Assembly: GCA_009773315.1 (NCBI GenBank)
Contig: WRPE01000004.1
Coordinates: 1 to 64,000, forward strand
Direction: 5' to 3'
DNA length: 64,000 nt
From: Syntrophaceae bacterium
GTDB taxonomy: Bacteria; Desulfobacterota; Syntrophia; Syntrophales; Smithellaceae
Of the stretch, positions 1 to 64,000 are shown piece after piece. The notes beneath the pieces are model-generated. The model saw only the letters and a list, made by a program, of their open reading frames with translations, ran no database searches and was not told the DNA's origin. The translations under genes and the position numbers were made by a program. Each line of letters opens with the position of its first letter. The first letter of the stretch is position 1.

Positions 1-1
1 T

Positions 2-175
2 CCGCAGGGTTCTCTTTTTGTCATGGGCGATAATCGCGATCATAGCCTGGACAGCCGCTTCTGGGGATTTGTCGATTTGAAGGACGTTCAGGGCAAGGCA
101 TTCATTATTTACTGGTCATGGGATGCAGAAGAAAAGAATGTCCGTTGGGACCGCCTGGCTAAACTGATCAAATAA
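2..175 (+). CDS. lepB: Signal peptidase I, C-terminal fragment (cut by window edge)
   Basis: Only the last 57 codons are inside the window; the gene begins upstream. The fragment carries the S26-family box GDNRDHSLDSRFWG (residues 9-22 of the fragment), which belongs to the conserved C-terminal region of leader peptidases, and ends in WDRLAKLIK before a TAA. Signal peptidase I is a membrane-anchored Ser/Lys protease that removes signal peptides from exported proteins on the outer face of the inner membrane. The catalytic Ser and Lys lie outside the window, so activity cannot be judged. No terminator hairpin is evident directly after the stop. Confidence 0.9.
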   Translation, partial: PQGSLFVMGDNRDHSLDSRFWGFVDLKDVQGKAFIIYWSWDAEEKNVRWDRLAKLIK

Positions 176-459
176 CGGCGGGGGATCATAATATGAACAC
201 GTTAGGACGGAGTGCAGGGCAGCGAATCCATAAAAAGCTGGCTATTTGTTTCACCTACAAAGTGTAAAGGAAGAAATTTTTCGGCAGCATTGATTTTGGG
301 CGGAGCCGTCATTTCTGAATAAGAGTTGAACAAAAATGTTGACAGAAGGTAAAAACAAAGGCAGATTAACAAACATAACGTGAAGTGATTCTTTATCTTT
401 ATCCCGATTCTTCACTTCAAAAATTTGACCAAATAATGCAATATTTGTGGAGTCATGAC

Positions 460-1269
460 ATGAAAAAAATAGGAATATTGATCTGTGTATTGCTGTTAAC
501 TAGCTGCGCAGCAGGTAGCTGGATCAGCAAAAATCCCCAGCAGCTTCACAAGCCAGAAAAAAGAAGCAAAACAGGCACGATAGATCGATTATTTTATGAG
601 AAAAATTACAAAATAGGTGAGAAAATAACAGCATTTGTAGGGCAGGAAATCATTAGAGTGAAATCCTTTAATGAAAAAACGGCAATATTTTCTTCTGTAA
701 AAAATGTAGAAAAGATTGCGCGATCAAAAAAATCAATGGATATCCATGCAAAATATAATTGGACAGATTACCATATAAAAAGCGAGGCAAATAAAGAATA
801 TCAAATTGATAAGACTATTAATATAGGCACTCAAAGATTCAATTTGATTGAATTGAATGATGATAAAAGAAGTAAATGGGGTATATTAATAGATGACGAA
901 GGAGCGGTATACAATAAAGCGATATATAGCATTTACCATGAGCTGCTGTTTTATCCATCATATATATCCGTAAGTCCCGTTGTGTTTGAAATATCTAAAA
1001 AGGTAGAGGGAGAAGCAGAAGAAAGAGAGATTGAAGGAATCATTCCTGGAATGTCCATGGAGTTGATTTATTCAGGCAAAAACGATGTATCCCTAAACGC
1101 CACATATAAAGAATATACACCCGATAATATGGCGAGGCCCGCTTTTTTTCAAAACATTACTTATCGAGCGGATGTACAGCAATTAAGGTTTAAAAACTTC
1201 GTGATCAAATTGCACGATGTTTCGAACGAAAAGATCACCTACACCGTTCTTGAGGATGGATTAAAATAA
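460..1269 (+). CDS. Putative lipoprotein of unknown function
   Basis: This is a 269-residue protein with a lipoprotein signal: MKK, a short hydrophobic stretch, then the lipobox LTSC with the lipidated Cys near residue 16. The start at 460 is preferred over the in-frame ATG at 385 because it places the signal at the very N-terminus and has a GTGGAG sequence 8 bases upstream. The mature part is rich in Lys, Ile and Asn, beta-strand-like and without a motif I recognise. The DNA is clearly more AT-rich than the metabolic genes further on. The 284 bases before it hold no other gene; a TTGACA at 339-344 could belong to a promoter but its -10 partner is poor. Confidence 0.7.
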   Translation: MKKIGILICVLLLTSCAAGSWISKNPQQLHKPEKRSKTGTIDRLFYEKNYKIGEKITAFVGQEIIRVKSFNEKTAIFSSVKNVEKIARSKKSMDIHAKYNWTDYHIKSEANKEYQIDKTINIGTQRFNLIELNDDKRSKWGILIDDEGAVYNKAIYSIYHELLFYPSYISVSPVVFEISKKVEGEAEEREIEGIIPGMSMELIYSGKNDVSLNATYKEYTPDNMARPAFFQNITYRADVQQLRFKNFVIKLHDVSNEKITYTVLEDGLK

Positions 1270-1378
1270 TAAAAAGTCACCCGTTTATGCATATAGATTC
1301 CTGTATTGATCAGACGCGAGTTTGAACAAAGTTGTCAATTTCTTTGTGACAGCCAAAACGAAACTTTTGATCTAAAAT

Positions 1379-1948
1379 TTATTTTACTTGCACTTCTTGA
1401 AAGAAGTTTTTGACAATAGATTCATACATTGATTCTATCGCGCTTGCAACTATTCGGTTGGTATCGTACTTCGTTGCGCCGCTTTGTTTTGAGTGTGCAG
1501 TCCCGTTTGAACGCTTTAAGATTTTACCTTGTGCATCAAGAAGTCGTACTTTATAGGTGATTTGGCAGCTTTGCACTGCCGTTTTGAGGCCATATGATCC
1601 TTCTGCGCTTAAACTAACCAGCGTTCGGACAGGGGTCGCCTCGTATATCCTAAAAATTATTTGTGCTTTATCTTTTGTGGTAACAATATTAAACTCACTG
1701 AAGGTATTCATAAATCCATTTGCCAGCGATGATCGCCAGCTGGAGATCTCCAATGGTTTTAGGTCTGAATGATATTCCCAAAATGTATCTTGAACACTCT
1801 CATCGATTTCCAAAAATATCCTCTCCTTTATGGGGTTAATAATATCAACATTTGGAGTTGGGTTTACCTCTGCCATGTAGATGTACCGCATTCCACCACA
1901 AGCTGATAATAACAATAAGCATGCGAATACTAAAAAAGCCTTTTTCAT
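1379..1948 (-). CDS. Putative lipoprotein of unknown function
   Basis: This 189-residue protein starts MKKAFLVFACLLLLSACGG, a textbook lipoprotein signal with lipobox LSAC and the lipidated Cys at 17. The remainder shows alternating hydrophobic strands (around 45-60 and 95-140) and a C-terminal helix (about 160-185), a layout seen in small outer-membrane auxiliary lipoproteins such as the YajG or ABC-transport auxiliary types. That resemblance is structural impression only. It converges with the upstream plus-strand lipoprotein, leaving 109 bases between the stops. The 250 bases upstream of its start (1949-2199) hold no gene I can support. Confidence 0.65.
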   Translation of the reverse strand: MKKAFLVFACLLLLSACGGMRYIYMAEVNPTPNVDIINPIKERIFLEIDESVQDTFWEYHSDLKPLEISSWRSSLANGFMNTFSEFNIVTTKDKAQIIFRIYEATPVRTLVSLSAEGSYGLKTAVQSCQITYKVRLLDAQGKILKRSNGTAHSKQSGATKYDTNRIVASAIESMYESIVKNFFQEVQVK

Positions 1949-2199
1949 TTTAATCTCCTTCGGGACAGAGTTTGTATCATTCGTAATAAGATCAATTATC
2001 TTTTCTGAAAAGTATCTCTCTGCGTGATTTTCGCTGAGCTGAGCATTGAATCAAATCTATCACCAACTTTTATCCTGATTATTGAAGATGTCAAATGAAA
2101 ATTCTCATTGCGCTTTTTGTTTCACCTAAAATCCAAAATAATCAATTTTAAAATCATGCCACTAGCATGAGGAGCCGTTACCCTTTAATTTGACTTATC

Positions 2200-2448
2200 T
2201 CACGACCCGATAGCCCGACGTTTGCCGCTGCCCGGAATCTTTTTAAGCTGTATTACTAAACGAAGCGCTTCGTTCACCGCTTCATCATTTGGGAAATCTT
2301 CTGCCACGTCAGGCGATAGCAAAACCAGGTTTGTCCCTTGCGCATAACGCTTTGCGTATTTTCCTCGCACACCTTCTTTGAGCAGGGATGAAAGATCGTA
2401 TTCGGGATGCAGTTCGTCATTTTTCCCGTCTATGGATTTCGTTTTCAT
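2200..2448 (-). CDS. Antitoxin of a BrnT/BrnA-type pair, orphaned
   Basis: This 82-residue protein has the segment YDLSSLLKEGVRGKYAKRYAQG followed by a stretch ending in NEALRLVIQL, a layout typical of the small antitoxin-like proteins encoded immediately after DUF497 (BrnT) toxins. The ATG at 2448 is chosen because AAGGAG lies about 10 bases upstream; the in-frame GTG at 2457 would sit on the ribosome site. Its 5' end overlaps, in another frame, the 3' end of a BrnT-like reading frame on the same strand (2417-2560), exactly the arrangement of brnT-brnA operons. Because the toxin frame is only a C-terminal remnant, this antitoxin appears orphaned. BrnA-type antitoxins normally bind their toxin and repress their own promoter. 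Confidence 0.6.
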   Translation of the reverse strand: MKTKSIDGKNDELHPEYDLSSLLKEGVRGKYAKRYAQGTNLVLLSPDVAEDFPNDEAVNEALRLVIQLKKIPGSGKRRAIGS

Positions 2449-2560
2449 AAGCTTCACGCTCCTTTCGAGTCAGTTCCCTTGCACTGATAATACGGGTTCG
2501 ATCTCCCCGGTCTGTGTGGGAAACTGGACTGCCCCCACCTTTTGGAAAAAATATTACGCT
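2417..2560 (-). pseudogene. C-terminal remnant of a BrnT (DUF497) ribonuclease toxin
   Basis: Read on the minus strand, the frame ending at the TGA at 2417-2419 gives VSHTDRGDRTRIISAREL followed by TRKEREAYENEI. This is the diagnostic C-terminal half of BrnT-family toxins (the strand-turn-strand HTxRGDRxRIISAR and the basic/acidic helix). The frame is open for only about 48 codons before a TAG, and the residues before VSHTD (KGGGSP) already diverge from the family. The N-terminal half, including the FEWDxxK and KHGVSF motifs, was not found in any minus-strand frame up to 2680. It overlaps the start of the downstream antitoxin. I read this as a toxin gene truncated at its 5' end, so no functional toxin is expected. 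Confidence 0.6.
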
Positions 2561-2633
2561 CTATTTCCATGCGAAATCAAGCATTTTCTTCAAGGCCGGT
2601 ATTTCGTGTAGTAGGAAGAAATCTGTACATTAG

Positions 2634-3224
2634 GTTTATAAACCTCAGCATCAAGTCATTCACACTTTAATTGAGGCGATGGAGAAACAAAAGGTCTGCA
2701 AACTAACCTATCAGGGCCTCGATGCACCCAAGCCAAAGATTTTCCATATCAAGCCGCTGAAGCTCTTTTCTTATCACGATGCGATCTATCTTCATGCGCA
2801 GAAGGCGAAGGAACCTGGTAAGGCTTACCGCTCACCCAAATTCGATCCTCTGCTGGCAGTTCATCGAATGCGGGCGGCTGAATTGACGGACATCGCCTTC
2901 GAGCCGCCTGCGAATTTTGATTTTGAAAAAGTTTTCAACAGCAATTTCGGAGTCATGAAGGATGACGTGTTTACGGCGGAAGTGGAATTCACCGGCTGGT
3001 CTGCCCGCTTTGTGGCGGAGCGTACCTGGGGCGCCGATCAAAAAATCAAAAGCAAAGACGACAACAGGATTATCCTGACTTTCACGGCTTCTTCAGAGTC
3101 GGAACTTATATCCTGCCTTCTTTCCTTCGGCGATGAGGCGCGGTTAATCAAACCGAAATGGCTGGTCAAGGAAATGAAATTGAAAATTTTCAATCTGGCA
3201 AAGTGCTATAGTATGGTTGAATAA
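2634..3224 (+). pseudogene. WYL-domain transcriptional regulator, N-terminus missing
   Basis: The ATG at 2679 would give a 181-residue protein, but recognisable family sequence continues upstream of it in frame (HQVIHTLIEAMEKQKVC) back to a TAG at 2631-2633, so the ATG is internal. The product corresponds to the WYL ligand-sensing domain and C-terminal WCX part of YafY/PafC-type regulators: KPKIFHIKPLKLFSYHDAIYLHA and later a Trp-Leu-Val C-terminal helix. The usual N-terminal DeoR/HTH DNA-binding domain of about 60-100 residues is absent. Full-length relatives are typically about 320 residues. The break lies within roughly 70 bases of the break in the divergent brnT remnant, suggesting one deletion removed both 5' ends. 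Confidence 0.6.
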
Positions 3225-3379
3225 TATGTTCGTAAAAAGTCTTTCCGTTACACACACTTTCAAGATAATCGTCATTCGTTTCCGATTGTAATGATGCATA
3301 ACCGGACTGAACGGGAAGAACAACAGCAGGAAGACATGCTCAAGCGCTATTCTTAATGGGGTTGCCTCTATATCAAACT

Positions 3380-3415
3380 AAAAAGCCGGCTGGAGATGTA
3401 TCCAGCCGGCTTTTT
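3380..3415. terminator. Bidirectional rho-independent terminator
   Basis: A perfect 15-bp stem (3380-3394 with 3401-3415) closes a 6-base loop; the stem begins with five A and ends with five T, so it has a U-tract in both directions. It lies between the truncated WYL gene (plus strand) and the acyl-CoA synthetase ending at 3494 (minus strand) and can serve both. Confidence 0.9.
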
Positions 3416-3493
3416 CATTCTTACCTTCGGCCTTCGGTCTCGTGTCCCCTCGTGTGGCCTTCAGGCCATCAGGGGATCGGCCTACAGTCTATT

Positions 3494-5395
3494 TTACTTC
3501 TTTCCGTAACCAATCGCCTTGGCCGATTCCGCAATGGCCGGCAGAACCGCCGGATCGTCGATGGTGGATGGAACAATATAATCCTTGCCGTCCACGATTT
3601 TGCGCATGGTACTGCGCAGGATCTTACCGGAACGGGTCTTGGGCAGCGCCTTGACCACGGCGGCTTCCTTGAAGCAGGCGAGTGCGCCCAGGTCCTGCCG
3701 CACCATCTTCACCAGCTCCGCAATGATGTCTTCAGGTTTGCGATCCACGCCGGCTTTCAAAACAACAAAACCTACCGGCACCTGGCCTTTGAGTTGGTCG
3801 TCCGCGCCCAGAACGGCGCATTCCGCGACGTCCTTGTGTTTGGAAACGATTTCTTCCATCGATCCTGTGGAAAGTCTGTGGCCGGCCACATTGATTACGT
3901 CGTCAATGCGTCCCATAATGTAAACGTACCCGTCCAGATCGAAGCGGCCGCCGTCTCCGGTAACATAATAGCCGGGTCTTTCGGTAACATATTCCAGATA
4001 GCGCTTGTCGTCTTTCCACAGCGTGGGCAGACAGCCCGGAGGCAGGGGCAGTTGAATCACAACAGCGCCTTCCTGTCCATTGGGCAGAGGTTTGCCGTCG
4101 AGATCCTGAATCTGAATGTTATAGCCGGGCACCGGTTTGGTGGGCGATCCGGCCTTGATCGGGAAAGGTTCAATGCCCATGCAGTTCGCGGCTATCGGCC
4201 AGCCGGTTTCGGTCTGCCACCAGTGATCGACAACAGGAATCTTCAGCATGTCACTCGCCCAGTGATACGTGTCGGGATCGAGCCGTTCACCCGCCAGAAA
4301 CAAATATCTCAGACAAGCAATATTGTATTTTTTCAGATAATCTCCGTTGGGGTCTTCCTTTTTAATGGCGCGAAACGCCGTCGGTGCGGTAAATAGAATG
4401 GACACGCCATGTTGGGAAATAACCCTCCAGAAAGCGCCGGGATCGGGAGTTCCCACGGGCTTGCCCTCATATAGAATCGTGGTGCAGCCATAAAGCAGCG
4501 GCGCATACACAATATAGGAGTGGCCGACAACCCAGCCGACGTCGGAGGCAGCCCAGAAAACTTCGCCAGGACGGATGTCGTAGATGTATTTCATCGACCA
4601 TTTCAGAGCGACGGCGTGGCCGCCGTTGTCGCGCAGGACGCCTTTGGGTTTGCCGGTTGTACCGGATGTGTAAAGAATATAGAGTGGATCTGTTGCAGCA
4701 ACCGGAACGCAGGGGGCAGCCTTGGCCCCTTTGACCAAATCTTCCCAGTCCAGATCACGTCCCGCCGTCAACTCGGCCTTCACCTGCGGGCGTTGATAAA
4801 TGACACACTTTTGAGGTTTGTGCGTGGCGATCTTAATCGCCTCGTCCAGAAGCGGTTTGTAGGCGAGAACCTTTTTGCCTTCTATGCCGCAGGAAGCGGA
4901 AATCATGACTTTGGGTTTGGCATCGTCAATCCGGATGGCCAGTTCATTGGGCGCAAATCCGCCGAAAACGACGGAATGCACGGCGCCAATGCGCGCGCAG
5001 GCGAGCATCGCCACCACGGCTTCCGGAATCATCGGCATATAGATAATCACCGTGTCGCCTTTCGTGACGCCTAAACCGGCCATTGCCCCGGCGAATTTTG
5101 CAACGAAGTCGAGGAGTTCTCCATAGGTGATCTTTTTGATGGTATCGGTGACGGGACTGTCGTAAATAATGGCGACTTGGTCTTTTCTGCCTGACTCCAC
5201 CTGATAGTCAAGCGCGTTGTAACAGGTATTGAGTTCGCCGCCGGCAAACCAGCGATAAAAAGGTTTATTGCCGTCGTCAAGAACTTTATCCCATTTTTTC
5301 GTCCACTGAATTGCTTCGGCTGCTTTACCCCAGAAAACATCGGGCTGGTTGATCGACTGCTCATACGCATCTCTGTATTTCAACAAATCAGACAT
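3494..5395 (-). CDS. prpE: Propionyl-CoA/acetyl-CoA synthetase (AMP-forming), PrpE/ACSS3-like
   Basis: This 633-residue member of the ANL adenylating family forms an acyl-AMP from ATP and a short-chain acid, then the CoA thioester. It has the N-terminal ACAS segment, the P-loop-like YTSGTTGKPKG near residue 250, WWQTETGW, the YVTGDGG hinge region and the C-terminal lysine motif PKTRSGKILR, where acetylation of Lys inactivates relatives. SASCGIE and the DNGGH following the P-loop point to the propionyl-CoA synthetase side of the family rather than classical Acs. The ATG at 5395 is preferred because AAAGGAGG sits just upstream. It follows a SLOG-like gene on the same strand by 30 bases and ends at a strong terminator. 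Substrate choice between acetate and propionate cannot be settled by eye. Confidence 0.85.
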   Translation of the reverse strand: MSDLLKYRDAYEQSINQPDVFWGKAAEAIQWTKKWDKVLDDGNKPFYRWFAGGELNTCYNALDYQVESGRKDQVAIIYDSPVTDTIKKITYGELLDFVAKFAGAMAGLGVTKGDTVIIYMPMIPEAVVAMLACARIGAVHSVVFGGFAPNELAIRIDDAKPKVMISASCGIEGKKVLAYKPLLDEAIKIATHKPQKCVIYQRPQVKAELTAGRDLDWEDLVKGAKAAPCVPVAATDPLYILYTSGTTGKPKGVLRDNGGHAVALKWSMKYIYDIRPGEVFWAASDVGWVVGHSYIVYAPLLYGCTTILYEGKPVGTPDPGAFWRVISQHGVSILFTAPTAFRAIKKEDPNGDYLKKYNIACLRYLFLAGERLDPDTYHWASDMLKIPVVDHWWQTETGWPIAANCMGIEPFPIKAGSPTKPVPGYNIQIQDLDGKPLPNGQEGAVVIQLPLPPGCLPTLWKDDKRYLEYVTERPGYYVTGDGGRFDLDGYVYIMGRIDDVINVAGHRLSTGSMEEIVSKHKDVAECAVLGADDQLKGQVPVGFVVLKAGVDRKPEDIIAELVKMVRQDLGALACFKEAAVVKALPKTRSGKILRSTMRKIVDGKDYIVPSTIDDPAVLPAIAESAKAIGYGKK

Positions 5396-5425
5396 ACCTC
5401 CTCCTTTTATCATATGAAATTTTTT

Positions 5426-5983
5426 TTAAGCAAAAGATTTCTGAAACAAATCCTGGATAGCCTTTTTACCGTTTTCTTCCAGAAAGCGCGTGCCACCGCC
5501 GGCAAAATGCACATACGTGATAATCGGTTCATCGCCTTTTTTTCGTTCGACCCAGGTAAGCTTATTCCAGGTGAACCAGGCATTTTTTTTCTGATCAAAA
5601 ACGTGCAGCGGCTTGTTGCAGATTTTGCTGAATTCCGTGCCCCAGCCTGTGCCGCCCTTGACGGTTTTGTCCGGCAGAATTTCGCCGATGATAAAGACTT
5701 CCTGCCCGTTGTTAATCTGATACCAGATCGTTTGCAGAATTTTACGGAAAGTCGCGTTGTCCGTATAGCGGCGGTTCATCAGGCGGGAAATATATTCCAG
5801 CGATACGTCGCCATTTTTTAGTTCTTCGTGATTAAGCACTCTTAAGCCCCGATGGCGAATGATAGTATGACCTTCAAAAGTGAAGTTCACTTCCTCTATG
5901 CCCAAGTGCTCGGCGTTGGCTCCGAATTCCGCTTCCGCGCCCTGCGCTCCGCCGCTGAATAAAATACAATCCTCTTTCTTCAT
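5426..5983 (-). CDS. SLOG-like nucleotide-binding protein of unknown function
   Basis: This 185-residue protein opens with a hydrophobic strand and a glycine-rich loop, CILFSGGAQGAEAEFG, resembling the SGG.xGAD loop of SLOG/lysine-decarboxylase-like Rossmann proteins (DprA, YpsA, LDcluster families), which bind nucleotides or nucleotide-derived signals. Later segments include QTIWYQI, EVFIIGEI, GGTGWGTEF and a C-terminal VHFAGGGTRFLEENGKKAI. The GGTGWGTEF loop fits a phosphate-binding turn. It is the first gene of a probable two-gene operon with the acyl-CoA synthetase (30 bases apart). Function is unknown; a link to CoA or adenylate metabolism is inferred from position only. Confidence 0.5.
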   Translation of the reverse strand: MKKEDCILFSGGAQGAEAEFGANAEHLGIEEVNFTFEGHTIIRHRGLRVLNHEELKNGDVSLEYISRLMNRRYTDNATFRKILQTIWYQINNGQEVFIIGEILPDKTVKGGTGWGTEFSKICNKPLHVFDQKKNAWFTWNKLTWVERKKGDEPIITYVHFAGGGTRFLEENGKKAIQDLFQKSFA

Positions 5984-6168
5984 TTTTTGTTCCTCTTTTC
6001 TATTTCTCTTATTGATGAATTAACCAGAAAATCTATGATGCGAAAAAACAACGATTAGCATGTCCGTGTGCGTTTTTAAGTTGTCCTATAAACAGCTATC
6101 TGTCAAGAGGAAAATTGGTCTGAATAGCGCTATTGTCATGGCGCCGCACATAGGATATACAGGCGGGC

Positions 6169-7254
6169 ATGATCCGAGATGCTGCTAAAATCAAAGATAT
6201 TTTCAGACGTCGGTTGTCAGCCTGGTACAGGCGTCATCAACGTTCCCTTCCCTGGCGAAAGACGAGCGATCCATACCGTATCTGGATTTCGGAAATCATG
6301 CTTCAGCAAACCCAGGTGGATACGGTGATTCCCTATTATCATCGTTTCCTAAAGGCCTTCCCGGACGTTTACGCGCTGGCTGCCGCTCCCTTGCAGGATG
6401 TACTCAAGGCCTGGGAAAATCTGGGGTATTATTCCCGCGCCGGTAATATTCATGCCGCCAGCCACATCATCGTCAATCAGTGGGATGGGCGGATTCCCGA
6501 CACACCCGAAGCAATCAAAACGCTTCCCGGCATCGGCAAGTACTCAGCCGGCGCTATTTTGAGTATTGCTTATGGGCAGGTCCTGCCCGCCGTTGACGGC
6601 AATGTCCGCCGTATTTTGTGCCGTGTTTTTGCCATCCGCAAACCGATGGATGATCCCGGGGAACAAAAGAAACTGCTTGAGCTGGCCGCGGCGCTGGTTC
6701 CCGCCAAACATCCCGGCGACTTTAATCAGGCGCTGATGGATCTGGGGGCAACGATTTGTAAGGCGAAAATCCCCGATTGCTCGAGTTGCCCCATTGCCTC
6801 CATTTGCCTTGCGCGCCTTCTCGATTTACAAAACATTCTACCGATAACCCGGAAGGCTCCAGCCACTCCTCACCGCCAGGCAGCCGCCGCCGTCATCCGC
6901 AATTCAGAAGGCCTGCTGTTGTTTGTAAAGCGGCCGGCCATCGGATTGCTGGCGTCTTTATGGAAATTGCCTGGTGGTTTTATCGACGATATGGAAAATA
7001 TGGAAACCGGATTGCAGCACAGGGTGAAAGAAGAATTGGGTATTAAAATCCGGGTGGGAAATAAACTGGCAATCGTCCATCACGCTTATACTCACTTTCG
7101 CGCAACGCTTCAGGCATACGATTGTCGTTTACTGAAAGGCGTCCCTGAAGCGCTTGCCTGTCAGGAATGGCACTGGGCGTCACCTTCTGATTTAAAGAAG
7201 CTGCCCCTGTCGAAGATCGACCGGATGATTCTGGCGGCTATTGCATCGTGCTGA
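6169..7254 (+). CDS. mutY: A/G-specific adenine DNA glycosylase MutY
   Basis: This 361-residue base-excision enzyme removes adenine mispaired with 8-oxoguanine. The helix-hairpin-helix with LPGIGKYSAGAI, the catalytic region ISEIMLQQTQVDT (active-site Glu in SEIM), the catalytic Asp in AVDGNVRRIL and the 4Fe-4S cluster ligands C-x6-C-x2-C-x5-C (CKAKIPDCSSCPIASIC, about residues 198-214) are all present. The C-terminal third is a NUDIX-like 8-oxoG recognition domain with GGFIDDMEN and EELGI. Length is normal. Gene order gives no operon partner: it diverges from the SLOG gene with about 185 bases between, and a minus-strand flavoprotein follows. Confidence 0.93.
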   Translation: MIRDAAKIKDIFRRRLSAWYRRHQRSLPWRKTSDPYRIWISEIMLQQTQVDTVIPYYHRFLKAFPDVYALAAAPLQDVLKAWENLGYYSRAGNIHAASHIIVNQWDGRIPDTPEAIKTLPGIGKYSAGAILSIAYGQVLPAVDGNVRRILCRVFAIRKPMDDPGEQKKLLELAAALVPAKHPGDFNQALMDLGATICKAKIPDCSSCPIASICLARLLDLQNILPITRKAPATPHRQAAAAVIRNSEGLLLFVKRPAIGLLASLWKLPGGFIDDMENMETGLQHRVKEELGIKIRVGNKLAIVHHAYTHFRATLQAYDCRLLKGVPEALACQEWHWASPSDLKKLPLSKIDRMILAAIASC

Positions 7255-7332
7255 AAGAAGGTTGGAATCCATTGGATTTCTTTTTTCTCGAATCGCGTAA
7301 ATCTTGTACCATAGCGACTCTCTTTTCTTTAT

Positions 7333-7770
7333 TTATGATACCTTTTCAAAGTAAGCATCCGTTATCCCGTCCAAAAGTTGCACCGCCTTTACTTTAACAA
7401 CAATAATTTCCGCGGCAGAATCGGTAAAAAACTCATTTAAATCGGGATGTCGCTCAAGCAGTGCTTTCCGAACAGCCATTCTTCTTTGCTCACCCATTCC
7501 GTCCTGAAAGGTTCCCGTAACGGTCAGCGCTTTGGTTTTGGCCTTTTTGTCTTTGCCGCCCGTCTCTCTGGAATCGATCAGGAGACTGACGGAAGGATTG
7601 GCGGCGAGATTCCGGTATTTTTTTGTATCTTTGTGCGTCGCCATGTAAATTTCACGACAGTCTTCATCCGCCGCATAAGACATCAGCGAACAATGCGGAT
7701 CTCCTTCCGACACGGTGGCCAGAACACATACATGATTTTCCTGAATCAGTTTCTTGATGTCGCCGCGCAT
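7333..7770 (-). CDS. Pyridoxamine 5'-phosphate oxidase-related FMN/F420-type protein
   Basis: The start at 7770 (MRGDIKKLIQENHVC) gives 145 residues with AAAGGAG 8 bases upstream; a longer frame to 7890 is rejected because it lacks a ribosome site. The split-barrel PPOX signature is visible: VLATVSEGDPHCSLMSYAAD, IYMATHKDTKKYRNLAANPSVSLLID, and a beta-strand VTGTFQDG, ending in the characteristic acidic/hydrophobic segment and VQLLDGI. Members bind FMN, F420 or haem, and use varies, so the substrate is unknown. The KTKKYRNL.NPxVS pattern is the flavin-phosphate-binding part. It stands alone between mutY and ywbE. Confidence 0.75.
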   Translation of the reverse strand: MRGDIKKLIQENHVCVLATVSEGDPHCSLMSYAADEDCREIYMATHKDTKKYRNLAANPSVSLLIDSRETGGKDKKAKTKALTVTGTFQDGMGEQRRMAVRKALLERHPDLNEFFTDSAAEIIVVKVKAVQLLDGITDAYFEKVS

Positions 7771-7927
7771 ATCGATGGCTCCTTTCATAATGGGGTAAAA
7801 TATTGGCGGTAAGTGTAACACAAAAGCGTTTAAAAGATTAAGCGGGTTTTTTGCCGTAAACAAGCAAGTTGAATTATTTAAATAAATCATGGTAGCTTCA
7901 TTTAGAATTTATTTGAGGACGTGCTGA

Positions 7928-8119
7928 ATGAATGGAAATAAACGCGCTGATATTAGAGTGGGCGCCCGTGTAAAAGTGGTACAGAAGCAGGATCAACGTA
8001 CAGGCCATATCACCTGCGGCGTTGTGCAGGTTATTCTGACAAAATCGGGCACGCATCCGCACGGGATCAAAGTGCGCCTGGAGGGCGGGATAGTGGGCCG
8101 GGTCAAAGAAATCCTTTGA
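7928..8119 (+). CDS. ywbE: YwbE family protein (DUF2196)
   Basis: This 63-residue protein matches the YwbE family over its whole length: RADIRVGARVKVVQKQDQRTG, GVVQVILTKSGTHPHGIKV and RLEGGIVGRVKEIL. The central QDQRTG and THPHGIKVRL are the hallmark. It is a single small beta-barrel with KOW/SH3-like look. The function is not established; relatives occur in many bacteria as single genes. Its start has GAGGACGTGCTGA upstream with a modest ribosome site. Confidence 0.85.
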   Translation: MNGNKRADIRVGARVKVVQKQDQRTGHITCGVVQVILTKSGTHPHGIKVRLEGGIVGRVKEIL

Positions 8120-8217
8120 TGCGTCACAAGACCAACCCTTGAGAGGTAATTCAGTTCGATTGAGGCTGCGACGGTGTGCTATAAATCATGCTTATGGAAT
8201 CAGGAGGTATTTTCGTT

Positions 8218-10296
8218 TTGAAAAACAACATCACAACACTCAATGAATTTGAAGGGGCAACCCTGCTCAGGCAGTGGGAAATCCCTGTTATTGACGGTGT
8301 TCTGGCCAATGATTATTTGGAAGCCGCTACGGCGGCCAATAGGCTTGGCTTTCCGGTCGCGCTGAAGATTTGTTCCGAGGCTGTCCCTCACAAAACCGAA
8401 CGGGGCGGGGTGGTGCTGAACATCAAAGATACATCCGCCCTGAGCAAGGCCGTCCGGGAGATGAAGCATAAATTTTCCGGTATTCCCCATGCGCTTCTGG
8501 TGCAGAAGATGGCCCGGCCGGGCACTGAACTTATCCTGGGGGTCAGGCGCGATCCCGTGTTCGGCCCCGTGGTCCTTGCGGGCATCGGCGGCATCTTTAC
8601 CGAAATCTTCCGTGACACGGCCATTGATCTTGCCCCCGTGGACGAAAAAGCCGCGCTGGCCATGCTCCGGCGCCTCAAAGGCATCGCCCTTCTTGACGGC
8701 TACCGCGGCCAGGAACCCCTGGATATTGTCGCTATCTCCAAGGCCATCTCGGCGCTCTCCCGGCTCATATCCGAACATCCGGATATTCTCGAAATTGATG
8801 TGAATCCCTTCATCGCTTACCCGGAGGGGGCCGTGGCCGTGGATGCCCTGGTGCGATTGGATTCCAGCCCTTCCACGCCAATCCGAAAACGCCCCGACCC
8901 TGCGACCGTAGCGCCGTTTTTCAATCCGTCATCTATGGCCGTGATCGGCGCATCAAGAAGTCCGGGAAAAGGAGGCAACATCATCCTGCGCAACCTGCAG
9001 AAGGCTGGTTTCAAAGGCGTCCTTCATCCCATCAATCCCACCTGCAAGGAAATCCTCGGGCTTCTCTCCTATGCCAGAGTCTGTGATGTTCCGGGTCCGG
9101 TGGATCTGGCCATGATTGTGATTCCCAAGACTGCGGTGCTCGAGGCCTTGGAGGACTGCGCCGCCAAGGGAGTCACCAACATCATCCTGAGCACAGGCGG
9201 CTACTCAGACATGGGGGAAGCAGGCGCTCTGGAGCAAAAAGTCATTATCGATCAGGCTAAGCGGGCGGGCATCCGGGTCATGGGACCCAACAGCATCGGC
9301 ACGCTCAACCCATCCGCCGGTATGGCCACGTCCATTGTGGGCCTCGATCCGATCAAGCCGGGCGGCGTGTCGATCATCGGCCAGTCCGGTGTTTTCTCGT
9401 CAGGTTGGGGGCGCTGGATTGCGGATACCAAACCCTTCGGGCTGGCCAAGGTAGCCTGCATCGGCAACAAGGGCGACATCAACGAAAGCGACCTTCTCGA
9501 ATACCTGACCGATGATGCCCAGACCTCTACTATTGGTATGTACCTGGAAGGCGTGATCGAGGGACGGCGTTTTGTCAGGGCCGCCAAAACGGCTTGCAAA
9601 AGAAAACCTGTGGTCGTCATGAAAGCCGGCCGCAGCAAAGCCGGAGCGATCGCCGTGGCTTCACATACCGGATCGCTTGCCGGGTCGGACGCGGTGTTCG
9701 ATGCGGTCTGCCGCAGAACAGGCCTGGTTCGGGTGAATAACCCTGAAGCTTTCTTCGATACCCTGTCGGCCTTTGAAAAGCTCCCTGGGCCGCGGGGAAA
9801 CCGCATGGGCGTTCTTTCCATCACGGGCATGGGCTGCGTCGCCGCCACGGATGCCGCGGAAGAGTATGGCATCATTCTGCCCGCGCTCCAACCTGCAACA
9901 CTGAAACGATTGGGCGAGGTGATGCCTTCCTGGGCCCCGGTGCGCAATCCCATCGACACCTGGTCCGCCATTGAGCAGCACGGCTCAAAAAAAGCCTCCA
10001 GCCACATTGCCCGGTGCCTGATGGACCAGAAAGATGTGGATGCCCTTTTGATTACTTTCGTGCTTATGCCGGAAAGTATGTTCGACATTTCCGAGGCTTT
10101 TGCCGAAATTTTCAGCCGTCATCCGGACAAGCCGGTTTTTGCCAGCTACTACGGCGGCACAACCAGGGAAATTAGCCACATTCACGATGGGTTTGCGGCA
10201 CTGGGCGTGCCCTGCTACCCCACACCGGAACGCGCCATATTTGCGTTTAGCCGCATGGTGGAATACGCACGGTTCCACGGAACGATCCGCGTATGA
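8218..10296 (+). CDS. ADP-forming acyl-CoA (acetyl-CoA) synthetase, fused beta-alpha type
   Basis: This protein of about 692 residues couples cleavage of an acyl-CoA to ATP synthesis (acyl-CoA + ADP + Pi to acid + ATP + CoA), or runs in reverse to activate acids. An ATP-grasp domain fills about residues 1-215 (VALKICSEAVPHKTERGGV; ILGVRRDPVFGPVVLAG). A CoA-binding Rossmann domain begins at AVIGASRSPGKGG and a succinyl-CoA-ligase-like domain at SIIGQSG. The phosphohistidine motif is SHTGSLAGSD. Beta-before-alpha order is the less common fusion arrangement. AGGAGG at 8200-8206 lies inside the longer frame from the ATG at 8188 and fits a TTG start at 8218, so 8218 is chosen; 8188 remains possible. 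Acyl specificity is unknown. Confidence 0.85.
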   Translation: MKNNITTLNEFEGATLLRQWEIPVIDGVLANDYLEAATAANRLGFPVALKICSEAVPHKTERGGVVLNIKDTSALSKAVREMKHKFSGIPHALLVQKMARPGTELILGVRRDPVFGPVVLAGIGGIFTEIFRDTAIDLAPVDEKAALAMLRRLKGIALLDGYRGQEPLDIVAISKAISALSRLISEHPDILEIDVNPFIAYPEGAVAVDALVRLDSSPSTPIRKRPDPATVAPFFNPSSMAVIGASRSPGKGGNIILRNLQKAGFKGVLHPINPTCKEILGLLSYARVCDVPGPVDLAMIVIPKTAVLEALEDCAAKGVTNIILSTGGYSDMGEAGALEQKVIIDQAKRAGIRVMGPNSIGTLNPSAGMATSIVGLDPIKPGGVSIIGQSGVFSSGWGRWIADTKPFGLAKVACIGNKGDINESDLLEYLTDDAQTSTIGMYLEGVIEGRRFVRAAKTACKRKPVVVMKAGRSKAGAIAVASHTGSLAGSDAVFDAVCRRTGLVRVNNPEAFFDTLSAFEKLPGPRGNRMGVLSITGMGCVAATDAAEEYGIILPALQPATLKRLGEVMPSWAPVRNPIDTWSAIEQHGSKKASSHIARCLMDQKDVDALLITFVLMPESMFDISEAFAEIFSRHPDKPVFASYYGGTTREISHIHDGFAALGVPCYPTPERAIFAFSRMVEYARFHGTIRV

Positions 10297-10596
10297 CACT
10301 CGACTGAGGAGGCAATTTATCGCCCTCCGTGTTGTTGCTAATAATTATGGTATTCATAAACAAGACTGCCGGAAGTTGGATGGCAGTTGGACAAATTTCC
10401 CATAAATTACCCGCTGGGCTTTTGGTCTTTATTATAGTGAAATGCTGAGTGCCTAAATTTCATTTCCTTTGATTTTAAACACATTGTTGCTTTCAATTCT
10501 TTTTTCAAGAGAGTATAAAGATAACGAAAAATCGGAAAACACTTGGCAAGCATATTAAATGTTGGCCTAAAATGAATATTGATAAGGAGACAATAA
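10297..10596. other. Intergenic region without a supported gene; AT-rich toward its right end
   Basis: Three hundred bases lie between the acyl-CoA synthetase stop and the nuclease-like gene. The left part has a short GGAGG...CCTCC dyad (about 10308-10331) and CTGCC/GGCAG arms near 10368-10390, either of which could help termination. The right part becomes strongly AT-rich. A GTTGGCC at 10560-10566 is the exact reverse complement of GGCCAAC at 11531-11537 and could mark a cassette edge, but no partner arm was found. Confidence 0.4.
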
Positions 10597-11529
10597 ATGG
10601 CACAGATAATTGTCGGAGACAAATCCCCTATTCAAGATTATCCTTTTGCGGATGAAGTTCATGACATGGGTGATTTTATTGTTTCGCATCCTGAAATTCT
10701 CGGCCCAGAAGTGGAAATATTGGCACGAGAGCTCCAAGTACCTACTATCGCTGGTTTAAAAAGATTAGATTTTCTCGCATTTGATACTGAGAATAATCAA
10801 GTCGATATTGTCGAATTGAAAAATCAACTTGCTGACGAAAAAGTTCTTCTTCAAACACTTCGATACGCAAATTGGTTACGGAATAACCCTGACACAATTC
10901 GCTACCATATTAAAAAGCAGAATTTAAAAATTGATGCTGAAGAGATTGACACTGATTCAATAAAGGTAATTATTGTTGCACCGAAAATATCGCATACACT
11001 TACAGAGTTGTGTCAATATATTACTGCTTTTGATTTCGAGTTTGTGGAATTACAAAGATTTAAAGATGCTTCAGGAAAAGTCTACGCTGTTACTGACCGC
11101 ATCGAATCTGAAGTTATTGAGCCAGTACCAACGAAATCTCAAGGCACCTATGACCTGAAGTGGTATAGTGAACATTCAGTTCGTGAACAGCAAATTCAAG
11201 ACCTTCAAAAGACAATAGATGAATTAATCGTTATCTGTGAACGAAACGCATGGGATATAGGGCCGAGGTATGTTAAGTGGTCTGTCAGGTTTCAAACTCC
11301 AGGCGGGCGCAATGCCTTCCTTCTGAATGTCAGAAAAACGCAAAACCATCATTTGTTTTTTTGTTTGGGTCCGGATTTTGATATTTCAAAATTTAATATT
11401 GCGGAAAAAATTAAGAAAAATATAAGACACACAAAAGGTAGTCGTTGGTGGAAAATAGAATTTGCGGTTGAAGAAATCAATGACCTTGTCCCCTTGTTAG
11501 AAATGGCTTATCAGAACATCATAAAATAA
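10597..11529 (+). CDS. PD-(D/E)XK nuclease-fold protein (DUF91/NucS-like N-terminus), cassette-borne
   Basis: This is a 310-residue protein. Around residues 48-75 it has LKRLDFLAFDTENNQVDIVELK, the D...(D/E)xK layout of PD-(D/E)XK restriction-like nucleases. The Asp in RLDFLAF and VELK provide the candidate metal-binding and catalytic residues, and YANWLRNNPDTI follows. This is the pattern of DUF91/NucS-type endonuclease domains. The C-terminal 90 residues (YVKWSVRFQTPG ... RWWKIEF) look like a separate DUF5655-like alpha/beta domain. A coiled segment (EQQIQDLQKTIDEL) joins them. The gene is AT-rich relative to neighbours and ends immediately before an attC-like site, suggesting arrival as an integron-type cassette. 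Its role (defence, repair or regulation) is unknown. Confidence 0.65.
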   Translation: MAQIIVGDKSPIQDYPFADEVHDMGDFIVSHPEILGPEVEILARELQVPTIAGLKRLDFLAFDTENNQVDIVELKNQLADEKVLLQTLRYANWLRNNPDTIRYHIKKQNLKIDAEEIDTDSIKVIIVAPKISHTLTELCQYITAFDFEFVELQRFKDASGKVYAVTDRIESEVIEPVPTKSQGTYDLKWYSEHSVREQQIQDLQKTIDELIVICERNAWDIGPRYVKWSVRFQTPGGRNAFLLNVRKTQNHHLFFCLGPDFDISKFNIAEKIKKNIRHTKGSRWWKIEFAVEEINDLVPLLEMAYQNIIK

Positions 11530-11530
11530 A

Positions 11531-11586
11531 GGCCAACAAGGGCAATACAGCCGATCGCTACGCTCCGGGTGATTTCTTCGTTGGGC
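11531..11586 (+). repeat. attC-like recombination site 1
   Basis: Starting one base after the nuclease-gene stop, the site opens with GGCCAAC (11531-11537) and closes with GTTGGGC (11580-11586), which satisfies the GTTRRRY core of integron attC sites. The outer arms pair at 6 of 7 positions. The interior AATACAGCCGATCGCT is nearly repeated in the site at 12162-12223 (AATACCGCCGATCGCT). The inner stem is weak by eye. Confidence 0.45.
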
Positions 11587-11666
11587 ATAAATATTAATGC
11601 TTTATAGCCATACATATACCCATACTATTATATTGCATTTTTACATAAATCTGGCATAGTAAAATC

Positions 11667-11953
11667 ATGAAAAAAGCAACCTTTGAATGGAATGAAGAAA
11701 GGACAAGGAAAACCAATTCAAGCATGGTATTTCTTTTCTGTCTGCGCAACAGGCTTTTCTTGATCCCCACCGTGTTATCGCGGAAGACATTAACCATAGC
11801 ACTGAAGAGAATCGATATTACTGCATGGGCCATGTCGGCGAAGGTGTCTTAACGGTCAGGTTTACGTACCGCTGTAACGTAATACGCATCTATGGCGCAG
11901 GTTATTGGAGAAAAGGAAGGAAAATCTATGAAGACCAAAACAAAATATACTGA
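11667..11953 (+). pseudogene. brnT: BrnT (DUF497) ribonuclease toxin, disrupted by a -1 frameshift
   Basis: The frame from the ATG at 11667 reads MKKATFEWNEE and then loses homology. Stepping back one base at 11699 restores a complete BrnT: KDKENQFKHGISF, AFLDPHRVIAEDIN, YYCMGHVGEGVLTVRFTY, NVIRIYGAGYWRKGRKIYE, ending at the TGA at 11951-11953. Together these make about 95 residues, the normal size. All family blocks (FEW-N-xxK, KHGISF, RFTYRxxVIRI) survive. The shift sits in GAAGAAAGG and is explained by loss of one A from a short A-run; a sequencing or assembly error is an alternative. The last 26 bases overlap the brnA start. BrnT is an RNase toxin neutralised by BrnA. Confidence 0.75.
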
Positions 11954-12167
11954 GGAACCCATGGGCCATTTGAGAGTTGTCAAAGACTTTCTTCCGCCCC
12001 CGGAAAAGTTAGTGCTGAAAGAAGATAATGTGAAAGTAACTATTTCTTTAAAGAAATCAAGCATCAGTTTTTTTAAAGATCAAGCAAAAATACAGAAGAC
12101 TTCTTACCAGAGAATGATCAGGGAAGTCGTGGACTGGTACGCCTCACATTATCAAAAGAGCGCATAA
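11928..12167 (+). CDS. brnA: BrnA-type antitoxin (ribbon-helix-helix/CopG-like)
   Basis: This 79-residue protein starts MKTKTKYTEEPMGHLRVV, with a strand VKVTISLKKSSISFFKDQAKIQ that fits the ribbon of an RHH DNA-binding protein and a C-terminal helix YQRMIREVVDWYASHY typical of BrnA and related antitoxins. The ATG at 11928 is preceded by GGAAGGAAAA and overlaps the 3' end of the (frameshifted) brnT in another frame. It should bind BrnT and repress the operon. Since brnT appears broken here, brnA may be kept as a solitary regulator or may be decaying. It is followed immediately by the second attC-like site. Confidence 0.8.
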   Translation: MKTKTKYTEEPMGHLRVVKDFLPPPEKLVLKEDNVKVTISLKKSSISFFKDQAKIQKTSYQRMIREVVDWYASHYQKSA

Positions 12168-12223
12168 CAAAATCAATACCGCCGATCGCTGGCTTTTGGC
12201 CAGCTCCGGCTCCGCCGTTAGAA
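12162..12223 (+). repeat. attC-like recombination site 2
   Basis: The site overlaps the brnA stop. Outer arms are GCATAAC (12162-12168) and GTTAGAA (12217-12223). The core deviates from GTTRRRY at the last base. The centre forms a strong hairpin, GCCGATCGCTGGC with GCCAGCTCCGGC around a TTTTG loop, whose arms differ by one unpaired base, as in folded attC sites. AATAC-(A/C)-GCCGATCGCT is shared with the site at 11531-11586. Confidence 0.45.
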
Positions 12224-12291
12224 TTGGTTCCATATCAATTGATGAAGACCGGCGGAATCGCTTACAGTTCTAAATCTTGGGAAAGGGGGCA

Positions 12292-12819
12292 ATGGCAATG
12301 GAAGGTTGGACGGAAGAAGAAATAAAAGACAAGAATCTGATGGCGCCCTGCGGCTTGTATTGCGGCGCCTGCGGCGTTTACATTGCAACAAGGGATAAGA
12401 ACGAAAAATTCAAGGAGGTCATGGGCAATCTCTACAAGACAAAGACCGAAGACACGGAATGTTATGGCTGCATGCAAAGCGAGCCGCCGAAGAAGCTTTA
12501 CGGCTACTGCAACCTGTGCGCGATCAGGAATTGCGTCCGGGAAAAAAGTTATTACTCCTGCCACCAATGCAGCCAGTGGCCCTGCAGTATGATAGAAAAT
12601 TTCGGTCTGGCCACAGGTGAGCGGGTGATGAAAAGGGCCATCCCCTTATGGCGCGCTAAGGTAGCCGAGTTGGGTGATGAGAAGGGCAGCGTGGAATGGG
12701 CCCGGGCGGAGCTAACGCGCTATCACTGTCCTAATTGCGGAAAACCGCTCTTCAGGGGGGCAAAGCGCTGCCGGGCCTGTAAGGCAGAAGTTGCCGAGGC
12801 GCTTGACGGGACACTGTAA
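12292..12819 (+). CDS. DUF3795 cysteine-rich protein with C-terminal zinc ribbon
   Basis: This protein of about 175 residues has MAPCGLYCGACGVY near the N-terminus, the hallmark of DUF3795. ECYGCMQSEPP, YCNLCAIRNCV and YYSCHQCSQWPC follow, forming a series of Cys pairs likely to bind Zn or Fe-S. A C-terminal zinc ribbon YHCPNCGKPLFRGAKRCRACKAE is fused on. Two ATGs lie six bases apart (12292 and 12298) behind AAAGGGGG; the second has the better spacing and the first is reported. Function of the family is unknown; members are common in anaerobes. The C-terminal ribbon is an addition to the usual domain of about 100 residues. Confidence 0.75.
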   Translation: MAMEGWTEEEIKDKNLMAPCGLYCGACGVYIATRDKNEKFKEVMGNLYKTKTEDTECYGCMQSEPPKKLYGYCNLCAIRNCVREKSYYSCHQCSQWPCSMIENFGLATGERVMKRAIPLWRAKVAELGDEKGSVEWARAELTRYHCPNCGKPLFRGAKRCRACKAEVAEALDGTL

Positions 12820-12953
12820 TCCCGGAAAGAATCGCCTATCATTTATTGCCTTTAGCCTTTCTCCTGCCATTTTTTGCCAGTTTTCCTTCTTGACAAAAGC
12901 GGAAAGTTTTGCGCTCTTATGCGTCGCAAAACTCAATTTCAGGCAGGTGTTTC

Positions 12954-14321
12954 ATGGAACTCTTCTTCGATCCCAAATCTGTTGTTGTTATCGGCGCTTC
13001 CAATGCCCCCCTCAATCTCGGAGCCACAATTTGTAACATGTTGAAGGATTATCTTCGCTATACCGGGGCCGTCTATGCTGTGAATTCCAAAGGAGAGACG
13101 GTGAACGGCTACCCGGGCTATTCGTCTGTTCTGGACCTCCCGGAAGCCCCCGATCTGGCGGTAATCATTGTGGCGGCACGCAATGTTCCCGACATTATCC
13201 GGGACTGCGCGCAAAAAGGCATCAAGCGCATCGTCATTGAGAGCGCCGGTTTTTCCGAGGGCGGAGAACTCGGCGAGGCGATGCAGCGCAAAATTGACGA
13301 GATCGCGAAAGCCAACGGCATCCGCTTAATGGGGCCCAACTGTCTGGGAACACTGAGCACGCGCAATAGGTTCTGCTCTTTTTACGGCGTCAACCCCAGC
13401 CTGGTGGAGATGAATCAAATCTTTGAGTCGCCGGGCAATATCTCTTATATCATCCAGAGCGGCGGCGTGGTTGTCCTGGTCATGGAATCGCTTTATTACG
13501 ACCTGGTCGGCATCAATAAGGTGGTCAGTATCGGCAATAAGTGCGATGTTGATGAAGCGGACCTGATTGATTATTTTCAAAACGACGAGACCGAAGTCAT
13601 CGGTATATATCTGGAGAATGTGGCCGACGGCCGCAAGCTCATGGAAGCGTCGGCGAAATCCCGTAAGCCCATCTTGATCTATAAGGTGGGCAAAACCAAA
13701 GAGGGAGCGATGGCCGCCATGTCTCACACGGCGGGAATGGCCAACAACGATTCGATCTTCGATGCCGCATGCAGGCAGGCGGGGATCATCCGTCTGCAAT
13801 CCATCGACGAGCTCCATTCGCTCCCCAAAATGTTCACGGAAATGCCCCTGTTGAAGGGGGAACGGATCGCGGCGTTCACCAACTCCGGCGCCTTCGGCAG
13901 CATTGCCGCGGACCTGCTGGTGCAGGCGGGATTGCAGATGCCGCGCCTTGCCCCGCATACTCAGGAACGGCTGAAGAAAGCCGGACAAGTCTTCAACATC
14001 AAGAACCCCGTGGACATCGGCCCCGCTCCTCCGCAGACCTATCTCGACATTTTCGATATTCTTTTATCCGCGGATGAAGTGGACGGCCTTTTACCGCTGC
14101 TCAGCGTCTGGCAGCCTTTCGTGATTGACACGCTCCTGGAACTTTTGAAAATGTGTAAGCATTACGATAAGCCCGCGGCCATTTATACACCGAATGCCAT
14201 CGCCAAATCCATTGCCATTCGCGCCAAATACCGTATCCCCATCTTCGAAACGCCGGAACAGTCGGTGCGGGCACTATCCGTTTCCCATACATATTATGAA
14301 TCTCTCCTGAAAAGGAAATGA
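12954..14321 (+). CDS. ADP-forming acyl-CoA synthetase alpha-type protein (CoA-binding), no ATP-grasp
   Basis: This 455-residue protein has the CoA-binding Rossmann loop VVVIGASNAPLNLG at the N-terminus, LMGPNCLG near 125, the ligase domain with IQSGGVV near 165, and the phosphohistidine block MSHTAGMANND near 255. This is the alpha subunit of NDP-forming acyl-CoA synthetases; the beta (ATP-grasp) partner is not fused or adjacent. SHTAGMAN departs from the usual SHTG(S/A)LAG but keeps the His. The ATG at 12954 is used (AGGCAGGTG upstream) and opens directly with MELFFDPKSV. Its stop overlaps ATGA with the next frame. It may use the ATP-grasp of the fused protein at 8218 or an unlinked beta subunit; this is inference. 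Confidence 0.75.
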   Translation: MELFFDPKSVVVIGASNAPLNLGATICNMLKDYLRYTGAVYAVNSKGETVNGYPGYSSVLDLPEAPDLAVIIVAARNVPDIIRDCAQKGIKRIVIESAGFSEGGELGEAMQRKIDEIAKANGIRLMGPNCLGTLSTRNRFCSFYGVNPSLVEMNQIFESPGNISYIIQSGGVVVLVMESLYYDLVGINKVVSIGNKCDVDEADLIDYFQNDETEVIGIYLENVADGRKLMEASAKSRKPILIYKVGKTKEGAMAAMSHTAGMANNDSIFDAACRQAGIIRLQSIDELHSLPKMFTEMPLLKGERIAAFTNSGAFGSIAADLLVQAGLQMPRLAPHTQERLKKAGQVFNIKNPVDIGPAPPQTYLDIFDILLSADEVDGLLPLLSVWQPFVIDTLLELLKMCKHYDKPAAIYTPNAIAKSIAIRAKYRIPIFETPEQSVRALSVSHTYYESLLKRK

Positions 14322-14335
14322 TAAGCAGGGTTTTT

Positions 14336-14818
14336 ATGAAGATATTTATCGACGCGGATGCGTTTCCGAATGTAATCAGAGACATCCTGATCAAGGCATC
14401 TTTGCGTCTGAATATCCCGCTGATTTTTGTAGCCAATAAACCGCTGCGCCTGGAGAAACTGTCCAACCTGTCTTTAATCCTGGTTCCGGGAGGACCGGAT
14501 GTTGCGGATGACCGCATCGCCCAGCTTGTGCAGCCGGGCGACCTTGTCATTACCGCCGATATTCCGCTGGCCGACCGGGTTGTGACAAAAAATGCCTTTG
14601 CCATGAATCCCAGAGGCACGCTCTATACCGAGCACAATATCAAAGACCGGCTGGCCATGCGTGATTTGCTGGGTGAACTGAGAGATAACGGCATGATCAC
14701 CGGCGGCCCGGCCATCTTCTGTAAAAAAGACCGCCAGGCCTTTGCCAATCAACTGGATAGTTTTTTAGTCAGGCAACTCAAAGTCGAAAACGCGACGCAA
14801 AGGAATCCTGTTTGCTGA
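14336..14818 (+). CDS. YaiI/YqxD family protein (DUF188)
   Basis: This protein of about 160 residues begins MKIFIDADAFPNVIRDIL, the family signature with its DADAxP motif. VPGGPDVADDRIAQLVQPGDLVITADIPLADR is a PIN-like acidic pattern, followed by ALNxRG-like AMNPRGTLYT and a C-terminal RQAF...LDSFL. DUF188 proteins have a PIN-like nuclease fold but no established role. The start at 14336 fits the family N-terminus; an ATG at 14318 overlaps the previous stop. It is translationally close to the upstream CoA-binding protein and overlaps the start of the RluA gene downstream. Confidence 0.85.
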   Translation: MKIFIDADAFPNVIRDILIKASLRLNIPLIFVANKPLRLEKLSNLSLILVPGGPDVADDRIAQLVQPGDLVITADIPLADRVVTKNAFAMNPRGTLYTEHNIKDRLAMRDLLGELRDNGMITGGPAIFCKKDRQAFANQLDSFLVRQLKVENATQRNPVC

Positions 14819-15765
14819 CCATGACACGAACACGAATCATCACATCCAGGACTCCGTTTCTTCCATCAACCCAACGTCTTGACGGTTACTGCGCCGGTCG
14901 GTTCACCTATCTGACAGAAGATCAATGGCAACAGGAGATTCTTGCCGGAAAGTTATCGCTTGATGGCGTGATAGCCACCGATTCTGCGACAATGCTGAAA
15001 GGCGGAGAATTGCTTGCCTGGGACGGCAGCGGAATCGTAGAACCGGATGTCGACGCAGGGATCACCATTCTCTATGAGGACGAATGGCTTGTTGCCGTCA
15101 ATAAAACGGGAAATTTGCCGGTCCACCCTTCGGGACGGTATTTTAACAATACACTGGTTGCCTTGCTTGATGATCGATACGGGCGCAAGGTTTATCCGGT
15201 GCACCGCATCGACCGTGAAACGTCGGGTGTCATCCTCCTGGCCTTCGATGGAAAAAGTGCGGGCGCTCTGTCCGAATCGCTGGCGAAAGGATCAAAAGAG
15301 TATCTGGCTCTGGTGCATGGAAATTTCCCCCAGGAAGAGATGGTCGTCGATTTGCCCTTAGGACGTGATCGTAAATCCGCCGTAAGCAAGAAACGAAGAG
15401 CGTGGACGGGTGGAACCGAAAAGGCTCTGACGCGATTCCGAAAAATCCTGACCGCGGGCGACGTTTCCCTGGTCCGGTGCGTCCCCGAAACGGGGAGGCT
15501 TCATCAGATACGCGTTCATTTGCTGGCCGTGGGTTATCCGGTTGTCGGCGATAAGCTCTACGGGCGGGATGAAACCGCTTTTCTCACTTTTATCAAACAG
15601 GGACTAACCGCCGCACTGCAAGAGCGCCTGGTGCTGCCGCGCTCGGCATTGCACGCCGCCAGGCTGATCTTTCTGCATCCGCAGACCAAACAAGCAATGG
15701 TCATCCGCGCGCCCCTTCCCAAGATGTTTGCTGATTTTATCCGCGCAAGAAGAGCTAACGGCTGA
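14812..15765 (+). CDS. RluA-family 23S rRNA/tRNA pseudouridine synthase
   Basis: This 317-residue protein isomerises uridine to pseudouridine in RNA. The catalytic block is VHRIDRETSGVILLA (Asp near residue 133), preceded by VNKTGNLPVHPSG. TGRLHQIRVHLLAVGYPVVGDKLYG is the conserved C-terminal motif II/III. The N-terminal 60 residues are S4-like. A TTG at 14812 has AAAGGA seven bases upstream and overlaps the DUF188 stop; an ATG at 14821 lacks such a site, so TTG is preferred. Which U is modified cannot be predicted. RHQ...SALHAARLIFLHP near 280 is typical of the RluA/C/D branch. Confidence 0.88.
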   Translation: MLTMTRTRIITSRTPFLPSTQRLDGYCAGRFTYLTEDQWQQEILAGKLSLDGVIATDSATMLKGGELLAWDGSGIVEPDVDAGITILYEDEWLVAVNKTGNLPVHPSGRYFNNTLVALLDDRYGRKVYPVHRIDRETSGVILLAFDGKSAGALSESLAKGSKEYLALVHGNFPQEEMVVDLPLGRDRKSAVSKKRRAWTGGTEKALTRFRKILTAGDVSLVRCVPETGRLHQIRVHLLAVGYPVVGDKLYGRDETAFLTFIKQGLTAALQERLVLPRSALHAARLIFLHPQTKQAMVIRAPLPKMFADFIRARRANG

Positions 15766-15837
15766 TCGGTCATGTCTGCCAAAATATTTTTGGCCTAAAA
15801 CGTAAAACTTTCCATTAACACCTTCAGTCTTTAGTCT

Positions 15838-16383
15838 TTAGCCTCGCGCCCCCGGCAAGGGGGTCGGCCTATTCTTAATGTCCAGCATCGTACCCCGGCA
15901 GCCGGAGGCGCCGCACAGGCAGGCATGTTCCTTTTTGACTTTAGGGGTTTTACGACCTTCGATGATGAGACTATAGTCGTAAAAGAGTTCTTCGCCAGGG
16001 TCGATATCGCGCAGGGCTTTGAGAAAGACGCGGTAACCGTCCTGAGAGGCTTCCAGATTCGGTTCGCAGGAGTGATTGATCCACTTAGCGGAGTTGCCAT
16101 TATATTTGGCGTCGATGACATGGCCTTCATCCAAATGAAAGTAAAAAGTGTGGTTGGGCTGGCTGGGGTCGTGGGGGTGGCGGGCCTGGGCCTTGCGCCA
16201 GGTGATGATCTCGCCCTGGTACTCCAACACCCTGTCGCCGGCCTTGATGGGGCGGAGAGCATAAACGCCCTTGCCGTGAACACCCGATTCGCGCACCTGT
16301 GTGCGACGGCCACCGGTCGACTGGCCCCAACTGCGATGGGTCTTCCGGTCGGCGGATTTGAATCTGTTTTTGGCTTGCGTCAT
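15838..16383 (-). CDS. SET-domain protein lysine methyltransferase-like
   Basis: This 181-residue protein has a compact SET domain of eukaryote-like appearance: GVHGKGVYALRPIKAGDRVLEY (about 34-55), NHTFYFHLDEGHVIDAKYNGNSAKWINHSCEPNL (NHSC pseudo-knot residues 103-106), and GEELFYDYS (130-138). A post-SET Cys cluster follows, C155-x-C157-x4-C162, which with C106 would bind one Zn. All residues expected for AdoMet binding and catalysis (NH and the Tyr in FYDY) are present. The N-terminal 25 residues are basic. Bacterial SET proteins occur sporadically and some methylate ribosomal or histone-like proteins; the substrate here is unknown. It stands alone between the RluA gene and an acyl-CoA ligase. 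Confidence 0.85.
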   Translation of the reverse strand: MTQAKNRFKSADRKTHRSWGQSTGGRRTQVRESGVHGKGVYALRPIKAGDRVLEYQGEIITWRKAQARHPHDPSQPNHTFYFHLDEGHVIDAKYNGNSAKWINHSCEPNLEASQDGYRVFLKALRDIDPGEELFYDYSLIIEGRKTPKVKKEHACLCGASGCRGTMLDIKNRPTPLPGARG

Positions 16384-16666
16384 TTGATCAAAACTTTCAC
16401 AGACAACAGAGATTATCTTTTATTGATGGCCGTCTTATGCTAATATACCAGCCAACTGACTCAACTGGACCAGGATATTTCACACGTCCAAAAACCATCA
16501 GACGGCTGACTGTAACACGCAAGCCCGGATAAGCAACTGATTTCTCTTTTGTACATGCAATAAAATGAAATTTATTAAGAACAACGATACTGTAATTGAT
16601 TAACATATTCACGCAAAGTTCATAACAAACACCATTAATCACATGTTGATGAAAAAGGAGGCGACC

Positions 16667-18169
16667 ATGAATATTGCAAAACTCAACGAAGACAGGTGTC
16701 TTGAAAATCCAGATTTGATCAAAATCATTTACGAAGATCGTCAAATATCCAATAGGGAGATTGTCCGCGAGGGAAGAAAGCTGGTCGCCACTCTGAAGAA
16801 TCTGGGGGTAAAACGCGGCGACCGGATCATTGTGCAAGCGCCAAATTGCCCGGAGGTTTTATATGCTTTTTCCGCCGCATGGAGGCTGGGCGCCGTGATC
16901 GTTCCCATCAACCATATGATCGGCGAGGAAGAAACCGCTCACATCTATAAGGACTCCGGTGCAAAAATCGTCATCAGCAGCAAAATTTATCTGCCCAAAA
17001 TCCGCGTCTGCCAGGCTAAGGCGCCTGATGTGAAAACGGTCATTCTCCTCGAAAAAGAAGCGGAGGAAGGAACCTTCTCCTACCATTCGCTTGTGGACCA
17101 AAGCCTGGAAGATCCCGCCATTGTGGACACGGGCGATGATGACATCGCCGCCCTGATTTACACCGCAGGCACCACCGGTAAGGCCAAGGGCGTCATTCAC
17201 ACTCACGGCACGCTTTACGCAAACGCCGCTATGCAGCATCAGACTGTTCCATCCACGGACGGCATGACCTATATCAGCATCCTGCCGCTTTGCCATTCCT
17301 ACGGCATTGCATCGACCAACATGGGCCTGTTTCGATCGAACAGAATGGTCCTGCTCAATTCCTTTGACCTGAATGTTATTTTTTCTTCGATTGAAAAGTA
17401 TTCGGCCAACATCCTGGCCGCTGTCCCGACCATGTACGTCTATATGCTGCTGCATCCGGAACCGAAAAAATTCAATTTAAGTTCCATGAAATACTGGATA
17501 TCCGGCGCAGCGCCGCTGGCCGTGGAGACCTGGAACAAGTTCAAGACCATGTACGGTTTTGAGATCATCGAAGGCTGGGGGCTCACCGAAGCCGGCGCCA
17601 ACAACTCCTGCAATCCCTGGAATGGTTTAAAAAAGATCGGGTCCATAGGCCTCCCCATGACCGGCACGGACATGCGTATTATCGATGACTACGGGAAAGA
17701 GCTTCCTGCGGGCGAAAAAGGCGAAATTGTCATCCGCGGACCTCAGATTATGAAGGGATACTGGAATCGGCCCGAAGAAACAGCGCAGGCGATCCGCGAC
17801 GGCTGGCTGCACACGGGAGACGTCGGTTATGTTGACGGCGACGGCTATTTCTGGATCACGGACCGCAAAAAAGATCTGATCATTAAGGGCGGTGAAAACA
17901 TTTCGCCGCGGACCATTGAAGAAGTGCTCTACACGTGCCCGCACGTGTCCGAAGCGGCGGTTGTCGGCGTGAAGGATGAAAAATACGGCGAGGAGATCAA
18001 AGCCTTTGTCGTTCTGCAGCCTGGTGAAAAAGCCACCGCCGACGATATTCTGGCTTTCAGCAAATCCAAACTGACCAACTTCCTGCTGCCCAAATATATC
18101 GTTTTTCTGGAAACCATGCCCAAAAGCCTGGTCGGGAAAATATTAAAAACCGAACTGCGGAAGATGTGA
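16667..18169 (+). CDS. AMP-forming acyl-CoA synthetase (medium/long-chain or aryl acid ligase)
   Basis: This 500-residue ANL-family ligase has a P-loop YTAGTTGKAKG (near residue 168), a GWGLTEAG motif (A5), YWNRPEET, LHTGDVGYVDGDGYFWITDRKKDLIIKGGENI (A7-A8 hinge) and the catalytic C-terminal lysine in SLVGKILKTELRK. It activates a carboxylic acid to acyl-AMP and then acyl-CoA. The ATG at 16667 sits behind AAAAAGGAGGCGACC and is clearly the start. The 283 bases upstream hold no gene. It converges with the ferredoxin-nitroreductase eight bases beyond its stop. Chain length or aromatic preference cannot be read from sequence. Confidence 0.85.
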   Translation: MNIAKLNEDRCLENPDLIKIIYEDRQISNREIVREGRKLVATLKNLGVKRGDRIIVQAPNCPEVLYAFSAAWRLGAVIVPINHMIGEEETAHIYKDSGAKIVISSKIYLPKIRVCQAKAPDVKTVILLEKEAEEGTFSYHSLVDQSLEDPAIVDTGDDDIAALIYTAGTTGKAKGVIHTHGTLYANAAMQHQTVPSTDGMTYISILPLCHSYGIASTNMGLFRSNRMVLLNSFDLNVIFSSIEKYSANILAAVPTMYVYMLLHPEPKKFNLSSMKYWISGAAPLAVETWNKFKTMYGFEIIEGWGLTEAGANNSCNPWNGLKKIGSIGLPMTGTDMRIIDDYGKELPAGEKGEIVIRGPQIMKGYWNRPEETAQAIRDGWLHTGDVGYVDGDGYFWITDRKKDLIIKGGENISPRTIEEVLYTCPHVSEAAVVGVKDEKYGEEIKAFVVLQPGEKATADDILAFSKSKLTNFLLPKYIVFLETMPKSLVGKILKTELRKM

Positions 18170-18177
18170 AGTGAAAA

Positions 18178-19008
18178 TCAGATTTTTTCGTATCTCACTT
18201 TTTTGCGGCTGACGGTTCTGAGATACTTAACATTGGGATGCCCGAAGACCATCATAAAGATGACCGATTCACCCTCCTGAATCCCGACCCTTTGTTTTAA
18301 TTCGGGTGACATAGCAAACACAAATGTTCCAAAACCCATTAAGCAGGCGCCAAGGCCGAGTGCGTTAATCATCAGATCCAGATGACCCGTATTGAAACAG
18401 CCGTCCACCTCGTTACAGGTACGGCTGACAATCAGCAGCGCATTGGGTGCGCCATGGAACAATAAATCCCTCTTTGTTTTCTGATAAACCTGATACCATT
18501 TAATCCAGGTGGATTGGAAATCCAGATACTGATACGGCACCCGCATCGCTTTCTTATCAACATTTTTGACATCAAGCTCTGCCAACGTTTTTAAAGCAAT
18601 CGGCGTAATCTCCTGAAGCGTCTCTTTTGTCAGCACGATATAACGCAGAGGCTGAAAATTCGCGCCCGTTTGCGTGTATCTCCCCATTTCCAGTATGTGG
18701 GCAATATCCGCATCACTCACCGGGTCATCGGTAAACTGACGGATGCTTCGTCGAAATTTAACAAAATTCAGGAGCCGATCCGGCGCAATCCCGAACGTCT
18801 CCGGATTATCATATTCGAGGACCTCGGAAGGATCATAATCGCCAAGCAACGTGACGGCTTTCTCTTTGCATACCGCGGTACAGTGTCCGCATTCCAGACA
18901 CCATTTGCCGGGAACGGCCTTCCCGTCTTTGATGGTAATAGAAAAGATATTACAATCCGCAGCGCAGGTACCACATCCAATGCACTTCTCTACATCAACT
19001 TTTACCAT
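18178..19008 (-). CDS. Ferredoxin-nitroreductase fusion
   Basis: This 276-residue protein has two 4Fe-4S motifs at the N-terminus (CIGCGTCAADC at 9-19; CLECGHCTAVC at 37-47) followed by an FMN nitroreductase domain from about residue 80: FRRSIRQFTDDPV (FMN phosphate-binding Arg pair), GRYTQTGANFQPLRYIVL, and LGLGACLMGFG near 235. This fused type uses ferredoxin-derived electrons on an unknown substrate. It is the last gene of a minus-strand run that starts with the Fe-S/winged-helix protein (21664) and the CoA-binding protein (20509), with a 55-base gap. A role in acyl-CoA or nitro/quinone redox is possible; no specific claim is made. Confidence 0.85.
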   Translation of the reverse strand: MVKVDVEKCIGCGTCAADCNIFSITIKDGKAVPGKWCLECGHCTAVCKEKAVTLLGDYDPSEVLEYDNPETFGIAPDRLLNFVKFRRSIRQFTDDPVSDADIAHILEMGRYTQTGANFQPLRYIVLTKETLQEITPIALKTLAELDVKNVDKKAMRVPYQYLDFQSTWIKWYQVYQKTKRDLLFHGAPNALLIVSRTCNEVDGCFNTGHLDLMINALGLGACLMGFGTFVFAMSPELKQRVGIQEGESVIFMMVFGHPNVKYLRTVSRKKVRYEKI

Positions 19009-19063
19009 GATTATTCTCCACTAATATTTCAAATCGTAAGTCAAATACAGACCCCTTTTCCTG

Positions 19064-20509
19064 CTACGTCGCAGGAACCGCTGCTTTGTGTTTTTTATGG
19101 TAGCCCGCAAACTTGCTCAACGCCAGGGCCGCCCGTTGTATCGAGGGGAAGACGGCAATCCCTGCCGCCGCTAAATCCTTGGCGGCATCAAGGGCAAGCT
19201 TCCGCATCTCCGTGGAACTAAAGCTGTGCAGGATAACCGCCAGCGGTTTGTTCATCTCCTTTTTGATTTGACTGATTAACTGGAGATACACGCCTATCAT
19301 CAACTCCTTTTCCTGGATGGAAATCAGGCCGAAGTGGTCAAACGCCACGTGGATGACGAGCAGATCCGCTTCTTCACTCTGGTCAAGTGTTTTCATTGTC
19401 TTGAAAAAATTTTTAGGACTTTCAAAGTTGTTGAGGTCGATGGGATTTTTAAAAATTCTGCCGGCTTCGGAAGAAAACAATTCAATCAGGCTTTGCCGCA
19501 GCTTGTCGCTTAACCTGGGAAGCACCAGCCCTGCATGGGTAAATTCATCCGCCAGGAGAACACTGGCGCCACCTCCAATGCCGATAATCACAATCTTGTT
19601 TCCCGTGGGAACCTGCATATGCTGAAAGGCCAGAGTGATGTCCATCATTTCTTCGATGCTGCCGGCGCGAATGGCCCCTGCCTGCTTAAGTACGCCGTCC
19701 CATACGTGATCGGAACCGGCCAGGGCCGTTGTATGCGATATCGCCGCCTCGGCTCCTGATGCGGATGTGCCAACTTTTAATATGATGGTTGGTTTGGTCT
19801 TTGCGGCTGTTTTCAGAGCTTTGAAAAATCGGGGTCCTTGTCTGATGCCTTCGATGTAGGCGGTGATGATTTTTGTCTCTTCATCGTGTGCCAGATATTC
19901 CAGGTAATCCGATTCGTTCAGATCGGCGCCATTCCCCATACTGATGACCTTACTGAAAAACACGCCTCTGCTGTTGCCCTCCTGCACGCAGTGCGCGGCA
20001 TTGCCCCCGCTCTGAGAGATCATGGCAACCGGGCCGCTTACCTTTTCAAAGTCAGCATTAAAAGAAAGGCCGCCCCCGGGGCAATAAAGGCCCAGGCAAT
20101 TTGGTCCGATCACACGGATTCCACCGGCTTTTGCTCTGGCCATGATATCCGCCTGCAAGCGCTTGCCTTCAACATTTTCAATCTCACTGAAACCCGAGGT
20201 AAAGAAATGGATAGCCCGGACGCCTTTTTGGGCCGCATCGGCCACAAGTTGCGGCGTATAAGGGGCGGGAATGGCGGAAATAATAAAATCGACTTTATCC
20301 GGAATATCTTTCACGCTTTTATAGATGGTCATCCCCATGATCTCGCCGCCGGTGGGATTCATCGGATAGACCTTTCCTTTGAATCCGAATTGCATCAGGC
20401 CTTCCAGGTACTTCAGACCAGCATTGAATTGTTTGACCTTCTCCGACACACCGGCAATAGCGATTGTTTGGGGATGGAATAAGAAATCGAGATTTTCCGC
20501 AGTCTTCAT
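19064..20509 (-). CDS. ADP-forming acyl-CoA synthetase alpha-type protein (CoA-binding)
   Basis: This 481-residue protein has the Rossmann loop IAIAGVSEKVKQFN, MNPTGGEIMG, VIGPNCLGLYCPGGG and AMISQSGGNA, with the phosphohistidine block ISHTTALAGSD near residue 262. The succinyl-CoA-ligase-like domain follows, with IGIGGGASVLLADEF. No ATP-grasp domain is present. The ATG at 20509 is preferred because GGAAGG lies 9 bases upstream; the ATG at 20518 is too close to it. It is the middle gene of a probable minus-strand operon with the Fe-S/winged-helix protein upstream and the ferredoxin-nitroreductase downstream. Confidence 0.75.
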   Translation of the reverse strand: MKTAENLDFLFHPQTIAIAGVSEKVKQFNAGLKYLEGLMQFGFKGKVYPMNPTGGEIMGMTIYKSVKDIPDKVDFIISAIPAPYTPQLVADAAQKGVRAIHFFTSGFSEIENVEGKRLQADIMARAKAGGIRVIGPNCLGLYCPGGGLSFNADFEKVSGPVAMISQSGGNAAHCVQEGNSRGVFFSKVISMGNGADLNESDYLEYLAHDEETKIITAYIEGIRQGPRFFKALKTAAKTKPTIILKVGTSASGAEAAISHTTALAGSDHVWDGVLKQAGAIRAGSIEEMMDITLAFQHMQVPTGNKIVIIGIGGGASVLLADEFTHAGLVLPRLSDKLRQSLIELFSSEAGRIFKNPIDLNNFESPKNFFKTMKTLDQSEEADLLVIHVAFDHFGLISIQEKELMIGVYLQLISQIKKEMNKPLAVILHSFSSTEMRKLALDAAKDLAAAGIAVFPSIQRAALALSKFAGYHKKHKAAVPAT

Positions 20510-20586
20510 GGCAAGCATCCTTCCTTATTTAAAAGAAAATTCCGTTAACGATATCATGGCGATCGCTCCATTATCATTATTAGGTG

Positions 20587-20615
20587 AATAGGGACAGCTG
20601 TATGAGCTCCCTATT
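20587..20615. other. Stem-loop in the 20510-20671 gap
   Basis: AATAGGGACAGCT (20587-20599) pairs with AGCTCCCTATT (20605-20615) around a 5-base loop with a small bulge. It lies between the Fe-S protein stop at 20672 and the CoA-binding gene start at 20509. It has no long U-tract in the minus direction, so a processing or attenuating hairpin is as likely as a terminator. Confidence 0.5.
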
Positions 20616-20671
20616 TTGGGTGATCAAATGTCAAGAGTAAAAATTTGACCTCTATTACACTTTTATCCCTC

Positions 20672-21664
20672 TCAAATCGGAACAAAATCGGATGGTCGAA
20701 CCTCTTTAAGCTTTAGGGCTTCCGTCGGGCAGACGACTGTACAAGCACCGCATCCCAGGCACTTTTCAGGATCTACGACGGTCAGATCATCCTTCATGGA
20801 AAGAGCGTCAAAAAAACATCGGTCCACACACGTTTCGCATCCACTGCAAAGATCGGCATGGACAAAAGCCTCGAAACGGCTGGGCGCCACCCATTTCTTT
20901 GGTCCCTTCATAATGGCCCAGTTCAGGCAGCAATCATTGCAGCAATTGCAGATGACGTGGCCTACGGTCTGGCGATTATCAACAACATGCACCAGCCCTT
21001 CCTCCCGGCACTTTTTCAGAATTTCGACAGCTTCGCTTTTGGACAACGCCCGTCCCGTGCCTCGTTCGATATTGTATTCAGCGGCGCGATCGACCTGCAT
21101 GCAGACTTCCAGCGGTTTTTTACAATTTCCAGAAATCACGCGGCAGGAACAATTTGTAACGGAAAGCGTCTTCGCATCCTCGATAATCTTGACGACATCG
21201 TCATAGGCAAGAATCTGTGATTGCGGTTCGACACTTTCATTGACGGGGACAACCCGCATGATGGAACCGGGCAGAAAATCCATAATCACCTGACCGTAAG
21301 CCGGCCATTCTTTTTCCATGTAATCTTTCCAGAGGTCCAGCACATGCCGGGATATTCCCGGGGTCAGGCTGGTGGAATCGTGCATTTGTGGAATTGATTT
21401 TACCCGATAGAATTTCTTTTCACCGCCCTTTGTGGCTTTAAAGATCAACCCGCGGTGGAATAAGGAATCCATCATCGTCATGATTGCATCCCTGGACAAC
21501 CCGGACTTTTCCGCTAATTCTTCTGCAGTTGCCGGTGGGGTCGCCAAGAGCATGACCTTTGCCTCATCATCATTGACCAAGGCTTCAAAGATCTTTGGAA
21601 CCAGCGGCGACTCTCCCGCCCCAACGGCTTGGGCCAGTTTCTTACACAATGTCATGTCCACCAT
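20672..21664 (-). CDS. Winged-helix/Cys-rich/ferredoxin Fe-S protein (paralogue of 47876-48934)
   Basis: This is a 330-residue protein. An N-terminal winged helix (about 15-95: TAEELAEKSGLSRDAIMTMMDSLFHRGLI) is followed by a central Cys-rich part with NCSCRVISGNC and VCMQVDRAAEY. Then comes VGHVICNCCNDCCLNW, a CNCCxxCC run, and finally two 4Fe-4S motifs (CSGCETCVDRC; CLGCGACTVVC). The winged helix would read a transcriptional or protein-recognition role, while the ferredoxin part would carry electrons. The same architecture recurs at 47876-48934. GGAGG sits 10 bases upstream of the ATG. It begins the minus-strand run with a CoA-binding protein and ferredoxin-nitroreductase. Function is unknown. 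Confidence 0.7.
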   Translation of the reverse strand: MVDMTLCKKLAQAVGAGESPLVPKIFEALVNDDEAKVMLLATPPATAEELAEKSGLSRDAIMTMMDSLFHRGLIFKATKGGEKKFYRVKSIPQMHDSTSLTPGISRHVLDLWKDYMEKEWPAYGQVIMDFLPGSIMRVVPVNESVEPQSQILAYDDVVKIIEDAKTLSVTNCSCRVISGNCKKPLEVCMQVDRAAEYNIERGTGRALSKSEAVEILKKCREEGLVHVVDNRQTVGHVICNCCNDCCLNWAIMKGPKKWVAPSRFEAFVHADLCSGCETCVDRCFFDALSMKDDLTVVDPEKCLGCGACTVVCPTEALKLKEVRPSDFVPI

Positions 21665-21787
21665 ATTAACAGATCCTCCGTTTCAAAGAATTGTGGAAAG
21701 TATCGGGAAAAATATCTTTCATGTCAAGAACAAACAGACGATGACTTGACTCTTTTTTCCCTTAATATTGATGAATAAAATATAAAC

Positions 21788-22261
21788 TTACTTCTTCTTT
21801 TTAGATGGTTTCTGGGGGGTTATACAAGCATTCTGATATAATCGTTCTCCTCCGCTGTTGGGTATAATACTTTCCCATTCACTCTTGTTATATCTATAAC
21901 GGTCCAACACCTTTCCATTCTTGTCAAAATCGATAAACTCTTCCATCAGGATCCGTTTATTCTTACAATCAATATTCCACAAAACAGTTTCGTGGTGATA
22001 GTTTTGGTATTTGATGGATTTTTCTAAATCATATTTCTTCACTTCTTCAACCCTCTTTTTCCTGGTGTCATCCGTCATAGTCTTATATGTCCAAACCAAT
22101 AGAATGTCAGATGATTTCGTGATAATTTTTTTATTGTAATATGAATTATATTGAAGAGGCGCCCAGATTTTAGGATTTGGTTGTTCTGCAAAACAGATGA
22201 GTGGAAGCGAAACAATGATCATTATCAATAGTATGAACAGTAATTGGAATTTATATTTCAT
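21788..22261 (-). CDS. Exported protein, surface-adhesin-protein-E-like
   Basis: This 157-residue protein has a signal peptide: MKYKFQLLFILLIMIIVSL then PLICFAE. The mature part carries YYNKKIITKSSDILLVWTYKTMTD, WNIDCKNKRILMEEFIDFD.NGKVL, EWESIIPNSGGERLYQNAC. This is the W-(N/x)-(I/x)-x-C, D-xxGKV, E-W-x-x-I-xPxSxxExLY-x-x-C pattern of small periplasmic or surface proteins often labelled surface-adhesin protein E. Two Cys are likely disulphide bonded. The ATG at 22261 puts the signal at the N-terminus. AT-rich DNA contrasts with the gene upstream on the same strand (22307). No function is known. Confidence 0.55.
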   Translation of the reverse strand: MKYKFQLLFILLIMIIVSLPLICFAEQPNPKIWAPLQYNSYYNKKIITKSSDILLVWTYKTMTDDTRKKRVEEVKKYDLEKSIKYQNYHHETVLWNIDCKNKRILMEEFIDFDKNGKVLDRYRYNKSEWESIIPNSGGERLYQNACITPQKPSKKKK

Positions 22262-22306
22262 AAGTCCTCTTTTACAACAAGAATACCCCTTAAAATCAAA
22301 AATCAT

Positions 22307-23773
22307 TTAAGATATCGGGGACGCCCTTTGCACACGGTTGCGGCGCTCTGAGTATCGACATAGATTGGCAACGGCTTTGACCGTTGCGTCCAGAGTGGCA
22401 TACACGGGAAAGCCTCTTTCGGTGAAAGTTTTTTTGAGAAGAAGATTGTAATGCCTGTCTTCCTCATCTTCCAGATAAGGATCCAGCGAAACCGTGACCA
22501 TTACCGGTTTATGTTCCTTCTGACGGACTTGTTCGCAGCCTTCGACCATCAACTCGATAAGCCGCTTCATATGATCATCAATGCCTTGTCCCAGGATGCG
22601 CCGCAGGTAACGAAACTGATCGAATTGGAAGACCAGGGTATGAATTCCGCGGTCGGCGCCGACAATCCTGATAATGTCGGCGATGTTTCCCGTCGGCCCG
22701 ACATTATAATAAATGGGCCAGGCGTCCAGGGGATTGCTAATGTTGGTTCCGGCCGCGGGAACCAAGGTGCGAAGGGCCTCGACAGTTTCCGGAGAAAACC
22801 GGGGCACATCAATATCAGCTTTCAGGCACATATCCGTCTGGATAACACTGAAGCCGCCGGAGTTGGTAATGAGCGCCATGGCCCGCCCGGAGGGGAGCGG
22901 CGAGGTATCAAAGGCCATCAGGGCGCCTACCATTTCATCGAAATTTTCCACCTGCAGGGCGCCGCTCTGCCTGAAGACGGCGCGCCAGATATCCGGTGAC
23001 CCGGCCAGGGCCGCCGTATGGGAGGCTGCCGCCCGCATGCCCTGCACCGTCATCCCGCCTTTGATGGCGATCACAGGCTTTTTTGCCGCTGCGCGGGTCA
23101 AGGCGGCTTTCAGGCGTGAACCGTTTTTGGTTCCTTCGATGTAAAAGGCGATAAGTTTGGTGTCTTCGTCATCTGCCAGATATTCCAGAAAATCGGCCCC
23201 GTCCAGATCGGCAGCGTTGCCGTAACTGATCACCTTGCTGAACCGGAGATTTTTCGTATTGGCAAAATAAGAGAAGGATTCGGCAAAACTGCCGCTCTGG
23301 GCGACAACGCCGATGTGCCCCTCCTCGGTAGGGGCTTCCGGTACGATGGACAGGCCCGACCTGGGACAGTAAACACCGAAGCAATTGGGACCGATAAGCC
23401 GGATCTTGCCTTTCGCCAGTTTTTTCAATTCCTCCTCCTGCCGGATTCTTTCCGGAAGGCCCGTTTCACTGAAGCCTGCCGTGAAAATCTGAGCAACCTT
23501 GACGCCTTTGAGGATGCACTGCTCCATGACCTGCGGGAGATATGCGGCAGAGACGCCGATAATGGCGTAATCGATTTCCGCTTCAACATCTAGGATGCTC
23601 GGGTAGCATTTTTTGCCCAGCAGTTCCGTATATTTGGGGTTCACGAGATACAGGTGTTCCTTCATTTTTGTTTTCATGTGCGTCTGCGTTGCCAGGTCAA
23701 AAGGAGATGCCCCGATAATCGCTACGGCGCGAGGATTAAATATGTAGTCAAACACATTGGCTCCTGTTTCCAT
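22307..23773 (-). CDS. ADP-forming acyl-CoA synthetase alpha-type protein (CoA-binding)
   Basis: This 488-residue protein opens METGANVFDYIFNPRAVAIIGASPF with the CoA-binding Rossmann loop. LIGPNCFGVYCPRSG, VVAQSGSFAES and the phosphohistidine block ASHTAALAGSPD (near residue 260) follow; ALITNSGGFSVIQTD marks the ligase domain. It has no ATP-grasp domain. The ATG at 23773 follows CAGGGGGTCAT; the frame to 23845 lacks a ribosome site and is rejected. It is a close architectural sister of the genes at 12954 and 20509. Like them, it needs a beta-type partner that is not in its operon. Confidence 0.75.
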   Translation of the reverse strand: METGANVFDYIFNPRAVAIIGASPFDLATQTHMKTKMKEHLYLVNPKYTELLGKKCYPSILDVEAEIDYAIIGVSAAYLPQVMEQCILKGVKVAQIFTAGFSETGLPERIRQEEELKKLAKGKIRLIGPNCFGVYCPRSGLSIVPEAPTEEGHIGVVAQSGSFAESFSYFANTKNLRFSKVISYGNAADLDGADFLEYLADDEDTKLIAFYIEGTKNGSRLKAALTRAAAKKPVIAIKGGMTVQGMRAAASHTAALAGSPDIWRAVFRQSGALQVENFDEMVGALMAFDTSPLPSGRAMALITNSGGFSVIQTDMCLKADIDVPRFSPETVEALRTLVPAAGTNISNPLDAWPIYYNVGPTGNIADIIRIVGADRGIHTLVFQFDQFRYLRRILGQGIDDHMKRLIELMVEGCEQVRQKEHKPVMVTVSLDPYLEDEEDRHYNLLLKKTFTERGFPVYATLDATVKAVANLCRYSERRNRVQRASPIS

Positions 23774-23949
23774 ATGACCCCCTGAAGGAACGTAGATGCG
23801 ATTTTTCATATCACAAGTCACTGAACAACCGTAGGATAAAAACAACCCTCGGCATTATTCAAATACTGTAGAATCCTGACTTAATATGTGGTACAAATTT
23901 CACGGAAGGCAAGTTAAAGCTTGCCGGATTGAGTAAGCGGGGAAAAGAC

Positions 23950-24627
23950 ATGATCCGAGCTGTATTGATTGCTGTGATACTCAGTGTTTCTGCGACGGTT
24001 GGCGCACAACTGCCGCCGTCCGCGCTCGATGTCTCCACCGGACCCATTGACCGTATCATCAAGACGCCGAAGACAGCCGAATGGGAAGGAGAGTGGGTGT
24101 CCGTTTCCTCACAGATCGATTATCTGGACCGGCTGGGGGTCTTTCAAAAGGCAGCGGCCGCGGCAAAAGGGCCTGCCGCTGACGATATCAGGCGGGCATT
24201 TCTGAGGCGATTCAGCTCGGATATGGGAAGGGTCAGAATTGCCGCGGGACGCTTCACCTTTCTTTCGCCTGACGGTTCAATCGTTATCGGCGCCGCGCAA
24301 TACGCCTATGCCGGATTTGTGGAAAAGATGAGCGAGGGCCGGGAAATTCAGTGGCACAGGTTCACCCTCACCGGCGGTTTGAATAAGTATCCGGTACTGG
24401 TCTGTTCAGAACCGTATGGCGTTTTGGGCCAATGGATGATTGTTCATGGCGATTCAGTCGTCGGGATGAAAGCCGGACGCTACGATTCGATGGAGGAGCA
24501 GGCCATGATGCTTCCCGCCGATCTCTCTGCCGAGGCCCTGGGCAACGCCCTGGACACACCCGAGTTTGTATCCTTCCTCCTGTCGCTGCCGATCTCGAAA
24601 AAGAACGAAGGGAGGGGGGGACCGTGA
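23950..24627 (+). CDS. Exported protein, ZinT-like metal-binding (tentative)
   Basis: This 225-residue protein has a signal peptide, MIRAVLIAVILSVSATVGAQ, then WEGEWVSVSSQIDYLDRLGVFQKAAAAA. That recalls the WDGxWxSvxxxL...GxL opening of ZinT/AdcA C-terminal zinc-binding proteins. GSIVIGAAQYAYAG and the following GQWMIVHGDS fit the later beta-barrel, but the His ligands cannot be assigned. The start at 23950 has GGGGAAAAGAC upstream. The next gene starts in a GTGA overlap with its stop, so the two are coupled. The ZinT link is a weak resemblance; a lipocalin-like protein of unknown ligand is equally fair. Confidence 0.4.
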   Translation: MIRAVLIAVILSVSATVGAQLPPSALDVSTGPIDRIIKTPKTAEWEGEWVSVSSQIDYLDRLGVFQKAAAAAKGPAADDIRRAFLRRFSSDMGRVRIAAGRFTFLSPDGSIVIGAAQYAYAGFVEKMSEGREIQWHRFTLTGGLNKYPVLVCSEPYGVLGQWMIVHGDSVVGMKAGRYDSMEEQAMMLPADLSAEALGNALDTPEFVSFLLSLPISKKNEGRGGP

Positions 24628-26558
24628 CGGTTACAATCCGCGTAATCCGATCCTTTCTGATCGTTGCATCCTGTTTCGGGCTATTATGCTGTGAGATGAT
24701 TCAACCCACTCTGACGACGGATACGAAGTACCGTATCTGCAACCGGAGCGGTGATCTCAAAGAGGTAGCGGCCTCAGAAGCCATCCATAACGCACATCAG
24801 GGCATCATCGAAGGCAGCAACTGGGAGTTCGATAAAAAGGAAAACATCTTTCTGGAGGTGCATGTCAGAATAGCCGCCCCCGGCGACTATGAGATAGCGC
24901 TGGATTTTCATGAACCGTTTGAGAATCTCCGATTGCATACTTCTCTGGGGTTTGTGCGCGCGGGCCGGAAAGAGACGTTTCGCATCGGTCCACTGCCCTA
25001 TGAATTCCCTAAGCCTAGCTTTGCCGAAGTCTCCCTGCATCTCCTGAAGAAAGACGCCGGCGGCAAGGCGTTACTCATCGACGAAGTGGACACTTATTTC
25101 CTCCTGGATGCCGAGCAGGTCAACGACGCCGCACTGAATGGACTGGATACCCGCGGCCTCACGGCCCAGGCGCTTCTGGACAAGTATGCCCCCATCCTGA
25201 AAACAGATATCATCACCAATCCGAACACGGGCATCGTCTTTTTCGATTTGCCCCCCAAGAATATCGCCGCCATCCTTTCCGGTCCGCCTGAAAAGGGCGG
25301 AAAGGAGCAGGCCACCATCAAATGCGATCTTTGGAACGATCATGTGTTCACTGAATTGCCGACATCCGCAAACCGGCAGGAATTTAACGGCCGTAAGGAC
25401 GATTATTTTATCGACCTCCCGCAGCCTTTCAACAGCATTGCTGACCCATGGCGGGACATCGTTAACCGTTATCCCAACGCCATTTATGGACGGCTCGTCA
25501 GGACCCCGCTTATCTGGGGAGGCGCCCTGCACCGGGATGCCGTTGTCCTGCAGTACTGGCTGCCCTATTACGTCAATCACCTGTCCATCCTGAAAACCGA
25601 CCTCCAGGGCAAAAGCTGGATATGGAGCGCGGGCAACTATCATGAAGGCGAGGCGGAAAACATCGCCATTGTCCTGATCCCGGGGCCTCGCGGGCTCGAG
25701 CCGCTGTGCGCGGCATATTCCAAGCATTTCAAGGGGACGGCCGAACCTTGGGAGAATGTGAGAAAACACGCGCCGGACGGAATTCCCACGACGCACCCCG
25801 TTGTTTATGTGGCGAACGGTTCCCACGCCTCGTTCTTTTCTCCCGATCCAGGTGAAGTGTCGTGCGGAAGCGGCATCGATGCCGCTATGCATGGAGGCGG
25901 AGGGTTCTGGTACGGTGAAGAGAACTTCGGAAAGGTCAGAATGATGCCGCGTATCAATGAAATAAAATTCGGGAATGAGTATGATTTTCTGCTTTTTACG
26001 GGGCGTTTCGGCGGATCATACATTAAAGGCGCGACAAACATGTTTAACCGCAGCCCCTATATGTTCCCCTATATCCTCTATCCGAAATTTTCGATTACCG
26101 GGAGCTGGATTGCTGGTTCCGGCGTCAACCGGTGGATAGACCCAGCTTCGGAAATCCAGTATCAGGCGAAGATTCCCTCAAAACTCGGATACGACAACAG
26201 CAGAGCGCAGTTCAGGTTTGATACCAACCATGTCCGCATCAAAAAAGAACCGGGGCGGATCCGCATCGAGGATCTGGGATTCGTCTTTGAAAAGGATGGC
26301 CCGTCTCCTGCCAAAACGGTAGCCGTTTTTTTTCGGGATCGAACAGGAAAGCTCCAGAAGCTGGTCTCTTTTAAGGATGGTGTTCAACCGCCTTCCCTGA
26401 TTTATATCCCCGCGGATGCTGTTCAGAAAGAAAAAATCGAACTCGTCGCCTGCGACATAGTGGTCCCACCGTCACCTAAGCCACCTCTATCGAAGGAGCG
26501 TCACCAGGGAATATTCGAAACCTTTCTTGCGACAACAATAACTCTCGCAATCCCATAG
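24624..26558 (+). CDS. VPS62/DUF946-like protein with lipoprotein-like leader
   Basis: This 644-residue protein starts at a GTG at 24624 overlapping the preceding stop (GTGA), with GGGAGGGGGG upstream; a longer frame beginning at 24432 is antisense-like noise and is rejected. The N-terminus is a hydrophobic leader ending LLCCEM, close to but not a canonical lipobox. The C-terminal half carries WLPYYVNHLSILK, WSAGNYHEGEAENIAIVL, HPVVYVANGSHASFF and GGGFWYGEE, the HEGD-like and NGSHASYF-like motifs of the VPS62/DUF946 fold. Residues 100-230 have Pro-rich beta segments. Function is unknown; partnership with the preceding exported protein is inferred from the overlap. Confidence 0.6.
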   Translation: MTVTIRVIRSFLIVASCFGLLCCEMIQPTLTTDTKYRICNRSGDLKEVAASEAIHNAHQGIIEGSNWEFDKKENIFLEVHVRIAAPGDYEIALDFHEPFENLRLHTSLGFVRAGRKETFRIGPLPYEFPKPSFAEVSLHLLKKDAGGKALLIDEVDTYFLLDAEQVNDAALNGLDTRGLTAQALLDKYAPILKTDIITNPNTGIVFFDLPPKNIAAILSGPPEKGGKEQATIKCDLWNDHVFTELPTSANRQEFNGRKDDYFIDLPQPFNSIADPWRDIVNRYPNAIYGRLVRTPLIWGGALHRDAVVLQYWLPYYVNHLSILKTDLQGKSWIWSAGNYHEGEAENIAIVLIPGPRGLEPLCAAYSKHFKGTAEPWENVRKHAPDGIPTTHPVVYVANGSHASFFSPDPGEVSCGSGIDAAMHGGGGFWYGEENFGKVRMMPRINEIKFGNEYDFLLFTGRFGGSYIKGATNMFNRSPYMFPYILYPKFSITGSWIAGSGVNRWIDPASEIQYQAKIPSKLGYDNSRAQFRFDTNHVRIKKEPGRIRIEDLGFVFEKDGPSPAKTVAVFFRDRTGKLQKLVSFKDGVQPPSLIYIPADAVQKEKIELVACDIVVPPSPKPPLSKERHQGIFETFLATTITLAIP

Positions 26559-26634
26559 ATGACAGAGGGGCGCGATGCGATGAGCGAATGGCGGGCGACC
26601 ATGATTTTGTCAGACAGGCTTTGGGACAAATTGC

Positions 26635-28191
26635 TTAAACTTTTACGGTTACATCATAAACCCGGCCGTCTTTGATTACAAGCTGCGGGGAGCGGCAGGC
26701 CTCAATTTTTTCCAGAGGATTTTCTTTCAGCACAACCATATCCGCAAATTTCCCGATTTCAATCGTCCCGATTTTATCCGCCATCTGCAAAATCCGGGCA
26801 TTATTAATTGTAGCGCACTGCAATATTTCCTTGTTGCTAAAGCCCACACGCCCCAGCATCTCCATTTCCCGCCAGAGTGTTCCGTGATACACGAACGGTA
26901 CCCCCGAATCCGTGCCGCAGCCGATCAACACGCCCGCCTGCTTCATCTTTAAAAGATTTCCCGGCCCCTTAAGCAGAATATTAAAATATGTTTCCGGGCG
27001 AGGTAAAAATAATCTTTTTGCATATAAATTTTCACAGCCATACTTTTGATAATTTTTCAGAGAGGCCATGTTGGCTTGATGAATCGACGGCTCGATATCA
27101 TCGCTCAGTTGTGAATTCAGGTATTGGCGGCGGATGGCCATTTCATTGGCAATAAAGTCCGTGCGATATTGCAGGGGAAGTGCCCCGTAAGCTTCCTCGG
27201 CAGACAGCATCTGCGCAATAATCATCGTGGGAACAATGGCAATTTTCTTTCGAGCCATTTCGAGCACTTCCTCGTCGGAAAGCCCGGCATCCGCAATCGA
27301 ATGTTCCATCGAATTAAGTTCATAGCGCAGCGCGCGGTCAAAACCAAACTTTGTGTGAATATGTCCGGCGGTCGGCAGATGATGCTCCCGGGCAAACTTC
27401 ATAATTACGCCCAGATGCTCATCGGAATAGACGGTAATATCCGTAAGCCCGCACATCACAGACGTATCATCCATAGTCAGTTTGATAAACGACGCGCCGC
27501 CGGCGCTGTTTTGCTTCATCCCTTCTTCCAGTTCCCGGGTATCTTTAAACCATAAACAGGGATTGCCGGCAAAAGCCATGGCAATACCGGCAAAGATAGA
27601 GACATCTGCAGGATCAATGTCCGGATGACCGCCATGAATATTGGTAAACGCATTACAATAGACAACCCGTGGTCCCACGATATCACCTTTAGCGATCATA
27701 TCCAGACCATCCTGAAGCAGTTTGGGCATCGCCCCCATATCCCGAATGGTCGTCACACCATGAGCGAATTGTTGAATGAAATTTCTTTTGAACTGTCGAA
27801 GCGTTGTGAAGACGTCAAAAACATTTAACTGTGATTCGCCGGTCAAAGTGGCATGGCAATGCGCATCAATCATTCCCGGCATCAAATATTGATTTTTCAG
27901 ATCAAGAACGACAGCCCCTTGCTCCGGCGCCGGCAGCCCATCGGTTATTGCATCTATCATGCCCTGGCGGATCACCACTGTTTTGTCCAGATGAACAACA
28001 CCCTGAATAACGTCGATGATGTTACAATGGACAAGATGCAAAGCCTTGTTATCTGACGCTGCCATTGGGTTGTATCCGGGCAGCGCACCACACTCAGCGC
28101 TAGAGGGAAAAGCGACATACAGGCCGGTTGCTACTCCCGCCTTCAGAAGTTGCCGTCTGTTCATTAAACCGGTTTCATTTTTCTTTTCCAC
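26635..28191 (-). CDS. Exported amidohydrolase (imidazolonepropionase-like)
   Basis: This 518-residue metal-dependent hydrolase has the HxH motif MIDAHCHATL near residue 110. A Lys-containing strand lies in the SFIKLTMDD region, GHIHT near 285 provides the third His site, SMEHSI the next, and CGTDSG the catalytic Asp. A twin-Arg-like leader (NRRQLLKAGVATGLYVAF) suggests Tat export with a bound cofactor. The first codon is GTG at 28191, with AAAAGGAG 12 bases upstream; an ATG at 28164 begins exactly at the RR motif but lacks a ribosome site. Substrate may be a lactam, peptide-like or aryl amide. It forms no operon with its neighbours. Confidence 0.75.
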   Translation of the reverse strand: MEKKNETGLMNRRQLLKAGVATGLYVAFPSSAECGALPGYNPMAASDNKALHLVHCNIIDVIQGVVHLDKTVVIRQGMIDAITDGLPAPEQGAVVLDLKNQYLMPGMIDAHCHATLTGESQLNVFDVFTTLRQFKRNFIQQFAHGVTTIRDMGAMPKLLQDGLDMIAKGDIVGPRVVYCNAFTNIHGGHPDIDPADVSIFAGIAMAFAGNPCLWFKDTRELEEGMKQNSAGGASFIKLTMDDTSVMCGLTDITVYSDEHLGVIMKFAREHHLPTAGHIHTKFGFDRALRYELNSMEHSIADAGLSDEEVLEMARKKIAIVPTMIIAQMLSAEEAYGALPLQYRTDFIANEMAIRRQYLNSQLSDDIEPSIHQANMASLKNYQKYGCENLYAKRLFLPRPETYFNILLKGPGNLLKMKQAGVLIGCGTDSGVPFVYHGTLWREMEMLGRVGFSNKEILQCATINNARILQMADKIGTIEIGKFADMVVLKENPLEKIEACRSPQLVIKDGRVYDVTVKV

Positions 28192-28297
28192 GATATCACA
28201 TGGCTCCTTTTATTTTCTGCCTATTCATCCATCGCGTATTCTCCATGGTGTCAAGGGTAATTCGCGAGCTGGTAAAACCGTCCCCAGTTATATTGAG

Positions 28298-29422
28298 TTA
28301 GAGCCAGCGTTTAACATATAACAGGAGGTGCCCAAACAGTTTTCTCCACCACGGGCGTTGTGGGCAATCATCGATGGTTAATTCTTCGGCATGGGTCAGG
28401 TCGTTGAGGAACTGATCCTCAATGGTTTTCTTTGTCTGGGTCAAAGAAACGACGATTTCAGCTTCCAGATTTCTAAAAAAACTCAGATAGTCAAGATTGC
28501 TGGAGCCGACCGTTATCCAGTCGTCCAGAATCATAATTTTTGCGTGCAGCACGCCGCCCGTGTATTCATAAATTCTGACACCGGCTTTCAGAAGCGCTTG
28601 ATAAAACACAGCTGACGCCCACGTCATGAAAAATATATCCGAGTTTCCGGGAAGTAGTATCCGCACGTCAACACCCCGCCGTGCCGCTTTTTTCAAATAT
28701 CGGAGAACAGAGGCAATAGGCACAAAATAGGCGTTGGTGATCCAGATGCGTGTGCGAGTCTGAGCCATCCGCTTTAACAGATCAAGTCGCAACTTGCGCC
28801 GATGCCTATGATTTAAGCGGAAAGTCATCGGAGAAAATATCTGCCTGGGGACCAGGGATCGGTCATTGTCCCAGGCGCTGTTGAAGGCATACAGCAAATG
28901 CTCCATATCCAATCCTTCCAGTCGCAAAGCCGTATCGCGCCAATCCATCCCGCCCTGTGCGGCCGAAAGATGGAGCTGGGATACATTGAAACTGCCCACC
29001 CAGACCAGGCGGTGATCAATCATGCAGATTTTACGATGATTGCGACTATGGATGCTCGAAAGTAGACGTTGAAGCCTGGTCAACCATGGAAGACGGGGTA
29101 CCGCCAATTCCCAGTGGCGGACATTCCAGGGAAGGGGATGATAAATGCGCACCTGCACACCGGCATTGCTCAATAGCCGGGCCAGCGCGCCACTCGATTC
29201 AGAAGAACCGGCGCCATCCAACAGAAGCCGAACCGCAACACCCCGGCGGCTTGCCCGAGCCAGATGTTCCGCAACTTTCCTGCCCAAGGGATCCAGATCA
29301 AATATATACGTTTCAAAATCAATATGGGACGCGGACTGCTCAATATCCTGCATCAGAGTCGCATAGTACTCACCGGCTTCGGTAAAAACAGTTTCTTTGA
29401 TCTTTATAATTTGCTGCGACAT
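28298..29422 (-). CDS. Phospholipase D-family cardiolipin synthase-like enzyme
   Basis: This 374-residue protein has two HKD motifs: NHRKICMIDHRLVWVGSFN (about 132-150) and HAKIMILDDWITVGSSN (about 292-308), the latter with the GSxN continuation. The N-terminal DFETYIFDLDPLGR and HLARASRRGVAVRLLLDGAGS fit the ClsA/ClsB type. It would make cardiolipin from two phosphatidylglycerols or act as a phosphodiesterase. There is no N-terminal transmembrane pair, so the ClsB/ClsC-like short form is likelier. It lies 36 bases downstream of the orphan hicB on the same strand and may be cotranscribed with it. A GGGGACGGTT-type repeat (28276-28285, reversed) lies just beyond its stop. Confidence 0.8.
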   Translation of the reverse strand: MSQQIIKIKETVFTEAGEYYATLMQDIEQSASHIDFETYIFDLDPLGRKVAEHLARASRRGVAVRLLLDGAGSSESSGALARLLSNAGVQVRIYHPLPWNVRHWELAVPRLPWLTRLQRLLSSIHSRNHRKICMIDHRLVWVGSFNVSQLHLSAAQGGMDWRDTALRLEGLDMEHLLYAFNSAWDNDRSLVPRQIFSPMTFRLNHRHRRKLRLDLLKRMAQTRTRIWITNAYFVPIASVLRYLKKAARRGVDVRILLPGNSDIFFMTWASAVFYQALLKAGVRIYEYTGGVLHAKIMILDDWITVGSSNLDYLSFFRNLEAEIVVSLTQTKKTIEDQFLNDLTHAEELTIDDCPQRPWWRKLFGHLLLYVKRWL

Positions 29423-29458
29423 TGGGGGATGCCCTTAAGAAATAAAGTTGCTGTCCGC

Positions 29459-29800
29459 TTAATCCTCTTTGCCGTGCGGCTTTTTGCAGACTTCGGCAAG
29501 CCATGTGTTGACACTCTTTTTTTCGTGCCTGGCGACTAAGGTTAACACGCTATGAAGTGCCGGACTGACACGCACAACTGCGCGGTCGTCAGAAGGCTTT
29601 TCCGGTTCTTCGTTTCTTTCGGCGCAACGATCAAGATAAGAGTCAACGGCTTTCTCAAAGGCTTGCCTGATTTCCTTTACGGAATCACCCTGAAAAGTTA
29701 TGGAATGACTCATGCCGGAAATACGGCCAATAAGACATTCGTCTTTGCCGTTGTATTCAATCTTTGCACAATAGCCTTTATAGGTCATTGGCTTGTCCAT
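29459..29800 (-). CDS. hicB: HicB-family antitoxin, apparently orphan
   Basis: This 113-residue protein begins MDKPMTYKGYCAKIEYN and has GRISGMSHSITFQGDSVKEIRQAFEKAVDSYLD, the HicB degenerate RNase-H-like domain. A C-terminal RHH-type segment VRVSPALHSVLTLVARHEKKSVNTWLAEVCKK follows. GGAGGTAAAACC precedes the ATG at 29800. In a working pair, hicA would lie immediately upstream. Upstream (29833-30043) only a 61-codon minus-strand frame exists, whose FHRARPGK end vaguely recalls HicA, so the toxin is either absent or eroded. HicB normally represses its own promoter and binds HicA. Confidence 0.8.
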   Translation of the reverse strand: MDKPMTYKGYCAKIEYNGKDECLIGRISGMSHSITFQGDSVKEIRQAFEKAVDSYLDRCAERNEEPEKPSDDRAVVRVSPALHSVLTLVARHEKKSVNTWLAEVCKKPHGKED

Positions 29801-30357
29801 GGTTTTACCTCCAGTTGTTCCGGGAATCACGCGCTGCCTTTACCTGGTATGGCCTGGTTACTTACCGGGGCGGGCACGGTGGAAGTCGTCGCGTAAATCG
29901 CTTTTTTTGATCCCTATTTGAACCGCATCGATCAATTCACAATCTGTCGCAGGACCGAAGCTTCGATTTTTCGGCATTCCAAATTCCGGGGAGCAGGTTC
30001 GAAAAATATCGCGGTAATGATTTTGCGGTGTGTTCCTGCCCATGCTTTTTTATGATGCTAAATACTAATTGTCAATGATTGAGGTGTGCGCAGTTTGGGA
30101 GTTGGAGACTGGATTGATATTTTGAAGTACGTCCCCTATTACATATTGCGGAACATCCCTTGCTTATCATATTTTGTTTGTCAATATTTTTCTATGCTCG
30201 TTCTCGGTATCACGTATAGCAAGCTGAAATCCGTATTTGACAGAGCATGATATATGGTATAACTTTCAAACGGTAATTCTCAGAATTTATATACATTCCT
30301 GGGTACTCGTGAAAGTGCAGAAGATTTCAGTTTATATCTACTGACGGTGATTTTTTT
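29801..30357. other. Intergenic region upstream of hicB and of the cyclase
   Basis: About 550 bases hold no gene I can support. A minus-strand 61-codon frame (29858-30043) with codon use like coding DNA is the only candidate; its end FHRARPGK hints at a hicA relic but the rest does not match. The right half is AT-rich and holds a possible promoter for the cyclase at 30237-30263. No other repeat structure was noticed. Confidence 0.4.
30237..30263 (+). promoter_or_regulatory. Possible sigma-70-type promoter of the cyclase gene
   Basis: TTGACA (30237-30242) and TATAAC (30258-30263) are separated by 15 bases, shorter than the usual 17. The -10 has an extended G-T context. It lies about 95 bases upstream of the cyclase ATG. 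Confidence 0.35.
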
Positions 30358-31143
30358 ATGATACTCGATTCGATGAAGAACCTGTGTCAGGGTATCCAGG
30401 ATCAAAGATTTATTGATACGATGATATTGGATCATCTCCTTTCCTTGGCTATGATTCAGGATGATCAAATCCAGAAAAGGCTGCTGAAAGAATTGATCCG
30501 AGGGTACGTTCTTCTTGAAAAAAGAGTGGATGACCTGTTGAAGAACACGCTTCCGGAGGTGGTTGCCAATGAAATCAAATACAAAGGGCACTTTACACCT
30601 CGTTCTTACGACTGCACCATCATCTTTTTCGATATCGTAGAGTTTACCCACATGGCGGAAAAGATCCCCGGAAAACAGCTGATTGAACTGCTGAACATAA
30701 TCTGCTTGGGGTTGGACGACCTGATTGCAAACAACCTCGGAACGAAGATCAAGACGATCGGCGACGCTTACATGGCCGTATTCGGTGCGCCTTGCAAATA
30801 TGAGAATCATGCATTGATGGCTGTAAAAACCGGGCTGGGAGCGCTTAAGTTGGTCGATCTCTTCAACAGCCATTACGAGCAGAAGATAACAGTTCGCATC
30901 GGCATTCATACAGGCTCAGTCATAGCAGGCGTTATCGGAAAAGAGCGCATGCAATTCGATATTTTCGGTGACAACGTCAACATCGCATCGCGATATGAGT
31001 CATCCGGAATCGCGGGAAAGGTGAACGTCTCACAGGAGACATATCTCAGGACTCGCGATTTTTTCGAATATGAGGAAAGAGGAGATATTGCCCTAAAAAA
31101 CAAAGGCAACATGAAGGCTTATATTACTGTGAGGGAACTCTAA
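30358..31143 (+). CDS. Class III adenylate cyclase (soluble)
   Basis: This 261-residue protein makes cAMP from ATP. The cyclase homology domain spans about 80-255: IIFFDIVEFT (metal Asp92), KTIGDAYMAVFG (Lys132, metal Asp136), MQFDIFGDNVNIASR (Asp201, Asn209, Arg212). Lys132 and Asp201 are the pair that selects adenine over guanine, so it is an adenylyl, not guanylyl, cyclase, active as a homodimer. Residues 1-75 are helical (HLLSLAMIQDDQIQKRLLKELIRGYVLLEK) and resemble a signalling-helix linker. No transmembrane segment is seen. Its TAA overlaps the start of the next gene by one base (TAATGG), so the pair is coupled. A weak ribosome site precedes the ATG. Confidence 0.88.
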   Translation: MILDSMKNLCQGIQDQRFIDTMILDHLLSLAMIQDDQIQKRLLKELIRGYVLLEKRVDDLLKNTLPEVVANEIKYKGHFTPRSYDCTIIFFDIVEFTHMAEKIPGKQLIELLNIICLGLDDLIANNLGTKIKTIGDAYMAVFGAPCKYENHALMAVKTGLGALKLVDLFNSHYEQKITVRIGIHTGSVIAGVIGKERMQFDIFGDNVNIASRYESSGIAGKVNVSQETYLRTRDFFEYEERGDIALKNKGNMKAYITVREL

Positions 31144-31955
31144 TGGAACCGATCAAACAACATTACGACCATCCGGTCGAAATTGCGGATCATATCTTCT
31201 GGGTAGGTTTCCATGAAACAACATCAAATTTTCATTGCAATCCCTACCTCGTCGTGGAAGGGGATCAGGCAGTTTTAATCGATGCGGGAAGTCGCCCCGA
31301 TTTTGCCCTTGTCATGATGAAGATCCTTCAGACGGGCATTTCTCCCGATAACATTGTGGCGTTGATCTATCAACACATTGATCCCGATTTGTGCGGTTCT
31401 CTATCCAACATGATCGATATCTGTACAAACCCTGCACTGAAGGTTCTTTCTGAGCCTCAAAATAACATGTTTATCAGCTATTACATCGAGAGGGAGAAGC
31501 GATCCTTGCTGACGTCAATCGATGACTACAGCGCAGGATTTCCTCTAGGCGGGAGGATGCTTAAGTTTTTTAAAACCCCTTATGCTCACAACGCGGGCAG
31601 TTTCGTCACCAGTGACGTAAAGACAAAAACCCTATTCACGAGCGATCTTTTCGGAAGCATATCGAAGCAATGGGAACTTTTTATTGAGCTTGTAAGTGAC
31701 TGCCACACATGCACAGATTACAACCATTGTATCACCCTGAAAGAATATTGTCCCCTGCCGGATATCCTCGAATTTCATAAAAACGTTATGCCTTCAGAAA
31801 AGGCCCTTGAACATGCCATGAATGTCATCGGAAGCCTTGATATTGAAATGATCGCTCCGCAGCATGGGAGCATATTTTCAAACAAGAAGGATATACATTT
31901 CCTTATTGAACAGTTAAAGACACTCAAAGGGGTAGGAATCGACGGAATTTTATAG
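31143..31955 (+). CDS. Metallo-beta-lactamase-fold diiron protein (ODP/flavodiiron-like, no flavodoxin)
   Basis: This 270-residue protein has the metal-ligand sequence QHIDPDLCG (His78, Asp80, Asp82; the following His of flavodiiron proteins is Leu83). PYAHNAGSF gives the third-site His, TSDLFG the bridging Asp and PQHGS the last His. This set is that of oxygen-binding diiron (ODP/FprA-like) domains without the C-terminal flavodoxin, suggesting sensing or binding of O2 rather than reduction. A Cys-rich insert SDCHTCTDYNHCITLKEYC (about 181-200), which could bind another metal or form disulphides, is unusual. It overlaps the cyclase stop by one base, so the two are almost certainly coexpressed. 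Confidence 0.75.
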   Translation: MEPIKQHYDHPVEIADHIFWVGFHETTSNFHCNPYLVVEGDQAVLIDAGSRPDFALVMMKILQTGISPDNIVALIYQHIDPDLCGSLSNMIDICTNPALKVLSEPQNNMFISYYIEREKRSLLTSIDDYSAGFPLGGRMLKFFKTPYAHNAGSFVTSDVKTKTLFTSDLFGSISKQWELFIELVSDCHTCTDYNHCITLKEYCPLPDILEFHKNVMPSEKALEHAMNVIGSLDIEMIAPQHGSIFSNKKDIHFLIEQLKTLKGVGIDGIL

Positions 31956-31966
31956 AGATGATATCT

Positions 31967-32449
31967 TTATGGATTTGATTTTATATCATTGATTTTTTTC
32001 TGTATTATCATTTTGTGATCATACGTCTGCAAAAGGATATTTTTCATCAGGGATTGATATTCAATGTCGGTTGTTTTTACAATCTCAGCATAATGTGACT
32101 CCAAAATGGATTGTTCTGTATCCCTGGCGAGAATCAGTAATTTTTCGCGGGGGACTGCCCCTTCCTTCACTCTTTTTAGATTATCGTTTACTCCGGCAAT
32201 CGCTGTATGGAGGGCTAAAAGGTTAAAAGGCCGTCCCACTTCAAAGACATTCTGTTTTTTTACAATGATCTCCCGCATCTTTTGAAGGTTTTCAGCATGC
32301 CGCAGCTCCGCATGGGCCAAGCTCTCCCAGATTGCCTGATCTTCCTTCCACGTATCAGCGCATTGTTTATAGAAGTCAGACAGAGCCAGTTCGTGTTGCA
32401 TCATGGAATCGAGAACTTTTGCGATTTTATCAATATCGGTAATGTTCAT
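31967..32449 (-). CDS. Ferritin-like/rubrerythrin-type diiron protein
   Basis: This 160-residue four-helix-bundle protein has HELALSDFYKQCAD (Glu20) and LAHAELRHAENL (Glu48-x-x-His51) in the first helix pair. The second pair has ILESHYAEIV and a later YDHKMI in which the usual ExxH is incomplete. The first half-site is therefore convincing and the second degenerate. It converges with the diiron protein, leaving 11 bases between the stops. Ferritin-like proteins of this size (DUF2202/rubrerythrin fragments) are common in anaerobes under oxidative stress. The ATG is at 32449 with weak upstream AAGGGATAAAAT. Confidence 0.65.
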   Translation of the reverse strand: MNITDIDKIAKVLDSMMQHELALSDFYKQCADTWKEDQAIWESLAHAELRHAENLQKMREIIVKKQNVFEVGRPFNLLALHTAIAGVNDNLKRVKEGAVPREKLLILARDTEQSILESHYAEIVKTTDIEYQSLMKNILLQTYDHKMIIQKKINDIKSNP

Positions 32450-32558
32450 TATAATTTTATCCCTTCCTGATAAAGATTAAGATATCTCAATTCAGTTTTG
32501 AAATTATATGATAAATATGTCTTTTTTGCAAAACGGAATTAAGTTGATATTTATTTGT

Positions 32559-32603
32559 AAGGAAAAAAGGGGACGGTTCTAAAGGAAAAAAGGGGACGGT
32601 TCT
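32559..32603 (+). repeat. Two tandem 22-base repeats upstream of the RAYT gene
   Basis: AAGGAAAAAAGGGGACGGTT with a following CT occurs at 32559-32580 and again at 32582-32603, one base apart. The GGGGACGGTT core also occurs at 45329-45338 and, reversed, at 28276-28285. Such repeats are typical of REP-like elements linked to RAYT transposases. Confidence 0.9.
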
Positions 32604-33189
32604 ATTTATTGACAACAACGCTCAGTTTGGGTAATAAAAGCTCATGCCAAGATCAGCAAGGATAGCGCCGAAAGAATTTGTCTATCATGCCCTGACCAGA
32701 GGAAATAATAAGCAGGATGTGTTTAAAGATGACGAAGATTTCAGAAAATACATCGAAATACTCTGGAAGTATAAGAATCAATACAAGTTTAAGCTGTATC
32801 ACTATGTTTTGATGTCCAACCATGTCCATCTGGTAATGGAAACCACACAAGAGGGTGGCGAGTTATTCCAGATCATGAAAGGGATCAACCTCTCCTATGC
32901 CCAACAGTACAAAAAGAAATACATTTATACAGGTCACTTCTGGCAGGACAGGTATAAGAGCATCATGATTTCCAAAGACGAGTATCTTCTGGCCTGCGGC
33001 AGCTACGTGGAATTGAACCCTGTTCGTGCCGGGATGGTGAAAAACCCGAAGGATTATCCATGGAGCAGTTACGGGGTCAATGCTTACGGGAAAAAAGATG
33101 ATTTAATCGATCAGCACATTATCTTTCATAAACTTTCGACGGACGAATCGGTTAGAAAAGAAGTCAGATGCTGAAAATAAATAGAACCG
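32597..33189 (+). mobile_element. RAYT/REP element unit with 14-bp inverted ends
   Basis: CGGTTCTATTTATT (32597-32610) is the exact reverse complement of AATAAATAGAACCG (33176-33189). They flank the RAYT gene (32644-33174). Target-site duplication was not seen. The left end is embedded in the second 22-base repeat, while the right end continues into CGTCCC, an imperfect copy of the CGTCCCC of the left repeat. Confidence 0.7.
32644..33174 (+). CDS. REP-associated tyrosine transposase (RAYT; IS200-like Y1)
   Basis: This 176-residue protein begins MPRSARIAPKEFVYHALTRGNN and has the HUH motif MSNHVHLVM (near residue 60), where His and His bind a divalent metal. YIYTGHFWQDRYKSIMI follows, then SYVELNPVRAGMVKNPKDYPWSSY, the signature of the RAYT subgroup of IS200/IS605 enzymes. 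The catalytic Tyr is not assigned with certainty; DEYLLACGSYVELNP offers two candidates. RAYTs recognise REP hairpins rather than carry classic insertion-sequence ends. Matching inverted ends and tandem repeats around it fit a small non-autonomous repeat family of the host. Confidence 0.88.
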   Translation: MPRSARIAPKEFVYHALTRGNNKQDVFKDDEDFRKYIEILWKYKNQYKFKLYHYVLMSNHVHLVMETTQEGGELFQIMKGINLSYAQQYKKKYIYTGHFWQDRYKSIMISKDEYLLACGSYVELNPVRAGMVKNPKDYPWSSYGVNAYGKKDDLIDQHIIFHKLSTDESVRKEVRC

Positions 33190-33287
33190 CGTCCCTGATT
33201 TCACCCATCCCTTACCCCCGGGCCATCACGGTCATGATCAAGCCCTGGAGCTTGGGTATATAGAATTGTGCAAAAGGAGGAATTATC

Positions 33288-34349
33288 ATGTCAACAGCAG
33301 GGTCATCCAAGGTGATGACCACCAAAGAGGCAATCGGCCGGTTCGTCCATGACGGCGACAGCGTGATCACCGGCAACTACACGGAGGGCATGCCCATGAG
33401 CATGATCTTCGAGCTCATCCGCCAGCGGAAAAAGAACCTCACCTATTACAGCCAATCCGGCTCCATCGATGCGGAGTTCCTCGTGGCCGGCGACTGCGTG
33501 GACAGGATGTGTTCGGCCTTCATCCATAAGTGGGCCGGCCGCGGCTTCGGCAGCATGGTCGAACGCTATCAGCGGGCAGGAAAGCTCCTGGTGGAAGATT
33601 ATACGAACTTCACCTACAATGCGCGCCTCGCCGCCGGCGCCTTCGGCTACTCCTTCATGCCCGTTCTCCCGGCGATCATGGACTCGGATGTCTTCAAGGT
33701 CCGGAACTCCGGCTACATGGGTGAAAAGAAGTTCGACGTCGTCAAGTGCCCTTTTACGGGCCGGGAGATCCCCGTGGTCCCCGCGGCGAATCCCGACGTC
33801 TGCCTGCTCCATGTCCAGCGTGCCGACAGGAAGGGCAACGCCCAGCATTGGGGCGGTTTAGGCTCCACGGTCCATGCCTGCCTGGCGAGCAAGACCATCA
33901 TCGTTTCCTGCGAGGAGTTGGTGGACTACGACATCATCAAATCGAGCCCCCACCACACGATCGTTCCCGCATTCCGGGTCAGCGCCGTGATTGAGGAGCC
34001 TTACGGGTGCCACCCCTGTGATCTTCCGGGATACTCGAATCCCGACCGGCCCATGTACAGCCTGATCAACAGCGCCTTCTACTGTGAGGACGGACTGAAG
34101 TCCCTGTTGGACGAATGGGTATATGGGCTCCCGGACCGCAATGCCTATATCCGCCATTATATTGACCTCTTCGGCCAGGATACCCTGAACCGCTACCGTG
34201 CCCGGTCCTACTACTCGGCACCGGCGGACTACGGGGTGGCGTTTGAATCGGCGTGGGACGCCAATGGCCGATCCATCGACCTCGGGGTCGATATGGAGGG
34301 TCTGGTACAGTTGATCGAGGAAAAGGGGGAATTGGTCTATGTTAAGTAA
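33288..34349 (+). CDS. CoA-transferase alpha subunit (GctA/IpdA-like)
   Basis: This 353-residue protein starts after AAAGGAGGAATTATC. GDSVITGNYTEGMPMSMIFELIRQ gives the N-terminal Rossmann-like CoA-transferase fold, and GYSFMPVLPAIMDSDVF with PAANPDVCLLHVQRAD the later core; HHTIVPAFRV follows. The layout is that of subunit A of glutaconate-type CoA transferases (family I) or of the related IpdA hydrolases. It swaps CoA between acids, or hydrolyses a ring CoA ester in the Ipd case. The stop overlaps the beta-subunit start by 11 bases. The gene pair stands alone, ended by a strong hairpin. The true donor or acceptor acid is unknown. Confidence 0.75.
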   Translation: MSTAGSSKVMTTKEAIGRFVHDGDSVITGNYTEGMPMSMIFELIRQRKKNLTYYSQSGSIDAEFLVAGDCVDRMCSAFIHKWAGRGFGSMVERYQRAGKLLVEDYTNFTYNARLAAGAFGYSFMPVLPAIMDSDVFKVRNSGYMGEKKFDVVKCPFTGREIPVVPAANPDVCLLHVQRADRKGNAQHWGGLGSTVHACLASKTIIVSCEELVDYDIIKSSPHHTIVPAFRVSAVIEEPYGCHPCDLPGYSNPDRPMYSLINSAFYCEDGLKSLLDEWVYGLPDRNAYIRHYIDLFGQDTLNRYRARSYYSAPADYGVAFESAWDANGRSIDLGVDMEGLVQLIEEKGELVYVK

Positions 34350-35169
34350 GAAAATCACGAAACAGGAACTCCTGGTCGTCACGGCGGCACGGGAAATCAA
34401 GAACGGCGATGTCGCGGTTCTGGGCATCGGCCTCCCGATTCTGGCGGGCGCCGTGGCAAAGCAGACCCACGCCCCGGATGCTGTGCTGATGATGGAGTCG
34501 GGAATCATCGATTTCGAGCCCCGAGTCCTGCCCGCAAACGTTGCCGACGCCACTTGCACAAGGGGCTATGGGTATGCCACCGATCTGTTCAGCGTGTTCA
34601 CGACGATCACCTATGCGGGCTATCTGGACAAGGCCTTCCTGGGGGTGGCCCAGATCGATAAATACGGGAACATCAACACCTCCTACCTGGGCAAGCCGCC
34701 CGAGGCCGAACGCATTACCGCCGCTGGCGGGGCGCCGGAATTCTTCGCCTACGCCAAGGAGTCGATCCTGACCATGAAGGGGAAGGGTTTTGTCGAGAAA
34801 TTGCCCTATTTTACATCGCCCGGTTATCTTGGGGGCGGCGACGAGCGGGAGAGATCGGGCCGCTACACTCCAGGCTCGGGACCCCGCATGCTCATCACAG
34901 GTAAGGGGATCTTCAAGTTCGATCCGGTAACCAGAGAGATGTACCTGGACGCGCTCTTTCCCGGGATTAACGTGGAGTCGGTCCGGGCGGACGTCCCTTG
35001 GGACCTCAAGATGGCGGATACGCTCCATGCTTTCCCCATTCCCACAGACGAGGAGATCGATTTCCTGCGCAAGCTGTCTCCCATAAGCGCCTTCCCCGTC
35101 ACCATGGGCTACCAGCTCTCCGCGGCCTACCACAATTCGGAAAGAGAGAAGAAGGCCACCTGTCGCTGA
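34339..35169 (+). CDS. CoA-transferase beta subunit (GctB/IpdB-like)
   Basis: This 276-residue subunit carries VLMMESGIIDFEP (about residues 49-61), the site of the active-site Glu of family I transferases. GYGYATDLFSVFTTITYAG and LGVAQIDKYGNINTSYLGKP continue the typical core, and GPRMLITGKGIFKFDP is the C-terminal part. AAGGGGG lies nine bases upstream of its ATG inside the alpha gene. It forms the heterodimer with the preceding gene. The ESG may classify the pair as a transferase; whether it is an Ipd-type hydrolase cannot be settled by eye. A 17-bp-stem hairpin (35239-35285) follows. Confidence 0.75.
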   Translation: MLSKKITKQELLVVTAAREIKNGDVAVLGIGLPILAGAVAKQTHAPDAVLMMESGIIDFEPRVLPANVADATCTRGYGYATDLFSVFTTITYAGYLDKAFLGVAQIDKYGNINTSYLGKPPEAERITAAGGAPEFFAYAKESILTMKGKGFVEKLPYFTSPGYLGGGDERERSGRYTPGSGPRMLITGKGIFKFDPVTREMYLDALFPGINVESVRADVPWDLKMADTLHAFPIPTDEEIDFLRKLSPISAFPVTMGYQLSAAYHNSEREKKATCR

Positions 35170-35510
35170 AACGCGGGCAGTCAGGATTCGCCAGGACCGG
35201 TTCTGCATCGTCCTGCGGTGAGCGGTGAGCCACCGTGAATCAAACGAAAGGCCGGAGCGGAGAACGCCCCGGCCTTTCGTTTGATCCACCAAAGGCACGC
35301 TATTCCTTTCTTTTGAAAACGTCCCGGATTTCCCTACCCCTCCAAATTTTATGTTGGTAAAAGCAGCTTAACCGGATGTCCGTTTTTACTTGACCGGATC
35401 ACTTCAGATCTTGAGGTAAAATATATTGCCGGGAATCCGAATAGTGGCGAAGAGAAAAAAGGAGATTGAAGGGGTGTATTTGTCCATCACTTGAACACAA
35501 AATAAACTTC
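35170..35510. other. Intergenic region between CoA-transferase and sigma-54 regulator
   Basis: Apart from the hairpin at 35239-35285, about 340 bases hold no gene. A CGTCCCGGATTTCCC at 35320-35334 loosely recalls the GGGGACG repeats but is not a copy. The two flanking genes converge here. Confidence 0.5.
35239..35285. terminator. Terminator-like hairpin after the CoA-transferase operon
   Basis: A perfect 17-bp stem (35239-35255 with 35269-35285) encloses a 13-base loop. It lies 70 bases after the CoA-transferase beta stop. The flanking U-tract is short, but the stem is very stable. Confidence 0.75.
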
Positions 35511-37034
35511 TCAATTTTTACTAAAGCGCCTTCCGTAATCGATCCCGAGTTTGGACATTCTTTTTCTCAGCGTGCTGGGATTGACCCCGAGCAGTTGCGC
35601 TGCGCCATCGGGTCCGTGAACTCTGCCGCGCGTCGACTCAAGCACTTTTCTGATGTGGCTCGCAACGACCGCGTCTAAATTTGTTGATTCTTCACCAGCC
35701 CCTGACGGGCGGGTGTTCCTGTCCGATTTCTTCGGGATAAGCGCATCGGCAACGACCAGTGGTTCTCCTCTGTTCAAAATCAGGGCGCGTTCGATGACAT
35801 TCTCCAGCTCCCTTACATTGCCGGGCCAGTCATATTCGAGCAGTCGATTGATGGTTCCGGAGGCTAGCACCGGCTGCCGGGCAAGCTTCATATCCCGGGA
35901 TTTCTTAAGCAGGAAGTAATCGACAAACTCGGGAATGTCGGATTTTCTCTCCCGCAGCGGTGGGATAAGAATGGGAAAGACGTTCAGGCGAAACCACAGG
36001 TCCCGGCGAAACCGGTTTTCCCGCGCCATGTCCTCCAGGTTTCTGTTCGTGGCCGTAATCAAGCGGATGTCCACCGGCACCGCTTTTGAGCCGCCTACCC
36101 TTTCAATCTCTTTTTCCTGCAGCACACGCAGCATCCGGACCTGAGCCTGAGGGAGGAGCTCGCCCACTTCGTCGAGAAAAATCGTCCCTCCGTGGGCGCG
36201 CTCGAAACGTCCCCTCTTCTGACCATCCGCTCCGGTGAAGGCGCCCTTTTCATGTCCGAATAGTTCGCTGTCCAGAAGCGTATCGGGAATGGCGCCGCAA
36301 TTCACTTTGATGAAGGATCCGCCCCTGCGCTGGGAGACATAATGGATGGCATTGGCGATCACGTCCTTGCCCGCGCCGGTTTCCCCCAGAAGCAGCACGG
36401 GGCTGGTAAGCGGCGCAACCTGCCGGACCATCGCCATAATATCTTTCAATCCGGAGTTCTCGCCGATGATTTTGTCGCCATAGATATCCCGCAGCTCTTT
36501 CTGCAGATAGCGGTTGTCATCCGCCAGCCGGTCTTTGAGATTGGACAGCTCGCGATGTTTCAAAGCATTGTCCAGCGCGATGGTAAAGGGTTCGGCGACC
36601 AGCGACAGCAAGTGCGCATGATCCTCACGATATTTGTTTTTACCATCGGCCCGCATCGACAAGGCGCCGCCCCTGTCCTCGGCCATCATCAGATAAAGAA
36701 GCATCACGGAAGAGTCCGACGGTTTTCCCCGGCGTATCATTGTTTTGATGAGAAGATCGCGCTCCGGATGATTGATGATCTTTACCGTCTCCGGCGACTC
36801 TTCCAATTTTCCAAGCAGGGGGGTGACTTTATCGACGGCAAAGCTTCCGGAAGCGCTGACGCGGGCGATGGTGCGCATAGCGCCAAGCCCCGGCTCATAA
36901 AGATGGAGCCCCATGGCATCAAGCGGAATGAATTCCCGCAAATACTCAAAAGCCCTGGCCAGGGCCGTCTTGATATCCAGCGAGCCGCATACTCTTGTGG
37001 TCACTTCCCTGAAAAAAACGTTTTCATCGATCAT
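35511..37034 (-). CDS. Sigma-54-dependent transcriptional activator (GAF-AAA+-Fis HTH)
   Basis: This 507-residue enhancer-binding protein has an N-terminal GAF-like sensory domain (about 1-165), a short linker, and an AAA+ domain from about 190. That domain has Walker A GETGAGKD (217-224), GAFTGA at 264-269 (the sigma-54 contact loop), GGTIFLDEVGEL Walker B, ITATNRNLE, and FRRDLWFRLNVFPI. The C-terminal HTH is Fis-type (GAAQLLGVNPSTLRKRMSKLGI). The ATG at 37034 is used: GGAGG lies six bases upstream. The longer frame to 37163 includes the operator repeats translated as PM-x-Q runs and is rejected. It diverges from a flavoprotein operon; the dyads between them suggest it controls that operon and itself. 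Confidence 0.9.
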   Translation of the reverse strand: MIDENVFFREVTTRVCGSLDIKTALARAFEYLREFIPLDAMGLHLYEPGLGAMRTIARVSASGSFAVDKVTPLLGKLEESPETVKIINHPERDLLIKTMIRRGKPSDSSVMLLYLMMAEDRGGALSMRADGKNKYREDHAHLLSLVAEPFTIALDNALKHRELSNLKDRLADDNRYLQKELRDIYGDKIIGENSGLKDIMAMVRQVAPLTSPVLLLGETGAGKDVIANAIHYVSQRRGGSFIKVNCGAIPDTLLDSELFGHEKGAFTGADGQKRGRFERAHGGTIFLDEVGELLPQAQVRMLRVLQEKEIERVGGSKAVPVDIRLITATNRNLEDMARENRFRRDLWFRLNVFPILIPPLRERKSDIPEFVDYFLLKKSRDMKLARQPVLASGTINRLLEYDWPGNVRELENVIERALILNRGEPLVVADALIPKKSDRNTRPSGAGEESTNLDAVVASHIRKVLESTRGRVHGPDGAAQLLGVNPSTLRKRMSKLGIDYGRRFSKN

Positions 37035-37103
37035 CCTGGTCCTCCGCACATGGAAATGCATCCGCCCTTCCGGGAGGATTAATCGTTTAGTCTTTATCAC
37101 GGC

Positions 37104-37163
37104 TTGCCCCATTGGGCAATTTTTTTGCTCCATAGGACAATAATTTATTGCACCATAGGGCAA
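37104..37163. promoter_or_regulatory. Three tandem dyad operator/UAS sites for the sigma-54 activator
   Basis: Dyads with consensus TTGCNC-CATW-GGRCAA occur at 37104-37119 (perfect 6-4-6 palindrome), 37125-37140 and 37148-37163 (5 of 6 pairs). Their centres are 21 and 23 bp apart, about two helical turns. They lie 52-111 bp upstream of the -24 GG at 37215, as expected for upstream activating sequences. Confidence 0.75.
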
Positions 37164-37213
37164 TTGGCGGAATGAAAATCAACAAACATTCTGGAATGAC
37201 TTGATTTTTATTA

Positions 37214-37228
37214 TGGCATGGATATCGC
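37214..37228 (+). promoter_or_regulatory. Sigma-54 (-24/-12) promoter
   Basis: TGGCATGGATATCGC has GG at 37215-37216 and GC at 37227-37228 with exactly ten bases between, matching the GG-N10-GC rule. Transcription would start near 37240 and run into the operon from 37431, leaving a leader of about 190 bases. Confidence 0.7.
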
Positions 37229-37250
37229 TAGTATTCCGCCAATGAAGTAA

Positions 37251-37334
37251 TGTCATTTCGACCCTCATTCTGGGGGCAAGACCGCAGGAAGAAATCTAAG
37301 ATTTCTCAGTCGTCAAAACTCCTTCGAAATGACA
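37251..37334. repeat. Palindromic MITE-like element in the operon leader
   Basis: The outer arms TGTCATTTCGA (37251-37261) and TCGAAATGACA (37324-37334) are exact reverse complements. Inside, GAAATCTAAGATTTC (37291-37305) forms another dyad. Such TGTCATTTCGA-ended palindromes occur as dispersed repeats in many genomes. It would form a long hairpin in the leader RNA. Confidence 0.75.
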
Positions 37335-37430
37335 GTGTTGACATGACACTAGTGTAGTGCGACGTAAATTCCTTTACATCGGTTCAGCAGCTCAGACTAT
37401 AGAACAAGAGAAAGCTTTCAAGGAGGGAAC

Positions 37431-40145
37431 ATGTCGTCATCACATGCAAAAGAAGGAAGAGATCTCACCAAACACAATTCCGTTTTTGACGCCGTGGTTG
37501 TCGGCGCCGGAAACGGCGGACTGACCGGCGCGCTGACCCTGTGCAAGGCGGGTAAAAAAGTCCTTCTGCTGGAAAGGCACAACATCCCCGGCGGCTGCGG
37601 CACGACCTTTCGGCGCGGCCGCTTTGAATTCGAAGTTGCGCTGCACCAGCTCTACGACATCAGCAACAATTACCGCGGTGAAAAAGGGTCGCTGCGCAGA
37701 CTCTTCGAAGAACTGAACGTATGGAACAAGATCGAATTCGTTTTGCAAAAAGAAGCCTTTCGCCTGGCGATTCCGGGCGTGGGTGAAATTGTATTGCCCG
37801 GCGACCATGACGGTTTTGTCCGAAAGATCCAGGAGATCGCCCCGGATCACGCCGACGCCATCCGCGAATACCAGGCCCTGGTCGACAAAATAGGAGAAGA
37901 AACAGCGCTCCTGTATAAAAGCGTCGCCGAAGACGAGCCGCTGACCAAAGAAAAAGCACCCATTATCTTTGAGTTCGGCTCGCTGACCGGCAAGGAGGTG
38001 CTGGACAGGTATTTTAAAAACTCCATTGTGAAAGGGATCTACAAGGCGCTCTTCGGTTACCTGGGCATGCCGGTGGATCGTGTCCCGTTTCTGGCCCTGG
38101 CCGCACTGTATGCGCGAGGCGACGGCACCTGTTATGTTAAGGGCGGTTCCCAGGCCATGTCCAACGCCCTCGCCGATGAATTCCTGGCATCGGGCGGGAC
38201 CATCAAATTCAACACCGCCGTAGAAAAGATTTTAGTGGAGGACGGTGCCGTCAGAGGCGTAATGACGGATGCGGGCGAAAGCTTCAAAACGGATACGGTT
38301 CTTTGCAACGCCAACAAGATCAATGTTTACGTGGACATGATTGAGGAACAACACGTTCCCGAAAGCGTTTTTGCGGATCTGCGCGTTTCTACCCCCAGCA
38401 TGTCGTCGTTCGGACTTTTTATCGGTCTCGACTGCACGGCAGAAGAAGCGGGCATTAGAAATGCCACCAGCTTTATGGCCGCGCCGCTCAACGCGCCGCG
38501 GATGCGTTACGATGTTGGTCTGCATCAAACCAGCGTCATCCCGGGCGGCTACATGTCCTGCTACAGCATTGACGATCCCGACTGCAGCCCGGAGGGAACC
38601 AGCATGCTCACGATTCTCTCCAGCCAAACCGCCGATTCGTGGATCAGCCTGCCGCCCGAAAAATACCACGAAGCAAAGATGCAGTACGCCACCAAGCTGC
38701 TGGACTTCCTGTATCAGTTTTATCCGAAAATCCGCGGGCACATTGAAGAGATGGAAGCCTTCACCCCGCTTACGCTGATGCGGTATATCAATTCGCCCGG
38801 CGGCTGCATCTACGGCGTGGACGCGTATTTTAAGGATCTCGTCGCCAATAAGATGCAGGCTCGCTCCCCCATTAAGGGACTCTATTTCTGCGGAGCGTCA
38901 TTGCTCTTCGGCGGTTTCAACACCACGCTTACGTCCGGCCATACGGCGGCGAGACTGATCCTGAAAGACCAGACAAAAAACGAAGCACAAGGCCGGGCAG
39001 GCTTTGAGGGTCTGGCCGGGCTGGATTCGATTCAAAAAGAAATTGAAGTCGGCAAACGATACAATCTCGATCACCGGTGCAACCGCGGCGGCATTAAGCG
39101 GGCATTGGACGTCCTGCATCCCAAGCGCATCGAGTACCGCGTTACGGAAATCCGCAGGGAGACGGACAGCGCCAGAACGATCCGCCTCGCGCCGACAGGC
39201 GGATACCTTCCGCCGTTTGTTCCCGGCCAGTACATCAATCTTGAAGTGGAGATTGACGGCATTCGCACCAGCCGGCCCTACAGTATTTCTTCGCCCGCCA
39301 CCCAGCGTGCCTGCTACGAAATCACCGTTCGTTCCGCCAGGAACGGCTTCGTCTCGGACTACCTGCTTGGCTCCTTGAAGGTCGGCGATCTCGTCTCCAG
39401 TTCGGGACCTGCGGGTAATTTCTACAGGATTCCTGACGTACACGGCAAAAGACTGGTCTTTATCGCCGGTGGGTCGGGCATCACTCCCTTTATGAGCATG
39501 CTGCAAACCGATGCTGATAAATTAGACCGCGGCTGCCGGATTGATCTCATCTATGGCTGCGCCCGGGAACAGGACATTATTTTCAAAACAAGGCTACGCA
39601 AGCTGGAGAAGGCCGGTTTCGTCAAAACACATCCGGTCATTTCGGAACCCGGGGCAGACTGCCGCGAGCGTCAGGGATTTGTAACCGCGGACATTATTAA
39701 GGATGTCGCGGGAGACATCACACAATGCACCTTCTTTCTTAGCGGCCCCACCGCCATGTATGATTTTGTCCTGCCCGAGCTTCAAAAGCTGGGGGTTTCG
39801 GATCGGCAAATCCGTCGCGAGGTCCAGACGGCGTCGGACGATGCAACGAAACTGCCGGGCTGGCCTCAAGGCATCAGCGGCAAAGATCAATTTACCGTAT
39901 CGCTGCCGGATGGCCGCAAGCTTGCCGCAACGGCCTGCGAAACCGTCCTTGTCGCTCTGGAAAGAGCAGGCGTCACTGTGCCGTCGCTATGCCGCGGCGG
40001 TGAATGCAGCGCCTGCCGCACCAAGCTGCGCTCGGGTAGAGTTTTTCACCCGCCATCCGAACTTTTACGCAAATCGGACATGAGATTCGGCTACATTCAT
40101 CCCTGCGTCACCTATCCGATCAGCAACATTGAAATTATGCTGTAA
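37431..40145 (+). CDS. FAD-dependent desaturase/isomerase fused to FNR and 2Fe-2S ferredoxin
   Basis: This is a 904-residue three-part fusion. Residues 1-510 form a phytoene-desaturase/carotenoid-isomerase/retinol-saturase-like FAD protein (VVVGAGNGGLTGAL; LLERHNIPGGCGTTF; the C-terminal FCGASLLFGGFNTTLTSG). About 563-800 is a ferredoxin-NAD(P) reductase domain (RPYSISSP for FAD, GGSGITPFMSML for NAD(P), FLSGPTAMYDF near the end). About 815-904 is a plant-type 2Fe-2S ferredoxin with C854-x4-C859-x2-C862-x29-C892. Electrons would pass between NAD(P)H, FAD, the 2Fe-2S cluster and the desaturase FAD, reducing or oxidising a C=C bond. AAGGAGGGAAC precedes the ATG. It is first in a sigma-54 operon with a dienoyl-CoA-reductase-like protein and a crotonase. 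Substrate is unknown. Confidence 0.8.
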   Translation: MSSSHAKEGRDLTKHNSVFDAVVVGAGNGGLTGALTLCKAGKKVLLLERHNIPGGCGTTFRRGRFEFEVALHQLYDISNNYRGEKGSLRRLFEELNVWNKIEFVLQKEAFRLAIPGVGEIVLPGDHDGFVRKIQEIAPDHADAIREYQALVDKIGEETALLYKSVAEDEPLTKEKAPIIFEFGSLTGKEVLDRYFKNSIVKGIYKALFGYLGMPVDRVPFLALAALYARGDGTCYVKGGSQAMSNALADEFLASGGTIKFNTAVEKILVEDGAVRGVMTDAGESFKTDTVLCNANKINVYVDMIEEQHVPESVFADLRVSTPSMSSFGLFIGLDCTAEEAGIRNATSFMAAPLNAPRMRYDVGLHQTSVIPGGYMSCYSIDDPDCSPEGTSMLTILSSQTADSWISLPPEKYHEAKMQYATKLLDFLYQFYPKIRGHIEEMEAFTPLTLMRYINSPGGCIYGVDAYFKDLVANKMQARSPIKGLYFCGASLLFGGFNTTLTSGHTAARLILKDQTKNEAQGRAGFEGLAGLDSIQKEIEVGKRYNLDHRCNRGGIKRALDVLHPKRIEYRVTEIRRETDSARTIRLAPTGGYLPPFVPGQYINLEVEIDGIRTSRPYSISSPATQRACYEITVRSARNGFVSDYLLGSLKVGDLVSSSGPAGNFYRIPDVHGKRLVFIAGGSGITPFMSMLQTDADKLDRGCRIDLIYGCAREQDIIFKTRLRKLEKAGFVKTHPVISEPGADCRERQGFVTADIIKDVAGDITQCTFFLSGPTAMYDFVLPELQKLGVSDRQIRREVQTASDDATKLPGWPQGISGKDQFTVSLPDGRKLAATACETVLVALERAGVTVPSLCRGGECSACRTKLRSGRVFHPPSELLRKSDMRFGYIHPCVTYPISNIEIML

Positions 40146-40172
40146 GTTTTCATAACATTTTACGGAGGTTCT

Positions 40173-42230
40173 ATGGAGTTTTTGAACAGATCATCGCAAC
40201 CGAATTCAGACAAAGATAAACCGGCTCAAAAAAATGATATCCTTTTTTCACCCCTCACCATCAACAAGATGGTCGTCCCCAATCGCATTCTGATGCCGGC
40301 CATGCACCTCAACATGGTTAAGACACCGTATATCAACGATCGGATCATCGCCTTCTACGCCGCTCGGGCGCGCGGAGGAGCCGGCGCCTTGATTGCCGGC
40401 TATGCCGGCGTCAATAAATCTTCCGGCGGCGGCGTCATCGGCGCGTATGCCGATGATTTCATCGAGGGGCTGTCGCATTTGCGAGAAGCCATGCAACTGG
40501 GCGGCGGAAAAGCGGGCCTGCAACTGAACCACGCGGGTCGATACGCCCATTCCATCATGATGGAAGGAGAGCAGGCCGTGGCGCCATCCGCCGTCTTCTC
40601 CAATTTTACACATGAAACGCCGCGGGCGTTGGAATTGGAAGAAATCAAACAGACGATCCAGGATTTCGCCGATGCGGCCGTTCGAACGAAAAAAGCGGGA
40701 TTTGATTTTGTCGAGATCCTGGCCGGGACGGGCTATCTCATCAGCCAATTTCTATCCGACCTGACGAATCAGCGGGATGACGAATATGGCGGGCCGTGGA
40801 AAAACCGCATGCGCTTCGGACTGGAAATCGCTTCCGCCGTCCGCAAGGCCGTGGGAAGCGACTATCCGGTGATGTGGCGGATCAATGGCAATGATTTGAT
40901 GGTCAACGGGATCGGAAGAATCCGCCTTCAGGAATACGCCGCGCTGATCGTTAAAAACGGCGCAGATGCCATCTCCGTAAATGTTGGGTGGCATGAAGCA
41001 CGGGTGCCGCAGCTCGTCACGGAAGTGCCGCGCGCCGCCTATGCTTATCTGGCCCGGGGAATCAAGGAATGCGTCGACGTTCCGGTCATAGCCGGACACC
41101 GCATCAACGATCCGCAAACGGCCCGCCAAATGATCGAGGACGACCTCTGCGACATGGTGGCTATGGGCCGGCCGCTGATTGCCGATCCCGACCTGCCGAA
41201 AAAGACAGCCGAAAACAGAGAAAACGAAATCATTCACTGCATCGCCTGCGCTCAGGGATGTTTCGATCACCTCTTCGTGGTGCAGCCCGTGGAGTGCCTG
41301 TGCAACCCCGAGGCAGGGCATGAACTCACGGCCGTTTCCAGCAAAACGGATACCCCGAAGAAAATCCTCGTCTGCGGGGGCGGCCCCGCGGGAATGGCCG
41401 CTGCAGCCGCGGCGGCACGGCGCGGTCATGATGTTGTGCTGTATGAAAGAAGCGGACAACTCGGCGGACAACTGCTGATCGCCGGAAGTCCTCCCGGCCG
41501 CGAAGAATTTACTGTACTGGCGTCGGATCTGCAGGCCCAACTGGAACCGAGCGGCGTAAAAAAAGTGGTCCTCGGCGAAGAAGTGAATGAAGACATCATC
41601 GCCAGGGAAAAACCGGATATTGCTCTATTGGCAACCGGTGCTGTGGAAATTGTACCGAACATTCCGGGCGCCACGCTCCCTCATGTGGTGAGCGCCTGGG
41701 ACGTTTTGGCCGGGCGGGTTGGGACCGGAAAGAGCGTTGCGATCATCGGCGGCGGCGCGGTCGGCGTGGAAACGGCGATCTTTCTGGCTCAGAAGGGCAC
41801 CTTGCCTGCCGGTTCCCTTAAATTTCTTTTTATCAACCGGGCGGAGCCCGTCGAGGATCTCTACCGGCTCTCAACGATCGGAACCAAGAAAGTTGTCATC
41901 ATCGAGATGCTCGAACACATCGGCGCGGATATCGGAAAGTCAACAAGGTGGGGGATGATGCAGGATATGCACCGCCATCGCGTGCGGATCAAGACAAACA
42001 CGAGGGCGAAGGAAATTACGCCGGCCGGTGTTATTGCCGAAACCGCAGACGGCATGCAGGAAATTCCCGCTGACACCATTGTGCTGGCCCTGGGATCCAG
42101 ATCATACAATCCGCTCGCGGAAATATTCAAGAAAAAGGGCATTCCTTATCGGGTTATCGGCGATGCCCGACAGATCGCCAAAGCGTTTGACGCTATTCAC
42201 GAAGGGCATCACGTCGCTTGTGCAATATAA
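40173..42230 (+). CDS. 2,4-dienoyl-CoA reductase-like FMN/FAD/4Fe-4S oxidoreductase
   Basis: This 685-residue protein has an Old Yellow Enzyme FMN barrel (about 1-345, with VVPNRILMPAMH, LQLNHAGRYAH, GFDFVEILAGTGYLISQFLSDLTNQRDDEYGG). A 4Fe-4S motif CIACAQGCFDH with a further Cys (about 357-375) links to the FAD/NAD(P) half (CGGGPAGMAAAAAAARRG; IIGGGAVGVETAIFLAQ). The family includes FadH, BaiCD/H and enoate reductases, which reduce conjugated C=C bonds of acyl-CoAs with NAD(P)H. The start has CGGAGG eight bases upstream and is 27 bases after the fusion gene. Normal FadH-like length is about 670. The order in this operon suggests it follows or precedes the desaturase-like step on the same compound. 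Confidence 0.85.
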   Translation: MEFLNRSSQPNSDKDKPAQKNDILFSPLTINKMVVPNRILMPAMHLNMVKTPYINDRIIAFYAARARGGAGALIAGYAGVNKSSGGGVIGAYADDFIEGLSHLREAMQLGGGKAGLQLNHAGRYAHSIMMEGEQAVAPSAVFSNFTHETPRALELEEIKQTIQDFADAAVRTKKAGFDFVEILAGTGYLISQFLSDLTNQRDDEYGGPWKNRMRFGLEIASAVRKAVGSDYPVMWRINGNDLMVNGIGRIRLQEYAALIVKNGADAISVNVGWHEARVPQLVTEVPRAAYAYLARGIKECVDVPVIAGHRINDPQTARQMIEDDLCDMVAMGRPLIADPDLPKKTAENRENEIIHCIACAQGCFDHLFVVQPVECLCNPEAGHELTAVSSKTDTPKKILVCGGGPAGMAAAAAAARRGHDVVLYERSGQLGGQLLIAGSPPGREEFTVLASDLQAQLEPSGVKKVVLGEEVNEDIIAREKPDIALLATGAVEIVPNIPGATLPHVVSAWDVLAGRVGTGKSVAIIGGGAVGVETAIFLAQKGTLPAGSLKFLFINRAEPVEDLYRLSTIGTKKVVIIEMLEHIGADIGKSTRWGMMQDMHRHRVRIKTNTRAKEITPAGVIAETADGMQEIPADTIVLALGSRSYNPLAEIFKKKGIPYRVIGDARQIAKAFDAIHEGHHVACAI

Positions 42231-42422
42231 AAGACAGGCTTGACGTCCTCCAGCAATTTGCAATGAGCGAAGAGCGAGGTGATCATCCCGGAGGTTGACA
42301 CAGAAATGCCCCATGTTGTATGTAAAGGCTAGTGGCGCGGCTGCCCTGCCATATCGGAAGAGTAGCCAGAAATCTGATCATCGGATTGTAAAAGTCCGCG
42401 GCAGCAAGGAAAAGGAAAAATC

Positions 42423-43226
42423 ATGAATGAACTGGTGAAGATTACAATCGGAAACAACGTAGCGGATGTCCGTTTTAACAGGCCCGAAAAATACAACGCC
42501 TTGAGCTTTGATATGATTGATGCCATGGCCAACGCCATTAACCGACTGGCCAAGGAACCCGGGGTCCGGGTTGTTGTCATCTCCGGCGAGGGCAAGAGCT
42601 TCTGCGCCGGGCTGGATGTTGAAAATTTTGCGGCCCTGCAATCCGGAGAAAATAAGTTTCCTAATCTTACGGATCGATACCAAAACCGGATTTCCAATAT
42701 CTATCAGCATATCGGATATGGGTGGAAAGAGCTTCCCGTGCCGGTGATTGCGGCCATTCACGGCGTAGCGCTGGGCGGCGGTTTTCAGATCGCCATGGGG
42801 GCGGACATTCGGTTCAGCACACCCGACGCCAAATTCTCGCTCATGGAAATGAAATGGGGATTGATTCCGGATATGAGCGTGACCCAGACCATCCGTGATA
42901 TCGTGTCGATTGACGTGGCCAAGGAACTGATCTTTACGGGTAAAATCATCAAAGGCGAAGAAGCGGCCCGCTTGAATCTGGTGACGCACATCTGTGAAAA
43001 ACCCTATGACGACGCCATGACCCTGGCCCGGGAAATCGCCTCCAAAAATCCCGATGCCGTGCGCGCGGCGAAAAAACTCATCAACGAAGTATGGCATGGC
43101 GACTCAGGCCGCGGCCTGATGATGGAATCCGAACTGATGATGGCGCTCATGGGAAGTCCAAACCAACTGGAGGCGGTTGCCGCAAACTTTACTCAGAATC
43201 CGCCTAAGTTCAAGGACCCGGTGTGA
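42423..43226 (+). CDS. Enoyl-CoA hydratase/isomerase (crotonase family)
   Basis: This 267-residue protein hydrates or isomerises an enoyl-CoA. The oxyanion-hole regions GKSFCAGLDVENFA and IHGVALGGGFQIAMGADIRF are clear (first and second backbone NH donors). The Glu/Asp pair is less standard: KFSLMEMKWGLIPDM carries a Glu in the position used by hydratases or isomerases. The start follows AAGGAAAAATC. It is 193 bases behind the dienoyl-CoA-reductase gene and likely the third gene of the sigma-54 operon, although an internal promoter in that gap is possible. Its exact reaction (hydratase, isomerase or ring hydrolase) is unresolved. Confidence 0.85.
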   Translation: MNELVKITIGNNVADVRFNRPEKYNALSFDMIDAMANAINRLAKEPGVRVVVISGEGKSFCAGLDVENFAALQSGENKFPNLTDRYQNRISNIYQHIGYGWKELPVPVIAAIHGVALGGGFQIAMGADIRFSTPDAKFSLMEMKWGLIPDMSVTQTIRDIVSIDVAKELIFTGKIIKGEEAARLNLVTHICEKPYDDAMTLAREIASKNPDAVRAAKKLINEVWHGDSGRGLMMESELMMALMGSPNQLEAVAANFTQNPPKFKDPV

Positions 43227-43295
43227 CGGCCCGGCTTAACCGGCCCTCTTTCCGATCAGGACATTACGCTCTTATATTATCCCCCGGCAACCCAC

Positions 43296-43354
43296 TTGAC
43301 AACCGGAAAATGATAACCATATATAGGATCGCAACGATCATATATACAATCGTT
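43296..43354 (+). promoter_or_regulatory. Promoter and dyad upstream of htpG
   Basis: TTGACA (43296-43301) is followed after 17-18 bases by ATATAT/TATATA (43319-43325), a good sigma-70 arrangement. Just downstream AACGAT (43333-43338) and ATCGTT (43349-43354) form an inverted repeat, a possible operator near the transcription start. It is not a CIRCE element. Confidence 0.5.
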
Positions 43355-43393
43355 ATATTAAATAAAAATCAATAGTATACAGCAGGAGACCTT

Positions 43394-45307
43394 ATGGCAG
43401 GAAAAAAGCAGACTCATCAATTTAAAACAGAAGTCCAGCAACTCATGAATATCATCATCAACTCTCTGTATTCACACAGGGAGATCTTTTTGCGGGAGCT
43501 TATCTCCAATGCGTCGGATGCCCTCGACAAGCTGCGGTTCAAGGCGCAGACGGATTCCCACCTGATGGGAACGGACACGGACCTGAAAATCAAGATCACC
43601 CGGAATAAGGATAAGAATACCGTCGAAGTATCGGATAACGGGATCGGCATGACCTTTGATGAGGTTGTGGAAAATATCGGGACCATCGCCAAGAGCGGGA
43701 CGGCGGGATTTTTGGAGGCCGTGGGCGCCGCAAAGAATCAGGCGGCGGTTACACCGGAGCTGATCGGCCAGTTCGGCGTCGGCTTCTACAGCGCCTTTAT
43801 CGTCGCCAAAAAGGTTACCCTGACAACGCGAGCCGCGGGAAGCGAGAAGGGATGCCGGTGGGAATCAGCCGGAGACGGCTCCTATACCATTGAAGAATTC
43901 GATAAGGAAAACCGGGGGACGACGATCACCCTGCAATTGAAAAAAGTGGATGCGGACGATCAGGATTTCACCGACGAGTGGACCATCCGCGGCATTATCA
44001 AGCGGCACTCCGATTTTGTGGGCTATCCCATCGTCATGGATGTAGAAAAAACAGAGCCGGTCCTGGACGCGAAGGGCCTTCCGGAGAAGGACAAGACTGT
44101 AAAGGTCATCCAGGAAGAGACCCTCAACTCCATGAAAGCCATCTGGACGAAGGACAAGAATGAGGTTACCGAAGAGGAACACAGTGAATTCTATCAGCAC
44201 GTCAGCCATGACTGGAATCCGCCGCTGGCGCACCTCCACCTGAAGCTCGAAGGGAAAACGGAATACAGCGCCCTTTTGTATATTCCCTCCAAAGCCCCGT
44301 TTGACCTCTTCAGCCATGAGCAGAAGCATGGGATACAGCTCTATTCCAAACGGGTCTTCATCATGGAAAACTGCAAGGAGTTGATGCCCCTGTACCTCGC
44401 CTTCGTGAAGGGCGTTGTCGATGCCCCGGACCTCAATCTCAACGTCAGCCGCGAGATCCTCCAGCAGGATGCCCTCGTCCGGAATATCAAAAAGAACCTC
44501 GTCAAGAAAGTGCTGGAGCTACTGGCCGGCATGGAGCAGGAGAAATACGAAACCTTCTACAAGGAATTTGCTTATATCTTCAAGTCGGGAATCTCCCAGG
44601 ATTTCGATAACAAGGATAAGATCGCCAGCCTCTTGCGCTATAAGACAACAAAATCCGACGGGAAATGGGTTTCACTGAAAGACTACGTTGCCCGGATGAG
44701 CCCGGACCAGAAGGACATTTATTATATTACCGGCGACAGCCTGACCTCGCTTGTCAACAGCCCTCATCTTGAGCAACTGAAGGAAAAAGATATTGAGGTC
44801 CTCCTTATGACGGACCCTATCGACGAATGGGTCATCCGGGATCTCCATGAATTCGAGAAAAAAACTTTCAAGAGTGCAGAGAAGGGGGATCTCGATCTGG
44901 ACAAAACGGACGACAAGAAAAAAGAGGAATACGGCAGCCTGTTTGAATTTTTCAAGTCCAGTCTTGCTGAAAAGGTGAAGGACGTCAAACTCTCCACCCA
45001 TCTGAAGAATTCCGTGGCCTGTCTCTCAGGAGATGCCAATGACATGAGCGGCTATATGGAGAAGATCCTCAAGGCCAGCGGCCAGGACGTGCCTCAAAGC
45101 AAGCGGGTGCTGGAATTGAATATGGATCATCCGCTCCTAATGAAGATCAAGGGAATCTTTGAGAAGGATAAGGAGGCCGATGTCCTCAAGGATTACACGA
45201 CGTTTCTGTATGATATGGCGGTTGTCTCCGAGGGAGGGAAACTCGATGACCCGGCAAGATTCAACAAGATGATCGGCAATCTGACGGCCGGTGGTATTGA
45301 TCAATAA
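43394..45307 (+). CDS. htpG: Chaperone HtpG (Hsp90)
   Basis: This 637-residue ATP-dependent chaperone has [40 protein letters not shown] at the N-terminus, the GHKL Bergerat fold. [11 protein letters not shown] and [11 protein letters not shown] are the ATP-lid glycine motifs. [39 protein letters not shown] lies in the middle domain and carries the catalytic-loop Arg. The C-terminal dimerisation part has [11 protein letters not shown]. Length is normal. It starts after AGCAGGAGACCTT. A promoter with a dyad (43296-43354) lies upstream, suggesting stress or repressor control. It stands alone and is followed by a 180-base gap with a GGGGACGGTT repeat before the PBP gene. Confidence 0.95.
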
Positions 45308-45488
45308 GGGAATGGGGATTGAAATATTGGGGACGGTTGTAAATTCCCTTGCCGTATAAAGCTCTCCGTGTTTAACTTCAAAACATGTTAAAAAACGTCG
45401 TTATCCATCTCGGTTTTTATCATGAAACATTCAGGGTCTCATCCGCAATGGCCGTGCGCAGGACAAACGTAACGGGGAGGATTCGTTG

Positions 45489-47792
45489 ATGCGTCGATAC
45501 CTGATTTTGTTTCTGGCAACTGCCCTGCTCGCCGGCCTGTTTCTTCGTATTGGGTATCTGTATGTGGAGGTGGGTAAGGGTATTGCCGAAAGCGATGGTA
45601 AATCCCCCACGATCTTTTACGGACGGCCTCTGGAAATCCGCAAGGGAGATCACCTGGGAAACATCCATATCGTCGAGCAACTGAAAAGGCTTTCCTATAA
45701 GAAAGTCACAGGAAAACCATCCACCGCCGGCACATTTTCCAATGAGCCAGAACATCTCCGGATATTCCTCCGCGACAAAGGAATCGAGAAGCGCTTTCAC
45801 GGGATAAGCCCGTTGGATATTACACTTCGCGGCGGCCGGGTCATATCGCTCGCATCTTCCACCGGTAAAGAATTGGAATCGATTCAGCTGGAACCGGAAG
45901 AAATCGGCCGCATCATGAATCCAAAACTGGAATCCCGGCACCAGGTTACTCTTTCCGCCATTTCCCCTTATCTGCAAAACGCTGTAATTGCTTCTGAAGA
46001 CGCGCACTTTTATTCCCATTTCGGAATTGACATTCTCGCCATTGGCCGCGCCTTCTTTGCCAACCTCAAGGAACAGCGGTTTGCCGAGGGCGGTTCCACG
46101 ATTACGCAACAACTTGCGAAAAACTTCTTCCTCTCTCCGCAGAAGACCGTTGCGCGCAAACTGCGTGAGGCGGAACTTGCAGTGGTTCTGGAGCTGCGCT
46201 ACTCTAAAAAACAGATCCTGGAGATGTACCTAAACAAAATTTATTTAGGACAGACAGGCTCCGCGTTAATCTACGGCGTCGAAGATGCGGCAAGCATCTA
46301 TTTTTCGAAGCATGCACAGGACCTTTCCCTGGAAGAGGCTGCGCTCTTGGCCGGGATTATCCGCGCCCCAAGCCGCTACAACCTCGCCAGAAATCCCAGG
46401 GCGGCAAAGGAACGTCGTGATAAAGTCCTGTCCAGAATGCAAAAACTGGGCATGATCCGGGAAGATCAGGCGCGCAGGGCAGCCAATGCACCGGTGCAAA
46501 TCAGAGCGGGCGTGGCCCCTGTCCACCTATCATCCTATTTTATGGATTACATCCAGCGGATCACCAAGGAAGAACTGGGAACGGAGGGACTCTATCATGC
46601 GGGATACCGTTACTATACCACCCTTGATCCCACTCAGCAGGCCGCCGCCGAGGAGGCCGTCACCGGGGGACTGGAAGCAATCGAGAAAAAGGCTCTCCGC
46701 GCCAATGAGCCGCTGCAAGCCGCACTGGTCGCCATTGACCCTAAAACAGGAGCAATGACCGCCATGGTCGGCGGACGAAGCTATGCGCAAACTCGGTTCA
46801 ACAGGGCGGTGGACGCCAAACGTCAGTCGGGGAGCGCTTTCAAGCCTTTTGTTCTGCTGGCGGCGCTTTCGGAATCACTGGCAGGCGGGCAGAATATGAC
46901 CCTCTCCACCCTGGTGTCCGGTGAATCCATATCCCTTCCCACGCCCGAAGGGATATGGACCCCATCGAATTTTGAAGACAAAAAATACGGAAAGATCACG
47001 ATTCGGAAAACGATTGAAGATTCCGTAAACACGGCCACTGTCCGGCTGGCCAATGACGTTGGCTTTAAAGATGTGATCAAAACTGCTCGTCTGGCGGGGA
47101 TTAAAAGTCCTCTTTTACCCGTTCCTTCGATGGCGCTGGGAAGCTTCGAGGTCACGCCTGCAGAGCTCGCCTATGCCTATGCAACGATGGCTTCAGGGGG
47201 TATTCGCTTTGAACCATTTCCCCTTTTTTCGGTCACCACGTCAAATGGAGATACGATCATCGCCAGAACGGTTAAAAGCAAACAGGAGCTTGATCCGCGG
47301 GTGACCTATCTTACCGGATATGCGCTGGAGGGCGTGTTGGAACGCGGTACGGCAAAAGAGGTGAAGGCTTTAAAAATTAATTTCCCCGTATCGGGAAAAA
47401 CCGGCACAACAAACGGCAACCGGGACTCTTGGTTTGTGAGTTATACGCCCGACGTCGTCTGCGCCGTCTGGGTGGGGTATGACTCCGGAGCCGATACGGG
47501 ACTGACCGGCGCGACCGGAGCGCTCCCCATCAGTGCGCGGTTTCTGCGAGCTCTCTATTCCCAATCCGGACCACCAGCCGTCATCGTACCGGAGCGAATC
47601 GAAACGGCATTGATCGACCCCGCCTCCGGCTATCTCGCCACGACTTTATGCCCTCAAACATTTCAGGAAGCCTATCTGACGGGAACAGCACCGAAGGAAA
47701 CCTGTCCTGACCATCCGGTGAATCCAGTGATGAATGCCATTCGCAACAAAATGCGCGATGCCGGGGAATTCTTGCGCAACCTGTTCAAATAA
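45489..47792 (+). CDS. mrcB: Class A penicillin-binding protein 1B (glycosyltransferase/transpeptidase)
   Basis: This 767-residue peptidoglycan synthase has an N-terminal membrane anchor (RYLILFLATALLAGLF) and a UB2H-like segment (about 35-110). The GT51 domain has EDAHFYSHFGID, GGSTITQQLAKNFFLS, RKLREAELAVVLELRYSKKQILEMYLNKIYLG and LLAGIIRAPSRYNL. The transpeptidase domain has SGSAFKPF (catalytic Ser), SVNTATV (SxN) and SGKTGTTN (KTG). Presence of UB2H marks the PBP1B type, which is regulated by an outer-membrane LpoB-like activator in enterobacteria; none is seen here. The ATG at 45489 is preferred to the TTG at 45486: GGGAGG lies eight bases upstream. Complete and apparently functional. 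Confidence 0.93.
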   Translation: MRRYLILFLATALLAGLFLRIGYLYVEVGKGIAESDGKSPTIFYGRPLEIRKGDHLGNIHIVEQLKRLSYKKVTGKPSTAGTFSNEPEHLRIFLRDKGIEKRFHGISPLDITLRGGRVISLASSTGKELESIQLEPEEIGRIMNPKLESRHQVTLSAISPYLQNAVIASEDAHFYSHFGIDILAIGRAFFANLKEQRFAEGGSTITQQLAKNFFLSPQKTVARKLREAELAVVLELRYSKKQILEMYLNKIYLGQTGSALIYGVEDAASIYFSKHAQDLSLEEAALLAGIIRAPSRYNLARNPRAAKERRDKVLSRMQKLGMIREDQARRAANAPVQIRAGVAPVHLSSYFMDYIQRITKEELGTEGLYHAGYRYYTTLDPTQQAAAEEAVTGGLEAIEKKALRANEPLQAALVAIDPKTGAMTAMVGGRSYAQTRFNRAVDAKRQSGSAFKPFVLLAALSESLAGGQNMTLSTLVSGESISLPTPEGIWTPSNFEDKKYGKITIRKTIEDSVNTATVRLANDVGFKDVIKTARLAGIKSPLLPVPSMALGSFEVTPAELAYAYATMASGGIRFEPFPLFSVTTSNGDTIIARTVKSKQELDPRVTYLTGYALEGVLERGTAKEVKALKINFPVSGKTGTTNGNRDSWFVSYTPDVVCAVWVGYDSGADTGLTGATGALPISARFLRALYSQSGPPAVIVPERIETALIDPASGYLATTLCPQTFQEAYLTGTAPKETCPDHPVNPVMNAIRNKMRDAGEFLRNLFK

Positions 47793-47875
47793 ACGACCCG
47801 GCGCATATTGTAATCTTTCCTCACATTTGATAAAGGCTCTATGGCTGAATAAAGCAAGGGAAGGACTCCTATAAC

Positions 47876-48934
47876 ATGACTGACATCTATGAACGATTAC
47901 GCGACAGGCTTGAAATGATGGCAACCGGTTACCCGGCAACGGCCAATGGGGTTGAGATCAAAATCCTTCGACAGCTTTTCAGTGACGAAGATGCGGACCT
48001 GTTCCTGAAGTTGGAGGCCAGGCCGGAAACGGCTCAGCAGGTGAGCTTGCGGCTTGAGGCCGATGTTGCGGATATGGCGGCCAGACTGGAAGGAATGGCC
48101 CGCAAGGGGCTTATCTTCCGGGTCAGGCAAGATGATGCGATCTGTTATTTTCCGGTGCCTTTCATTGTCGGCATCTATGAATTCCAGTTGAATAATCTGA
48201 ATAAGCCGCTCTTGAAGGACATCTCCCAGTATTATCTGACCGGTTTGGGCGCCACGTTCCACGGACAGAAAACACCCCACCTGCGTTCCATTCCCATCAA
48301 TACCGAAATCGTCGCCGACCGGCCTGTCGCTCCTTACGATAATGCGGCGGCCATCATTAAGAGCAAATCGCGCATTGCCGTTGCCGAATGCTTTTGCCGC
48401 AAGGCCGTAAGCTTGTATGGAAAGACCTGCTCTCATCCCCTGGAAACATGTCTGCAGTTCGAGACCTTTGCCGATTATTATGTGGAAAACAAAATGGCAC
48501 GCTACATCAGCACGGATGAGGCTCTGGCCATCCTGAAGCAAAGCGAAGCGGAAGGCCTGGTGATTCATATCCTGAATTCCCAGAAAGTGGAAGCCATGTG
48601 CTGTTGTTGTTCCTGTTGCTGCGGCATGCTGATCTCTCTCAAACTCTTCCCGGCCCCAGCCCTGGCAGTGAAAAGCAATTATGCCTGCCTGTTTGACGAA
48701 TCCCTCTGCACGCAGTGCGGCGTTTGCACCCAACGCTGCACCGTGGGAGCCTTTAAGATGAAGGATGAAAAAATCGAGTATTATGCCGATCGCTGTATCG
48801 GCTGCGGCCTTTGCGTCACCGCCTGTCCCGCTGAAGCATTGAAGCTTGCCAAGAAACCGGACGATAGCCTGTACACCCCGCCGCCAACCGTCTATGATAC
48901 CTATGCTGTGATGAGCCGGGAGAAAGTCGAATAA
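47876..48934 (+). CDS. Winged-helix/Cys-rich/ferredoxin Fe-S protein (paralogue of 20672-21664)
   Basis: This 352-residue protein has the same layout as the gene at 20672: an N-terminal winged helix (QQVSLRLEADVADMAARLEGMARKGLIF), then AECFCRKAVSLYGKTC and THC-like PLETC motifs. A striking run of Cys follows, EAMCCCCSCCCGMLI, then two 4Fe-4S motifs CTQCGVCTQRC and CIGCGLCVTAC. The CCCC-S-CCC run (seven Cys in eight residues) corresponds to CNCCNDCC in the paralogue. It would suit an Fe-S cluster or a thiol-metal site beyond ordinary ferredoxin. It is 14 bases upstream of an EFR1-like flavodoxin-ferredoxin, suggesting an electron-transfer pair. Function unknown. Confidence 0.75.
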   Translation: MTDIYERLRDRLEMMATGYPATANGVEIKILRQLFSDEDADLFLKLEARPETAQQVSLRLEADVADMAARLEGMARKGLIFRVRQDDAICYFPVPFIVGIYEFQLNNLNKPLLKDISQYYLTGLGATFHGQKTPHLRSIPINTEIVADRPVAPYDNAAAIIKSKSRIAVAECFCRKAVSLYGKTCSHPLETCLQFETFADYYVENKMARYISTDEALAILKQSEAEGLVIHILNSQKVEAMCCCCSCCCGMLISLKLFPAPALAVKSNYACLFDESLCTQCGVCTQRCTVGAFKMKDEKIEYYADRCIGCGLCVTACPAEALKLAKKPDDSLYTPPPTVYDTYAVMSREKVE

Positions 48935-48948
48935 ACCGTGAGGAAACA

Positions 48949-49914
48949 ATGGAAAATCGACGCAGTTTTGTAAAGAAATGCCTGACGGGATGCGCGGTGG
49001 GATGTTTAGCCATGGCCGCGCCCGGATTGTCGGTCTACGCCTGCGCCGGTCGGCCGCAAACCCCGATCAGTAAAAGAAATCCGAAGCGGGCCTTAGTTCT
49101 CTGGTACAGCCAGACCGGCCATACCGGGCGCATCGGCCGTATTATCCGCCATGTCTGGGAGAAGGCGGGACTGACGGTGGATGCGGCGGATTATCGGGAA
49201 ATTGAAAAGAGCACATTCGGGAAATACGATTTGATTGCCGTCGGCACACCGGTGTATTACATGGATGTGCCTGTTAATCTCCAGGATTGGATTAAAACAC
49301 TGCCGCGCATCGAAGGAACCTCTGTGGCGGCTTACGTAACATTCGGCGGCAAAGGCAACGGACAACACAACACAGCCTGCGGATTACTGGAACAAATGAC
49401 GGACACGGGCGGGGCGGCGGCCGGAATAGGCCTCTTTGGAAATATGTCAACTTTTGCGCCAACCTGGTCAACAGGCAATGCAGCTCGGATTCTGGCGTTC
49501 AGGGATCGGCCCAATGAAAAAACATACCAGCAGGCGCGCGCGTTTGCCGACAATATTCTGGCCAACGTGGCAGCAGGTCGGACATATAAGATTGACCGCG
49601 AATTCGGGTTGGAGTCCCTGATGGGCATTATTCCGCAAATCGATCTGACCAAATTGATGATCACAAATCACCACATTGATAAGAGTCTTTGCATCCAATG
49701 CGGGACCTGCATAAAAAAGTGTCCGGTGGACGCTATTCATTTGCAGGCCGGGACTGTGAACTCCAAACGCTGCATTGCCTGCATGGGGTGTGTCAACAAT
49801 TGTCCAACTCAGGCGTTGAAGATGAATTTTATTGGCAAGCCGGTTTATGGTTTTAAAGAATTCCTCAAGCGTAATCATATCAACATCATGGAGCCGGCTG
49901 AACAGAGCGAATAG
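48949..49914 (+). CDS. EFR1-family flavodoxin-ferredoxin with Tat-like leader
   Basis: This 321-residue protein has a leader with MENRRSFVKKCLTGCAVG, twin-Arg-like, ahead of a flavodoxin domain (about 45-215: LVLWYSQTGHTGRIGRII for the FMN phosphate loop; AVGTPVYYMDVPVNLQDWI; AYVTFGGKGNGQ). Two 4Fe-4S motifs follow, CIQCGTCIKKCPVDAI and CIACMGCVNNCPTQAL (about 245-285). EFR1 proteins pass electrons between flavodoxin and ferredoxin centres. It follows the Cys-rich Fe-S protein by 14 bases. If the leader is functional, FMN and clusters would be loaded before export; this is inferred from NRRSF only. Confidence 0.85.
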   Translation: MENRRSFVKKCLTGCAVGCLAMAAPGLSVYACAGRPQTPISKRNPKRALVLWYSQTGHTGRIGRIIRHVWEKAGLTVDAADYREIEKSTFGKYDLIAVGTPVYYMDVPVNLQDWIKTLPRIEGTSVAAYVTFGGKGNGQHNTACGLLEQMTDTGGAAAGIGLFGNMSTFAPTWSTGNAARILAFRDRPNEKTYQQARAFADNILANVAAGRTYKIDREFGLESLMGIIPQIDLTKLMITNHHIDKSLCIQCGTCIKKCPVDAIHLQAGTVNSKRCIACMGCVNNCPTQALKMNFIGKPVYGFKEFLKRNHINIMEPAEQSE

Positions 49915-49975
49915 TGAAATCATCAAAGAATATAAGGATATATCCTTTACACCTTGCAACGATAAAAAAATTATT

Positions 49976-50004
49976 TTGACAGTACATTAACGAATGCTTA
50001 TATA
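49976..50004 (+). promoter_or_regulatory. Sigma-70-type promoter of the cstR-like gene
   Basis: TTGACA (49976-49981), 17 bases, then TATATA (49999-50004) is near the consensus arrangement. Its -10 abuts and partly overlaps the palindrome at 50004-50019, so a bound repressor would block the polymerase. Confidence 0.8.
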
Positions 50005-50019
50005 TACCCCTAGGGGTAT
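50004..50019. promoter_or_regulatory. Perfect palindromic operator
   Basis: ATACCCCTAGGGGTAT is a perfect 16-bp palindrome located three bases before the start codon at 50023. G/C-rich arms with AT flanks are the type bound by CsoR/CstR repressors. It also overlaps the likely ribosome site, so a bound repressor would hinder both steps. Confidence 0.75.
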
Positions 50020-50022
50020 GAC

Positions 50023-50286
50023 ATGGAAGAACATCGGAAAAATGTTTTAAACCGCTTGCGGCGAATCGAGCGGCAAATCCGCGGGCTGGAAAGGATGGTG
50101 GAACAGGAAGCACCCTGCGCCGACGTGCTCACCCAACTGTCTGCGGCTACTGGAGCCATGAAGAAAACGGGGGTCGTCATCATCCAGGCCAATATGAGGC
50201 GATGCATTGAGGAAGCTGCCGCTGACCGGGACAAAAGCCTTGGAGATTTCCAAAAAGCGTTAACCCGTTTTATCGGCATGTCATAA
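50023..50286 (+). CDS. cstR: CsoR-family repressor, CstR-like persulfide sensor
   Basis: This 87-residue all-helical protein has NRLRRIERQIRGLERMV and a downstream MRRCIEEA. It belongs to the CsoR/RcnR/FrmR family. Ligand positions are Cys32 (in APCADVL), Asn57 and Cys61. CsoR copper sensors use Cys-His-Cys; here the His is Asn, exactly as expected of CstR-type persulfide/sulfur sensors, which need only the two Cys. The perfect palindrome at 50004-50019 next to the start, and a rhodanese gene downstream, support a sulfur-transfer role. It would repress its own promoter and the rhodanese and be released when its Cys pair is modified. Confidence 0.85.
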   Translation: MEEHRKNVLNRLRRIERQIRGLERMVEQEAPCADVLTQLSAATGAMKKTGVVIIQANMRRCIEEAAADRDKSLGDFQKALTRFIGMS

Positions 50287-50389
50287 AAATTGATCATTAT
50301 TTAAGCGACAGATGTTTGGGAAGAGAGATGCCTCAAAAGGCTTCTCTATACAAAAGTGAAACATAGAAAAGTGGGGAGGTAATTTATTT

Positions 50390-51301
50390 ATGAGGAAAAT
50401 GATATGGATGAAGGCCGCTGTATTGGCTATAATGTTATTACTGCCGTTTGCAATCACGGCTCCGGCACAGGCGGCGGCAAGGGGCATTGATCCCATTGTA
50501 TCTGCGGATTGGCTCGAGAAAAACCTGAACAATCCAAATCTGGTCATCGTCGATTTGCGCAAAGTGGAAGAGTATAAGGCAGGACATGTTCCGGGCGCCG
50601 TGAACGTTTTTTACGGATCCTGGGCCATCAAGAGGGGCGACCTGCTGAACGAACTACCCGCCATGGATGACTTGGCGGATGTTATCGGCGGCGCCGGTAT
50701 CGGGGCGAATTCCCTCGTTGTTCTCGTTGATAAAACCGAAAAGATTCCTGATCAATTCGGCCTGACCCGCGTAGCCTGGACATTGAAGTATGCCGGTATC
50801 AACAACATCGCCATTCTGAACGGCGGACAGGACCAGTGGGTCAAAGAAAAAAGAGCCTTGTCGCAGGATATGGTGAAGCCCCAAGCAAAACCTTACAAAG
50901 CGGCATGGAACAAGAATCTCTTTATAGATAAGGCCTCTGTGCAGGCTAAACTGGGCAAGGCTGCAATCCTGGATACACGTGCGCCCGGTTTCTATGAGGG
51001 AAAAGAGAAGCTCGCCTTTGTGCCGAAACTCGGCCGGATTAAAGGGGCCGTTAACCTCCCGGTGGGGCAGCTTTATACCAAGGAAGGCCTGTACAAAAGC
51101 CAGGCGGAGCTCGCGTCATTAGTGGCAAAGATAACGGGAGGCGATCTGGACAAAGAGTACATACTTTATTGTGATACCGGAAAAACTTGCACCTCCTGGG
51201 CTTTTGTCATGACAGATCTGTTTGGGTATAAGGATGTAAAGGTCTATGACGGATCCTCCATGGAATGGCTGGCAGATCCGAATGCACCGTCGGAACCTTA
51301 A
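50390..51301 (+). CDS. Exported thiosulfate sulfurtransferase (tandem rhodanese)
   Basis: This 303-residue protein has a signal peptide (MRKMIWMKAAVLAIMLLLPF then AITAPAQA). The first rhodanese domain (40-160) has VDLRKVEEYKAGHVPGAVN but Asp114 in place of the active Cys, so it is inactive. The second domain (185-300) has LDTRAPGFYEG and the active loop YCDTGKTC with Cys261. It transfers sulfur from thiosulfate or persulfide to thiol acceptors. GGGGAGGTAATTTATTT precedes the ATG. It is 103 bases downstream of the CstR-like gene and ends at a strong terminator (51333-51360), so the two form a short transcription unit. Confidence 0.88.
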   Translation: MRKMIWMKAAVLAIMLLLPFAITAPAQAAARGIDPIVSADWLEKNLNNPNLVIVDLRKVEEYKAGHVPGAVNVFYGSWAIKRGDLLNELPAMDDLADVIGGAGIGANSLVVLVDKTEKIPDQFGLTRVAWTLKYAGINNIAILNGGQDQWVKEKRALSQDMVKPQAKPYKAAWNKNLFIDKASVQAKLGKAAILDTRAPGFYEGKEKLAFVPKLGRIKGAVNLPVGQLYTKEGLYKSQAELASLVAKITGGDLDKEYILYCDTGKTCTSWAFVMTDLFGYKDVKVYDGSSMEWLADPNAPSEP

Positions 51302-51332
51302 CCAAATAAAAAAAGTCTCAGAACACGAAGCA

Positions 51333-51360
51333 AAAGCCCGACGGTTAACCGTCGGGCTTT
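51333..51360. terminator. Bidirectional terminator after the rhodanese gene
   Basis: A perfect 14-bp stem with no unpaired loop bases beyond the central turn (AAAGCCCGACGGTT with its exact reverse complement) is followed by eight T on the plus strand. It lies between the rhodanese and the convergent crotonase gene. Confidence 0.93.
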
Positions 51361-51389
51361 TTTTACAGCAATCAAGTCACTGGTAAAAA

Positions 51390-52205
51390 CTAGGGTTCAA
51401 TATCGGAAAACAAGGGTTCCTGTTTGGAGAGAAAGGCCGTAATGCCTTGGATACATTCACCCGAGACAATCAGTGTGGTCGCCTGTTCGCGTTCCAGATC
51501 AAGGGCAGCGTGCATAGGCAGTTCCAGGGATTTTCTAATGACCGCCAAGGCATGGCGAACGGCTCGGGGCCCGTTATGGGAAATGGTCTGTGCCAGAACC
51601 ATGGCCTCCGTCAGCGCCATGCCCGGCTGGCTTACGCGGTTGACCAGACCGATGCGCAAGGACTCCTCGGCGCCGACCTTGCGGCCGGTGAGAATCATGT
51701 CTGCCGCCCGTGATACGCCAATGAGCCGCGTGAGACCAGGGCCACCGCCCCAGTCGGGCATGAGCCCCAGCTTTGCCTCGGAGAAACAGAACACTGCGGT
51801 GGAATCCATCACCCGCAAGTCGCAACGCGACGCCAATTCCGCCCCACCACCATAGGCGTCACCGTTAACGGCCGCAATCACAGGCACGGGCAGACTCACC
51901 AGACCGTCCACCGTTTCCTGAAGGCGCCGGATCAACGCCTCAACCGGCGCTCGTTCCCGCCTTTCCACAGCGCCAATCAGGCCGCTGACCTGGGGGTTGT
52001 CAGGGTTGACATCAAACCCCGCGCAGAAATTCTTCCCTGCCCCGGTGACCACCACGGCACGCGGGGGGTGTGACCGCAACTGCGCAATAACCTGCTCCAG
52101 TTGCACCCACATGTGCTCATCAAATGCGTTACTGCGTTGCGGCCGGTTAAAAGTAACTATGGCTACACGATCTTTTTGTTCAAGAAGAACACCATCATTT
52201 TGCAT
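51390..52205 (-). CDS. Enoyl-CoA hydratase/isomerase (crotonase family)
   Basis: This 271-residue protein has AIVTFNRPQRSNAFDEHMW, AVVVTGAGKNFCAGFDVNPDNP and IAAVNGDAYGGGAELASRCDLRVM, the two oxyanion-hole regions of crotonases. EAKLGLMPDWGGG places the first catalytic acid Asp/Glu differently from classical hydratases: LGLMPDWGG replaces LGxxPGAGG, keeping GG. It may be an isomerase or dehydrogenase-linked hydratase. It is the last gene of a minus-strand group: DUF819 protein, class III aminotransferase, VOC protein, crotonase, with 204 bases and two hairpins separating it from the VOC gene. Confidence 0.8.
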   Translation of the reverse strand: MQNDGVLLEQKDRVAIVTFNRPQRSNAFDEHMWVQLEQVIAQLRSHPPRAVVVTGAGKNFCAGFDVNPDNPQVSGLIGAVERRERAPVEALIRRLQETVDGLVSLPVPVIAAVNGDAYGGGAELASRCDLRVMDSTAVFCFSEAKLGLMPDWGGGPGLTRLIGVSRAADMILTGRKVGAEESLRIGLVNRVSQPGMALTEAMVLAQTISHNGPRAVRHALAVIRKSLELPMHAALDLEREQATTLIVSGECIQGITAFLSKQEPLFSDIEP

Positions 52206-52285
52206 AATCCATTCCCCTGCTTAATGTTTTTATTCCTGACGGGATCACATTGAATCCCGCTGTTGCGGGACGAGCGTTAATTCTC

Positions 52286-52301
52286 CGCGAGCTTGCTCGC
52301 G
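52286..52301. other. Small palindromic hairpin
   Basis: CGCGAGC (52286-52292) pairs perfectly with GCTCGCG (52295-52301) around two bases. It lies in the gap between the VOC and crotonase genes. Its function is unknown; an mRNA-stability role is possible. Confidence 0.5.
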
Positions 52302-52361
52302 ATATAATGACATTCATTTCATACCTCGACAGCGAGCTCGCGAGGTGTTTGATTAATACAT

Positions 52362-52400
52362 TCCCGGTGGTTACCGCTTTTCAAGTGGTAACTACCGGGA
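52362..52400. other. Large stem-loop at the end of the VOC gene
   Basis: TCCCGGTGGTTACCGCTT (52362-52379) and AAGTGGTAACTACCGGGA (52383-52400) form an 18-bp stem with two mismatches around a three-base loop, ten bases after the VOC stop codon on the minus strand. A terminator or RNA-processing role is plausible; it has no U-tract. Confidence 0.6.
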
Positions 52401-52409
52401 GGATTGGTA

Positions 52410-52784
52410 TCACTTCACGTATTGGATCACCTGGATCAGCACACCATCCGGGTCCTTGATAAAGGTGGTAAGCCGGTCAGGACGGGGGTTAAACGGGTCC
52501 ATAAGGACATTGGCGCTCTTCACGCGGGCTTCTTTCACAAATCCTTCTATATCGTCTACCACCACGCTGAAGTGGTTCAGCCCGGTCATGGAGGATGGAT
52601 CTGCCTGAACATCGCCGGGATTGGCCTGCTCAATCTCGATCTGAATCGTGTCATTACCCACGAAGGTAAATTTCTTCCCCCAGATCTCAACCGTATCAAT
52701 GATATGAAGTCCCAATATATCCCGATAAAACCGGATCGATGCTTCACTGTCCTTCGCCTTGATCCCCAGATGGTACCATTTCAT
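52410..52784 (-). CDS. VOC-superfamily protein (glyoxalase/dioxygenase fold)
   Basis: This 124-residue protein has two betaalphabeta-beta-beta repeats: MKWYHLGIKAKDSEASIRFYRDILGLHII and LNHFSVVVDDIEGFVKEARVKSANVLMDPF. KDPDGVLIQVIQY is the classic C-terminal end with a metal-ligand Glu position. Putative metal ligands are His5 and His of LNHFSVV. Members include glyoxalase I and methylmalonyl-CoA epimerase; neither is specifically indicated. GGAGGCTGAT sits just upstream of the ATG at 52784, one base after the aminotransferase stop codon, so translation is coupled. The substrate is probably related to that aminotransferase. Confidence 0.8.
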   Translation of the reverse strand: MKWYHLGIKAKDSEASIRFYRDILGLHIIDTVEIWGKKFTFVGNDTIQIEIEQANPGDVQADPSSMTGLNHFSVVVDDIEGFVKEARVKSANVLMDPFNPRPDRLTTFIKDPDGVLIQVIQYVK

Positions 52785-52785
52785 A

Positions 52786-54024
52786 TCAGCCTCCAATTTG
52801 CTTCTTTGTGAGTTTGAAACAAACAGAGGCCACATCGATGGTCTGACGGATATCGGATTCCTTTATCGCTGCGCATACAAACCAGTTGTGGTGAGGGTGG
52901 AAAAAGATACCCCGGCGCGCCGCCTGACCGCAGAAAAACCGGTTCGTTTCAAAAAGGGGATCATCCGCGAAGGTCATGAAGGGCATCGCCGGCGGGCCGG
53001 TGAGGTTAACCTTTATGCCCTCAGCGCCCGCGGCGTCCGTGAGACCATCCATGAGCAGAGTTCCCATCTTGTCGATATGCTCGATGGCGCCGCCGGCCTT
53101 AATTTCATCGATGCACGCCAGGGCGGCGGCAAAAGGCACGCCCGAAAAGTAATGGGTGCCTGTAAAGAATATTTGTTTCGCCGCGTCTATCAGCGCCCTC
53201 CGCGCGGCGGCGACGGAGATGGCATAGCCGTTGGCCATGGCCTTGCCGAAACACTGGATATCGGCATTAAATCCGTAATGCTTCGAACTCCCCGCAAGAT
53301 CCAGCCGAAAGCCGCAGCGGACGTCATCGACAATGATCATGAATCCGTCCTTTTTAGCAATCTGGTTCACCGCATCAACGAATGCTTTGGTCGGAAGCTC
53401 TTGATCCCTCATGGCATCATGGCGATGCGGGGTGAGAATGACCCCCGCCACGGCACCGTGATGTTCCGACAAAACCCGCTTGAGGTCTTCAACATCATTG
53501 TATTCGAAATAATGCACGTGGGTTTTCCATTCTTCCGGCACGCCCTGCCCGTGGGGTTGGCACCAGAAATGGGAGCCATGATAAGACCCCTTCGCCACCA
53601 GGATATCCATCTTCCCGGTGAATATCCGGGCCAGTGTGATCGCGTAGGATGTCACGTCGGAACCATTTTTGCCGAACACACACCAGTCGATGCCATCGAT
53701 GGTTCCAACCATTTTTTTCGCCAGCGGCAGCCACTGGTCGGAGGGCAGGGTAAAACAGTCCGCATTCTCCCACTGTTTTTTTGCCGCCGCGTCGACCTTC
53801 GGATGCTTGAGCCCCAGAAGGTTGGTCCCGAAAGAGCACATGTAGTCGATATATTCATTACCGTCCACATCCCAGATCCTGCATCCCTCGCCTCGATGGA
53901 TAAAGGCGGGATACGACCCGAAGGTGAGAAAGGCCGGGGTCCGGGGTCCATATATGCCGTTAGGCACATATTGCTGTGCTTCCTCAAACAGCTGGTAGGA
54001 TTTTGGAAATTCGTACAGTTTCAT
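52786..54024 (-). CDS. Class III aminotransferase (PLP), glutamate-1-semialdehyde aminomutase-like
   Basis: This 412-residue PLP enzyme has IWDVDGNEYIDYMCSFGTNLLGLKHP, FGKNGSDVTSYAITLAR (the nucleotide or phosphate loop), SYHGSHFW, VIIVDDVRCGF (the PLP-contact Asp) and the Schiff-base Lys in CFGKAMANGYAIS, followed by YFSGVPFAAALA. The fold is that of class III aminotransferases, including GSA aminomutase and beta-amino acid aminotransferases. The D-D in VDDVRCG replaces the usual DE. The start at 54024 has GGAGGG five bases upstream; the TTG at 54039 is rejected. It is flanked by a DUF819 membrane protein (upstream) and VOC protein (downstream, coupled). Hemolysin or beta-amino acid roles are possible. 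Confidence 0.82.
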   Translation of the reverse strand: MKLYEFPKSYQLFEEAQQYVPNGIYGPRTPAFLTFGSYPAFIHRGEGCRIWDVDGNEYIDYMCSFGTNLLGLKHPKVDAAAKKQWENADCFTLPSDQWLPLAKKMVGTIDGIDWCVFGKNGSDVTSYAITLARIFTGKMDILVAKGSYHGSHFWCQPHGQGVPEEWKTHVHYFEYNDVEDLKRVLSEHHGAVAGVILTPHRHDAMRDQELPTKAFVDAVNQIAKKDGFMIIVDDVRCGFRLDLAGSSKHYGFNADIQCFGKAMANGYAISVAAARRALIDAAKQIFFTGTHYFSGVPFAAALACIDEIKAGGAIEHIDKMGTLLMDGLTDAAGAEGIKVNLTGPPAMPFMTFADDPLFETNRFFCGQAARRGIFFHPHHNWFVCAAIKESDIRQTIDVASVCFKLTKKQIGG

Positions 54025-54063
54025 GAAGGCCCTCCTCAATATCGTGAATCAATAGAATCATAT

Positions 54064-55221
54064 TCAAAGGCCAAGTCCTTGAAGGATGTAGGCCAGGGTT
54101 ATGCCGAGGTATGTTCCAATCACCCAACCGACAATGCCCGTGATGACCCCGGAAAGAACAATTTCCTTGTTCTTCAGCGCGGAAGCGACCATGGGCACGA
54201 GAGGGGGCGAGCATATTCCCGCAACGGATGTAATGATGACCGTGTCTGCATCTATATTAAATATTTTTGCCAGGAGAACGTGCAGCAGCAGACAGCCGAG
54301 TATCGTGAAGGTCACATAGGCAATCATGATCGGGGCGGTGGACACCAGGCGGTTAAAGTCCGCCATGGAACTCACGACGAGACAGAATATCAGAATAAAG
54401 TAATTACCGAACTGATAGGTCATCCGGATATTCCTGATCGCAGGCACAAAAGAACAAAGAATACCCAGCGTGGAAATGGCGAGGATCGTAATCACAAAAG
54501 CCGTATCCTCATGGAACAGGACAAAGGATAAAGCGCTCAAGATAAAGATGAGCACCGACAGACCCAGTGCCCTCATAAGCGCAATGAAGGTCTTCTTTTC
54601 GAATATGCCGGTGTAGGAATCGAAATCAGGGTCCTTTTGCACCGACGCATCCCGGATCGGTTGGAAGGCGGGTAAAAACTTCAGTAGCACACGCTGTCCG
54701 ATCGTCATCAGGAAAAGCAGATAGACCGTTGATACCAGAACGTCGGATGTATGCGCGGCGATATACAGGGTTTGATCGGTCCGGAGCGCCGTGGCGATCG
54801 CACCCAGATTCACCGTTCCGCCGGTATACACGCCCACGAACATTCCGGCAAGTTTCCAGGTTTCCTCTCCCACCCATCCACGGAAAATAAAAAAGCCAAG
54901 AATCGCCACAATCAGTATCACCAGAACCTGCAGCCCGAAGGAAAGAAGCGATTTCCCCGCTAGCCGGCTCCAGCGCCTTACGTCTATGGAGAAAAACATC
55001 AGCGGCAGAGCCAGGCTGATGGCGATCAGCATCAGGGGATTCTGGACGGGAGCAAGATTCGCGGGAAGGACTCCGATGTTGCCGATCATGATCCCGGCGA
55101 TGTAACAGATAACTACCGCGCCGAGTTTGTTGCAGATGGAATATTTCCCGGCCAGGTAAATGGCCAGAACAGGGAAAAGAAGATAAAACGCGATGAATGT
55201 GATGAGAGGAATGCTGGCCAT
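54064..55221 (-). CDS. DUF819-family membrane protein (putative transporter)
   Basis: This 385-residue protein has about ten hydrophobic segments; e.g. FIAFYLLFPVLAIYLAG, GAVVICYIAGIMIGNIGVL, LMLIAISLALPLMFF, SFGLQVLVILIVAILGFFIF, MFVGVYTGGTVNLGAIATAL. The GGTVNLGAIATAL segment and symmetric halves around a polar middle loop (residues 200-230) match DUF819, which is related to 2-hydroxycarboxylate and gluconate-type carriers. It could import the amino acid or acid used by the aminotransferase 39 bases downstream on the same strand. Direction and substrate are unknown. Confidence 0.75.
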   Translation of the reverse strand: MASIPLITFIAFYLLFPVLAIYLAGKYSICNKLGAVVICYIAGIMIGNIGVLPANLAPVQNPLMLIAISLALPLMFFSIDVRRWSRLAGKSLLSFGLQVLVILIVAILGFFIFRGWVGEETWKLAGMFVGVYTGGTVNLGAIATALRTDQTLYIAAHTSDVLVSTVYLLFLMTIGQRVLLKFLPAFQPIRDASVQKDPDFDSYTGIFEKKTFIALMRALGLSVLIFILSALSFVLFHEDTAFVITILAISTLGILCSFVPAIRNIRMTYQFGNYFILIFCLVVSSMADFNRLVSTAPIMIAYVTFTILGCLLLHVLLAKIFNIDADTVIITSVAGICSPPLVPMVASALKNKEIVLSGVITGIVGWVIGTYLGITLAYILQGLGL

Positions 55222-55563
55222 AACGCCTCACTTGAAAACAAACATCATTCAGTTACCAAACGGTCTCCGGCAATGAGTGGCTGTCAGGGTTTTTTGATAA
55301 AAACCTTCTTCCCATATATGAGAGTATAGGGAGGCCCTGTTTGTATGTCAATTGAAATATTGGTCACAAAATAAAGAGAAGGCAGTGTTTAATATTCTTT
55401 ATCTATTTAAAAATGATTGGATGAGCAAGCCACAATTCTTCTCACCGTTGTATTCCATAACGGTTCAGAAATATCCGGTTTGAATACCCGGTTGGATCAA
55501 TAGTAACCATGTAAAGAGTGGAAGCAGGCTCAGGTCATGTCACGGAAGGTTATAAACGGACAA
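55222..55563. other. Intergenic region without a supported gene
   Basis: About 340 bases lie between the DUF819 start (minus strand) and the stop of the 171-residue hypothetical gene. It is AT-rich in the middle (55360-55430). Neither a clear promoter nor repeat stood out; the DUF819 promoter should be in its left part. Confidence 0.4.
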
Positions 55564-56079
55564 TCAACTTTCCTTGTTCCCGGCAAGCGCATGCAGGACG
55601 TCGGAAACCGCGTCCTTGTGCTCCACCAGAATAACTTTAATGCCGGCGCTTCTGCCGGTAATCAATTGTCCCAGGGTTTTGCTGTCCACGTCCAACTGGC
55701 AGCCCAGGATTCGGAGATGGTGCTCGATGAGGGTCTGTTCGATATGGCGATAAAGACGCTCTGCACCGTCGTTGGAAAATAAAAGCAGACGGGAGATGCG
55801 ATCTTTTTGCTGCGCTTTCATCCTCTGCAGCAATTCATCGATTCCCTTTTTTTCAGCGGCGAGTTTGTCAAAAATATCATCAAACCCAAAGCGGACGCGT
55901 CTTTGCAACCTGGCCTTCTTAATCGCGCCGATCAGCGCTTCACTGATGTTGCTTACAGGCACTTCTATTTTGCCTTCCGGCCAAAGCCTGGTTTTTCGCG
56001 TCACTAATGCCTGACGGATTTTTTCCGCACTGCCTTCCGCTTCCAGTGGACGTGGGAAACGTATTGTTGACAAGTTCAT
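55564..56079 (-). CDS. Conserved hypothetical protein
   Basis: This 171-residue protein starts MNLSTIRFPRPLEAEGSAEKIRQ and has RRVRFGFDDIFDKLAAEKKGIDELLQRMKAQQKDRISRLLLFSNDGAERLYRHIEQTLIEHH. KTLGQLITGRSAGIKVILVEHKDAVSDVLHAL forms the end. The LLLFSNDGAERLYR segment looks like a Rossmann strand-loop; the central helix is amphipathic. I do not recognise the family. It lies directly downstream (12 bases) of the ABC-F ATPase on the same strand, so they are probably cotranscribed; a role linked to ribosome or nucleotide metabolism is only a guess. Confidence 0.55.
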   Translation of the reverse strand: MNLSTIRFPRPLEAEGSAEKIRQALVTRKTRLWPEGKIEVPVSNISEALIGAIKKARLQRRVRFGFDDIFDKLAAEKKGIDELLQRMKAQQKDRISRLLLFSNDGAERLYRHIEQTLIEHHLRILGCQLDVDSKTLGQLITGRSAGIKVILVEHKDAVSDVLHALAGNKES

Positions 56080-56091
56080 AAGATGTTCCTT

Positions 56092-57993
56092 TTAAGTCGT
56101 AAATTTTGCGGCCAGTTCTTCGAGTTCGTCCCAGCGGTCGTAGGCCGCAGTCATTTTCGTCTCCAGTTGCTCAAGCCTTGCATTCGCATCCAGCACACGG
56201 GCGGGATTGTTGGTTTTATATAAATCCGCAGAATTTAACAACGCCAACAATTGGGCTTTTTCTTTTTCCATCTTTTCAATTTTTGGAGGCAGCTCTGCAA
56301 TCTCCTGCGCTTCTTTAAAAGACAATTTACTTTTTTCTTTGGGTTGCTTTTCCTTTTTGGCTTTTGCCTCTTTGGGCACCGCCTTGGACGTCTTGATTAT
56401 TGCCGCGCTCTGCCTGAGCCAGTCATCATAACCGCCCACATATTCCTGCAGGCGCCCTTCCCCTTCCAGCACAATCGTGGAAGTGACAACGTTGTTGAGA
56501 AACGTCCGGTCGTGGCTGACCAGCAAGATCGTTCCGCCGTATTCCAGAAGGCGATCCTCCAGAAGTTCCAGCGTTTCCGCGTCCAGATCATTGGTCGGTT
56601 CATCAAGCACCAGCACATTGGACGGCGTGCAAAAAAGCTTGGCCAAAAGTAGACGGTTTCGCTCGCCGCCGGAAAGAGATGCAACCGGCGCAAGGATCTG
56701 CGCGGGCGGAAACAAAAAATCCTGTAAATAGCCGACGACGTGGCGGGGGACGCCGTTGATGAAAACGGTATCATTGCCGCAGGCTATGTTGTCTCTCAGA
56801 GATTTGCCCTCGTCAAACTGCGCGCGCAGTTGATCGAAATAAGCAATCGCAATCCCCGTGCCGAGCTTGATCTTCCCGCCGGAGATGGGCAGTTCCCCCA
56901 GCAAGACTTTGAGTAGCGTGGTCTTACCGGAACCGTTGGGACCAATAATGCCGATTTTATCACCGCGCAAAATCCTCGTGGAAAAAGAATCGATGATCTT
57001 TTTATTTTCATAAGCAAAACTGATTTTTTCGGCGTCGGCCACCAGCCTGCCGCTGCGCTCGGCTTCCGAAACGGCAAGCCGGACATTCCCGTCCCGTTCA
57101 CGCCTGTGCGTGCGCTCTTCGCGCAGCGCCAGAAGCGCGCGCACGCGTCCTTCGTTGCGCGTGCGGCGGGCTTTGATACCCTGCCGGACCCAGATTTCTT
57201 CCTTAGCCAGTTTTTTGTCAAAGGTTTGCCATTGCTTTTCCTCGCCTTCCTGCATGGCCTGTCGTCTTTCGAGATACGTCGCGTAATTGCAGGAAAAGGA
57301 AAACAGCTTGCTGCGATCGATTTCCAGAATGCGTGTGGCGATTTTTTGTAGAAACGTCCTGTCGTGCGTGACAAACATCAGGGTCTTGTCGTAATTTTGG
57401 AGAAACTCTTCCAGCCAGAGGATGGAATTAATATCCAGATGATTGGTGGGTTCATCCAAAAGCAAAATATCGGGATCGGTAACCAGCGCTCGCGCTAAGA
57501 GCACCCTGCGCTTCAATCCTGCCGATAGCAGCCGGAACTCCGCATTTTCGGAAAGCGACGTGCGGGAAATCACCGTTTCCACTTTCTGGTGATATTGCCA
57601 GGCGCCCGCCGTTTCCAGTTTATGCTGAACCTGTTCGATTTTTTTTAGAAGCGCCGGATTGTCGCCGTGGGTTAACTGCAAGGTAAGCTCGTGATATTCG
57701 TGCAATTGATCCAGATGTTCTTGACCGCCTGCGGCGACCACATCATAGACCACGCCCGGTAGATCCTCGATATCCTGGGGCATTATCGCAACGCGAACAT
57801 CCCCGCTGGAAACAATTTCCCCCTGGTCAGGAACAATGTCGCCATGAAGCAGCTTCATCAACGTGGACTTACCCGAACCGTTTCGTCCCAGAAGTCCGAT
57901 GCGTTCCCCCGCTTCAATCTGGAGCGACGCGCCGTCAAGGAGCTGGGGCCCGCCAAAGCTCACCGAAATGTTATTAATCCAAAGTAACGCCAT
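56092..57993 (-). CDS. uup: ABC-F ATPase (Uup-like)
   Basis: This 633-residue cytosolic protein has two ABC ATPase domains: Walker A GLLGRNGSGKSTLMKLLHG and GIIGPNGSGKTTLLKVLLG, signatures LSAG and LSGGERNRLLLA, Walker B LLLDEPTNHLD and LVLDEPTNDLD. The linker between them and a C-terminal coiled coil (about 565-630: KLSFKEAQEIAELPPKIEKMEKEKAQLLALL) are as in Uup. ABC-F proteins act on the ribosome or DNA rather than as transporters. The ATG at 57993 is preferred because the protein opens MALLWINNISVSFGG; an upstream frame to 58029 has no ribosome site. It diverges from purL, with 180 bases between. Confidence 0.88.
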   Translation of the reverse strand: MALLWINNISVSFGGPQLLDGASLQIEAGERIGLLGRNGSGKSTLMKLLHGDIVPDQGEIVSSGDVRVAIMPQDIEDLPGVVYDVVAAGGQEHLDQLHEYHELTLQLTHGDNPALLKKIEQVQHKLETAGAWQYHQKVETVISRTSLSENAEFRLLSAGLKRRVLLARALVTDPDILLLDEPTNHLDINSILWLEEFLQNYDKTLMFVTHDRTFLQKIATRILEIDRSKLFSFSCNYATYLERRQAMQEGEEKQWQTFDKKLAKEEIWVRQGIKARRTRNEGRVRALLALREERTHRRERDGNVRLAVSEAERSGRLVADAEKISFAYENKKIIDSFSTRILRGDKIGIIGPNGSGKTTLLKVLLGELPISGGKIKLGTGIAIAYFDQLRAQFDEGKSLRDNIACGNDTVFINGVPRHVVGYLQDFLFPPAQILAPVASLSGGERNRLLLAKLFCTPSNVLVLDEPTNDLDAETLELLEDRLLEYGGTILLVSHDRTFLNNVVTSTIVLEGEGRLQEYVGGYDDWLRQSAAIIKTSKAVPKEAKAKKEKQPKEKSKLSFKEAQEIAELPPKIEKMEKEKAQLLALLNSADLYKTNNPARVLDANARLEQLETKMTAAYDRWDELEELAAKFTT

Positions 57994-58206
57994 AACAATA
58001 ATCATGTCACAGTCGGCTAAGCCAGGCAAGTTGATTTAAAACAAATGACTCTGGCGGGCCTACTCAAATCTTTGATTGGCATTAACATTTGTGCGCAGTC
58101 TCCGGCACATATTTGTAAGTTGCATAATTTACGTCTTTTGGGTATAAACGCACCGTCTGCTTCATACCAGACAGATCAAAAAGATTCGAAAATGTTAAGG
58201 TAAATC

Positions 58207-61188
58207 ATGGCGGATAGAATCGAAGTTGGGTTTAAAGAAGGCATTCGCGACGCGTTGGGCGAAAAGACCCAAAAGCGCATTATCGATAATCTGGCGCTGG
58301 CCGTTGCCAAAGTGGCCACCATCGAAGTATATACCATCGCCGGCGAGCTTAGCGCCGCCGAATTGCAGGAAGCAGCCGCTGGGCCCCTCTCTGATCCGGT
58401 CATTCAGGAATTTTCTATCAACCGGCCTCTGGCGAAAAATTTTGATTGGCTCATCGAAGTCGGCTTTCGTCCGGGCGTGACCGATAACGTCGGAAAAACG
58501 GCCCGCGAAGCGATTTCTATTTTACTTGGCGAGAATACCGGCGAGCGGAAAATCGCCGTTTATACCTCCCGCCAATATCTGATCAGCGGCAAAATATCTC
58601 AAACCGACGCGGGAAAAATCGCCGCCGGCCTCCTGGCCAACGACTTGATCGAACGCCATCAAGTCATCGCGGCGGGTGATTTTGATTTTAACCGAGGACT
58701 CGCCGCTTTTGTACCGCAGGTAATGGGCAAAGACGAACCGCATGTGACTCATATCAATCTGGCGGAAGTTGACGCACAGGGCCTTTTAAAAATCAGCCAG
58801 GAAAAACTCCTGGCTCTGAATCTGGAAGAAATGCAAGCCATTCAGGCTTATTATCAGAATCCCGCCGTCATCAAAGCCCGCAAAAAAGTCGGGTTGAATG
58901 AAACCACAACCGATGTGGAACTGGAATGCCTGGCGCAAACCTGGTCCGAACATTGCAAACATAAAATTTTCAACAGCAAAATTGATTATACCGACGGGCG
59001 TAATAAATTAAAAATTGATTCGCTTTTTAAAAAATATATCAAAGGCTCGACGGCCAAAATCCGCAAGGCCAAAGGCAAGAAGGATTTCTGCCTTTCCGTT
59101 TTTGTGGATAACGCGGGCATCATTAAATTCAACGACGATCACAACCTGGTTTTCAAAGTGGAGACGCACAACTCGCCTTCCGCGCTTGATCCTTACGGCG
59201 GGGCGCTCACCGGCATCGTCGGCGTCAACCGCGATCCTTTCGGTACGGGCATCGGCGCAAAGTTGATTTTCAACACGGATGTGTTTTGTTTTGCCTCGCC
59301 CTTTTACAAAAAGAAACTGCCGCCCCGCATCCTGCATCCACGCCGTATTTACGAAGGCGTGCGCGAAGGCGTCGAACACGGCGGCAACAAAAGCGGCATC
59401 CCCACGGTCAACGGAAGCCTTGTTTTTGATAAACGGTATCTGGGCAAGCCATTGGTTTACTGCGGCACCGCCGGTATCATGCCCGCGCGCCTTAACGGTA
59501 AACCCACACACACCAAGGAAATCAAACCCGGCGACGTGATCATCATGACCGGCGGCAGAATCGGCAAGGACGGCATTCACGGCGCGACTTTTTCTTCAGA
59601 AGAACTCCATGAAGGCTCGCCGGTTACCGCCGTGCAGATCGGCGATCCCATCACACAGAAGAAAATGACGGATTTTCTGCTGGTCGCCCGCAATCGTGGC
59701 CTTTACCGCGCGATTACCGATAACGGCGCAGGTGGTCTGTCTTCGTCCGTGGGTGAAATGGCGACCTATTCCGGCGGCTGCGAAATGGATTTGTCGCTGG
59801 CACCTCTGAAATACGCGGGCCTTCAGCCCTGGGAAATCCTGGTCTCCGAAGCGCAGGAGCGCATGTCGCTGGCCGTTGATCCGAAAAAAGTCGATCAGTT
59901 TATGGCACTGGCCCGCAAGATGGGCGTGGAAGCCACGGCGATGGGCAAGTTTACCAAATCCGGAATATTTCATGCCCGCTTTGGTGAAAAAACCGTGGCG
60001 TATCTGGATATGGATTTTCTGCACGACGGCGTACCGCAGATGAAACTGGCAGCCCAATGGAAAGCACCGAAAAACGCCGAGCCGACCTTTGCCGAACCCG
60101 CCAATTTAAATAAAGCTTTTATCCGGATGCTCTCACGTCTGAATATCTGCTCCAAAGAAGCGGTTGTGAGGCAGTATGATCATGAAGTCCAGGGCGGCTC
60201 TGTGGTCAAACCCATGGTGGGCGTGCAAAACGACGGGCCGTCGGACGCGGGTATTGTGCGTCCGCTTTTGGATTCCATGGAAGGCGTGGTGGTGGCGCAT
60301 GGCATTTGCCCGCGTTACAGCGATATCGACGCCTACCATATGACCGCCTGCGCCATTGACGAAGCCATCCGCAATGCTGTGGCGGTGGGCGCTGATCTGA
60401 ATCATCTGGCGGGGCTGGATAATTTCTGCTGGTGCGATCCCGTTCAGTCCACCAAAACGCCCGACGGTGAATACAAGCTTGCCCAACTGGTGCGTGCGAA
60501 CATGGCCATTTATGATTACACCACCGCCTTTGGCGTGCCCTGTATCTCCGGCAAAGACAGCATGAAAAACGACTACGCCATCGGTAAAACGAAAATCTCC
60601 GTACCGCCGACACTGCTTTATTCGGTCATCGGCAAAATCAAGGATGTACGCAAAGCCGTGACCATGGACGCCAAGCGGCCGCAGGATCTGGTTTACATTA
60701 TCGGGGAAACTCGCGATGAACTGGGCGGCTCTGAATGGTTTGCCGAGCACAAAGCCATCGGCAACAAAGTCCCGCAGGTGGACGTAAAAAAAGCCATCAA
60801 AAAGTATCGCGCCCTGCACAAGGCCATCCAGTCAGGCCTTATCGCCTCCTGTCATGATTGCTCCGACGGGGGCTTAGGCATCGCGCTCATCGAAACCGCG
60901 TTTGCCGGTGGCCTGGGCATGAATATCGACTTAAAAGATGTTCCTTATCGCGGCAAGAAGCGCAACGATTATGTTTTATTTTCCGAGACGGCCAGCCGCT
61001 TTGTCGTGACCATCCATCCGAAAGATCAAGGCCGGTTTGAAAAAATCATGGATGGAAGCGTCCTGAATGAAATCGGCTTTGTCGCAGGCAATGGACTCTT
61101 CCAGATCACCGGCCTCAATGGCAAACTGATTATGAAAGAAAAAATCAGCAACCTTAAAGAAGCCTGGCAGAAGCCGCTTAATTTTTAG
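58207..61188 (+). CDS. purL: Phosphoribosylformylglycinamidine synthase, large subunit with PurS-like N-terminus
   Basis: This 993-residue subunit makes FGAM from FGAR, ATP and ammonia in purine synthesis. The N-terminal 200 residues contain two PurS-like repeats (IEVGFKEGIRDALG and IEVGFRPGVTDNVG), replacing the small PurS subunit. The synthase part begins at about 225 (AQTWSEHCKHKIF), then KVETHNSPSALDPYGGALTG, DGIHGATFSSEEL, YSGGCEMDLSLAP and later CHDCSDGGLGIALIETAFAGG, with two AIR-synthase-like halves. This is the large fused form that pairs with a separate PurQ. It is 14 bases upstream of purQ. No purine riboswitch or PurR box was recognised in the 180-base upstream gap. Confidence 0.9.
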   Translation: MADRIEVGFKEGIRDALGEKTQKRIIDNLALAVAKVATIEVYTIAGELSAAELQEAAAGPLSDPVIQEFSINRPLAKNFDWLIEVGFRPGVTDNVGKTAREAISILLGENTGERKIAVYTSRQYLISGKISQTDAGKIAAGLLANDLIERHQVIAAGDFDFNRGLAAFVPQVMGKDEPHVTHINLAEVDAQGLLKISQEKLLALNLEEMQAIQAYYQNPAVIKARKKVGLNETTTDVELECLAQTWSEHCKHKIFNSKIDYTDGRNKLKIDSLFKKYIKGSTAKIRKAKGKKDFCLSVFVDNAGIIKFNDDHNLVFKVETHNSPSALDPYGGALTGIVGVNRDPFGTGIGAKLIFNTDVFCFASPFYKKKLPPRILHPRRIYEGVREGVEHGGNKSGIPTVNGSLVFDKRYLGKPLVYCGTAGIMPARLNGKPTHTKEIKPGDVIIMTGGRIGKDGIHGATFSSEELHEGSPVTAVQIGDPITQKKMTDFLLVARNRGLYRAITDNGAGGLSSSVGEMATYSGGCEMDLSLAPLKYAGLQPWEILVSEAQERMSLAVDPKKVDQFMALARKMGVEATAMGKFTKSGIFHARFGEKTVAYLDMDFLHDGVPQMKLAAQWKAPKNAEPTFAEPANLNKAFIRMLSRLNICSKEAVVRQYDHEVQGGSVVKPMVGVQNDGPSDAGIVRPLLDSMEGVVVAHGICPRYSDIDAYHMTACAIDEAIRNAVAVGADLNHLAGLDNFCWCDPVQSTKTPDGEYKLAQLVRANMAIYDYTTAFGVPCISGKDSMKNDYAIGKTKISVPPTLLYSVIGKIKDVRKAVTMDAKRPQDLVYIIGETRDELGGSEWFAEHKAIGNKVPQVDVKKAIKKYRALHKAIQSGLIASCHDCSDGGLGIALIETAFAGGLGMNIDLKDVPYRGKKRNDYVLFSETASRFVVTIHPKDQGRFEKIMDGSVLNEIGFVAGNGLFQITGLNGKLIMKEKISNLKEAWQKPLNF

Positions 61189-61202
61189 ACAGGATTAAAG
61201 AT

Positions 61203-62027
61203 ATGACCCGCAAAGTAAAAACAATTGTGCTGACCGGCAACGGCACCAACTGTGAAATGGAAATGGCGCACGCCTGCAAACTCGCCTGCGCCGATCAAAT
61301 TGATATTGTGCATATCAGTGAATTACTTTTCGGAGAAAAACGTCTATCCGATTATAATTTTCTGAATCTTCCGGGCGGTTTTCTGGACGGCGACGATCTG
61401 GGCTCGGCCAAAGCCGGCGCCAACCGCTTTCTGCATGCGCGCATCGCCGGTTCGAGTGAAATGCTTATCGAAAACCTGCTCAAATTTATTGCCGACGGGA
61501 AGCTCATTTTGGGCGTCTGCAACGGTTTTCAACTCATGGTGAAACTGGGATTGCTTCCGGCGCTGACCGGCAATTTTACAAAGCAAAGCAGTACGTTGAC
61601 CTTTAACGATTCAGGACGATTTGAAGACCGCTGGGTGTATCTCAAGGCCAACGATCAGAGCCCCTGTGTTTTCACTCGCGGCATCGATACGGTTTATTAC
61701 CCGGTGCGTCACGGCGAAGGCAAATTTGTGCCGGAAAGCGCCGCCATTCTGAAAGAAATCGAAAAGAAAAATCTCGTGGCGCTTCAGTATTGCGATCCTA
61801 CCCGTGCCATCACGATGGACTATCCAGCCAACCCCAACGGCTCAACAAACGCCATCGCCGGCATCTGCAATGAAACCGGCCGACTCTTCGGTTTAATGCC
61901 GCACCCCGAAGCGTTCCTGCACCACACCAACCACCCCCGCTGGACACGCGAAACCCTGCCGGAAGAAGGCCAGGGCCTGGCGATTTTCCAAAACGCGATC
62001 AGCTTTATCCGCGGCAAAGATTTCTAG
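61203..62027 (+). CDS. purQ: Phosphoribosylformylglycinamidine synthase, glutaminase subunit
   Basis: This 274-residue class I glutamine amidotransferase supplies ammonia to PurL. The catalytic Cys lies in LILGVCNGFQLMVKLG (near residue 103), and the His/Glu pair in MPHPEAFLHHTNHP (near 238). VLTGNGTNCEMEMAHACK and NLPGGFLDGDDLGSAKAGANRF are typical. Length is slightly above the usual 230-residue PurQ, consistent with the form paired with large PurL. It is 14 bases downstream of purL and converges with the BtuF-like gene 13 bases after its stop. Confidence 0.92.
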   Translation: MTRKVKTIVLTGNGTNCEMEMAHACKLACADQIDIVHISELLFGEKRLSDYNFLNLPGGFLDGDDLGSAKAGANRFLHARIAGSSEMLIENLLKFIADGKLILGVCNGFQLMVKLGLLPALTGNFTKQSSTLTFNDSGRFEDRWVYLKANDQSPCVFTRGIDTVYYPVRHGEGKFVPESAAILKEIEKKNLVALQYCDPTRAITMDYPANPNGSTNAIAGICNETGRLFGLMPHPEAFLHHTNHPRWTRETLPEEGQGLAIFQNAISFIRGKDF

Positions 62028-62040
62028 TTTTTTCCTAGGG

Positions 62041-62958
62041 TTATCTGGTTGTTTCTAGTGTAATTTCCGGATGCAATATTTTCGCTGTCTGTTCAATCGC
62101 ATCGATGAGGCGCGGCGAGGCGCGGCCGATCAGGTCGGTACTCATCGGATAGATTTGTTTGTTTTTAACCGCTGGAATGTTGGGAAACTGCTCCCAGTAT
62201 TTTTTGACTTTTTTAAATTCCCTATCCGTGGCCATTGGCGCGAAAAGAAGAATGTCCGGCGCATGGGCCATGACGCCTTCCGCACTGTACCGCGGATACC
62301 GCGCCGTGTCTTTCCCCGCGATATTTGTGCCGCCGGCCCGTTCAATGACGTCGGAAATCAGTGTGCGCTTGCCCACGGTAATGACGGGATCCATGCCGAT
62401 CTGGAAAAAAACCCGCGGCTTCTTTTTATTTGAAATTTGCGCCGTGACGACGTCCAGCCGTCTTTGCAGTTGCGCGGTGAGTGTGCGGGCAGCCTGACGC
62501 CGACCGGTCACATCACCGATATGTAAAATGCTTTGAAGAATACCGGCCGTGTCCATCGGATTCGTCACATAAACCGTCATGCCGATTTTTTCCAATTGTC
62601 GAACCGTCTCCGGCCTGTTGCCGTCGGCTGTCGCCAGAATCAAATCCGGTTTTAGAGAAACGATTTTCTCCAGCGACGGATTGGTAAATCCCCCGATGCT
62701 TGTTTTTTTTGCGGCGTCCCGAGGCCAGTCACAAAAGCTGGTAACACCGACAATTTTGTCGTCCAGATTCAAGGCGAAAAGAATTTCTGTGATGCCTGGC
62801 GCCAAAGATATAATACGCAGTGGCGTCCCCGCGATGTTGACCTTGCGGCCCACTTCATCAGTAACAACTCCGGCATGAGCCGCCTCGCCAACAAAAACCG
62901 ACCAAACAACGGCTAAACTAACGATGGCGGCTTGAGTAATTTTTTTCAATTTATTCAT
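62041..62958 (-). CDS. Periplasmic cobalamin/Fe(III)-siderophore-type binding protein (BtuF-like)
   Basis: This 305-residue protein has a signal peptide (QAAIVSLAVVWSVFVGEAAHA). The mature part starts VVTDEVGRKVNIAGTPLRIISLAPGITEILFALNLDDKIVGVTSFCDWP, the pattern of the BtuF/FhuD/TroA-like type with a rigid central helix (ILQSILHIGDVTGRRQAARTL). DLILFAPMATD and PMSTDLIGRASPRLIDAIEQ complete it. It captures vitamin B12, other corrinoids or ferric chelates for an ABC importer. A TonB-like protein lies 30 bases upstream on the same strand, a sensible pairing with an outer-membrane receptor, but no permease, ATPase or receptor gene is in the window. Confidence 0.85.
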   Translation of the reverse strand: MNKLKKITQAAIVSLAVVWSVFVGEAAHAGVVTDEVGRKVNIAGTPLRIISLAPGITEILFALNLDDKIVGVTSFCDWPRDAAKKTSIGGFTNPSLEKIVSLKPDLILATADGNRPETVRQLEKIGMTVYVTNPMDTAGILQSILHIGDVTGRRQAARTLTAQLQRRLDVVTAQISNKKKPRVFFQIGMDPVITVGKRTLISDVIERAGGTNIAGKDTARYPRYSAEGVMAHAPDILLFAPMATDREFKKVKKYWEQFPNIPAVKNKQIYPMSTDLIGRASPRLIDAIEQTAKILHPEITLETTR

Positions 62959-62987
62959 ATCATTTCAAAGAGACGGTGAGGATCCTC

Positions 62988-63554
62988 TCAATCCTTCATA
63001 CGATAGCGGAAAGAAGCAATAATGTGGATGCGTGACAGTTTGTATTGTGGAGGCAGCGGTTGAAAAGGCGCGGCGGCCCGAATAACGTCCAGCGTGCCGG
63101 AATCAAGATTAACAAACCCGGAAGAAGTCATCCGCGCGGCCTGGAGAAGAGAGCCTTTCGCGTCAATCGATATTTTGATCACCACCACCCCTTCTTCACT
63201 CTTTTCATACGCGCCGGGCGGATACGTCCAGATACGCATAATCTTTTGTTTCACTCCCGCTAAATAATCCGCATATTTAACATCGGAGGAGCCGATATTC
63301 ACAGTGTCCTCCCGTCCGCCTTCCGGCATCGGCACCTGTTTTGCTTCGGGAGCTTGCTGCGGCGTTTTTTCCCGCGCAGTGTTTTCCTCTGTTTTCGGTT
63401 CGACCGCGGATTGGGGTTGCGTAATTTCTACCGTGAAAAGTTTTTCGGCTTTAACGTTGTCACGCAAGTCAACCAAACTGCTGACGGAAATCAGCACGAC
63501 GTGTCCGATGATGGATATGATGGCCGGCCAAAGGAGAAATTTTTTTGGATCCAT
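62988..63554 (-). CDS. TonB-family energy transducer
   Basis: This 188-residue protein begins MDPKKFLLWPAIISIIGHVVLISV, a signal-anchor segment. A Glu/Pro/Lys-rich periplasmic linker follows (EPKTEENTAREKTPQQAPEAKQVP), then the C-terminal domain YLAGVKQKIMRIWTYPPGAY, GVVVIKISIDAKGSLLQAARMTSSG and LDVIRAAAPFQPLPPQYKL. These are typical of TonB C-terminal domains. It transmits inner-membrane proton-motive force, via ExbBD, to outer-membrane receptors. The ATG at 63554 follows GGCGGGATAAC; an upstream frame to 63617 is unneeded. It lies upstream of the BtuF-like gene on the same strand, suggesting shared corrinoid or siderophore uptake. Confidence 0.85.
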   Translation of the reverse strand: MDPKKFLLWPAIISIIGHVVLISVSSLVDLRDNVKAEKLFTVEITQPQSAVEPKTEENTAREKTPQQAPEAKQVPMPEGGREDTVNIGSSDVKYADYLAGVKQKIMRIWTYPPGAYEKSEEGVVVIKISIDAKGSLLQAARMTSSGFVNLDSGTLDVIRAAAPFQPLPPQYKLSRIHIIASFRYRMKD

Positions 63555-63649
63555 GTTATCCCGCCTGAATAGAATCATATACGGCATTTGCCTCAAAATC
63601 AACATTATGATAACCAAAAGGCAACATGAAACAAAGTGGAGAGCAACTG

Positions 63650-64000
63650 ATGCTGACGGACATTGACTTTATGAATATCGCGCTTCAAGAAGCAGTCGTC
63701 GGGTACAAGCAAAACGAGGTACCGATTGGCGCAGTGCTGGCGCAAGAGGGCCAAATACTGGCGCAGGCGCATAATGCGTCCCTTGCCTCAAATGACCCCT
63801 CTGCACACGCGGAAATGCTGGCGATCCGCAAGGCCTGCGAGAAAACAGGTAATTACCGACTGACCGGAGCGTCGCTCTATGTGACACTGGAACCCTGCGC
63901 GATGTGCGCCGGCGCGATCCTCCAGGCAAGACTTAAGCGGGTTATTTTCGGCGCGCGCGATCCAAAGGCCGGCGCCGTGGTTTCCCTCTATTCTATTTTA
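63650..64000 (+). CDS. tadA: tRNA-specific adenosine deaminase TadA, N-terminal part (cut by window edge)
   Basis: The first 117 codons are in the window. TadA deaminates A34 of tRNA-Arg(ACG) to inosine. The zinc/catalytic motifs are present: HAEMLAI (Zn His and catalytic Glu) and PCAMCAGAI (Zn Cys pair). MLTDIDFMNIALQEAVVGYKQNEVPIGAVL at the start is typical. GGAGAGCAACTG precedes the ATG at 63650; an in-frame ATG at 63626 is possible. The C-terminal third is outside the window. It diverges from the TonB gene with about 95 bases between. Confidence 0.9.
   Translation, partial: MLTDIDFMNIALQEAVVGYKQNEVPIGAVLAQEGQILAQAHNASLASNDPSAHAEMLAIRKACEKTGNYRLTGASLYVTLEPCAMCAGAILQARLKRVIFGARDPKAGAVVSLYSIL

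Follow-up and report, generated by a model that had tools for sequence, protein, structure and literature searches.

The intergenic region at 37035–37430 of the window (the whole stretch of DNA analyzed here, 64,000 nucleotides) separates a minus-strand activator gene from a plus-strand flavoprotein operon, and its sequence features identify it, with a probability that we put at about 0.9, as the regulatory element of a sigma-54 switch of the one-component type, in which the activator would act on three tandem dyads to drive the divergent operon (Table 1). A preliminary description had read the region as a sigma-54 control region with the two transcription units divergent, and both points held: the dyads, their spacing, and the promoter are kept together at orthologous loci, the activator possesses the expected domains in a genome with a single RpoN, and the tandem dyads are limited to genomes with a close activator orthologue, their core following a recognition-helix residue of that protein.

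Table 1. Features of the control region and the flanking genes (window coordinates)
Feature	Position	Strand	Description
Activator gene	35511..37034	-	507 aa; GAF ~1-159, AAA+, Fis-type HTH
Dyad 1	37104..37119	+	TTGCCCCATTGGGCAA; centre ~-128.5 from predicted start point
Dyad 2	37125..37140	+	TTGCTCCATAGGACAA; centre ~-107.5 from predicted start point
Dyad 3	37148..37163	+	TTGCACCATAGGGCAA; centre ~-84.5 from predicted start point
Sigma-54 -24/-12 promoter	37214..37229	+	TGGCATGGATATCGCT; GG 37215-37216, N10, GC 37227-37228
MITE-like repeat	37251..37334		In operon leader; 11-bp terminal inverted repeats TGTCATTTCGA
Operon gene 1	37431..40145	+	904 aa; carotenoid-isomerase/phytoene-desaturase-like FAD domain + ferredoxin reductase + 2Fe-2S domain
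Operon gene 2	40173..42230	+	685 aa; old-yellow-enzyme/BaiCD-like enoate reductase
Enoyl-CoA hydratase family gene	42423..43226	+	Preceded by 192-bp gap; order kept in G004

The three 16-bp dyads were found exactly at the coordinates first claimed for them, with start-to-start spacings of 21 and 23 bp, in agreement with the proposed separation of about two helical turns. Palindromy at the outer pairs was 6/6 for dyad 1 and 5/6 for dyad 3, and was weaker (4/6) for dyad 2. When similar dyads were defined as being at least 12/16 identical pairwise and 18 to 26 bp apart, the triple occurred only once in the window, and neither 20,000 shuffled versions of the intergenic sequence nor 1.28 Mb of shuffled window produced one. 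Several inverted repeats thus lie on one DNA face about 80 to 150 bp upstream of the predicted start point, as is typical of an enhancer.

The promoter had previously been placed at 37214–37228; its GG-N10-GC arrangement was borne out, but the element extends over 37214–37229 with the GG starting at 37215. It scored 11/13 against the consensus TGGCAC-N5-TTGCW, with both GG and GC there. Since this score was reached 5 times in the window versus 5.6 times in shuffles, the promoter alone is at chance level, and it is significant because it is conserved at three orthologous loci, not by its own score. Transcription of the flavoprotein operon is predicted to start around 37240, about 190 nt before the first operon gene. 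No clear IHF site was detected in the interval between dyads and promoter, where a single 1-mismatch match occurred at about the chance rate; the stability of leader RNA structure was not above that of shuffles (z = -0.44), and an Rfam search of the window gave no match. The MITE-like repeat in the leader has two more copies in the genome (C35 and C21) and is missing at this place in the related genomes G004 and G015. A perfect 11-bp inverted repeat (ATTGGCGGAAT/ATTCCGCCAAT, 37163–37173 and 37233–37243) flanks the promoter; G004 has nearly retained the left arm and has not retained the right one.

For the activator gene, the start called by the ORF program at 37163 was rejected as spurious in favor of the ATG at 37034, which is preceded by GGAGG and lies 70 bp from dyad 1. 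Pfam matches of the protein comprised the sigma-54 interaction domain (PF00158, E = 3e-67), the AAA+ lid, and the Fis HTH, with the HTH_8 match above its own cut-off, and the GAFTGA motif at residues 264–269 was invariant in 38 aligned homologues. In AlphaFold models, residues 1–159 adopt a GAF fold and residues 486–496, including Lys491, form the recognition helix of the HTH; the Pfam search gave no GAF match for the activator, and structural comparison of its N-terminus with 3k2n, the GAF domain of a sigma-54 regulator, yielded a Z score of 14.4 and an rmsd of 3.0 over 154 residues. The protein therefore possesses the AAA+ domain with GAFTGA and the C-terminal Fis-type HTH of bacterial enhancer-binding proteins, together with the regulatory N-terminal domain that is optional among them. 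Besides one RpoN, the genome encodes some 19 strong sigma-54 interaction domains.

The activator scored below the NCBIfam cut-offs for the NorR equivalog NF003451 (311.7 versus 476), for NifA TIGR01817 (358.3 versus 528.85), and for NtrC (282 versus 558.6). NtrC and NifA have the same AAA+ and HTH architecture, and their -24/-12 promoters are preceded by an enhancer. An N-terminal GAF domain is present in NifA as well, and the operators of both regulators differ from the dyads here. The layout is a well-known kind of sigma-54 switch and is NorR-like: the NorR-norVW system of Escherichia coli likewise combines a GAF-AAA+-Fis HTH activator with three tandem enhancer sites and a sigma-54 promoter, and just one target operon of NorR is known in E. 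coli, as one target was found here, whereas the site sequence and the target genes are different and the activator falls under the NorR cut-off. The three enhancer sites of NorR are essential for activation and scaffold its oligomer (PMC2941729, PMC4601167). Similarly, the genes of one-component sigma-54 regulators in Desulfovibrio vulgaris are co-localized with sigma-54 promoters, their sites having been predicted by comparative genomics, their regulons comprising one to four operons, and EMSA having served to assign one of them, DVU2956, at a divergent promoter (PMC4641369); unlike the system here, these involve other activators and other motifs.

We infer a mechanism in which activator dimers would bind the three dyads via the C-terminal HTH, and three dimers at three sites on one DNA face would nucleate the AAA+ ring (a hexamer), as in NorR. 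The GAF domain would gate this ring upon sensing a signal, probably one tied to the redox or enoyl-CoA substrates of the operon. With the intervening DNA looped out, the GAFTGA loop would touch the sigma-54 RNA polymerase waiting at 37214–37229, and ATP hydrolysis would open the promoter, such that the flavoprotein operon would be transcribed in a sigma-54-dependent manner from the predicted start point.

Activator orthologues were identified in three other genomes of the same order, G004 (94% identity, partial), G015 (88%), and G069 (79–81%), the last of which belongs to another family. Tandem dyads at 21 to 23 bp were present at each locus (three in G004, three in G015, and two in G069), together with a sigma-54 promoter at the same dyad-to-promoter distance. 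Dyad 3 is the best conserved of the three, dyad 2 is kept in all three genomes, and dyad 1 is kept in G004 and G015 and degenerate in G069. Identity was higher within than between sites in G015 (0.80 versus 0.63) and G069 (0.74 versus 0.50), and in the nearest relative, G004, it did not differ (0.83 versus 0.84). Of 155 genomes in the order, exactly 4 contained the paired-dyad pattern GACAA-N5-7-TTGYNCYATAGGRCAA, each with one occurrence, beside the activator; all four have a close activator orthologue, and the reversed-pattern control gave 0 matches; as the pattern was derived from the same four loci, its presence there is not independent evidence, while its absence elsewhere is.

The survey was then widened to 110 distinct loci of activator homologues (~41–100% identity) from the phylum, and further classes were also sampled, one of them represented by three genomes only. 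A promoter scoring at least 10/13 and reading away from the activator was present at 82 of the 110 loci, versus 5/110 on the other strand. Palindrome centres peaked about 58 to 62 bp upstream of the GG (15 observed versus 1.9 expected; maximum of 6 among 200 shuffles), and this is the position of dyad 3 relative to its promoter. Since palindromy by itself was too noisy a criterion for picking dyads in distant homologues, the analysis relied on core counts and tests of position. At seven loci (L013, L020, L021, L023, L024, L027, and L030), the gene that distant homologues face encodes a small protein beginning like MKWMEEI..., a recurrent, uncharacterized target of the activator family.

While the family regions were being read, an association was noticed between the dyad core CYATRG and Lys491, the residue that follows [SNG]TLR in the recognition helix. 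In the first set, the core was present at 12/13 Lys loci and 1/70 others, and among new loci, under a test fixed beforehand, at 3/3 Lys and 0/34 non-Lys loci, giving 15/16 versus 1/104 in the combined set of about 120 loci; with every locus viewed before the idea removed, the counts were 8/9 and 1/88. Lys491 was by far the best separator among all residues at 22 HTH positions (5e-17 versus 1e-3 for the next). A hypothesis-free hexamer scan by residue returned CCATAG for Lys, GAAATA/ATATCG for Ser, ACATAT for His, and ATAAGG for Asn, each of which beat 60 label shuffles, and no core for Ala or Gly loci. On a kinship tree built without the HTH, the Lys state changes 5 times, of which 3 are forced by supported branches, and the 3 to 5 independent Lys/non-Lys contrasts, none in the opposite direction, are not numerous enough for a sign test to reach significance; the Lys491 loci are in part linked by common descent, and this relatedness is a caveat on the association. 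In a helix alignment made in this analysis, position 491 aligns with Arg427 of LuxO, which is among the residues found critical in that protein (PMC11407668).

These data suggested that one activator residue predicts which dyad sequence is used. On balance, we favor the view that a single recognition-helix residue (Lys491, with Ser, His, and Asn as alternatives) sets the central dyad bases in this family. The code could then read CYATRG for Lys, with the Ser, His, and Asn cores as returned by the scan, and candidate operators for Ser or Asn at position 491 are TTGCGATATGTCGCAA or TTGCCGAATAAGGCAA. If this is true, operators are predictable from protein sequence, and specificity has been rewired repeatedly inside one conserved promoter layout. 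To judge from the searchable literature, the association is probably new to specialists. The code could help assign sites to the many sigma-54 activators found in anaerobic bacteria, for few of which sites are known, and could help explain how many paralogues coexist without cross-talk; a testable predicted operator is now available for this uncharacterized activator.

Because Lys491 predicts the dyad core, the dyads can be tied to the adjacent activator, and this bears on whether they are instead operators of a different regulator, of the FNR/CRP type or a repressor, with the sigma-54 promoter nearby by accident. TTGC...GCAA palindromes do superficially resemble operators of other families, but sites restricted to genomes with a close orthologue and found only beside the activator gene, a core that tracks residue 491 across the family, and dyad centres at -84 to -129, which fit a sigma-54 enhancer, leave this explanation improbable. 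Slightly less probable still is that the dyads mainly autoregulate the activator gene and the sigma-54 promoter is incidental, as might be supposed from their intergenic position close to the activator start. At the G004 locus, over 200 bp of extra, unrelated DNA separates dyads from activator, so that the distance conserved is that from dyads to promoter and not that from dyads to activator, and the region yielded no sigma-70-like site for the activator gene; autoregulation may occur in addition to operon control. That dyad 1 and the adjacent T-run form an intrinsic terminator, the repeats being partly RNA structure, is very nearly dismissed, for although a terminator-like site was called at 37104–37119 followed by T7, no plus-strand gene upstream needs termination, the T-run is missing in G015, and the other two dyads have none.

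The flavoprotein operon is kept at the G004 and G015 loci and possibly ends with the enoyl-CoA hydratase family gene; together with a CoA-transferase pair located beyond the activator gene, its gene content suggests a role in enoyl-CoA or related redox metabolism. The domain fusion in the 904-aa product of operon gene 1 is unusual. In G069, the switch is re-used for a different operon, and thus the target is not fixed; at that locus (L133, G069:C135, 6000–9200), the same activator and dyads face a nitronate-monooxygenase-like gene, with a PHP-domain-like gene nearby.

The preliminary description had also suggested that the site sequence might lead to other target genes, and a pattern search of the genome gave this no support: matches with at most 2 mismatches (10+9) were no commoner than in the reversed control (15+7), and no second target was found. 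Two 1-mismatch matches were considered as second targets and rejected, both being inside genes, one inositol-monophosphatase-like and the other a short ORF resembling ribosomal protein S16. The switch looks local. Near the activator gene, an IS200/Y1-type transposase ORF (Y1_Tnp, 32644–33174) is present, possibly encoding a REP-associated transposase.
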